From the IMG/VR virus record IMGVR_UViG_3300043409_000209, positions 1-30,151 of that record: DNA of 30,151 nt. One strand, written 5' to 3'. Position 1 is the stretch's first letter. Each line of letters starts with the position of its first letter. Positions 1 through 30,151 of the stretch are shown here, piece after piece. The stretch is from a virus. Both the position numbers and the translations under genes were made by a program. The notes beneath the pieces are model-generated. The model saw nothing but the letters and a program-made list of their open reading frames with translations. It searched no databases and was not told the origin of the DNA.

Positions 1-75
1 ACGCTTGCAACGGCTAAAACGATGTTGGTAAAAGCAACTTCCGCAACTACATGGGTAACATTAACAGGGGCTTAA
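1..75 (+). CDS. 3' end of an unidentified virion gene (partial)
   Basis: An open frame runs in from the left edge and stops with TAA at 73-75, leaving 24 residues rich in Thr and Ala and ending in TLTGA. The fragment is too short to identify. Because it sits just before the neck genes of a P22-like gene order, it could be the end of the coat protein or of a small head protein next to it; that is inference from position only. The next gene starts two bases after the stop. Confidence 0.55.
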   Translation, partial: TLATAKTMLVKATSATTWVTLTGA

Positions 76-76
76 A

Positions 77-613
77 TTGGCTTTAGACAGCGATATTCAC
101 AGCGCAGACAACCATTTGCACGTTGAATTTTACGTTTACGACAAAGAACCGTATAAAGAAAAGCCGTTTGTTAGAATTACAGTACCAGGCGATAAAACAA
201 ACATTGTTGACCAGCCCGTTCGGGAAGATCACAAAAGACGTTTTCCACGCCAATGGTTGCACTTTCAGATGCAAAACAACAACGCTGAAGTTATTGGCGT
301 ACCGTTGGAACAATGGGTAAAAGACGATCCTGAGAACTTTAACGATATGCAGATGGCAGAATTGCAAATCTTTAAGTTCCAGACCGTTGAGCAAGTTGCT
401 ACCGCTACCGATAACCAATTGCAGCGTATTGGCATGGGTGCGATGGGTTTGCGAGAGTTGGCAAGGCGTTATTTGCAAGTTAAAAACCAATCTTCTAGTC
501 AAACTGAGATTGAACACACTAAGCAGGAACTTGCTCAAGTCAAAGAGCAAATGGCGGCTTTGATGGCTCAGTTGTCGGAAAAGAAGGTTGGGAGGCCAAA
601 AAAAGAGGAATAA
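77..613 (+). CDS. conserved phage head-region protein of unknown function
   Basis: 178 residues. The start is TTG at 77, chosen because AGGGG lies at 66-70, six bases upstream, and no ATG fits. The N-terminal two thirds looks like a compact domain with many aromatic and charged residues. Residues about 136-170 form a predicted coiled coil (repeated KQELAQVKEQ-type heptads), and the tail is basic (GRPKKEE). I know similar proteins only as hypothetical genes placed after the coat gene in podovirus-like phages. It abuts the neck adaptor gene at 614 with no gap, so the two are probably translationally coupled. Function not assigned. Confidence 0.8.
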   Translation: MALDSDIHSADNHLHVEFYVYDKEPYKEKPFVRITVPGDKTNIVDQPVREDHKRRFPRQWLHFQMQNNNAEVIGVPLEQWVKDDPENFNDMQMAELQIFKFQTVEQVATATDNQLQRIGMGAMGLRELARRYLQVKNQSSSQTEIEHTKQELAQVKEQMAALMAQLSEKKVGRPKKEE

Positions 614-1522
614 ATGTCATCAACGATGCTACAGCTAGTAACCCAAGTTACCAATGAATTGGGTGTATCAACGCCAACTACTGTGGCATCGAATACGAAC
701 CAAGATGTAATTCAAATCTTGGCGTTGATGAACGCTGCCGGTTATGAGTTCTTGCGAAAGCATGACTGGCGGGAATTAACCAAACGGCACACATTCACCA
801 CAACCTTTAGCGTAACAACTGGTGATGTGCTTGAAAACACATACACGATTACCAACATCCCATCGACAGCTGGGCTTGATACAACGTATCAGGTTGTGGG
901 TAACGGCATCTCAAATGCTGCCTACATTGAATCGGTTGACTCAGCTACGCAAGTAACCATCAACTTACCCGCTACAGGGACGTATTTAGGCACTTCAATC
1001 ACTTTTGAAAAAGTGCAGTACCCTTTACCCTCAGATTACGAATCAACCGTTCCTCGTACTCATTGGGATCTCAGCAAGCATTGGGAGATGCTAGGCCCAG
1101 AAAGTCCACAGCAATGGGAATGGTTGCTTTCAGGATTTATCGCTACCGGCCCACGGATTCGCTGGCGCTTGTTAGGTAAATACTTTCAGATTTGGCCTGG
1201 CGTTTCGACTAATGAGTTGTTAGGCTATGAGTATCGGTCAAAAGGTTGGGCATTATCGTCAACAAATGTTGTAAAAGATTCATTTACTGCCGACACAGAT
1301 ACTTGCATTTACCCAGATCGACTGATGGTATTGGCTACAAAGCTCAAGTATTTCGAGGCTAAAGGCTTTGATACGACAGCAATGTACCGAAACTATATCG
1401 AGGAGTTTGAGATTGTTCGGGCGCAAGATACCTCGGCAGCTAACTTGTCGTTTGCACCACGCCCAGGCACAGTCTTGATCGGCTACGACAACATTCCTGA
1501 TACTGGCTACGGGACAAACTAA
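614..1522 (+). CDS. probable head-tail adaptor / neck protein
   Basis: 302 residues. The helical N-terminus (LVTQVTNELGV, then a run around residues 35-55 with NAAGYEFLRKHDW) resembles the helical adaptor proteins that dock under the portal of short-tailed phages (P22 gp4 / T7 gp11-like). The middle, residues about 60-135, is Thr/Ser-rich and beta-like and could be an insertion, since the protein is longer than those relatives. A C-terminal part with many aromatic residues follows. Its place right before the hub/stabiliser gene supports the role. The stop overlaps the next ATG by one base (TAATG). The family call is inference from pattern and position; a structure-based search would decide it. 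Confidence 0.65.
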   Translation: MSSTMLQLVTQVTNELGVSTPTTVASNTNQDVIQILALMNAAGYEFLRKHDWRELTKRHTFTTTFSVTTGDVLENTYTITNIPSTAGLDTTYQVVGNGISNAAYIESVDSATQVTINLPATGTYLGTSITFEKVQYPLPSDYESTVPRTHWDLSKHWEMLGPESPQQWEWLLSGFIATGPRIRWRLLGKYFQIWPGVSTNELLGYEYRSKGWALSSTNVVKDSFTADTDTCIYPDRLMVLATKLKYFEAKGFDTTAMYRNYIEEFEIVRAQDTSAANLSFAPRPGTVLIGYDNIPDTGYGTN

Positions 1523-3051
1523 TGGCAAGCCGACTTGTTCAAGGTACGGCGGCACGGGTTCAGTCATTACCAGCGCCTATCGGTGGTTGGAACGTGCGGG
1601 ACTCCATTGCAAACATGGATACGCTCGATGCCGTTCAATTAACCAATTTGTTCCCCACAGTCAACAATGTGGTGTTGCGTGGTGGATATACAAAATATTC
1701 CACCGGCATCACGGATCAAGTTCAAACGTTGATGGGTTATTCAAGCGGTGCAACTGACGAATTGTTTGCAATTGCAGGAACGTCGATTTACGACTGTACT
1801 GCCGGCGGTGCGGTTGGCGCAGCGGTCAAGACGGGATTAACAAACGCAAAGTGGGAATACACCAACGTCACAACGCCAGCCGGCGGCTATTTGTATTTGG
1901 TCAATGGCGTAGATGCCCCATTATTGTATGACGGTACAAGTTGGACAAATCCAACTATTACTGGTGTCGGGGCAAGTAGTTTAAGCAATATCGCCATTTT
2001 TAAGAACCAAGTTTGGTTTACGCAAAACAATTCGCTAAAAGCATATTATTTGCCAACCTTGAGCATTGCCGGCGCAGCTAACGCAATTGACATGAGTTCG
2101 GTTGCCCAACTTGGTGGGTTCTTAGTTGCCGTGGGAACATGGACAATTGATGCAGGTTATGGCGTAGACGATAACCTAGTGTTTATAACGTCCAATGGCG
2201 AAATTATTGTGTGGGCGGGTACTGATCCCTCAGACTCTACGAAATGGGCGCTAATCGGCGTTTGGAGGGTTGGCAAGCCCGTTGGCAAGCGATGCCTACT
2301 AAAGTACGGCGGCGATATGTTGATGCTGACTTACAACGGTCTGTATCCACTTGCCGCAAGCCTGCAATCATCTAGGCTTGATCCCCGTGTTGCGTTGTCT
2401 GACAAGATACAAGGTGCATTTACTGCCGCAACGCAACAATATGGCGGTAATTTTGGGTGGGATATTATTTTTGACCCGCAACACAATGCGTTGACCGTTA
2501 ATGTGCCAGTTGCTGAAGGTCAACAGCAGCAATATGTGATGAATAACATCACAAAAGCCTGGTGCAACTTTACGGGCCAAGCTGCTAATTGTTGGGCAAT
2601 CTTTGACAACGAGCCGTACTGGGGTGGCAATGGATTTGTTGCCCATGCGTGGGATGACAATTACGCTGATGATGTAAGCGACATAAACGGCTATGCGTTA
2701 CAAGCGTTTAATTACTTTGATGCCCGTGGGTACAAAAAGTATTTCACTAGAGCTAGACCGTCGATATTTACAAACGGCACACCGTCAATATTCATTGGTT
2801 TAAACATGGATTTTGACTTGGCAGACACAACTGCGGCGTTAAGTTTTAGCCCACAAGTATCTGCTAAATGGGACGTTGCGTTGTGGGACGTTGGTTATTG
2901 GGCTACGGACACGGTCATCACAAACAATTGGCAAGGCGTGACAGGGATCGGTTATTGCGCTGCAACACAGTTTAAATCTGCCTCTCAAGGAACGACAATT
3001 CTATGGGCATCAACGGACATTGTTTACCAACAAGGTTGGGGTGGCATATAA
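1522..3051 (+). CDS. probable tail hub / DNA-stabilisation protein (P22 gp10-like)
   Basis: 509 residues, almost entirely short beta-strand and turn patterns, as in the beta-propeller tail hub (nozzle) proteins of podoviruses. The N-terminus holds the usual signature of this type: PAPIGGWNVRD near residue 20, then an acidic/hydrophobic stretch and LFPTVNNVVLRGGY near 45-58. In short-tailed phages this protein forms the tube below the adaptor and plugs the DNA exit channel. It follows the adaptor gene directly and overlaps the next gene (3003 onward) in another frame. The general class is fairly sure from the signature and position; the exact family is not. Confidence 0.7.
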   Translation: MASRLVQGTAARVQSLPAPIGGWNVRDSIANMDTLDAVQLTNLFPTVNNVVLRGGYTKYSTGITDQVQTLMGYSSGATDELFAIAGTSIYDCTAGGAVGAAVKTGLTNAKWEYTNVTTPAGGYLYLVNGVDAPLLYDGTSWTNPTITGVGASSLSNIAIFKNQVWFTQNNSLKAYYLPTLSIAGAANAIDMSSVAQLGGFLVAVGTWTIDAGYGVDDNLVFITSNGEIIVWAGTDPSDSTKWALIGVWRVGKPVGKRCLLKYGGDMLMLTYNGLYPLAASLQSSRLDPRVALSDKIQGAFTAATQQYGGNFGWDIIFDPQHNALTVNVPVAEGQQQQYVMNNITKAWCNFTGQAANCWAIFDNEPYWGGNGFVAHAWDDNYADDVSDINGYALQAFNYFDARGYKKYFTRARPSIFTNGTPSIFIGLNMDFDLADTTAALSFSPQVSAKWDVALWDVGYWATDTVITNNWQGVTGIGYCAATQFKSASQGTTILWASTDIVYQQGWGGI

Positions 3052-3449
3052 CCCAAGGCGCTGAAATAGGTCATTGGGTCGCAGAACGAGTACAAGGAAA
3101 GTATTTTGCAGACGGGTCGCAAGCAATTGGATTAGAGCGTGACGGTCAGATTATTGCAGGCGTGATTTACGAGAATTGGAATAAAGCCTCAATTGTGTGC
3201 CACATAGCAATTGAAAGACGCATTACAAAAGGGTATTTGAGAGCGATATTTAGCTACCCTTTTGAGTTTTGTAAGGTAAAAAAGATTATTGTGCCGGTAA
3301 GCAGTACCCATGCAAAAAGCCTAAAATTAGTCACTAAGATGGGTTTTGTTGAAGAAGCAAGGGTAAAAGATGCAGCACCGGATGGCGATATTATATTTTT
3401 GACATTGGCACGGGAAAAGTGCCGGTTTCTAGGGGTAGAAAATGGGTAA
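3003..3449 (+). CDS. GNAT-like acetyltransferase family protein
   Basis: 148 residues. The order of elements fits a short GNAT fold: a strand with GLERDGQIIAGVIYENW, a strand with ASIVCHIAIERRIT, a helix (RAIFSYPFEFCKV), a strand KKIIVPVSSTHAKSLKLVTKMGF and a last strand IIFLTL. The segment HAKSLKLVTKMGFVEE matches the common GNAT pattern in which an Asn/His-x-Ser helix precedes the L-x-x-x-GF signature. Such proteins are known in phage structural operons, where their substrate is unknown. The ATG at 3003 has AAGGA eleven bases upstream and overlaps the hub gene by 49 bases; an in-frame TTG at 3036 would give a more compact N-terminus but has poorly placed ribosome-binding bases. Both starts are possible. 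Confidence 0.7.
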   Translation: MGINGHCLPTRLGWHITQGAEIGHWVAERVQGKYFADGSQAIGLERDGQIIAGVIYENWNKASIVCHIAIERRITKGYLRAIFSYPFEFCKVKKIIVPVSSTHAKSLKLVTKMGFVEEARVKDAAPDGDIIFLTLAREKCRFLGVENG

Positions 3450-4932
3450 GTCAGCATCAGCACCGCCAACACCAGATTATGTTGGCGCAGCCAAGCAGCA
3501 GGGTATTGATAACCTGACAGCGGCTAGGCAGTCAAATATTATGTCAAACCCAAATATGTACACGCCATTTGGGAATCAGACGGTTACTTATTCTGCCCCA
3601 ACATTTGACCAAGCCTCGTATGATGCTTCGTTGGCTAAATACAACGCTAATAATGTGGATCGCAATCAATATTATCGTCAAGATGAAAGTGGTCAATATT
3701 TTGACCAAGCGGGATTTGATGCTGCCAGCGCAAGTCGAGGCGCTGCACCAACCCGTGAACAATACACAACTGGCGGCGGTCAGCCAACTGTCACCCAAAC
3801 GCTGACTCCACAAGCACAACAAACTTTAGATTCGCAACAACGTGTCCAAACTGCATTAGCAAATCTTGGCGAAAGAGGTATTTCAAATGCTTACGCTACG
3901 CTTTCGCAGCCCTTTACACCAACATCAGTTGATATTAAAAAAGATTTTACTGGTTATCAAGCAGCGCCATTAGCCGATCAATATGGTTTAGCACAAGCAA
4001 AAACTGCTGCCGACACATACGGTTTGGCACAACGACAAATTGATACAAGCAATTTGACTCAAATGCCTACTAATGCAGGCATTAATGCTCAACAAGCAAT
4101 TTTGTCACGGCTTAATCCAACTATTCAAGCAGGCGATATATCTTTCAAACAAGCATTGGCAAACCAAGGTTTAGCACCAGGCACAGCTGCCTACGATGCT
4201 GCATACAGAAACCGTCAAATGGGTATTAATGACTTGTACAGCCAAGCTGCGCTGCAAGGCATTAACATTGACATGGCGGCTCGTCAGCAAGGGTTAAACG
4301 AACAGTTATCGCAAGCCGGCTTGTTCAACACAGCAATTGGTCAAAACTTTGGTCAAGGCGTGACTGCCGATCAACTTGCAAATGCTGCTGTTGGTCAAAA
4401 CTTTGGTCAGGGCATTACCGCACAAGGCCAACAGTACAACCAAGCGTTAGCAAAAGCGCAATTTCAAAATACAGCGCAACAACAGCAATTAGCGCAGGAT
4501 TTGGCATTACGACAACAGCCAATTAATGAAGTCATTGGATTAATGGGCGGTTCACAGATTCAATTGCCTCAGTTCCAAGGGTATCAAGGCATGAGCGTTG
4601 CACCATCACCAACTTTTGCGGGTGTGCAAGCGCAAGGGCAAGCTGATATGTCACGTTATGGTATCCAACAAGCAGGTAATAATGCAACGACTCAGGGCTT
4701 ATTTAGCGCATTAGGTACGGCTGCAATGTTTGCACCTAAATTCTCAGATAGGCGTTTAAAATCAAATATCGTTCAAGTCGGCACTCACCCACTTGGAATT
4801 GGCATTTATGAGTACGACATTTTTGGTAATCGTGAGCTTGGCGTGATGGCAGATGAAGTTGCTACAGTAATGCCAGATGCAATTGTGCCGCATGAAAGCG
4901 GTTATATGATGGTTAATTACGGGAAACTATAA
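3442..4932 (+). CDS. virion protein with C-terminal S74 intramolecular chaperone domain
   Basis: 496 residues. Residues 1-430 are rich in Gln, Ala and Asn, low in aromatic residues and largely helical or disordered, with a short internal repeat (GQNFGQGVTA / GQNFGQGITA, 18 residues apart). From residue 435 the sequence is SDRRLKSNI and continues with GVMADEV and VNYGKL, the hallmark of the peptidase S74 (endosialidase chaperone) domain. In known members the Ser-Asp pair is the self-cleavage site and the domain helps trimerise fibres. Here it is short (62 residues) and sits on a protein with no obvious fibre body. The start overlaps the GNAT gene by eight bases, and the stop is followed at once by the next ATG (TAATG). 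Confidence 0.8.
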   Translation: MGKSASAPPTPDYVGAAKQQGIDNLTAARQSNIMSNPNMYTPFGNQTVTYSAPTFDQASYDASLAKYNANNVDRNQYYRQDESGQYFDQAGFDAASASRGAAPTREQYTTGGGQPTVTQTLTPQAQQTLDSQQRVQTALANLGERGISNAYATLSQPFTPTSVDIKKDFTGYQAAPLADQYGLAQAKTAADTYGLAQRQIDTSNLTQMPTNAGINAQQAILSRLNPTIQAGDISFKQALANQGLAPGTAAYDAAYRNRQMGINDLYSQAALQGINIDMAARQQGLNEQLSQAGLFNTAIGQNFGQGVTADQLANAAVGQNFGQGITAQGQQYNQALAKAQFQNTAQQQQLAQDLALRQQPINEVIGLMGGSQIQLPQFQGYQGMSVAPSPTFAGVQAQGQADMSRYGIQQAGNNATTQGLFSALGTAAMFAPKFSDRRLKSNIVQVGTHPLGIGIYEYDIFGNRELGVMADEVATVMPDAIVPHESGYMMVNYGKL

Positions 4933-5231
4933 TGCTAAACCAATACGTTAATCTCACGCCACAGCAGAAAATGGCTCAAATGTTGCAACAACAATCTCAA
5001 CCGACTCAGATGCAAGGTGATATGCAACAGCAAATGCCACAGGCTCAAAACCCATTTGCAGGCGCACAAAACGCTATGAGTCAGTACGGGCAAATGCAAA
5101 AACAGAATCAAATGCAAGATATGCAAGATTACATTGCACGATTAAAACTTGGGCAAGCGCAAACTGGCGGTATGTTTGATCGTGGTAACGCTGTCGGGCC
5201 AGATGTAACCGCAAACAATTACACGGGGTAA
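4932..5231 (+). CDS. small Gln/Met-rich protein of unknown function
   Basis: 99 residues, extremely rich in Gln and Met in its first 75 positions (repeated QMQ, MQQ, QNQ), then a short polar tail ending in VTANNYTG. No domain is recognised. It overlaps the S74-domain gene by one base and lies three bases before the next long virion gene, so it belongs to the same transcript. Similar low-complexity proteins sit among internal virion proteins of short-tailed phages, so an assembly or ejection role is plausible but unproven. Confidence 0.7.
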   Translation: MLNQYVNLTPQQKMAQMLQQQSQPTQMQGDMQQQMPQAQNPFAGAQNAMSQYGQMQKQNQMQDMQDYIARLKLGQAQTGGMFDRGNAVGPDVTANNYTG

Positions 5232-5234
5232 GTC

Positions 5235-6848
5235 ATGGCAACTATGTTTCCTAATATTCCGACTCAGCAAGGCTACAGAGCGCCAGGGCCATACGATGAA
5301 GATTACCGCTCAATTGCTCGTCGTGAACAATTAGCTCAAATTTTGCAACAACAAGCGTTGCAACCAATTGAAGTTGGTGGATACCAAGGTATTCAAGCGC
5401 CTATTTCTCCGTTATCTGGTATCGCTAAAGTTTTGCAAGGTTATTTTGCAGGGCAGCAAATGGATAGCGCAGATCAAGCTCGGCAAGACTTGGCGCTTAA
5501 AGCTGGCAATCAAGAACTTGCATTAAGCAATTTGCCGCCAATGGCAGCGCCACAAAAGTTAGCTAAAGTATTAGAGCAACAACCAATTGCAAATACTAAT
5601 TACGGCGAAGGTATGCCACCGCCGGCACAACCGGCAGAGCCTGTTGCACAAGCCATGCCCATCAGTATGCCTAGTATGGCTCAAGCGCCTATTCAAGCAG
5701 GGCAGCAAGTTGCACCACAAGCAGGGCAAATGCCTATGTTAAATAGCGACCCACGCATTAACGCAATGCTAGTGCGAAACATGGGTCAACAAGAATATTT
5801 AAAAGCGTTGGTTAAACAACTTGAGCCAACGTCTGAAATGAAAAATATTGCAGCCGTTTACGGTAGAGATAGTCCTGAATTTAAAAACGCAATGATGAAC
5901 GTTGCGGCAAAGTCTGGTTATATTGCGTCAGAAAATTTAGCACCTGGCGCAATTGCATTGAATCCAATAACCAAACAATTTGTGGCAAGCGCACCAAAAG
6001 AAGGGGTTCAAGCCTACCCTATTGGCAATGGTCAATTTGGCGCAATGGAACAGCCTGGTTACAGAAGCGCTGCTGCAAATATCGCTGGTGAAGAAGCCTT
6101 GCAAAAAGGTTTGGCAACAATGGCAACAACGCCACAAGCAACTTTAAATGAACAAGGGCAACAAGTTACGGGTGGCACTCAGTTTAGTAATATTTACGGC
6201 ACACCTACACCAACCTTTTCAGGTACTCAGCCTGCCCCAGCAAATGTTACGCCTAAAGTTTTAGCGCCTAGTCCTGTTATGCAAGCCGCTGACATTGGCT
6301 TAAATGAAGATTGGCGTAAAAACGTGGCAGCACCAGTTTTCTTGCAAGGTCAAACAGCACAAAAAACGCTTGATAGCGTGGCTGTATTGCGAAACACCGA
6401 TCTGCAAACTGGGTTTGGTGCAGAAACCAAAGCTAATATTGCCAATATGCTTGCCGCTGCTGGTGTAAAAGACGCTGAAAAGTTTGCAACAAATGCTCAA
6501 ATCTTTCAAAAAGAAGGATCAAAAGCGTTGCTCGATCGTTTGGCATCACAGAAAGGGCCGCAAACAGAACGTGACGCTCTCACAGGTCGTGAAACGTTTG
6601 TTACGCTTTCAGATACACCACAAGCTAAAGACTTTACGCTTGATCTTGCACAAGCTATGGCATTACAAGATCAACGCAAATCAGGGTATTTCCAAAAAGC
6701 GTCAAATATGCCTGAAGTCCACAAAGGCAAACTTGGATCAATCAGCACCGAATGGTCAAAAATTGAAGGTTCAATATTTGATATGCCGATTGGTAGATCA
6801 GCTGATGGCAAACCTATTACGATGCGTCAAAAGTACGGGATTAAATAA
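5235..6848 (+). CDS. probable internal virion (ejection) protein
   Basis: 537 residues, Ala/Gln/Pro-rich, helical, with no cysteine-rich or catalytic motif visible. The N-terminus contains YDEDYRSIARREQLAQIL and SPLSGIAKVLQGYFAGQQ; this composition is typical of proteins stored inside the capsid and ejected with DNA (P22 gp7/gp20/gp16-like in role). A Pro-rich segment lies at about 130-165. It is placed between the Q-rich protein and the large lytic-domain virion protein, with a one-base stop/start overlap (TAATG) into the latter. Role assigned by composition and position only. Confidence 0.6.
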   Translation: MATMFPNIPTQQGYRAPGPYDEDYRSIARREQLAQILQQQALQPIEVGGYQGIQAPISPLSGIAKVLQGYFAGQQMDSADQARQDLALKAGNQELALSNLPPMAAPQKLAKVLEQQPIANTNYGEGMPPPAQPAEPVAQAMPISMPSMAQAPIQAGQQVAPQAGQMPMLNSDPRINAMLVRNMGQQEYLKALVKQLEPTSEMKNIAAVYGRDSPEFKNAMMNVAAKSGYIASENLAPGAIALNPITKQFVASAPKEGVQAYPIGNGQFGAMEQPGYRSAAANIAGEEALQKGLATMATTPQATLNEQGQQVTGGTQFSNIYGTPTPTFSGTQPAPANVTPKVLAPSPVMQAADIGLNEDWRKNVAAPVFLQGQTAQKTLDSVAVLRNTDLQTGFGAETKANIANMLAAAGVKDAEKFATNAQIFQKEGSKALLDRLASQKGPQTERDALTGRETFVTLSDTPQAKDFTLDLAQAMALQDQRKSGYFQKASNMPEVHKGKLGSISTEWSKIEGSIFDMPIGRSADGKPITMRQKYGIK

Positions 6849-9613
6849 TGGCTAACCCAGAAGATTTTGCCTCGCAATATGCACCTTTGGCAACAAAGGT
6901 TGGCGATCAATTGGGCGTTAGTCCTGATCTTCTGTTAAGTCAATGGGGATTGGAAACAGGCTGGGGTAAATCAGTAATCCCTGGCACAAACAATCTTGGC
7001 AACATTATGGATTTCTCTGGTGGCGGTGTAGCTGCTGTTGATAACTACACAGGCCGCACCGACAAATATCGAGCGTTTGAAACTCCAGAGGCGTTCGGTG
7101 AGCATTTTGTTGATTTAATTAGACGCAGATACCCAAGCGTTGTTGGTTCAGGAAGTGATCCAGTTAAGTTTGCAACTGCCTTAAAACAAGGTGGTTATGC
7201 AGAACATCCTGAATATGTTAATTCTCTTGTTGATACGGCGCAAAGTTTTAGAAACCGTCCAAAAGCTATGGGGTTTTTAGCCGGCGCTACAAATTCAGAT
7301 GCGAACCCACCTACTATGAGCAATAATCCTTTTGCGTCATTAAACGAAGAATTTAGACTTGGTGTGCCTGAACCTACGCAACAAGCAAATCCGTTTGATA
7401 CTTTAAACACAGAATTTGCTTTACCAAAATCTGAGCCGTATGTTGCACCGCCAGCTCCAACACCACAAACATCGTCGGTAATGGGCAATATACAAGCCAT
7501 TCCAAGAATGTTGGGGTTGACAGGTCGAGCAGCAATTGAAGGCGTTGGTTCTGCGTTGTCAGCGCCAACAGAACCTTGGCGTATGGCAATAGAAGCGGCA
7601 AGCACCGCAGCGGGTGGGCCAAGGGTTGCGTCTGCTGAAACAATGGCGGGGAAACTTGCTAACTTATTGCAATTGCCAAAACCTATTGAAAAGTCTGTAA
7701 TGGATCGTACAGGTCAAGCAGAAAGATTTGGTTTTGACGTTGCAAAAACAGGATTTAGCGCCATCCCAATGATGGGCGGGGCTAAATTGTTAGCGCCATA
7801 TACGGGTGGCAATGCACAAACAATTTTGCAACAACTGGCTGCAAACCCAGCAATGCAAGGAATTTCCGCAGCAGGCGCTGGCGCTGGCGGTAGTGTTGCA
7901 AGGGAATATGGCTCACCACCTGAAGTGGAATTGCTTGCAAGTATTCTTGGCGGTGTTGCCGCACCAATTGCTGCTGCGCCCATTCAAAGCGGCGTAAGAT
8001 CAGCAGTTACCGCAGCGGGAAGTAAAGTTGCACCAACACGTTTTGGTGTGCAACCAGAACAAATTGATGAATTAATTACCTCGTCACTTGGTCGGTCAGG
8101 TTTTGATTTTTCAAAAGTTCCAGATCAAATAAAAACAGCATTACGCAATGACGTTGGCAATGCTTTGCGTACTGGTGGTAAATTTGATGAAGATGCAATG
8201 CGTAGATTGTTTGATATTCGGATGATTGAAGGCGCTACGCCAACAAAAGGCATGATTACGCTTGATCCTCGCCAAGTTACGCTTGAACAAAATCTTGCAA
8301 AAACAGGCATTAATTCAACAAATACAGATTTGCAACAATTAGCGCAAATTCAAAACACCAACAATCAAGCTCTTATTAACGCATTAAATCAACGTGGCGC
8401 AGGCAAAACAGATTTATTTGCAGCAGGCCAAGCAAATATTGGCAATATTTCTGCGGCTGACGCTGCAAGACAAGCGGCTACAAGTAGTTTGTACAAACAA
8501 GCAGAAGGAATGCCAGGCGGTCAACTACCATTAAACCGCAACGAATTAGTTCAAAATATTGATGCGGCGTTAGTTAAAGCAAATAAAAACGCATTTTTGC
8601 CTGCTGAAGTACGAACAATGATTAATAGCATTTCTAAAGGCGAAACAACAATTGAAGGCGTAAAGTATCCAGTCCCATTTGATGTAAACGCATTAGACAA
8701 TTTAATGACTACAATTGCAACGGCGCAACGATCTACAAACGATGGCAACATCAAGGCAGCGTTGAAAGTTGTTAGAGATGCCATTGACCAAACAGAAATT
8801 AAACCAATTAAAACTGAATTTGGCGGCGGTCAAGTTGTTACTGAGGCTGGTGCTGCGTATTTGACAGGAAAAGATGCTCAACCCAAAGAATTGTTAGATG
8901 CTTTAAATAAAGCACGGGCATCACATCGTGAACGCATGACATGGCAAGAATCATCAGCGCCAGTTGAGGCCGCAGTAAGCGGTATGCAACCTGATAATTT
9001 TGTTAAACGATTTGTTTTAAGCGGTACTTTAGATGATGCCGCTGCTATTGCTAAATCAGGCGATCCTGTTGCTACTAAAAACGCTATTTTGACCCATTTA
9101 AAATCTAAGGCTTTAGGTGGTCAATCGGATGAAATTGGTTCTTTTGGCGCTAAAAGTTTTAATTCTGCGTTAGATAACATTGGCGACAGAAAATTAGCTT
9201 TGTTCTTTACCCCTGAAGAAATTGGCGAATTAAAGCGTTTGGGTCGTGTGGCAAGTTACATGACAACGCAGCCCAAGGGTTCTGCTGTCAACAATAGTAA
9301 TAGCGGTGCTTTAGTGTTAGGTGCAGGAATAGATGCGTTGGGCGCTTTAGGTGGTTTGCCATTTGTTGGAACGGCTGTAGGGGCAACAGCTGCCGTGCCT
9401 CTTATAAAAGCAGGCGCTAAAAAAGTGTTTGGCAGTCAAATTAGTCAAATGGATCAAAAAGAAGCGTTAAATATGGCAAACGCTCTTGCGACTAGAGTGC
9501 CTGGCATGGAATTGGGTGAGAAAGTTACAACTGGTTTGCGTTATGGCAGTTTGTTGCAAAACCCTGATTTAATGCAACAATTAGGGCAACGATTCAAACA
9601 ATTAACTGAGTAA
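6848..9613 (+). CDS. large internal virion protein with N-terminal glucosaminidase-type lytic domain
   Basis: 921 residues. Residues 1-135 look like a FlgJ/glucosaminidase-type peptidoglycan hydrolase: an N-terminal helix pair, then QWGLETGWGKS, where Glu36 is the likely catalytic acid, and NNLGNIM, followed by YRAFETPEAFGEHFVDLI. Residues about 160-190 hold two copies of a short NPFxxLNxEF motif. The long remainder is Ala/Gly-rich and helical with hydrophobic stretches, for example near 310-385 and again near the C-terminus (VLGAGIDALGALGGLPFVGTA). This pattern fits an ejected protein that locally opens the cell wall and may line a channel during DNA entry. It is separate from the lysis endolysin at 13128. 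Confidence 0.8.
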   Translation: MANPEDFASQYAPLATKVGDQLGVSPDLLLSQWGLETGWGKSVIPGTNNLGNIMDFSGGGVAAVDNYTGRTDKYRAFETPEAFGEHFVDLIRRRYPSVVGSGSDPVKFATALKQGGYAEHPEYVNSLVDTAQSFRNRPKAMGFLAGATNSDANPPTMSNNPFASLNEEFRLGVPEPTQQANPFDTLNTEFALPKSEPYVAPPAPTPQTSSVMGNIQAIPRMLGLTGRAAIEGVGSALSAPTEPWRMAIEAASTAAGGPRVASAETMAGKLANLLQLPKPIEKSVMDRTGQAERFGFDVAKTGFSAIPMMGGAKLLAPYTGGNAQTILQQLAANPAMQGISAAGAGAGGSVAREYGSPPEVELLASILGGVAAPIAAAPIQSGVRSAVTAAGSKVAPTRFGVQPEQIDELITSSLGRSGFDFSKVPDQIKTALRNDVGNALRTGGKFDEDAMRRLFDIRMIEGATPTKGMITLDPRQVTLEQNLAKTGINSTNTDLQQLAQIQNTNNQALINALNQRGAGKTDLFAAGQANIGNISAADAARQAATSSLYKQAEGMPGGQLPLNRNELVQNIDAALVKANKNAFLPAEVRTMINSISKGETTIEGVKYPVPFDVNALDNLMTTIATAQRSTNDGNIKAALKVVRDAIDQTEIKPIKTEFGGGQVVTEAGAAYLTGKDAQPKELLDALNKARASHRERMTWQESSAPVEAAVSGMQPDNFVKRFVLSGTLDDAAAIAKSGDPVATKNAILTHLKSKALGGQSDEIGSFGAKSFNSALDNIGDRKLALFFTPEEIGELKRLGRVASYMTTQPKGSAVNNSNSGALVLGAGIDALGALGGLPFVGTAVGATAAVPLIKAGAKKVFGSQISQMDQKEALNMANALATRVPGMELGEKVTTGLRYGSLLQNPDLMQQLGQRFKQLTE

Positions 9614-9623
9614 GAGGTAATCA

Positions 9624-10190
9624 ATGAGCTATAACGGCAGCGGTACATTTGTAATCAACTCAACTGGTCAGCCAGTTGTTACAAACACAGTCATCTCGTC
9701 AACGGCGTTTAATGCGCTGACCGCTGATCTTGCAACTGGTTTAACAACTGCGTTGACCAAAGACGGTCAAACGACACCGACAGCCAATATCCCTATGGGA
9801 ACGTTTAAGTTTACAGGATTGGGGGAGGGTTCTTCTGCAACTGATTCGGCAAACTTATCGCAAGTTCAAAGCTCGGTTGGCTCGTTTTTGACTGCGGCAG
9901 GCACAGACACAATTACAGCGTCGGTTAGCCCATCATTATCTGCATATGCTGTTGGTCAAACGTTTAAGTTTATTGCTGCTGCGACAAATACAGGCGCAGT
10001 CACTATTAACATTAGTACGCTTGGTGCTAAATCTATTTTAAAAAATGGCGCAACGGCGTTATCTGCGGGTGAATTAGTTAGCGGTTCAATGTATCAAATT
10101 GTTTATGATGGTACACAATTTCAACTTATCGGGGCTGGCGGCGTAACAGCTGGCAAATCAATAGCTTTCTCAATTATTTTTGGACTATAA
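9624..10190 (+). CDS. fibre-like tail protein, N-terminal-type module
   Basis: 188 residues, Thr/Ser/Ala/Gly-rich and beta-like. The stretch TANIPMGTFKFTGLGEGSSATDSANLSQVQ closely follows the pattern seen at the base of many phage tail fibres, where a G-x-A-x-x-x-D-A-x-x-x-x-Q segment precedes the shaft. It is short for a fibre, so it may be an adaptor onto which the next proteins assemble. AAGAGGTAA at 9611-9619 provides a ribosome-binding site for the ATG at 9624. First of four consecutive putative fibre/appendage genes. Confidence 0.65.
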   Translation: MSYNGSGTFVINSTGQPVVTNTVISSTAFNALTADLATGLTTALTKDGQTTPTANIPMGTFKFTGLGEGSSATDSANLSQVQSSVGSFLTAAGTDTITASVSPSLSAYAVGQTFKFIAAATNTGAVTINISTLGAKSILKNGATALSAGELVSGSMYQIVYDGTQFQLIGAGGVTAGKSIAFSIIFGL

Positions 10191-10193
10191 ATC

Positions 10194-10568
10194 ATGGCCG
10201 CACCTAATATTGTTAACGTCAGCGCAATTTATGGCAAAGTCGTAACTGCCGATTTAACGACAACTTCTGCAACGTCTGTTTTAAGCAATGCCGCATCAAG
10301 CGGCAAAGTGTTTAAAGTTGATTCGCTTGTAGTGGCTAATACTGATACTGTAAATCCGGTAAATATCACTATTAACCATTATTCCGCTGCCGCATTGGGT
10401 GGAACTGCAACTGCAATTGCATCGACTATTTCTATCCCCGCAAATTCAAGTTTAATTGTGATTGATAAAACAACCATGATTTATCTTGAAGAAAATATGT
10501 CTATTGGTGCAACGGCAGGCACGGCAAGCAAACTTAAAGTTGTTTGCTCTTATGAGGACATTTCGTAA
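10194..10568 (+). CDS. small beta-rich virion protein of unknown function
   Basis: 124 residues with alternating hydrophobic strands and Thr/Ser/Ala loops (SATSVLSNAASSGKVFKVDSLVVANTD), a Cys near the C-terminus and the ending CSYEDIS. The layout resembles small appendage or neck-decoration proteins found with fibre genes in phages of aquatic bacteria, but I cannot name a family. It starts four bases after the previous stop and overlaps the glycine-rich gene by one base (TAATG), so all are probably co-translated. Confidence 0.6.
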   Translation: MAAPNIVNVSAIYGKVVTADLTTTSATSVLSNAASSGKVFKVDSLVVANTDTVNPVNITINHYSAAALGGTATAIASTISIPANSSLIVIDKTTMIYLEENMSIGATAGTASKLKVVCSYEDIS

Positions 10569-11401
10569 TGGCTCTAGGAAATCAAGGACAAATTGGAAAA
10601 GCCCGTGCGCCTACAAGCGGGATGCTACGGCTTTCTGCTATACAACAAGGGGTTGTTAGTTATCCTATCAATTATCTTGTTGTAGCGGGTGGCGGCGGAG
10701 GTCAACAAGGCGGCGGCGGCGCTGGCGGTTTGTTGACAAGTAGTTCGATTGCGGTGATTCCTGCAATTGCATATACGGTAACAATTGGCGCTGGCGGGTC
10801 TGGAACTGTTGGTTCTGGAACAAGCGGTAGTAATTCCGTTCTCGGTTCATTCGCAACATCTATTGGCGGTGGTCGTGGTGGTGCGCCAACATTGTATTCT
10901 GGCGCAACTGGCGGTTCTGGTGGTGGAGGGCCTGCTTACACTTATTCAGCGGGTTCTGGCACTGCGGGGCAAGGAAATAATGGTGGTTCAGGCGGTCAAA
11001 ATACTTTTGATGCTGGCGGTGGTGGTGGCGGGGCAGGCGCTGTTGGTGGTAATGGTGTTGCGGGTGCAAGTTCGTCAACAGGTGGCGCTGGCGGTGCGGG
11101 TACAGCAAGCAGCATAACGGGCAGCAGCGTTACATATGCGGGCGGTGGCGGTGGTTATGGCACAACGGGTGGCGCTGCTGGTTCTGGTGGCGGAGGTGCG
11201 GGTGCTAGTGGGTCTGGAGTTTCTGGCACTGCAAATACAGGCGGTGGTGGCGGTGGTGGCGGTGGCAATGGCGGTGGCGGCGGATCAGGTGTAGTCATTA
11301 TTTCCTACGCAGGCGCACAAAGAGGCACAGGCGGTACGGTTACTTTTAGCGGTGGAAATACTATTCATACATTTACAACTTCAGGGACGTTTACAGCATG
11401 A
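10568..11401 (+). CDS. glycine-rich fibre-tip / adhesin-like protein
   Basis: 277 residues. After a 35-residue N-terminus comes YLVVAGGGGG, then a body dominated by Gly runs separated by short Ser/Thr/Ala pieces, and a final non-glycine module GTVTFSGGNTIHTFTTSGTFTA. The YLVVAGGGGG opening and the xHTFTTSGTF ending are the usual brackets of glycine-rich domains in phage tail adhesins, where polyglycine-II helices present variable loops to the host receptor. That makes receptor recognition the likely role. The other long frames inside this GC-rich repeat tract are artefacts. The stop overlaps the next ATG (ATGA). Confidence 0.75.
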   Translation: MALGNQGQIGKARAPTSGMLRLSAIQQGVVSYPINYLVVAGGGGGQQGGGGAGGLLTSSSIAVIPAIAYTVTIGAGGSGTVGSGTSGSNSVLGSFATSIGGGRGGAPTLYSGATGGSGGGGPAYTYSAGSGTAGQGNNGGSGGQNTFDAGGGGGGAGAVGGNGVAGASSSTGGAGGAGTASSITGSSVTYAGGGGGYGTTGGAAGSGGGGAGASGSGVSGTANTGGGGGGGGGNGGGGGSGVVIISYAGAQRGTGGTVTFSGGNTIHTFTTSGTFTA

Positions 11402-11805
11402 GTTATTTTGCAAATGTGCCAACATTAATAAATGGCAAAGGCATTGTTAATAATGTTATTGCTGCTGAACAAAATTTTATTAACTCAGGTGTTGAAGGTG
11501 ATCCAAGTTTGTGGTGGCAAACTTCATACAACACGCATGGAAACGTCCATTATGGTCAAGACGGTCAACCAGATGGCGGCGTAGCGTTAAGAGCAAACTA
11601 TGCGGGTATTGGTTATACCCTAGACACAACTGTTGTCCAAGATGGTGTCATTGGTGTTTTTTATGCGCCACAACCTTATCCGTCATGGATTCTTAGCACC
11701 CAAACGTATTTGTGGAATGCACCTGTTCCATATCCTACAGACGGACAAAATTACGTTTGGGATGAAACTACAGAATCGTGGGTGCTTGTACCAACTGGGG
11801 CGTAA
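11398..11805 (+). CDS. small phage appendage-associated protein
   Basis: 135 residues. It begins MSYFANV, has an N-terminal part with NVIAAEQNFIN, and ends with a Pro/Tyr/Trp-rich region (YPTDGQNYVWDETTESWV). Proteins with this head and tail are known as hypothetical genes beside fibre genes in several aquatic phages; function unknown. It overlaps the glycine-rich adhesin by four bases, which points to coupled expression and perhaps to an assembly role for that adhesin. Confidence 0.65.
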   Translation: MSYFANVPTLINGKGIVNNVIAAEQNFINSGVEGDPSLWWQTSYNTHGNVHYGQDGQPDGGVALRANYAGIGYTLDTTVVQDGVIGVFYAPQPYPSWILSTQTYLWNAPVPYPTDGQNYVWDETTESWVLVPTGA

Positions 11806-11807
11806 TA

Positions 11808-12062
11808 ATGGATTGGCAAAATCTCATCAATATAGGTGCTGGCGCTGGTTTAGGCGTTGTGGGTTGGTTTGCTCGCCAATTATGGGATTCTGTTAAAGAA
11901 TTGAAATCGGACATTGCAGACTTAAAACTTCATGTGAGCGATGCCTACGTCAAAAAGTCAGAAATGGATACGCTTAAATCCGAAATGGATAAGCGTTTTG
12001 ATCGTGTTGAAATGTTGCTTGATCGACTTTTTGACAAATTAGAATCAAAAGTGGACAAATGA
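11808..12062 (+). CDS. small membrane protein with cytoplasmic or periplasmic coiled coil
   Basis: 84 residues from the ATG at 11808, which has a GGGG ribosome-binding site at about 11797-11800, seven bases upstream; a longer in-frame start at 11778 would overlap the previous gene. Residues about 5-22 (LINIGAGAGLGVVGWFARQLW) are one membrane segment. Residues 26-82 are a continuous charged coiled coil with repeated SEMDxLKSEMDKRFDR heptads. Its place at the head of the lysis genes suggests a holin partner or antiholin, but no family is recognised. The stop overlaps the next start (ATGA). Confidence 0.7.
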   Translation: MDWQNLINIGAGAGLGVVGWFARQLWDSVKELKSDIADLKLHVSDAYVKKSEMDTLKSEMDKRFDRVEMLLDRLFDKLESKVDK

Positions 12063-12664
12063 GCGAAACCAAAGACACCGTAACAAGTGTTTTGCAGTAT
12101 GTGGACAGCCCATTTAAGCTGTTTGTTGTACTACTGTTAGGTGTCTTTGGTTATGTAGGCTATTTCGTGTACGACAATAAAAACTTTCTATTTAACGTTT
12201 ACGAAAAGTCCAACGCATTACCGAAGATTCAAGCAGCAAGATTTGACCACGCCATTGAGTTGCTAATGAAAGACCCCAACGTGGTGGTCGTGGCACTTAT
12301 GTCGGTTGACCCCATCTTTAATAAACGGGTAATGCTTAGAGTTGAAAGCCGTGATGGTAAACGTGCCAAGCACCTTGAAGGTGTAAACGTGGGCTTGTTT
12401 ACCTCTAGCAGCAGCAACAACTCTGATGTGGTTGAACTCATGGCTGGCAACGTGCCGTGTGGGTTTTATTCCGTACCCCAGTCTGAGGCCGGTGTCTATT
12501 ACCTTGAACAAGGCGCAACGTTTGGGTGTCGCACATCTGTGCCACCTGACTACACTAGTTTTATCGGGCAAATCACGGTCATGTACAAAGATGCACCACT
12601 TGACCTAGACAGGGCGAAAGCCATCCTTGTAATCGCAGCACGAATGTTATCGGAACAAAAATGA
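12059..12664 (+). CDS. single-pass membrane protein of unknown function, lysis region
   Basis: 201 residues. A polar N-terminus of about 20 residues is followed by one strong membrane segment (residues about 20-39, LFVVLLLGVFGYVGYFVY) and a 160-residue soluble domain with mixed strands and helices. That domain has two cysteines (VPCGFYS and FGCRTS) that could form a disulfide if it lies in the periplasm. It overlaps its neighbours by four bases on both sides, within a row of membrane proteins before the endolysin. A lysis or envelope role (spanin-like or superinfection-related) is possible, but the sequence does not match a spanin I know. Confidence 0.7.
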   Translation: MSETKDTVTSVLQYVDSPFKLFVVLLLGVFGYVGYFVYDNKNFLFNVYEKSNALPKIQAARFDHAIELLMKDPNVVVVALMSVDPIFNKRVMLRVESRDGKRAKHLEGVNVGLFTSSSSNNSDVVELMAGNVPCGFYSVPQSEAGVYYLEQGATFGCRTSVPPDYTSFIGQITVMYKDAPLDLDRAKAILVIAARMLSEQK

Positions 12665-12723
12665 ACTGGATCAAACAAAAGTGGGCGCAGTTTGTGGCTT
12701 GGTTTAAAGGTTTAAGGGGCTGA
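12661..12723 (+). CDS. 20-residue amphipathic cationic micropeptide
   Basis: A short ORF starts at an ATGA overlap with the previous stop and ends with TGA at 12721-12723, one base before the holin ATG. The peptide begins MNWIKQKWAQF and ends FKGLRG. Ile4, Trp8, Phe11, Phe15 and Leu18 fall on one helical face while Lys and Gln lie on the other; net charge is positive. It also carries AAGGGG, the ribosome-binding site of the holin gene, near its 3' end. It may be a real membrane-active peptide, or simply a coupling ORF that brings ribosomes to the holin start. Confidence 0.45.
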   Translation: MNWIKQKWAQFVAWFKGLRG

Positions 12724-12724
12724 T

Positions 12725-13138
12725 ATGTTTCCAATTATGGATATTCTTGGCATTGGCATGAAGGTCTTGGATAAGTTTTTCCCTGACCCAGAGCAAAAAG
12801 CCAAAGCGCAATTAGAACTAATGCAGATGCAACAGAATGGCGAACTAGCCAAAATGCAAGCAGATATGCAAGAGCAAGGCGAGCTTACCAAGCGCCAAGA
12901 AAACGACATGAGGTCTGACTCTTGGTTAAGCAAAAACATTCGCCCTATGACCCTTATAGCCATTCTAAGCGGGTACTTTACGTTTGCAATGATGAGTGCC
13001 TTTGATATTGAAACCAACAAGGCATACGTCGAGCTATTGGGGCAATGGGGTATGCTAATTATGAGTTTTTATTTTGGCGGCAGAACGCTTGAAAAGATTA
13101 TCGACATGAAATCAAAAGGAAAAGACGATGTTAAGTAA
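12725..13138 (+). CDS. probable holin (3TM / gene-transfer-agent holin type)
   Basis: 137 residues. The N-terminus holds a hydrophobic stretch (MDILGIGMKVLDKF) and then a long Gln/Glu/Lys amphipathic helix (residues about 22-63). Two clear membrane segments follow: residues about 73-93 (MTLIAILSGYFTFAMMSAF) and 103-119 (ELLGQWGMLIMSFYFGG). The SKNIRPMT before the first segment and FYFGGRTLEKI after the second match the 3TM holin family first described in gene transfer agents. It would make the membrane lesion that releases the endolysin. AAGGGG precedes the ATG, and the end overlaps the endolysin start by 11 bases. Confidence 0.8.
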   Translation: MFPIMDILGIGMKVLDKFFPDPEQKAKAQLELMQMQQNGELAKMQADMQEQGELTKRQENDMRSDSWLSKNIRPMTLIAILSGYFTFAMMSAFDIETNKAYVELLGQWGMLIMSFYFGGRTLEKIIDMKSKGKDDVK

Positions 13139-13640
13139 TTGGGACAATTCTTTTAAATTGATGCTGAAGTCGGAAGGCGGGTTTGTAAACCATCCAAGCG
13201 ATCCAGGCGGTATGACTAACCTTGGCGTTACAAAGGCAACATGGGAAAACTGGGTAGGCCGTGAGTCAGACGAGGCTGAAATGCGTGGGCTGACACCGGA
13301 AAAAGTTGAGCCTTTGTACAAAAAGAAGTATTTCGACGCTGTGCGTGGCGATGAGTTGCCAATGGGTCTTGATTACCTGATGTTTGATTTTGCCGTTAAT
13401 GCCGGCGCAGGCAGAGCGATCAAGACGCTGCAAACCGCTGTGGGTGTAACGCCAGACGGTGGGTTTGGCCCGATGACAATGGCAGCTGTGCAGGCTGTTG
13501 ACCCTGTTGATCTAATTGAGCGATTTAGCCAAGCCAAAGAGGACTTCTATCGGTCTTTGACTACCTTTGCAACGTTTGGCAAAGGGTGGCTGAATCGAGT
13601 TGCTGACGTTAAGGTAAAGGCTTCGTCGATGTTGGCTTAA
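13128..13640 (+). CDS. GH108 family endolysin (N-acetylmuramidase type)
   Basis: 170 residues, the normal length for the family. The catalytic motif SEGGFVNHPSDPGG at residues 15-28 has Glu16 as the expected catalytic acid; TNLGVTKATW follows, and the second half (DFAVNAGAGRAIKTLQTAVGV, then DGGFGPMT) matches the peptidoglycan-binding domain that usually ends GH108 lysozymes. No signal peptide or membrane anchor is visible, so it should need the upstream holin to leave the cytoplasm. It ends the + strand lysis region; its last 32 bases overlap the 3' end of a - strand gene. Confidence 0.9.
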   Translation: MLSNWDNSFKLMLKSEGGFVNHPSDPGGMTNLGVTKATWENWVGRESDEAEMRGLTPEKVEPLYKKKYFDAVRGDELPMGLDYLMFDFAVNAGAGRAIKTLQTAVGVTPDGGFGPMTMAAVQAVDPVDLIERFSQAKEDFYRSLTTFATFGKGWLNRVADVKVKASSMLA

Positions 13641-13818
13641 ATTGCCTGTCGCAGTACACGCAAAGCCCGTCACGCAACGTTGTACAAACCTGACCGCAAC
13701 CATCACAAACAAACTCTTTGGGGTACTTGGTACAACGTGACCAACGATACCAAACGAGTGTGCCAACCGTTGCGGCAGCGGCAGCATAAAACACAAACAT
13801 CCAGTCCCATAGCGTCAT
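13609..13818 (-). CDS. small membrane protein with zinc-ribbon-like cysteines
   Basis: 69 residues from the ATG at 13818 (a GTG one codon earlier is possible); GGGAGG lies six bases upstream. Residues about 5-24 (WMFVFYAAAAATVGTLVWY) form one membrane segment. The rest carries the arrangement C-x(8)-CDGCGQVC-x(7)-CVYC, which looks like a small zinc ribbon or rubredoxin-like knuckle. The gene overlaps the upstream gene's stop (TGATG), and its last residues are encoded on the strand opposite the endolysin 3' end. Function unknown; the cysteine pattern argues that it is real. Confidence 0.6.
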   Translation of the reverse strand: MTLWDWMFVFYAAAAATVGTLVWYRWSRCTKYPKEFVCDGCGQVCTTLRDGLCVYCDRQFKPTSTKPLP

Positions 13819-14096
13819 CACCAGCCTCCCACACCCATAAGTACCACTTGTTCACGTTTGGCTCTCTCAGCGGCTATACGCATGGCTGGCGATAGCCTGT
13901 ATGCCGGTCTGTCAAACTTGTCAATCTTTTTGTCGATGTGAGTCAGGTATTTTTCAAGTAGCGCACGTTCGCCAGTTGGGGCAATACCGCCTAATTCGTG
14001 CGAACACATTGCAAGTGTTGCGGGTCGAGAGTCTGGTAACAAACCTTTATGGCGCAGTTTGTCAGCAGCGGCTAGGTATAAATTAGATAAAGTCAT
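13818..14096 (-). CDS. small hypothetical phage protein
   Basis: 92 residues when started at the ATG at 14096 (MTLSNLYLAAADKL); the frame stays open 13 codons further but this ATG overlaps the upstream gene by only 14 bases and gives a sensible N-terminus. It is basic and helical, with His/Asp/Lys-rich middle (THIDKKIDKFDRP) and the ending VVLMGVGGW. No domain is recognised. It is the fourth gene of the five-gene - strand cluster. Confidence 0.6.
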   Translation of the reverse strand: MTLSNLYLAAADKLRHKGLLPDSRPATLAMCSHELGGIAPTGERALLEKYLTHIDKKIDKFDRPAYRLSPAMRIAAERAKREQVVLMGVGGW

Positions 14097-14322
14097 TGTT
14101 GTCCCCAAGTAATTGCGTGGCACGATCAAGACCAACTTCTGTTTGAATCATTCGACGCAACCTGACAATTGTTTCAGCGTTTAGCAACATTCCCTCCATC
14201 AATGCTTTGTTAGATTCTTGCAACTGGCGTATCAGCTGCGCTGCCTCGGTCTGCTCTTGGTGCGTCATAAAAAACCCGTTCTCAAGGTTTCTCAGGATTT
14301 GTTTTGGGCTAAGTGGGTTCAT
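14083..14322 (-). CDS. small helical hypothetical protein
   Basis: 79 residues, nearly all helical, with a heptad-like middle (AAQLIRQLQESNKALMEGMLLNAETIVRLRRMIQ) that could form a coiled coil or dimer. The ATG overlaps the previous stop (ATGA on the - strand), and the 3' end overlaps the next gene by 14 bases. No known family is recognised. Position in the - strand cluster behind a winged-helix gene makes an early accessory role likely. Confidence 0.6.
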   Translation of the reverse strand: MNPLSPKQILRNLENGFFMTHQEQTEAAQLIRQLQESNKALMEGMLLNAETIVRLRRMIQTEVGLDRATQLLGDNNDFI

Positions 14323-14531
14323 TTGTGTGTCTTGTCCAATGCGTAGAGGGCTGTATACAGATGCGGATGCGTTGTATCGTTAAGTAGTACACCTTTGTCC
14401 CCAATGTATCCCGTGGGCTTTAATTTAGCTAAATTGTCAGCAGCCTGGCGAAAGGCACAAGGGTTGTACTCAGCGTTGCATCGACCACCGCAAGCCTCTT
14501 TAAACAGATGGATATAGTCGGCCTTGTTCAT
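14319..14531 (-). CDS. small hypothetical protein with paired cysteines
   Basis: 70 residues. The N-terminal half has three cysteines (ACGGRC and NPCAFRQAADNL); the second half is polar with ILNDTTHPHLYTAL-like composition. I know similar small proteins only as accessory phage genes. No ribosome-binding site is obvious, and the start overlaps the previous stop by four bases, so translation probably depends on coupling to the winged-helix gene upstream. Confidence 0.6.
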   Translation of the reverse strand: MNKADYIHLFKEACGGRCNAEYNPCAFRQAADNLAKLKPTGYIGDKGVLLNDTTHPHLYTALYALDKTHK

Positions 14532-14800
14532 AAGCGCAGTCCAAACGGGTTATGAGCGTGTTTAACAACGAGGTTTTCGTAATTATCTGAAGATTCTGTA
14601 GCAGTTGGTGCTTGTCGAATAGTGACATAAACACAAGGTGAGCCACGCCTACCATCCCCACGTTTCTCGATCTTGTTGTTGCGCTGAAGTTTGGCAAGTT
14701 GTGTGTAGATGCTGATCTTTTCAAGGCCACAGTAATCAGCAATATCAACTGTTGTTTTAGGCTCGATGCAATACCGCAATATCTTTTGTTCTGTTGACAT
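14528..14800 (-). CDS. winged-helix DNA-binding protein, first gene of the - strand cluster
   Basis: 90 residues. Residues 4-50 read as a compact winged helix: KILRYCIEPKTTVDIADYCGL (helix 1, helix 2), EKISIYTQLAKLQRNNKIEKRG (recognition helix and start of wing) and a final strand CVYVTI, resembling MarR/ArsR-type or replication-initiator wings. The C-terminal 25 residues are polar. AAGGGA at 14805-14810 sets the start. A promoter-like pair and an operator-like palindrome lie immediately upstream (14817-14848). It could regulate early genes or bind DNA for another purpose; the target is unknown. Confidence 0.7.
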   Translation of the reverse strand: MSTEQKILRYCIEPKTTVDIADYCGLEKISIYTQLAKLQRNNKIEKRGDGRRGSPCVYVTIRQAPTATESSDNYENLVVKHAHNPFGLRL

Positions 14801-14816
14801 ATATTCCCTTTAAAAG

Positions 14817-14834
14817 GATACATTAAGCTATCTA
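14817..14834 (-). promoter_or_regulatory. operator-like site 1 (TAGATA GCTTAA TGTATC)
   Basis: This site has the left half and centre of the perfect palindrome at 17817-17834, with an imperfect right half. The longer string TTTAGATAGCTTAAT (14836-14822, - strand) is identical to 17815-17829 on the + strand. It overlaps the -10 of the candidate promoter, a typical place for repression. Confidence 0.55.
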
Positions 14835-14848
14835 AACACAACATTCAA
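14820..14848 (-). promoter_or_regulatory. candidate sigma-70 promoter of the - strand gene cluster
   Basis: On the - strand, TTGAAT (14848-14843), a 17-bp spacer and TAATGT (14825-14820) precede the 14800 start by about 20 bases. The predicted start of transcription is near 14813, leaving a short leader with an AAGGGA ribosome-binding site. The -10 lies inside the operator-like palindrome, as in the ERF promoter. Confidence 0.5.
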
Positions 14849-14898
14849 GAAGTATTAACTAAGTGATAACCCTTACTCTGTTTATTTTAAATATAGTT

Positions 14899-14919
14899 CC
14901 CCTACCCTTATACCCACCC
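14899..14919 (-). other. G-quadruplex motif
   Basis: The - strand has four G-runs of at least three bases separated by loops of 1, 5 and 2 bases (GGG T GGG TATAA GGG TA GGGG), the classic intramolecular G-quadruplex pattern. It lies about 50 bases upstream of the - strand cluster promoter, in non-coding DNA. Confidence 0.6.
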
Positions 14920-15220
14920 ACCGTAGTAGTTGAGGATAAATCCTTTACGACAGACCTGTACCTTGTTAGGTTTATGGCAGGCAGCTCACCCCACCCGTAG
15001 ATTCCCTAAATTACTAGCAGTCCTTGCAAGTAATAAAGATCAATACCTACAGTAAATGGTTTTACTAGATTTCTCTAGTCTGTCTATATCCTGTTCAATT
15101 TCTCTACTAGGGCGTGCGGGTCACACGGGATAAAGCTATATAACAAATGTATAACTGACCTGTTCTGGGTACGAGTGGTCACTCTATTAGCTAATGCGCC
15201 CTGACAGTTATCTTGAGCAA
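14920..15220. other. non-coding control region with many short inverted repeats
   Basis: I see no convincing gene in these 300 bases. They hold a series of small inverted repeats: 14933-14944 (AGGAT/ATCCT), 15011-15033 (TTACTAGCA/TGCAAGTAA, one mismatch), 15051-15066 (AGTAAA/TTTACT), 15064-15079 (ACTAGA/TCTAGT), 15113-15127 (CGTG/CACG) and 15173-15184 (GAGTG/CACTC). The third and fourth share ACT at 15064-15066, so they cannot form at the same time. Candidates are a replication origin, a cluster of protein sites, or an untranslated RNA with alternative structures. Confidence 0.4.
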
Positions 15221-15221
15221 T

Positions 15222-15248
15222 AAAAAAGCCGCTTAAATCTGTATCTTG
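15222..15248 (-). terminator. rho-independent terminator formed by the 3' arm of the small RNA
   Basis: The 3' arm of the long stem ends GCGGC and runs directly into TTTTTT on the - strand (15227-15222). On the + strand no T-run follows the stem, so the terminator is directional. It would also stop transcripts arriving from the HTH gene upstream. Confidence 0.65.
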
Positions 15249-15332
15249 GTGAAGGAATTCCACTACCGGCTTCAAGGCGAAAGTGGAATCAAGATACAGA
15301 CTTAAACGGCTTAATTGTCCTTCACGACAACA
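15222..15332 (-). ncRNA. candidate structured small RNA with its own promoter and terminator
   Basis: Read on the - strand, a promoter-like pair (15366-15338) is followed by a small hairpin (AATTGT 15335-15330 with ACAATT 15318-15313) and a long stem: 15312-15290 pairs with 15248-15226 over 23 positions with two mismatches. Inside it, 15289-15282 pairs with 15264-15257 (8 bp), leaving an 8-base bulge TCCTTCAC at 15256-15249 and a 17-base apical loop. The stem ends in six Ts (15227-15222), as in a rho-independent terminator. The bulge is fully complementary to GTGAAGGA (15325-15318) in the loop region of the first hairpin, so a pseudoknot is possible. Predicted length is about 110 nt. No ORF with a ribosome-binding site fits inside. 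An alternative is that the structure is just a large terminator for the HTH gene at 15439. Confidence 0.7.
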
Positions 15333-15337
15333 ATTTG

Positions 15338-15366
15338 ATTATGTATCTGTCTTTCCAGATTGTCAA
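15338..15366 (-). promoter_or_regulatory. near-consensus sigma-70 promoter for the small RNA
   Basis: On the - strand TTGACA (15366-15361, perfect -35) and CATAAT (15343-15338, five of six for the -10) are separated by exactly 17 bp. The spacer itself contains the inverted repeat ATCTG-N6-CAGAT (15345-15360), which could bind a regulator. It points straight into the hairpin RNA and away from any gene start. Confidence 0.7.
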
Positions 15367-15438
15367 GCCCTGAAGCTAGGCTAGTGAAACACGACCCTTA
15401 TCATTGATGAGTTTCTGCTTGCTAAAGGCTTAATCAGT

Positions 15439-15654
15439 CTAATGCAACTCAGGCCATATTTGTTGCCAATTACGAACCATTTTACGATTCCATTTGCCAT
15501 CAGATTTTTTTTCAAGCTCGGCGGCAATCCACACCAGTTGGTAACCAGGCAGCCCGTTATGTTTCCATTGACTGACGGCAGCTGGCGAAACTCGGCACAT
15601 CTTTGCTACGGCAAACGTGCCACCTAAACAATTGATGATTTCTGTTGTATTCAT
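15439..15654 (-). CDS. small Cro/YdaS-like helix-turn-helix regulator
   Basis: 71 residues. Residues 7-34 (INCLGGTFAVAKMCRVSPAAVSQWKHNGLP) show a clear helix-turn-helix in which AVAKMCRVSPAAVSQWK is the two-helix core, as in Cro and YdaS-type phage regulators. The rest is a short basic tail ending in WQQIWPELH. The gene is divergent from the ERF operon across 113 bp carrying two operator-like sites. No ribosome-binding site precedes the ATG, and a TAAGAT -10-like hexamer (15666-15661) would place transcription start on the A of the ATG, suggesting a leaderless message like lambda cI from PRM. No CI-type protease-domain repressor was found in the window. Confidence 0.8.
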   Translation of the reverse strand: MNTTEIINCLGGTFAVAKMCRVSPAAVSQWKHNGLPGYQLVWIAAELEKKSDGKWNRKMVRNWQQIWPELH

Positions 15655-15655
15655 G

Positions 15656-15673
15656 TAGATATCTTAACATGAC
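15656..15673 (+). promoter_or_regulatory. operator-like site 2, at the HTH gene start
   Basis: TAGATA TCTTAA CATGAC keeps the left half and most of the centre of the 17817 palindrome. It sits directly against the start codon of the HTH gene, over its likely -10. An inverted pair CTTAACA (15663-15669) and TGTTAAG (15705-15711) links this site with site 3. Confidence 0.45.
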
Positions 15674-15694
15674 TGTTTCTATTTGCAGAATCAT

Positions 15695-15726
15695 TTGACG
15701 AATCTGTTAAGTTGGCTTAATATCTA
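15695..15726 (+). promoter_or_regulatory. ERF-operon promoter with operator-like site 3
   Basis: TTGACG (15695-15700), 17 bp and TAATAT (15718-15723) form a candidate sigma-70 promoter for the ERF gene. The -10 is embedded in AAGTTG GCTTAA TATCTA (15709-15726), whose right half and centre equal the perfect palindrome at 17817-17834. The geometry is the same as at the - strand cluster promoter. Confidence 0.55.
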
Positions 15727-15767
15727 TCTTACTGGCATACCCGTCAGGATTTAATATAGGTGCATAA

Positions 15768-16379
15768 ATGAACGTTTACCAAGCAATTTCCGCAGTACAA
15801 AAAGACCTTTCTACACAAGGCATTTCAAAAGACCGTAAAAATATGCAAGGTTCGGGATACGCTTTTAGAGGTATCGACGATGTGTATAACGCTCTTGCAC
15901 CATTCTTAGCAAAGCATGGTTTGTGCATACTCCCTAGAGTTTTAAACAGGGAATCAGTCGAGCGTCAAAGCAAGGCTGGCGGCGCATTGTTTTACATTAC
16001 CGTTGAGGTCGAGTTTGACCTAGTTGCAGCTGACGGTAGCAAGCACACAATTAAAACGTTTGGCGAGGCTATGGATAGCGGTGACAAGGCTACTAACAAA
16101 GCTATGAGCGCGGCTTATAAGTATGCGTGTATGCAGAGCTTTTGTATTCCGACTGAAGGCGATAACGATGCCGACGCACAAACGCACCAGGTGGCGCCAA
16201 AGGTTGAAAAACCTAAGGGCATTGAAATGGATCACACCAAAGCGTTGATGGCCTCGGCAGTGAGTTACGAAAACCTGAAAGACATTTTCAAAGAGGCTTG
16301 GGTGTCTTGTCTTAAAGAACAGCAAATTCCACTGAAAGCTGCATACGACGAATTTAAAGCAAACTGGGAGATTATTTAA
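15768..16379 (+). CDS. erf: ERF-family single-strand annealing protein
   Basis: 203 residues. The ERF core is clear: an N-terminal helix (MNVYQAISAVQKDLS), then GSGYAFRGIDDVYNALAPFLAKHGL, a strand pair with ALFYITVEVEFDLVAADGS, and the conserved segment GEAMDSGDKATNKAMSAAYKYACMQSFCIPTE. ERF proteins form rings on single-stranded DNA and anneal complementary strands during phage recombination or genome circularisation. The C-terminal 50 residues are more variable. AGGTG precedes the start. The stop overlaps the SSB start by one base (TAATG), forming a recombination operon with SSB and the nuclease at 16956. Confidence 0.9.
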   Translation: MNVYQAISAVQKDLSTQGISKDRKNMQGSGYAFRGIDDVYNALAPFLAKHGLCILPRVLNRESVERQSKAGGALFYITVEVEFDLVAADGSKHTIKTFGEAMDSGDKATNKAMSAAYKYACMQSFCIPTEGDNDADAQTHQVAPKVEKPKGIEMDHTKALMASAVSYENLKDIFKEAWVSCLKEQQIPLKAAYDEFKANWEII

Positions 16380-16816
16380 TGGCAAACGACTTAAACCGCT
16401 GCGAGTTTATTGGGCGATTGGGCAAAGACCCGGAAGTACGCTATACCGCTGACTCTAATGCAATCTGTAATTTCTCAATTGCGGTGGGTTACAAAACCGC
16501 AACCAAAGAAACGACAGAATGGGTCAGGATCACGGCGTTTGGCAAGTTGGCAGGAATATGTGCCGACTATTTAAAGAAAGGCTCACAGGTCTTTGTAGCG
16601 GGTCGTATGACTACTCGCAAATGGCAGAACAAAGATGGCGTAGATCAATATACAACTGAGGTGGTTGCTGACCAAATGCAGATGCTTGGTGGTCGGCCTG
16701 TTGAAGATGCACCGCCAGTTGCTACGCCTGCGGCAAAACCAGACGGCGGCTATCGAGCCATGAAAGAAGGTACGTTTGTTCCGATGGAATCTGACTTTAA
16801 TGACCCACCGTTTTAA
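16379..16816 (+). CDS. ssb: single-stranded DNA-binding protein
   Basis: 145 residues. A full OB-fold SSB domain spans about residues 1-105: NRCEFIGRLGKDPEVRY at the start, FSIAVGYKT, EWVRITAFGKLAGICADYLKKGSQVFVAGRM and the final WQNKDGVDQYTTEVVADQMQML. A short Pro/Ala linker leads to the acidic tip DFNDPPF, close to the usual DDIPF tail that recruits partner proteins. It works with the ERF annealing protein encoded just upstream. Overlaps the next small ORF by one base. Confidence 0.93.
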   Translation: MANDLNRCEFIGRLGKDPEVRYTADSNAICNFSIAVGYKTATKETTEWVRITAFGKLAGICADYLKKGSQVFVAGRMTTRKWQNKDGVDQYTTEVVADQMQMLGGRPVEDAPPVATPAAKPDGGYRAMKEGTFVPMESDFNDPPF

Positions 16817-16959
16817 TGACTCAAACAGAAGAAGCAATACTTATTTCTTGGCGCATCCAGCAATGGTACGAGGGCATGGTCTTAGACGCTAGGGCCATGC
16901 AAGATTTACAGGATGCAATCGAAATGCTTAAAACGTTAGCTAAACAGGTAAACAAATGA
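16816..16959 (+). CDS. small hypothetical protein in the recombination operon
   Basis: 47 residues, starting in a TAATG overlap with the SSB stop and ending in an ATGA overlap with the nuclease start. It begins MTQTEEAILISWRIQQWYEG and is a helical, acidic-to-neutral protein with a regular hydrophobic pattern. The two tight overlaps argue that it is translated. No family is recognised; a small adaptor for the recombination proteins is possible. Confidence 0.6.
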   Translation: MTQTEEAILISWRIQQWYEGMVLDARAMQDLQDAIEMLKTLAKQVNK

Positions 16960-17690
16960 TAATTAAATCAGCAGACTCAGAAAGTGGTCATTGGTACGCA
17001 GCTGACGGTTCACCAGCGTATCGGGTTATTGGTAAGAACGGTAAAGAGCGTAACACCAACGTGCGTGACGCAAGAGAGCGTGGATTAGTACCGTCAGTTA
17101 CAACTATCTTAGGTATTATTGCCAAGCCTGGCCTTAATACTTGGTTGCAGCAACAGGTGTTATTGGCTGCGCTGACGTTGCCACGCATTGCTGGCGAAAC
17201 AGAAGAAAACTGGTTAGAACGGGTTATGTCAGACAGCAAGAGTACAGGCCGTGACGCTATGGACAGAGGCACACAAATGCATGGTGTGCTTGAACGGTAC
17301 TACAGCGGCGAAAGAGACGAATACCCTGTTTACGTTGACCAAGTTGATTTTGCAATTCAAACACATTTCGGGCAAGATCAAAAATGGGAAGCAGAACGTT
17401 CGTTTGCTTACAAAGGTTTTGGTGGAAAAGTTGATTTGATTGCTGAGAATGTTGTAATTGACTTCAAAAGCAAAGACAAAATTGACAAAGTTGAACCTTA
17501 TCATGAACAGATTATGCAGTTGGCTGCTTACCGTTACGGACTTGGTAAACCGACCGCTAGGTGCGCTAACGTTTATTTCACAGCTGCTGGTGGCGTAAAG
17601 TTAATTGAACACTCAGAGGATGATCTTGCAGCGGCTTGGGATTGTTTTCAATACTTGCTGGCGTTTTATAAGCGCAAGAACAACCTATAA
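16956..17690 (+). CDS. PD-(D/E)XK nuclease (RecB/Cas4-like exonuclease)
   Basis: 244 residues. The nuclease core is visible in order: RGTQMHG with His109, Glu147 (AERSF), GGKVDLI with Asp160, VVIDFKSK with Asp169 and Lys171, and QLAAYRYG with Gln188. These are the metal-binding and catalytic positions of the RecB-type PD-(D/E)XK family. With ERF and SSB upstream it probably supplies the 5'-3' exonuclease step that exposes single strands for annealing, in the way lambda Exo pairs with Beta. It is the last gene of its operon; a terminator follows 38 bases after the stop. The N-terminal SVTTILGIIAKPGL is also typical of this phage family. Confidence 0.88.
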   Translation: MIIKSADSESGHWYAADGSPAYRVIGKNGKERNTNVRDARERGLVPSVTTILGIIAKPGLNTWLQQQVLLAALTLPRIAGETEENWLERVMSDSKSTGRDAMDRGTQMHGVLERYYSGERDEYPVYVDQVDFAIQTHFGQDQKWEAERSFAYKGFGGKVDLIAENVVIDFKSKDKIDKVEPYHEQIMQLAAYRYGLGKPTARCANVYFTAAGGVKLIEHSEDDLAAAWDCFQYLLAFYKRKNNL

Positions 17691-17727
17691 TTAACTGTCG
17701 GTGTTGTTCACTCCTTGTTCCATCGAC

Positions 17728-17750
17728 CGCCCCGTAATTGGGGCGTTTTG
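17728..17750 (+). terminator. rho-independent terminator after the nuclease gene
   Basis: A six-base-pair GC-rich stem, CGCCCC (17728-17733) with GGGGCG (17740-17745), has a six-base loop and is followed by TTTTGTTGT. It closes the ERF-SSB-nuclease transcript. Confidence 0.85.
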
Positions 17751-17779
17751 TTGTAAAAACCCAAATAAATTAAAAATAA

Positions 17780-17807
17780 TTGCAAAACTAGGGTAAACAC
17801 CTATGCT
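17780..17807 (+). promoter_or_regulatory. candidate sigma-70 promoter of the small early genes
   Basis: TTGCAA (17780-17785) and TATGCT (17802-17807) are spaced by 16 bp in AT-rich DNA just after the terminator. Transcription would start near 17814, immediately before the palindrome at 17817-17834. Other -10-like hexamers overlap, so the exact start is uncertain. Confidence 0.45.
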
Positions 17808-17816
17808 TTTATTATT

Positions 17817-17834
17817 TAGATAGCTTAATATCTA
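17817..17834 (+). promoter_or_regulatory. operator-like site 4, perfect palindrome TAGATA-GCTTAA-TATCTA
   Basis: The outer six-base halves are exact reverse complements. The GCTTAA centre is shared with sites 1 and 3 and differs by one base in site 2. It lies between the candidate promoter and the first small early ORF, where a bound repressor would block transcription. Confidence 0.65.
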
Positions 17835-17837
17835 GTC

Positions 17838-17879
17838 ATGGCAACAACGCCATACAACAAATACAGGTACATAAAATGA
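17838..17879 (+). CDS. possible 13-residue leader peptide
   Basis: An ATG at 17838 opens a 13-codon frame (MATTPYNKYRYIK) whose TGA overlaps the ATG of the next ORF (ATGA). It is rich in Tyr and Lys. There is no clear ribosome-binding site. It could be a coupling or attenuator leader or simply chance; the overlap is the only support. Confidence 0.2.
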   Translation: MATTPYNKYRYIK

Positions 17880-17880
17880 A
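17860..17880 (+). repeat. 21-bp direct repeat, copy 1 (translation leader)
   Basis: The 21 bases here are identical to 18021-18041. They contain the ribosome-binding bases CAGGT and the start ATGAA of a small ORF. A related leader (ATATAGGTGCATAAATGAA) precedes the ERF gene at 15752-15770. Confidence 0.85.
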
Positions 17881-18022
17881 TAAATTAATTAAACAGTTTG
17901 TAGCTTACCCATCAGAGCAAACACGGTTGAGGTTGCAAAACTATATAAACAAGCACCCAATTTGGGCGTTTAGAGCATCACTAAACACTCAGGAATTTCT
18001 TAAAATTAACGGTTTTATTTAA
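17876..18022 (+). CDS. small early protein, paralogue A of a tandem pair
   Basis: 48 residues, beginning MNKLIKQF and ending FLKINGFI. Comparison with the next ORF shows the shared pattern MNKLI-x-x-F-x-x-x-PS, then Y-x-x-KH in the middle and FL-x-x-NGF at the end, so the two arose by duplication. It is basic and helical with no known domain. It is the first gene behind the 17817 operator, so likely expressed early and strongly. Confidence 0.65.
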   Translation: MNKLIKQFVAYPSEQTRLRLQNYINKHPIWAFRASLNTQEFLKINGFI

Positions 18023-18041
18023 TACAGGTACATAAAATGAA
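18021..18041 (+). repeat. 21-bp direct repeat, copy 2 (translation leader)
   Basis: Identical to 17860-17880 and lying 161 bp downstream. It overlaps the stop codon of paralogue A and carries the ribosome-binding site and start of paralogue B. Confidence 0.85.
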
Positions 18042-18186
18042 CAAACTTATTCAAGCATTTAAAGCAGACCCATCAGACAAAAACCGTGAGAAATTAGCGG
18101 CTTATTTGCAAAAACACATGATGGCGATTTGCATGGCAAGCCCCGAAGAACAACAATTTTTAAAAGCCAACGGGTTTAAGGGATAA
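18037..18186 (+). CDS. small early protein, paralogue B of a tandem pair
   Basis: 49 residues, beginning MNKLIQAFKADPSDKN and ending FLKANGFKG. It shares its start, PS motif, KH pair and FLKxNGF ending with paralogue A while the middle has diverged (Met-rich here, HMMAICMASPE). The pair's shared 21-bp leader shows that the duplicated unit included the ribosome-binding site. Function unknown. Confidence 0.7.
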   Translation: MNKLIQAFKADPSDKNREKLAAYLQKHMMAICMASPEEQQFLKANGFKG

Positions 18187-18189
18187 GCC

Positions 18190-18453
18190 ATGAAATACTC
18201 ATACATTCAATTAACAGACGAAGGCAAGCGCCAATTGATGCGTGAACTTAGCCGTGAGCTTACCGACAAAAAGATTGCAGAGCTCATGGATCAATTTGCT
18301 GATGGCGTAAAAACAGACAGCAACGGCGAACCGTACATCAAGATTGACCGTGACGATGTGCTGATGTGTGCTGTGCCAATGTACACACACTTTATTGACA
18401 TCAACCACATTGAAACCGTGACAGCTAACGAGGAGGATGGCAGCGATGAATAA
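18190..18453 (+). CDS. small acidic hypothetical protein
   Basis: 87 residues, starting four bases after the previous stop. The first half is charged and helical (MRELSRELTDKKIAELMDQFADGV); the second has strands with YIKIDRDDVLMCAVPMYTHFIDI and an acidic tail (ANEEDGSDE). No domain is recognised. Part of the dense early-gene row; overlaps the next gene's start by eight bases. Confidence 0.65.
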   Translation: MKYSYIQLTDEGKRQLMRELSRELTDKKIAELMDQFADGVKTDSNGEPYIKIDRDDVLMCAVPMYTHFIDINHIETVTANEEDGSDE

Positions 18454-18643
18454 GCGTAACTGGCCCTTTCTAACGGACTTGGGCGATCCTAACTGGACAG
18501 GTCGGACCACTCGCACAATGCGTAACCAAACACGTTATTCGGCAGCTGACGAACGCATACCGCCTATTGCTTGGGTAATGGGTTTGTTGGCGTTGGCTTT
18601 AGTGTTTGGTTTCTTTCCCTTTCTAAGCTTGGTGATGCAATGA
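18446..18643 (+). CDS. small C-tail-anchored membrane protein
   Basis: 65 residues from the ATG at 18446, chosen over one at 18437 because AGGAGG (18431-18436) is nine bases from the former and touches the latter. A polar, Arg/Thr-rich N-terminus (residues 1-40) is followed by one strong membrane segment that reaches the C-terminus (WVMGLLALALVFGFFPFLSL). Small early membrane proteins of phages often act in superinfection exclusion or host takeover, but nothing here proves that. Overlaps the next start (ATGA). Confidence 0.65.
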   Translation: MNKRNWPFLTDLGDPNWTGRTTRTMRNQTRYSAADERIPPIAWVMGLLALALVFGFFPFLSLVMQ

Positions 18644-18858
18644 ACGAACGAATAAAAGAATTGGCTGAACAGGCGGGTTTTGATAAACATCATGTTGCAT
18701 ATGACACTAGGATTGAACGCTTTGCCGAGCTAGTGCGCCAAGATGAGCGTGAGGCTTGTGCGAAGATTGCTCTTAAATATGAGCCAACTGAACGACAACC
18801 TTACGTTACTTATGCCGCAGATGAAATCAGAGCAAGGGGTAATCATGGACAAGATTGA
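18640..18858 (+). CDS. small conserved phage protein (MNERIKELAEQAGF type)
   Basis: 72 residues from the ATG at 18640 (overlapping the previous stop). The pattern MNERIKELAEQAGF, FAELVRQDEREACAKI and a closing ADEIRARG is common among small early proteins of phages and prophages of Proteobacteria. It is helical and has no assigned function. The resemblance is one of the few hints of host group in this window. Confidence 0.75.
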   Translation: MNERIKELAEQAGFDKHHVAYDTRIERFAELVRQDEREACAKIALKYEPTERQPYVTYAADEIRARGNHGQD

Positions 18859-19066
18859 TTTAATTATTGATGCGTTAAAAAATTGTTCGGCCTTTAAACC
18901 CAAAAAATATTATGAAATTGACAAAGCTCTTGCCGCAGCTTATGAGTTAAAAGCGTTGCAACCAGTTGGTGTTTTTGAATACGACGCAGAAAACAAAGTT
19001 TGGGAAGAATTAACGCCAAATTGTGAAGGTGTAAAACTTTACGCATTGGACGAGGTGACAAAATGA
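18845..19066 (+). CDS. small hypothetical protein
   Basis: 73 residues from the ATG at 18845, which has AAGGGG seven bases upstream; a longer frame upstream would overlap the previous gene heavily. A helical N-terminus (MDKIDLIIDALKNC) is followed by a region with VGVFEYDAENKVWEEL and VKLYALDEVTK. Phages of Proteobacteria carry similar short proteins in early regions; function unknown. Overlaps the next start (ATGA). Confidence 0.65.
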   Translation: MDKIDLIIDALKNCSAFKPKKYYEIDKALAAAYELKALQPVGVFEYDAENKVWEELTPNCEGVKLYALDEVTK

Positions 19067-19359
19067 AGCAAGTCGCTCGCAACACCGATCCCCTTACCAG
19101 TTGGGCTGCTGCTGACTCTGCAAAGGCTTTAGCGGCTCAACACGCCACAATCATTATTCAAGCCTTATGCAAGTATGGGGCAATGGGAAAAGATGGTATA
19201 GCCACGATTACAGGACTTGATGGCAACCAGGTTGCGAGGCGGCTTAGTGAATTAGAACGCAACCACGAAATTTTGCTAACTGGTCGCAACGTGCAAAGCA
19301 AAAGTGGTCGGGCCGAACGAGAATGGAAAGTTATGCCTAAACAGATGGATTTGATATGA
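19063..19359 (+). CDS. winged-helix DNA-binding protein
   Basis: 98 residues. The opening KQVARNTDPLTSWAAADSAK is a motif I associate with phage winged-helix proteins. The body (IIIQALCKYGAMGKDGIATITGLDGNQVARRLSELERNHEILLTGR) is a clear helix-turn-helix with a wing, with GLDGNQVARRLSELE as the recognition helix region. It may act in replication or transcription of early genes. AGGTGACAAA precedes the start. Overlaps the next start (ATGA). Confidence 0.7.
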   Translation: MKQVARNTDPLTSWAAADSAKALAAQHATIIIQALCKYGAMGKDGIATITGLDGNQVARRLSELERNHEILLTGRNVQSKSGRAEREWKVMPKQMDLI

Positions 19360-19988
19360 GCTACATCATTGGCAACTTACCGCCCATCAAGTGTTTTGTG
19401 CGGCGTGAATTTTTATACAACTTTGAGAAAGGCCACGGTGAACTTGAGCCTGCCATTTGGGTAAGCATCAAAGCGATCCGTGGGCAAGTGTTTCGCATTG
19501 AAAGTTTGTTGCCAAGATACGGCGCACTTTACGACAAATTGCCACTTCATGCATATGTTTGGAATACTGAGCATGGGGATTTGCATTATGACATTTTGCA
19601 ACTTTGGGATTGCATGGGCTACAGGTTTACTGTCCACGAAAAGATTGGCTTGCGTAATCTTGGGGTTAAATTTTTAGGCAAAGACAAAGAATGGCATTTT
19701 GGTAAATACTTGTTTACGGTAGATTTTTGCGCCGACGGGATGGATGTGGACACAGGATTTACTGAAGTTGCTGAAGAACACAAATCGTTTAACTTTATCC
19801 GGTTAGAGAATGGTCAGTTTGCAGCGCAGCCTAATAACCGATGCCTTTGGTACGACCAGTCGCTTATTCCATCTGAAACAATGTTCCCAGACTTTCAAGC
19901 ATCACGCCACATCTGGACAGTAGACGGGTCACGCAAATGGGCAGTAGGTGACGATTGGTTCTATGACATTGGGGAACGTAATGAGTGA
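19356..19988 (+). CDS. conserved phage hypothetical protein
   Basis: 210 residues, starting in an ATGA overlap. It contains CFVRREFLYNFEKGHGELEPAIWVSIKAIRGQVFRIESLLPRYGALYDKLPL-type text in the first third, unusually rich in Trp, Tyr and Phe throughout, with strands alternating with short helices. I recognise it only as a conserved early protein of aquatic phages; no catalytic motif is evident. Its size and lack of low complexity suggest a folded enzyme or binding protein. Confidence 0.65.
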   Translation: MSYIIGNLPPIKCFVRREFLYNFEKGHGELEPAIWVSIKAIRGQVFRIESLLPRYGALYDKLPLHAYVWNTEHGDLHYDILQLWDCMGYRFTVHEKIGLRNLGVKFLGKDKEWHFGKYLFTVDFCADGMDVDTGFTEVAEEHKSFNFIRLENGQFAAQPNNRCLWYDQSLIPSETMFPDFQASRHIWTVDGSRKWAVGDDWFYDIGERNE

Positions 19989-20310
19989 TTACAGCCCACA
20001 TCCAGCGATTGAATACATTTGGGACAATGCGCCGGCATATGCCAAAGCAAAGGGCGAACTGGCGCAACTGGAGGCGTTCAAGTCAAGCCTAAAAGCCATT
20101 CTGATGAAAGAATCAGGCGAAACTAGCATTGGAGGCCAAGAGCGAGAGGCTTATGCTAACCCAAAGTATCAAACCCATTGTGATGCAATTGGGGCAGCAA
20201 CCGAGCAGGCCGAGTTGCTTAAATGGCGTATGACTAGCGCACAGATGCGATTTGATGCCTGGCGCACCGAGCAGGCCAGTAACCGACAAATTGAGAAAAT
20301 AACCAAATGA
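19981..20310 (+). CDS. small helical phage protein
   Basis: 109 residues from the ATG at 19981, which overlaps the previous stop by eight bases. Mostly helix: a first helix pair with AYAKAKGELAQLEAFKSSLKAILM, a short REAYANPKY segment and a long second helix (EQAELLKWRMTSAQMRFDAWRTEQAS). The helix-YANPxY-helix pattern occurs in several small phage replication-region proteins whose role is unknown. Overlaps the next start (ATGA). Confidence 0.65.
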   Translation: MSDYSPHPAIEYIWDNAPAYAKAKGELAQLEAFKSSLKAILMKESGETSIGGQEREAYANPKYQTHCDAIGAATEQAELLKWRMTSAQMRFDAWRTEQASNRQIEKITK

Positions 20311-20477
20311 GAACACTCACGGCTTATTTTTCTGTTAATGAAGAAACTAAAATTAAATACTCAGAGTCGTTTATAGCTACACATTGGGTAATTCAAGCCG
20401 ATATTTTGGGTGATTTGATTGCTGAATTACAGAAAAAATACGAATCAATCATTATTGAACAGAGAAAAACCAAATGA
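20307..20477 (+). CDS. small hypothetical protein
   Basis: 56 residues, bounded on both sides by ATGA overlaps. It begins MRTLTAYFSVNEETK and ends IIIEQRKTK, with a beta-like first half and a helical second half. No family is recognised. The paired overlaps are the main evidence that it is translated. Confidence 0.55.
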   Translation: MRTLTAYFSVNEETKIKYSESFIATHWVIQADILGDLIAELQKKYESIIIEQRKTK

Positions 20478-20647
20478 AAGATTATTCTGAAAGCCTAATT
20501 AAACTTAAAGCAATGATTCATCAATACCAAAAACTTGTATTGCAGGGCAAATATGACGCAGCCGCTGACGTTGCGGTGGATATGCAAATTGTGGTGGTTG
20601 ATCTTCAAGAATGGACTGAGGCTCAAGTTGACCAAAGCGCAGCGTAA
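20474..20647 (+). CDS. small helical hypothetical protein
   Basis: 57 residues, starting in an ATGA overlap and overlapping the Ref-like nuclease gene by 20 bases. It begins MKDYSESLIKLKAMIHQYQK and continues helical with a valine-rich stretch (DMQIVVVDLQEW). No family is recognised. Confidence 0.55.
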   Translation: MKDYSESLIKLKAMIHQYQKLVLQGKYDAAADVAVDMQIVVVDLQEWTEAQVDQSAA

Positions 20648-20894
20648 ACACTTTGAGAAACTAGCAAATCTTGGTTGCTCACTTTGCAGGCACTTGGGAT
20701 ACGGGGAAACGCCCAGCCATTTGCATCACATACGACGATTAGGAATGAAACGTGAAAATTCGCCGGTTATACCGTTATGCCCAAATCATCATACCGGCAA
20801 TGATGGGGTACATGGACTGGGCAAAAAGGCGTTTGCTCAAAAGTATGGGGTTACAGAAGAAGATTTATTAGCCCAAACTGAGGCGTTATTGTGA
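20628..20894 (+). CDS. Ref-like HNH nuclease (recombination enhancement function family)
   Basis: 88 residues from a TTG start at 20628, chosen because GAGG (20618-20621) lies six bases upstream and the protein then begins MTKAQRKHFE, the usual beginning of this group. Zinc-binding and HNH positions are visible: Cys17-x-x-Cys20, HLHH at 31-34 and CPNHH at 51-55, with GVHGLGKKAF after it. Phage P1 Ref is a RecA-dependent HNH nuclease of this family; the present protein is the short form common in phages. Placed beside RusA, it probably acts in recombination or repair. Confidence 0.82.
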   Translation: MTKAQRKHFEKLANLGCSLCRHLGYGETPSHLHHIRRLGMKRENSPVIPLCPNHHTGNDGVHGLGKKAFAQKYGVTEEDLLAQTEALL

Positions 20895-21241
20895 TCGCTA
20901 CCTTGCAACTGCCATTACCGCCAAGTGTAAACACTTACTGGCGCAACTTTAGAGGCAGGACAATACTTAGTCAGGGCGGGCGAGATTACAAACAAGCGGT
21001 GCAAGAGTACGTTACGGTCAACAAAGTGCCTAATTTTGGTTCAAACAGGCTTATGGCGATCATTACAATATTCCCAAGGGATAGGCGCAGCATTGACCTA
21101 GATAATAGGCTAAAAGGCTTATTTGATGCTTTGCAAGATGCCGGCGTGTTTGACGATGACGGACAATTTGACAAAATAGAGATTGCAAGGGGGTCGATTA
21201 AATCAGGCGGCGGTTGTACAATTGTTATAGCTACCTTGTGA
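20891..21241 (+). CDS. rusA: RusA-family Holliday junction resolvase
   Basis: 116 residues, starting with GTG in a GTGA overlap. It has the family's opening LPLPPSVNTYWR and the acidic catalytic cluster SIDLDNRLKGLFDALQDAGVFDDDGQ, with Asp69, Asp71 and the Asp88-90 group at the positions of the three essential aspartates of RusA. It resolves four-way junctions made during recombination or replication before packaging. It continues the recombination theme set by ERF, SSB and the PD-(D/E)XK nuclease. Confidence 0.9.
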   Translation: MIATLQLPLPPSVNTYWRNFRGRTILSQGGRDYKQAVQEYVTVNKVPNFGSNRLMAIITIFPRDRRSIDLDNRLKGLFDALQDAGVFDDDGQFDKIEIARGSIKSGGGCTIVIATL

Positions 21242-21248
21242 GGCCACT

Positions 21249-21605
21249 ATGGATTATCCTGCCGTTTTCGTGTCTACTTTGTTCCACAGCGGGACAAACG
21301 CACACTTTCAACATTTAATGACCGATAGCTACGCAAAGCACGTTGCGCTGGCTGAGTATTACGATGGCATTGTTGATTTGACAGACAAATGGGCCGAGGC
21401 TTATCAAGGGTCTTATGAAATCATTAAATCCTATCCAAAAGATTTTCATTTAGCTACTGACCCCGTAAAATACATGACGAGCGTCAAAGCATTTGTTAAA
21501 GACATTCGAACCGAGTTGCCACAAGATTCAGAACTATCTAACATTGTTGATGAAATTGCAGGATTGATTGACAGTACGCTGTACAAGCTCAAATCATTTA
21601 AATAA
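21249..21605 (+). CDS. DUF5856-like helical phage protein
   Basis: 118 residues, all helical. The pattern LFHSGTNAHFQHLMTDSYAKH, then ALAEYYDGIVDLTDKWAEAYQG and YEIIKSYP, is that of a small family known in many phages (DUF5856), whose four-helix layout and conserved His/Glu/Asp recall ferritin/Dps-like bundles. That fold link is inference. AGGCCAC precedes the ATG. It is the last gene before the homing endonuclease. Confidence 0.72.
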   Translation: MDYPAVFVSTLFHSGTNAHFQHLMTDSYAKHVALAEYYDGIVDLTDKWAEAYQGSYEIIKSYPKDFHLATDPVKYMTSVKAFVKDIRTELPQDSELSNIVDEIAGLIDSTLYKLKSFK

Positions 21606-21636
21606 ACCCCAAAAGCTCGGCAAAGCTAATGGGGTT
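21605..21636. repeat. inverted repeat between two genes
   Basis: AACCCC (21605-21610) and GGGGTT (21631-21636) are exact reverse complements with a 20-base loop that itself holds two AGCT boxes. It overlaps the end of the DUF5856-like gene. No T-run follows, so a terminator is doubtful; it may be an RNA structure or a border of the endonuclease insertion. Confidence 0.4.
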
Positions 21637-21664
21637 CTAACCAAACAACTATTTAGGAGTTGAT

Positions 21665-22159
21665 ATGGCTGACAATATTTTATTGCAAGAACAAGTTAAA
21701 AAATTGTTTTTGTACAAAAATGGTGATTTTTTTTGGCAAGTAAAACCAACAAAACGGTTTGAAATTGGCAAAAAAGCAGGTACTTTATCAAAACGAGGTT
21801 GTTGGCATATAGGTTTTAACGGGAAATTGTATAAAGCGCATAGGCTGATATTTCTTTATCATCATGGTTACATACCAACAGAAATAGACCACATTGACAA
21901 CAACCCACTAAACAATCGAATTGAAAACCTAAGACCGGCATCTCGCTCTGAAAACCTAAGAAATACTAGGAAAAGAGCTGATAATAAATCAGGTTACAAA
22001 GGGGTTTGTTGGGATAAAAGATCAAAAAAATGGCGTACTGTATGTTCAGTTAATAAAAAACAATACAGCGCAGGTTCTTTTAAAGATTTAGATATTGCAA
22101 TAAAATCCGTTCAAGCATTGCGACAATCGCTTCATTTGCAATTTACAAAACATGAATAG
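21665..22159 (+). mobile_element. free-standing HNH homing endonuclease with AP2 domain
   Basis: 164 residues. Residues about 55-92 carry the HNH core: AHRLIFLYHHGYIP, then DHIDNNPLNNRIENLR, with the paired histidines and Asn of HNH_3-type enzymes. Residues 109-150 are an AP2-type DNA-binding domain (SGYKGVCWDKRSKKWR). This two-domain layout defines a common class of selfish phage homing endonucleases. The gene has its own TTAGGAG ribosome-binding site and is noticeably more A/T- and Lys(AAA)-rich than its neighbours, which suggests separate origin. Neither neighbour looks interrupted. Confidence 0.88.
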
Positions 22160-22166
22160 GTGAACC

Positions 22167-22319
22167 ATGAAAGCCGGTTTGTACGCCAATATTTTAATGA
22201 AACAAGAACGGATCAAGGCCGGCAGCGGCGAGAAAATGAGAAAGCCAGGCTCACCAGGCGCACCTACGGCTAAAGACTTTAAAGAATCAGCTAAGACAGC
22301 TAAAGACGAGAAAAAATGA
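22167..22319 (+). CDS. small conserved basic phage protein
   Basis: 50 residues: MKAGLYANILMKQERIKAGS, then GEKMRKPGSPGAPTAKDF and a Lys/Ala-rich end. The segment GLYANI-x(3)-K-x-RIKAGSGEKMRKPG is a pattern I recall from many phage and virome hypothetical proteins. The basic, Gly/Pro-rich character suggests nucleic-acid or virion contact. AGGTGAACC precedes the ATG. It overlaps the next gene (ATGA), the usual partner of this protein. Confidence 0.75.
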   Translation: MKAGLYANILMKQERIKAGSGEKMRKPGSPGAPTAKDFKESAKTAKDEKK

Positions 22320-22600
22320 CAGCGGCTTGGCAACGCAAAGAGGGAAAGAACGCTGCTGGCGGTCTAAATGCTAAGGGTCGAGCAAGTGCCAAAGCTGAAG
22401 GCATGAACCTCAAGCCACCCGTTAAGTCAGGCGATAACCCAAGACGAGCTAGTTTTCTCGCACGCATGGGTAATATGCCAGGGCCAATGGAAAAGGACGG
22501 GAAACCGACCAGACTAGCCTTAGCCTTAAAAGCATGGGGTGCATCAAGCAAAGAAGATGCCCGATCAAAAGCTAAGAATATCAGTGAACGCAATAAGTAG
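22316..22600 (+). CDS. conserved basic phage protein (DUF6321-like)
   Basis: 94 residues. It begins MTAAWQRKEGKNAAGGLNAKGR and continues with PPVKSGDNPRRASFLARMGNMPGP and PTRLALALKAWGASSK. This string of Gly/Arg/Lys-rich motifs occurs in a conserved phage family of unknown function that I believe is DUF6321; the family number is from memory. It forms a pair with the preceding small protein, and together they precede the methyltransferase and terminase genes, so a packaging-related role is possible. Confidence 0.72.
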   Translation: MTAAWQRKEGKNAAGGLNAKGRASAKAEGMNLKPPVKSGDNPRRASFLARMGNMPGPMEKDGKPTRLALALKAWGASSKEDARSKAKNISERNK

Positions 22601-22641
22601 GCTAAACTATTCATACTTAAACTACCACAATTGGGTAAGTA

Positions 22642-23832
22642 ATGAAGATCGAACAAGTCGCAGTCACGGCGCTAATACCTTACGCTAAGAACAGCAGAAC
22701 GCACGATGACGCACAAGTTGCCCAAATAGCGGCAAGCATTAAAGAGTTTGGCTGGACTAACCCAATCCTAGTAGACGGGGAACGTGGCATCATTGCAGGC
22801 CACGGCAGGCTTATGGCGGCTCGAAAGCTAGGCATGACAGAAGTACCAGTCATTGAGCTCAAAGACCTGACACCTACGCAAAAGAAAGCCTACATCATTG
22901 CCGACAACCGATTAGCGTTGAACGCAGGGTGGGATGACCAGTTGTTAACCATTGAGCTCAACGAATTACTTGCAGATAAGTTTAGCTTAGACTTGCTAGG
23001 ATTTAACGCAGACGAGTTGAATGCGCTGCTAAACCCTGTTGAGATAAACGAGGGCTTGGTAGATGAGGATGAAGTACCTGAACCGCCACCAGAGCCAATC
23101 ACCAAGATGGGTGACATTTGGTTACTGGGCAACCACAGGCTTATGTGCGGGGATAGCACCCAAATAGATCAACTAGAAAAGCTATGCAACGGCAGGCCAG
23201 TAGATATGTGGCTGACCGATCCACCGTATAACGTGGCGTATGAGGGCAAAACCAAAGATGCTTTAACTATTAAAAACGATTCAATGTCTGATGACTCGTT
23301 TAGACAGTTTTTAAGAGATAGCTACGTTGCCGCTGATGTAGTGATGAAACAAGGCGCCGTATTTTACATATGGCATGCCGATAGTGAGGGGTACAACTTC
23401 CGAGGTGCGGCGCACGATACTGGTTGGAAAGTACGCCAATGTTTAATTTGGAAGAAGTCTACAATTGTGATGGGCCGACAAGACTACCATTGGAAACATG
23501 AACCCTGCTTATATGGTTGGAAGGAAGGGGCTGGACACCTTTGGGCTGCTGACCGCAAACAATCGACTATCTTAGAGTTTGATAAGCCCAGCAGAAACGG
23601 TGAACGCCCAACCATGAAACCCGTGGCGCTATTTGAATACCAAATGCTAAATAATACTAAGGGTGGTGATATTGTATTGGATAGTTTTGGTGGCTCAGGC
23701 ACAACTATGATAGCTGCTGAAAAAAATGGTCGGGTTGGCTATTTGATGGAGTTTGATCCTAAATACTGTGACGTAATCGTCAAGCGTTGGGAAAACTACA
23801 CCGGCAAGACCGCAGTTCTTTCGGAGTTATAA
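22642..23832 (+). CDS. ParB-like domain fused to a DNA N6-adenine/N4-cytosine methyltransferase
   Basis: 396 residues. Residues 1-95 are a ParB/Srx-type N-terminal domain (IPYAKNSRTH, then GERGIIAGHGRLMAARKLG). Residues about 155-390 are a methyltransferase with the catalytic DPPY motif at 193-196 ahead of the SAM-binding FGGSGTT motif at 349-355, the beta-class order. Such fusions are common in phages, usually without a partner restriction enzyme, and none is seen here. It would methylate phage DNA, protecting it from host nucleases or marking sites for packaging or expression. The ParB-like part may bind DNA or hydrolyse nucleotides. It lies just before the small terminase. Confidence 0.9.
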   Translation: MKIEQVAVTALIPYAKNSRTHDDAQVAQIAASIKEFGWTNPILVDGERGIIAGHGRLMAARKLGMTEVPVIELKDLTPTQKKAYIIADNRLALNAGWDDQLLTIELNELLADKFSLDLLGFNADELNALLNPVEINEGLVDEDEVPEPPPEPITKMGDIWLLGNHRLMCGDSTQIDQLEKLCNGRPVDMWLTDPPYNVAYEGKTKDALTIKNDSMSDDSFRQFLRDSYVAADVVMKQGAVFYIWHADSEGYNFRGAAHDTGWKVRQCLIWKKSTIVMGRQDYHWKHEPCLYGWKEGAGHLWAADRKQSTILEFDKPSRNGERPTMKPVALFEYQMLNNTKGGDIVLDSFGGSGTTMIAAEKNGRVGYLMEFDPKYCDVIVKRWENYTGKTAVLSEL

Positions 23833-23833
23833 A

Positions 23834-24163
23834 ATGGCTCAAGGTGTAAAACATAAGCCAACTCAAGCAGATAGGGATACGGCAAAGCGTTTATCGGCGC
23901 TAGGTTGCCCACATGAGGACATTGCCATACGCTTGAAAATCTCAGCCGATACCCTGACCAAGTATTACCAGACTGAGTTAGACGAAGGCAGGATTGACGC
24001 TAACTCAGCCATTGCCGGCACGTTGTTTCAGCAGGCTAAGAACGGTAACACGGCAGCGGCTATCTTTTGGCTAAAGACTAGAGCTAGGTGGAAGGAAACA
24101 GACCGCCATGAGATTGCTGGCGCTGATGGTCGTGACTTGGTGGTCCGATGGGCAGAGAACTAA
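23834..24163 (+). CDS. terS: probable small terminase subunit
   Basis: 109 residues with an N-terminal helix-turn-helix (DTAKRLSALGCPHEDIAIRLKISADTLTKYYQTEL) and a following helix pair (AIAGTLFQQAKNGNTAAAIFWLKTRARWKE). The ending IFWLKTRARWKET before an acidic tail is typical of small-terminase-like DNA-binding proteins that sit directly before the large subunit. It would recognise the packaging site and load the motor. It overlaps the large subunit gene by 16 bases. Confidence 0.78.
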   Translation: MAQGVKHKPTQADRDTAKRLSALGCPHEDIAIRLKISADTLTKYYQTELDEGRIDANSAIAGTLFQQAKNGNTAAAIFWLKTRARWKETDRHEIAGADGRDLVVRWAEN

Positions 24164-25482
24164 TACTGCCGTATTCACCCAGACGGGTATTCAAATCATT
24201 CCATAATCGCAGCGAACGTTGGGCGTGCCTAGTGGCCCATCGTCGTGCCGGCAAGACGGTAGCAGCTATAAACGACATTATCAGGGCAGGCTTGATGTGC
24301 AAGAGCCAGCAACCGTTGTTTGCCTACATTGCGCCATACCGTAGCCAGGCTAAGTCTGTGGCTTGGGATTACCTAAAACACTTTGCAGCGCCTGTGCTTG
24401 CGTCATCCAACGAGGCCGAACTGACCATCGAACTTATAACTGGCGGCAAGATACGCTTGTTCGGGGCTGACAACGCAGATGCCATGCGTGGCTTGGGCTT
24501 TGATGGCGTGTTTATGGATGAATATGGGGACTTCAGGCCATCAGTCTGGGGTAACGTCATTCGACCAACATTGTCAGACAAGCAGGGTTGGGCTGTGTTT
24601 GCCGGTACGCCAAAAGGTAAGAACCAGTTTTGGCAGATATTTGAAACAGCTAAGAAAACGCCTGACGAATGGTTTCACCTTGTCCTAAAGGCTAGTGAGT
24701 CTGGGCTGCTACCCGATACAGAGTTACGGGCAGCTGCCGCACAGATCAGCGATGACCAGTTCTTGCAAGAGTACGAGTGTTCGTTTGAGGCGGCAATCCT
24801 TGGCGCTTTCTATGGCGAGGACTTACGCAAGATCACAGATGCAGGGCAAGTTAGGCGTGTTGATTACGATCCGCACCTACCCACATACACGGCTTGGGAC
24901 TTAGGCTATCGAGATGACACGGCTATTTGGTGGTATCAGGTGGTACGCAACGAAATCCACATCATTGATTATTTTGCAATAAGTGGTGCAAACATTGCAG
25001 AAATAGCTAAAATAGTCGTAGAAAAGCCGTATAAATACGCAAAACATTACCTACCGCACGATGCAAGGGCTAAAACACTAGCAGCAGCGGGTAAGTCAGT
25101 TATTGAGCAATTGAGTGAGTATCTAGGCATTAACAACATGGCTATCGTGCCTGATTTGTCGGTGCAAGATGGGATTCAAGCGGTGCGTCAGATGTTGCCG
25201 CAATGTTGGTTTGATAGCGAACGAACGCACGATGGGCTAGAGGCTTTACGGCAATATCAGCGGGAATACGACGAGGACAAGAAAGCGTTTAGGCAAACGC
25301 CCAGGCATGATTGGACAAGCCACCCAGCAGATGCGTTCCGAATGTTGGCGATTGCTTGGAGGTTAGAGCCAAAGGTTAAGCAGCCAGATGTTGTTAAACC
25401 GTTGATTGTCGGGCCTGAGAACACAGTAACTTTAAATGATATGTGGGCAACCCACACCACTAACCGGAGTAGAAGATTATGA
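24148..25482 (+). CDS. terL: terminase large subunit
   Basis: 444 residues. The ATPase has an adenine-binding start, Walker A HRRAGKT at 31-37, Walker B VFMDE at 121-125 with the catalytic Glu, and the coupling motif FAGTPKGKN at 151-159. The nuclease half shows AWDLGYRDDTA (Asp251 and Asp256/257) and a late acidic site in HPADAFRM, as in RNase H-like terminase nucleases. It drives DNA into the capsid through the portal and cuts the concatemer. The slightly altered Walker A (Arg-Arg-Ala before GKT) is normal in this family. Confidence 0.95.
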   Translation: MGRELILPYSPRRVFKSFHNRSERWACLVAHRRAGKTVAAINDIIRAGLMCKSQQPLFAYIAPYRSQAKSVAWDYLKHFAAPVLASSNEAELTIELITGGKIRLFGADNADAMRGLGFDGVFMDEYGDFRPSVWGNVIRPTLSDKQGWAVFAGTPKGKNQFWQIFETAKKTPDEWFHLVLKASESGLLPDTELRAAAAQISDDQFLQEYECSFEAAILGAFYGEDLRKITDAGQVRRVDYDPHLPTYTAWDLGYRDDTAIWWYQVVRNEIHIIDYFAISGANIAEIAKIVVEKPYKYAKHYLPHDARAKTLAAAGKSVIEQLSEYLGINNMAIVPDLSVQDGIQAVRQMLPQCWFDSERTHDGLEALRQYQREYDEDKKAFRQTPRHDWTSHPADAFRMLAIAWRLEPKVKQPDVVKPLIVGPENTVTLNDMWATHTTNRSRRL

Positions 25483-25793
25483 GCGGCGTACCACAACCTT
25501 ATGAATATCAATACGAACACGTTGCTGTAAGCCAAACAGCACAAGTCTTAGGCGGCACAGGCGCAACTGGTGACTACATCCATCGTTTGTGTTGCACCGT
25601 CAGCACAGCTGCCACAGGTAACGTAATCCTGTTAGATGGCACAGGGTTCTCGCACACGATACTGCCAGCATTGCCAGGCGCAGGCATTGGTCAATACAAC
25701 ATTGAATTAAACGCTATTTCTCGTAACGGGCCGTGGAAGGTTACAACCGGCGCAGGCGTAGAAGTGTTAGCCATTGGTATCTTCAGCGCATGA
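25479..25793 (+). CDS. small beta-rich phage protein of unknown function
   Basis: 104 residues, overlapping the terminase stop by four bases. Alternating strands with Gly/Thr loops (TQVLGGTGATGDYIHRLCCTVSTAATGNVILLDGTG style) and a C-terminus VEVLAIGIFSA suggest a small beta-sandwich. Such proteins are found near the packaging genes of aquatic phages, perhaps as head decoration or fibre parts. No certain family. Overlaps the glycosyltransferase start (ATGA). Confidence 0.65.
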   Translation: MSGVPQPYEYQYEHVAVSQTAQVLGGTGATGDYIHRLCCTVSTAATGNVILLDGTGFSHTILPALPGAGIGQYNIELNAISRNGPWKVTTGAGVEVLAIGIFSA

Positions 25794-26380
25794 TCGTAGC
25801 AAGCGTATTGCGGTCAGGTGGTGATTTCAAGCCTGAACACGTTTATGCTTTGCAAAAGATGTGCAAAAAGTATCTGCCACCGCATGAGTTTGTGTGTTTA
25901 TCAGACGTTGAGCTAGAGTGCAAAACCATCCCTTTGATGCATGATTGGGTTGGTTGGTGGGCAAAGATGGAGTTGTTCAGGTTACCAAGTGCGCTGTATT
26001 TTGACTTAGACACGGTGCTAACTGGTGACTGTACGGCAATGATTGAGGCGGCAAAGCAGCACGACTTTGTGATTATGCGTGATGTTTATCGGGGTCAGTA
26101 CAACCCGAAAGCGATGCAATCGAGCATGATGTACTGGTCGAAACCTGTTGATTTGTATGATAAGTTTGCAGCATTACAAATGTACACGGCGGGTGGTGAC
26201 CAGTCGTACATTGAACACTTTATGCGGGACAAAGTGACGTACTGGCAAGATATTGCAGATGGAATTGTTAGCTTTAAGGCTGATGTGCTGCCCAAAGGGT
26301 TAGACGATGCCAAGGTGGTGATATTCCACGGTAAGCCTAGACCGTGGGAACAAACAAGGATACCGTATGAAATTGGTTGA
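25790..26380 (+). CDS. GT-A type glycosyltransferase-like protein
   Basis: 196 residues from the ATG at 25790 (overlapping the previous stop); a longer open frame upstream is unlikely to be used. The motif LYFDLDTVLTGD gives Asp72-x-Asp74, the metal- and nucleotide-sugar-binding DxD of GT-A enzymes, preceded by WWAKMELFRLPSA; GGDQSYIEHF and VVIFHGKPRPW near the end match the acceptor-side D and the His of GT8-like transferases. It would move a sugar onto a phage or host target. It sits between the packaging motor and portal genes and overlaps the FkbM methyltransferase gene by 14 bases, which suggests joint action. Confidence 0.78.
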   Translation: MIVASVLRSGGDFKPEHVYALQKMCKKYLPPHEFVCLSDVELECKTIPLMHDWVGWWAKMELFRLPSALYFDLDTVLTGDCTAMIEAAKQHDFVIMRDVYRGQYNPKAMQSSMMYWSKPVDLYDKFAALQMYTAGGDQSYIEHFMRDKVTYWQDIADGIVSFKADVLPKGLDDAKVVIFHGKPRPWEQTRIPYEIG

Positions 26381-26978
26381 AGGCTGGCAAGTTCCCGATA
26401 TTGACGAGTGCTGTATTAACGCACTCTTGGTTGAGCTACCAGACTTGAATGTCAGCTATACCCACATGAACCAGTTCCGCACAGTTATTCAAGCCGGTGG
26501 CAATATCGGTGTTTATCCCGCAACGATGGCAGGGCAATTTGAGCGTGTCATTACAGTCGAGCCTGATCTAACCAATTACCAAGCGTTGCTATTAAATGTC
26601 GCAGGCCACGACAATATTGAGCATCATCGAGCTGCATTTGGTGACAAAATTGGCACAGCGTCAGTCGATCACCCATACCCTGAGAACATTGGGGCGCATC
26701 AGTTAAAAGCAGGCAAGGATGTGCAAGTTATACCAATTGATGCCTTAGAGGTGGATGATTGCGATTTTATTCAATTAGACATTGAAGGCTACGAGCATTT
26801 AGCCATATTGGGCGCTGAACAAACAATCAAGAGAACGTATCCAGTTATCACGCTAGAGCTTAAAGGCTTGGGCAGTCGGTACGGGTACAGCGACGAGGAC
26901 ACAATCAACTTACTCCAAGATTGGGGTTATGAGATTGTCGGGCGGGTAAACCGTGACGTAATTTTTGCGAGATACTAA
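26367..26978 (+). CDS. FkbM-family SAM-dependent methyltransferase
   Basis: 203 residues. Motif I is VIQAGGNIGVYP at 40-51, followed by VEPD at 64-67, the acidic residue that binds the SAM ribose, and QLDIEGYE at 136-143, the FkbM hallmark. The family methylates hydroxyls on sugars or small molecules; in phages it often travels with glycosyltransferases. Gln-Ala replaces the usual Asp-Val/Ile at the start of motif I. Overlap with the upstream glycosyltransferase gene suggests that it finishes a modification begun by that enzyme, on a virion protein or a host glycan. Confidence 0.82.
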   Translation: MKLVEGWQVPDIDECCINALLVELPDLNVSYTHMNQFRTVIQAGGNIGVYPATMAGQFERVITVEPDLTNYQALLLNVAGHDNIEHHRAAFGDKIGTASVDHPYPENIGAHQLKAGKDVQVIPIDALEVDDCDFIQLDIEGYEHLAILGAEQTIKRTYPVITLELKGLGSRYGYSDEDTINLLQDWGYEIVGRVNRDVIFARY

Positions 26979-26979
26979 G

Positions 26980-29325
26980 ATGGAAGCATTGACTGGCGTT
27001 CAGAAGTGGCTAAACGTAATTAGCCAATACGACAATGAGTTCAAAAAGTGGGAAGCTCGCACAAATAAGATTGTGAGGCGCTACCGTGATGACAACCGCA
27101 ATCAGAACACTAACGAAACCGCTAAATTCAACATTCTGTGGTCTAACGTACAGACGCTGATTCCTGCTGTATATGCCAGGTTGCCAAAAGCTGACGTATC
27201 TCGACGTTTTGGGGATAACGACCCAGTTGCCCGTGTTGCAAGTCAATTGATCGAACGTGCCTTGGACTTTGAGATTGAGCATTACACCGATTTCAGATCG
27301 ACCATGAAACACGCAGTTGAGGATAGGTTCTTAGGTGGTCGAGGCGTGGCATGGGTGCGTTACGAGCCGCACGTTCGGGCGCAAGACATTCCCGAAGATG
27401 GTCTGCAAGTGACCGAAGATGTTGACGAGGTTGACAGTACAGGTCAACAAGTTAAAACAGCTATGACGCTTGATGGCGCTATGGGCGAAGAAGTCGAGCC
27501 ACAAGAAGAAATTGAATACGAATGTGCGCCTACCGATTACGTTCATTGGAAAGACTTTGGACATTCTGTTGCCCGTACATGGGAAGAAGTCACCCAAGTT
27601 TGGCGCTGGGTGTACATGACCAAAGACAGTCTGATCGAACGCTTTGGTGAGGAAACGGCTAAATCCATACCGCTAGATGCAGGGCCGGAAACCAATAAGC
27701 AGTATTCGACCCAATCTAAAGACTTCACACGGGCTAAGATTTGCGAACTATGGGACAAAGAAAGCGGCAAGGTGTACTGGATTAGCAAGAGTTGCCCAAA
27801 CATTCTTGACGAGCGTGACGATCCACTAGAGCTCGAGAACTTCTTTCCGTGTGCCAAGCCTTTGTACGCCACGATGACAAGCGACACGCTTGTGCCTGTA
27901 CCTGACTTTGTGCTGTATCAAGACCAAGCGACAGATTTAGACATTTTGACTGACCGCATTGACGGGTTAGTTAAAGCGTTGCGTGTGCGTGGGGTCTATG
28001 ACGCATCACAGCCCACATTGCAGCGTCTTTTGACTGAGGGCGATAACAACACATTGATTCCAGTTGATAAGTGGATGGCGTTCTCTGAAAAGGGTGGATT
28101 GAAAGGGTCGATTGACTTGTTGCCAATTGATGTGTTGGCGGCAACGCTCATACAATGCTATCGAGCGATGAATGAAATCAAAAACCAAATCTATGAAATT
28201 ACAGGTATTAGCGACATTGTTCGGGGGCAAGGACAAGCCTCTGAAACCGCCACGGCACAACAGATTAAGGGTCAGTATGCAGGACTGCGCTTGCGCTCGA
28301 TGCAAGAAGATGTTGCCTTGTTTGCGAGTGAGCTATTCCAGTTAAAAGCCCAAGTGATTTGCACTAAGTTTCAGCCCACCACGATCCTTATGTACGCTGC
28401 CGCACAAGGTATGCAACCGGCAGATCAGGCGCTAATTCCCCAAGCCTTGCAGTTAATCCAAGACAAACCTCTACGTTCGTTCCGCATCCAAGTGGATTCA
28501 GATAGCCTGGTGCAGATCGACGAAAACCAGAACAAACGTGAGCGAGTTGAGTTCTTGCAAGCAATGGGTGGGTTCTTGACGCAAGCGTTGCCAATGGGTC
28601 AACAAGCGCCAGAGTTAGTGCCTATGCTGATCGAATTGGTCAAATTTGGCGTTGGCGCATATAAGAAAGCCGCACCGATTGAGGGTACGATTGACCAGGC
28701 TATGCAAGAGTTGCAGATGAAACAGCAACAAATGGCGCAGCAAACACCACCGCCAAACCCTGAAGTTATGAAGATGCAAGCAGAGCAGCAGTTTGAGCAA
28801 ATGAAGATGCAAGCTCAAGCCCAAAACGAGCAGATGAAGATGCAGGCCACGGCGCAGGCTGAACAACTGAGGGCGCAAGCCGATATTCAAGTTGCCCAAG
28901 CCAAGGCGCAGGCTGATGTGCAGATGGCACAAATGAAACTGCAAGCAGATGCTCAACTTGAGGCGCAAAAACAACAGTATATGCAGGCAATGGAACAAGC
29001 CAAGTTGCAAGCTGCTGAACAGTTAGAGAAATGGAAAACTGAGTTAGAGTCTGCAACCAAGATTATGGTGGCTAGGATTGGGGCGAACCCAGGCTTAGAC
29101 TTGCCGTTACTTGAGGCTCAAGAGGCTGCCAGCACTAAGATTGCCGCAGAACTGGGTGACAATGTGACGCAAGCGATGAACCGTATGGTTCAAATGCACG
29201 ACAACATGAGCAATATGCACAACACCGCAATGGATAAAATCAACGGCGTGATGACTGTTATTGCAGCGCCTAAGAAGATTATCCGTGGCGCAGATGGGAG
29301 AGCCGCAGGGGTTGAGCTTGCATGA
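26980..29325 (+). CDS. portal protein (P22-like, with long C-terminal coiled coil)
   Basis: 781 residues from the ATG at 26980, one base after the previous stop; a TTG five codons earlier is also open. The N-terminal half has the portal layout: NILWSNVQTLIPAVYARLPKAD, AVEDRFLGGRGVAWVRYEP, then a wing region and DRIDGLVKALRVRG and EIKNQIYEITGISDIVRGQG, a stem-helix region typical of P22-like portals. Residues about 595-700 are a Gln/Met/Ala coiled coil built of repeated QMKMQAxAQ-type units, which would form the barrel rising into the capsid. It is the site where terminase docks and DNA enters and leaves. Confidence 0.88.
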   Translation: MEALTGVQKWLNVISQYDNEFKKWEARTNKIVRRYRDDNRNQNTNETAKFNILWSNVQTLIPAVYARLPKADVSRRFGDNDPVARVASQLIERALDFEIEHYTDFRSTMKHAVEDRFLGGRGVAWVRYEPHVRAQDIPEDGLQVTEDVDEVDSTGQQVKTAMTLDGAMGEEVEPQEEIEYECAPTDYVHWKDFGHSVARTWEEVTQVWRWVYMTKDSLIERFGEETAKSIPLDAGPETNKQYSTQSKDFTRAKICELWDKESGKVYWISKSCPNILDERDDPLELENFFPCAKPLYATMTSDTLVPVPDFVLYQDQATDLDILTDRIDGLVKALRVRGVYDASQPTLQRLLTEGDNNTLIPVDKWMAFSEKGGLKGSIDLLPIDVLAATLIQCYRAMNEIKNQIYEITGISDIVRGQGQASETATAQQIKGQYAGLRLRSMQEDVALFASELFQLKAQVICTKFQPTTILMYAAAQGMQPADQALIPQALQLIQDKPLRSFRIQVDSDSLVQIDENQNKRERVEFLQAMGGFLTQALPMGQQAPELVPMLIELVKFGVGAYKKAAPIEGTIDQAMQELQMKQQQMAQQTPPPNPEVMKMQAEQQFEQMKMQAQAQNEQMKMQATAQAEQLRAQADIQVAQAKAQADVQMAQMKLQADAQLEAQKQQYMQAMEQAKLQAAEQLEKWKTELESATKIMVARIGANPGLDLPLLEAQEAASTKIAAELGDNVTQAMNRMVQMHDNMSNMHNTAMDKINGVMTVIAAPKKIIRGADGRAAGVELA

Positions 29326-29681
29326 ACGGGTATTGGGACACCGGAACGTGGGACGATGCCACATGGGACTATGTACCCGTCCTAATTGACGTTGACACCC
29401 ACGATGGCGTTGACCGCAAGCGAAAGGAAGAAGAACACCGCAAGGCAGAGGCAGCAAAGGCAAAAGCAAGACGGGACGAGGTTTTAGCGTTATTTGAACA
29501 AATAGTAGAGGGTAAACCAAGGATTGCAGAGGAAATTGCAGAACCGTTTGTCATTGAGGCCACAGCTAAAGCGCCAGCGGTAATCAATTACGATGCGATG
29601 TTGGCTGATTTAGATCGGGTAAACCGGATTTACAACGAACACATAGAAATGGATGATGAGGACGTTATAGCTCTGTTATGA
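29322..29681 (+). CDS. small phage protein of unknown function, head region
   Basis: 119 residues in an ATGA overlap with the portal stop. A Trp-rich N-terminus (MNGYWDTGTWDDATWDY) is followed by a very basic/acidic helix (RKRKEEEHRKAEAAKAKARRDEVL) and an acidic C-terminus (HIEMDDEDVIALL). Proteins with the WDxGxWDxxxWD opening follow portal genes in several phages of unknown role. The ending overlaps the next start (ATGA). Confidence 0.65.
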   Translation: MNGYWDTGTWDDATWDYVPVLIDVDTHDGVDRKRKEEEHRKAEAAKAKARRDEVLALFEQIVEGKPRIAEEIAEPFVIEATAKAPAVINYDAMLADLDRVNRIYNEHIEMDDEDVIALL

Positions 29682-29998
29682 AAAAAACTTACATATACGT
29701 TAATGGCGAGTTGGTCGAGAAAGGCTCAAAAGAGCATTACGAGAGCCTTGGCCCAATGGTCATGCCAGACATTCAACCCTACAAATCCATGATTGACGGT
29801 TCAATGATTACGAGCCGGTCAATACATCGAGAACACTTGCGCCAACATAATTGCTTTGAAGTGGGCAATGAGAAGATGGAAACCAAGTTGCCACCACCAA
29901 AAGACACACGCAGGGAAGTTATGCGGCAGCAGCTGGCGAACATGACGCACAAACAGGCAAATCAAGTTCTTTCACAACTTCGCCGTAAATTTACCTAA
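29678..29998 (+). CDS. conserved phage protein of unknown function, head region
   Basis: 106 residues. The pattern VNGELVEKG, then PMVMPDIQPYKSMIDGSMITSRSIHREHLRQHNCFEVGNE is highly characteristic of a conserved protein found between portal and scaffold genes in many podovirus-like and other tailed phages. It has the composition of a nucleic-acid- or capsid-binding protein with a basic C-terminus (QVLSQLRRKFT). No biochemical function is known to me. Confidence 0.75.
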   Translation: MKKTYIYVNGELVEKGSKEHYESLGPMVMPDIQPYKSMIDGSMITSRSIHREHLRQHNCFEVGNEKMETKLPPPKDTRREVMRQQLANMTHKQANQVLSQLRRKFT

Positions 29999-30010
29999 AG
30001 GGGTATGCAA

Positions 30011-30151
30011 TTGGAAAATACTGAACAGCCAGATCGTCGAGAATTACTGTCACAGCAGTTCGATGAGGTTCAGAATGAAGCACCAGTCGAGGCAGTAAGG
30101 ACGCAGGAACAACCCAATCTTGAGCCACCGGCAGAGCCACCAGTTTGGGAA
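30011..30151 (+). CDS. probable scaffold protein, N-terminal part (runs off the right end)
   Basis: An open frame continues to the last base without a stop. I chose the TTG at 30011 because AAAGGGG (29997-30003) is seven bases upstream; the in-frame ATG at 30005 is too close to that site. The visible protein begins MENTEQPDRRELLSQQFDEV and goes on with acidic, Pro/Gln-rich, disordered sequence, as expected for the start of a scaffold protein in the position after the portal group. The coat gene should follow outside the window. Confidence 0.6.
   Translation, partial: MENTEQPDRRELLSQQFDEVQNEAPVEAVRTQEQPNLEPPAEPPVWE

Follow-up and report, generated by a model that had tools for sequence, protein, structure and literature searches.

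Does a 20-codon open reading frame (ORF) set directly against the start of a phage holin gene encode a peptide that contributes to lysis, or does it only hand ribosomes on to that start? We addressed this question for a virus record of 30,151 bases, taken in full and hereafter called the window. The preliminary description had reported a 20-aa ORF with a high content of Trp, Phe and Lys/Arg in a lysis region. We confirmed the ORF at its exact coordinates, together with its composition (Trp3, Trp8 and Trp14; Phe11 and Phe15; Lys5, Lys7, Lys16 and Arg19; net charge +4), and Pfam and PHROG searches support the setting, with a GTA_holin_3TM gene and then a GH108 endolysin gene lying downstream (Table 1). 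Tight overlaps had been described on both sides; the upstream one is real, the peptide start sharing 4 nt (ATGA) with the p201 stop, but on the holin side the peptide TGA is separated from the hol137 ATG by a 1-nt gap. The holin gene in turn overlaps the endolysin gene. Searches of Pfam and PHROG with the window peptide returned nothing at E 0.1, its short length limiting such searches; a 31-residue and a 27-residue relative gave chance matches alone against curated profiles (E 0.13 and 0.57, with E up to 1 allowed), and the 31-mer gave a single chance match in the PDB (E 2.2), where the short query is again limiting.

Table 1. Features of the lysis cassette in the window and the evidence for each.
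Feature	Positions	Strand	Evidence
p84 (84 aa; coiled-coil-like by eye; upstream cassette member)	11808..12062	+	ORF; PHROG 7885/462 matches
p201 (201 aa; predicted membrane helix and GAF-like domain)	12059..12664	+	AF2, Foldseek, VIA-align
GGA, weak Shine-Dalgarno-like element, 6 nt 5' of the peptide ATG	12652..12654	+	
Peptide MNWIKQKWAQFVAWFKGLRG, 20 aa	12661..12723	+	ORF, relatives
TAAGG, Shine-Dalgarno-like element for the holin, within peptide codons Leu18-Arg19	12713..12717	+	
Holin hol137, GTA_holin_3TM family	12725..13138	+	Pfam 3.4e-11; PHROG holin 1.2e-23
Endolysin, glycosyl hydrolase 108 (GH108) with PG_binding_3	13128..13640	+	Pfam 9.3e-28

Elsewhere in the window, positions 22642-23832 encode a protein in which a DNA methyltransferase is joined to an N-terminal part that is ParB-like (PHROG 498, 1.4e-172; ParB-like families). 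The 921-aa product of positions 6848-9613 begins with a glucosaminidase domain (Pfam 9.3e-17) and may be a second cell-wall enzyme.

Relatives were collected by scanning viral_contigs with the holin, p201, the endolysin, one DNA pattern, p84 and two putative holins described below, hol65 and hol121; the holin, endolysin, p84 and hol121 scans each contributed their best 80 loci, and the scans together supplied loci L001-L080, L082-L206 and L231-L427. We took as family members ORFs with an ATGA start, a stop within -8 to +6 nt of a holin start and at least two Trp, such that the position of the family at holin starts and its Trp content are partly a product of construction; L062, L064 and L422 passed this filter and were removed by eye. 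In L062 and L064, a different, strongly hydrophobic peptide of 26-27 residues, with one transmembrane helix by eye, abuts the holin start. The family comprises 45 distinct peptides (52 distinct DNA sequences) of 20-31 residues at the starts of holins or putative holins, and their occurrence at the same place in relatives indicates that the window observation exceeds chance. All but one of the 45 carry the core [K/E]-W-x-x-[F/V/L/A], with Leu replacing Trp in the exception. A 20-member alignment has Trp8 in every sequence and Lys7 and Trp14 each in at least 90%, with identity to a 31-mer falling as low as 35%. Ribosome-binding sites retained beside a lost amino-acid pattern, the outcome that the preliminary description had named as speaking against a peptide, are not what we found; the amino-acid pattern is conserved among relatives. 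Two controls bear on the filter: with the Trp requirement removed there are 67 distinct bridging ORFs, 19 of them with one Trp or none and no family-like ORF among those 19, and listing whatever comes after p84 leads to the same family. A tblastn search of named phages with one 28-mer returned three records at E 4-5, which we took as chance, and a host look-up in genome_contigs returned eight loci, all metagenome-assembled or uncultured, including one (L223) with no peptide before the holin. The titles and abstract openings surveyed name no such peptide, which is not proof that it is unpublished.

The preliminary description had doubted that the frame is a mere coupling ORF and had proposed a comparison of synonymous and nonsynonymous change across relatives. 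Counting variant bases singly against the consensus of each length group, with kappa from 1 to 4 and relatedness not fully corrected, we found 16 synonymous and 12 nonsynonymous variants among 11 sequences encoding 23-mers (p 1e-5 to 6e-4), 12 and 10 among four encoding 20-mers (p 1e-4 to 2e-3), and 17 and 28 among 25 encoding 28-mers (p 0.005 to 0.048); the four 27-mer sequences showed no significant bias (6 and 12, p 0.10-0.27). Single-base counting makes some of the nonsynonymous variants artefacts, even stops, and so biases the test against a reading of selection. Rough estimates of omega are 0.2-0.3 for the 20- and 23-mers, 0.4-0.6 for the 28-mers and 0.45-0.66 for the 27-mers, and a Nei-Gojobori comparison of the 23 distinct 28-mers gives a pN/pS of 0.345. 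Because change is biased towards synonymous sites, the amino acids appear to matter in three of the four length groups, and this bias, together with the retained amino-acid core, bears out the earlier doubt. Judged by these patterns of substitution, the ORF is real and its product is selected as a peptide, such that a peptide-level function is likely and a mere coupling ORF unlikely.

On an ideal alpha-helix, Ile4, Trp8, Phe11, Phe15 and Leu18 of the window peptide fall inside an 80-degree arc, in line with the earlier assignment of these five residues to one helix face, but Lys7 lies inside the wider hydrophobic arc that runs from Trp3 to Val12. The resemblance to amphipathic, cationic antimicrobial peptides that had been suggested was not supported beyond composition. 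The hydrophobic moment of the window peptide is not above that of shuffles of its own residues (p 0.45 on the Eisenberg scale, 0.08 on Fauchere-Pliska and 0.12 on Wimley-White), and it exceeds shuffles (p < 0.05) in just 2, 2 and 1 of 15 representatives on the three scales. Net charge across the family runs from 0 to +7, and follows context, being mostly 0 or +1 before hol65 and +2 to +7 before hol137. Antimicrobial-like amphipathicity and charge do not, on these comparisons, appear to be family traits. The peptide is nonetheless predicted to be one alpha-helix; AF2 modelled a 31-mer as a single helix over residues 2-29 (pLDDT 81). Stronger but indirect signs of a helix come from internal repeats. 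One 28-mer and one 31-mer contain an 11-residue internal repeat (p 0.011 and 0.018 over lags 5-14), with a best 33-nt DNA identity of 61-70%, and the L288 peptide contains one of 7 residues (p 0.0008). Both repeat lengths preserve helix phase. The remaining length differences, whether terminal or separating the 23-, 27- and 31-residue types, do not correspond to 7- or 11-residue units, and the window peptide has no significant internal repeat. In the alignment it is without an 11-residue stretch found in 31-mers.

Family members precede hol137, hol65, hol79 and hol121, the latter three being putative holins by position and hydrophobic stretch only, with no holin match in Pfam, PHROG or NCBIfam. 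With E values up to 10 allowed, blastp detects no similarity of hol65 or hol79 to hol137; hol121 is weakly similar to it (E 0.1) and may be a distant relative. An identical 28-mer, MKAKWEAFKAWCNAKWVAVKAWFSNVRF, stands before hol137 in two loci, L163 and L179, and before hol65 in L172; in L325, hol65 has before it a 20-mer resembling that of the window. The peptide is absent from 29 of 59 hol137 clusters, and also from relatives such as L082, which has a 92% identical p201; in such phages it is thus dispensable. The best endolysin tree, built from 100 genes with each cassette cluster represented once, requires the peptide to change between present and absent at least 18 times, 12 of them on well-supported branches, a count that takes in gains, losses and exchanges together because the endolysin recombines. 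The picture that emerges from these comparisons is of an accessory, patchily distributed peptide. It is found in 29 of 33 clusters with p201 before the holin, in 5 of 17 with p201 after the holin and in 9 of 51 with no p201 detected, counts that are uncorrected for relatedness. This enrichment, taken with the context-dependent charge, hints at some dependence on partners.

The neighbouring p201 has no Pfam match. Its AF2 model (pLDDT 86) has a short N-terminal helix, a membrane-like helix at residues 18-39, a connecting helix and a GAF-like domain. The periplasmic domain of T4 holin T is matched by Foldseek with a best E of 1e-4, near the top of the solved chains, and aligns with a Z of 12.3 and an rmsd of 3.3 over 131 residues at 13% identity, which ties it with GAF domains. 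Cys134 and Cys157 are invariant in 11 p201 sequences. In predicted topology, and in how its C-terminal domain folds, modelled p201 is similar to T4 holin T, a class III holin marked by one TM helix and a GAF-like, disulfide-bearing periplasmic domain. The position of p201 varies among relatives: it may precede the holin, separate the holin from the endolysin or follow the i-spanin. Homologues of p84 lie directly 5' of annotated holins in Burkholderia phage KL1 and Pseudomonas phage UF_RH5.

We scored as a spanin any i-spanin homologue, or any ORF with a lipobox, lying between the holin and endolysin genes. The home-made pattern used for the lipobox finds, as a control, the o-spanins of hol65/hol79 relatives, in which an Rz-like i-spanin gene has an embedded gene for an Rz1-like lipoprotein. 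Across 101 clusters (232 cassettes), all 19 with hol65 or hol79 have a recognisable spanin, and none of the 82 with hol137 or hol121 has one (compare L095:2389-2802, L160:2595-3011 and relatives with window 12725-13640). Clusters with the peptide divide into 34 spanin-less and 9 spanin-bearing, and those without it into 48 and 10, which gives no association (Fisher p 0.80); L160 was counted as peptide-bearing by hand, its peptide gene having a larger overlap with the holin-like gene. A test of spanin against peptide on independent pairs had too few pairs (median p 0.625). A lipobox scan covering the window together with eight relatives, with the sequence split at 20,000, found no credible spanin in the window: the sole match beside lysis genes is a 30-codon ORF in the relative G004, out of frame within the endolysin gene, and the others are scattered. 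A looser pattern picks out a 65-codon ORF antisense to the window holin. Endolysins 98-99% identical to that of the window occur with spanins (L095), which suggests that the host is Gram-negative. In a GenBank phage, MW202520.1 (L428), positions 1668-2511 contain unannotated holin-like, i-spanin-like, embedded Rz1-like and 73-aa membrane-protein-like genes between p84 and lysozyme; no peptide was found in this cassette.

If the ORF served solely to ferry ribosomes from p201 or p84 to the holin start, its amino acids being irrelevant, the ATGA overlap upstream, a stop at or a few nt from the holin ATG and a Shine-Dalgarno-like element for the holin in the last codons would all be expected, and all are present. 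Arg in the last four residues is encoded by AGG in 36 of 38 cases, as compared with 0 of 17 elsewhere in the peptides. Because these codons also carry the element for the holin, the window peptide may owe its C-terminal Arg to the needs of holin translation. Of 52 distinct contexts, 49 have a Shine-Dalgarno-like match of at least 4 bases before the peptide start, a figure with no background control; the window has only GGA. The arrangement of p84/p201, peptide and holin fits termination-reinitiation. Nonetheless, irrelevance of the amino acids is at odds with synonymous-biased change and with the near-universal core. Moreover, the holin start in relatives without the peptide commonly overlaps the p84 or p201 stop directly, so that no bridge is needed, and folding at the window junction is poorer than in shuffles (z +1.5). 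We therefore regard a role confined to coupling as very unlikely. Several Trp codons in a short ORF before a holin, and a near-invariant Lys-Trp, could instead point to a leader that couples holin translation to cell state through nascent-chain arrest or Trp-codon attenuation. This is extremely unlikely, in our view: members differ in how far the conserved Trp stands from the stop, selection extends past the Trp codons, the window shows no hairpin, and Rfam has no match in window positions 11000-14500.

A regulator of the holin, as the preliminary description had also suggested, might take the form of a specific antiholin or chaperone of the GTA_holin_3TM protein. The peptide is produced immediately before this holin, the other downstream genes are just putative holins, and the sites at which antiholins can act include the inner membrane, the periplasm and the cytoplasm (PMC7182436). 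However, a single-holin partner is disfavoured because family members, including one identical peptide, also precede hol65, and the many hol137 clusters that do without the peptide count against it too; we consider the possibility decidedly improbable. The peptide could also be made late and merely share the lysis transcript, with a non-lysis role such as superinfection exclusion or an effect on a membrane protein of the host. Its accessory, patchy distribution is compatible with such a role, and phage small proteins can act via phage or host factors (PMC11323111), but a family-HMM search of loci to L230 found no convincing member away from a holin start, and we think this rather improbable. 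Lastly, the peptide might resemble a disruptin, leaving through the holin holes to attack the outer membrane and replacing spanins as the phiKT peptide does. The window peptide has a charge of +4, is Trp-rich and has no credible spanin beside it, and phiKT-type disruptins are short amphipathic helices (PMC12819732). Against this, the peptide is not simply the spanin substitute of the group, because the two show no association: it occurs independently of recognisable spanins, and replacement of spanins as the general role of the family is rejected on that ground. A strict link between charge and spanins was likewise dropped, with peptides of +5, +5 and +6 alongside spanins in L172 (the 28-mer shared with hol137 loci), L271 and L327, and a charge of 0 in spanin-less L255. 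A disruptin-like action is unlikely, though less so than the readings above.

We tentatively propose, at somewhat less than an even chance, that the peptide is an accessory helix at the membrane surface, from where it would tune the opening of holes or the timing of lysis. Its function is most likely lysis-linked and membrane-surface, and probably neither specific to one holin nor that of a general spanin stand-in; the membrane-acting lysis helper of the preliminary description is possible on this evidence. We envisage a micro-peptide gene of the lysis cassette whose product would be released into the cytosol, where its Trp, Phe and Lys residues would settle it against the inner membrane of the host, at the inner leaflet. 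Produced in parallel with the holin, the peptide would shift the threshold or the time at which holin assemblies open, possibly by thinning the membrane, by depolarising it or by joining the rim of the hole. Its target would be the membrane or a feature shared by hole-formers, not the sequence of one holin, and phages would gain and lose it as an accessory. T4 holin T has a cytosolic amphipathic helix that is essential for hole formation (PMC12162936), and ICP1 TeaA, a tested holin, belongs to the same Pfam family as the window holin (PMC7182436). The T4 helix, the likeness of p201 to T and the kinship with TeaA together suggest that a separate membrane-surface helix could act in this way. A more specific version, which we consider improbable, is that the peptide is a free-standing, interchangeable 'holin helix': a cytosolic amphipathic helix of the T4 holin T type, detached or separately evolved, 20-31 residues long, that would work in trans with several unrelated hole-formers and shift in length by helical units of 7 or 11 residues.

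These observations add a selected micro-peptide family to phage lysis cassettes, with genes short enough to escape annotation. The presence of the same peptide before different putative holins, with and without spanins, makes this family a natural setting in which to ask whether a small membrane helix can act as a general timer of lysis. The means by which the outer membrane is opened in phages that have no recognisable spanin is described as an open question (PMC12819732). The group studied here, with near-identical endolysins in spanin-bearing and spanin-less cassettes, is well suited to that question.

Several known systems invite comparison. The disruptin of Escherichia phage phiKT is reportedly the product of gene gp28, about 56 aa long, in an account attributed to Holt et al. 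2022. Like it, the window peptide is a short, predicted helical peptide of phage lysis, in a cassette likewise without a recognised spanin; however, family members are shorter, their charge is not conserved and they occur with and without spanins. Antiholins such as ArrA of ICP1 and RIII of T4 are also products of small holin-partner genes, whereas this peptide precedes several different putative holins and matches no family. Coupling or leader ORFs share the ATGA overlap and the Shine-Dalgarno-like element for the holin in the 3' end of the ORF, but differ from this family, in which purifying selection appears to act on the amino-acid core in all length groups except the 27-mers. The N-terminal helix of T4 holin T is a cytosolic helix tied to a hole-former, and the window peptide is encoded directly behind the T-like p201; unlike the T helix, the window peptide is free-standing, outside any holin chain.
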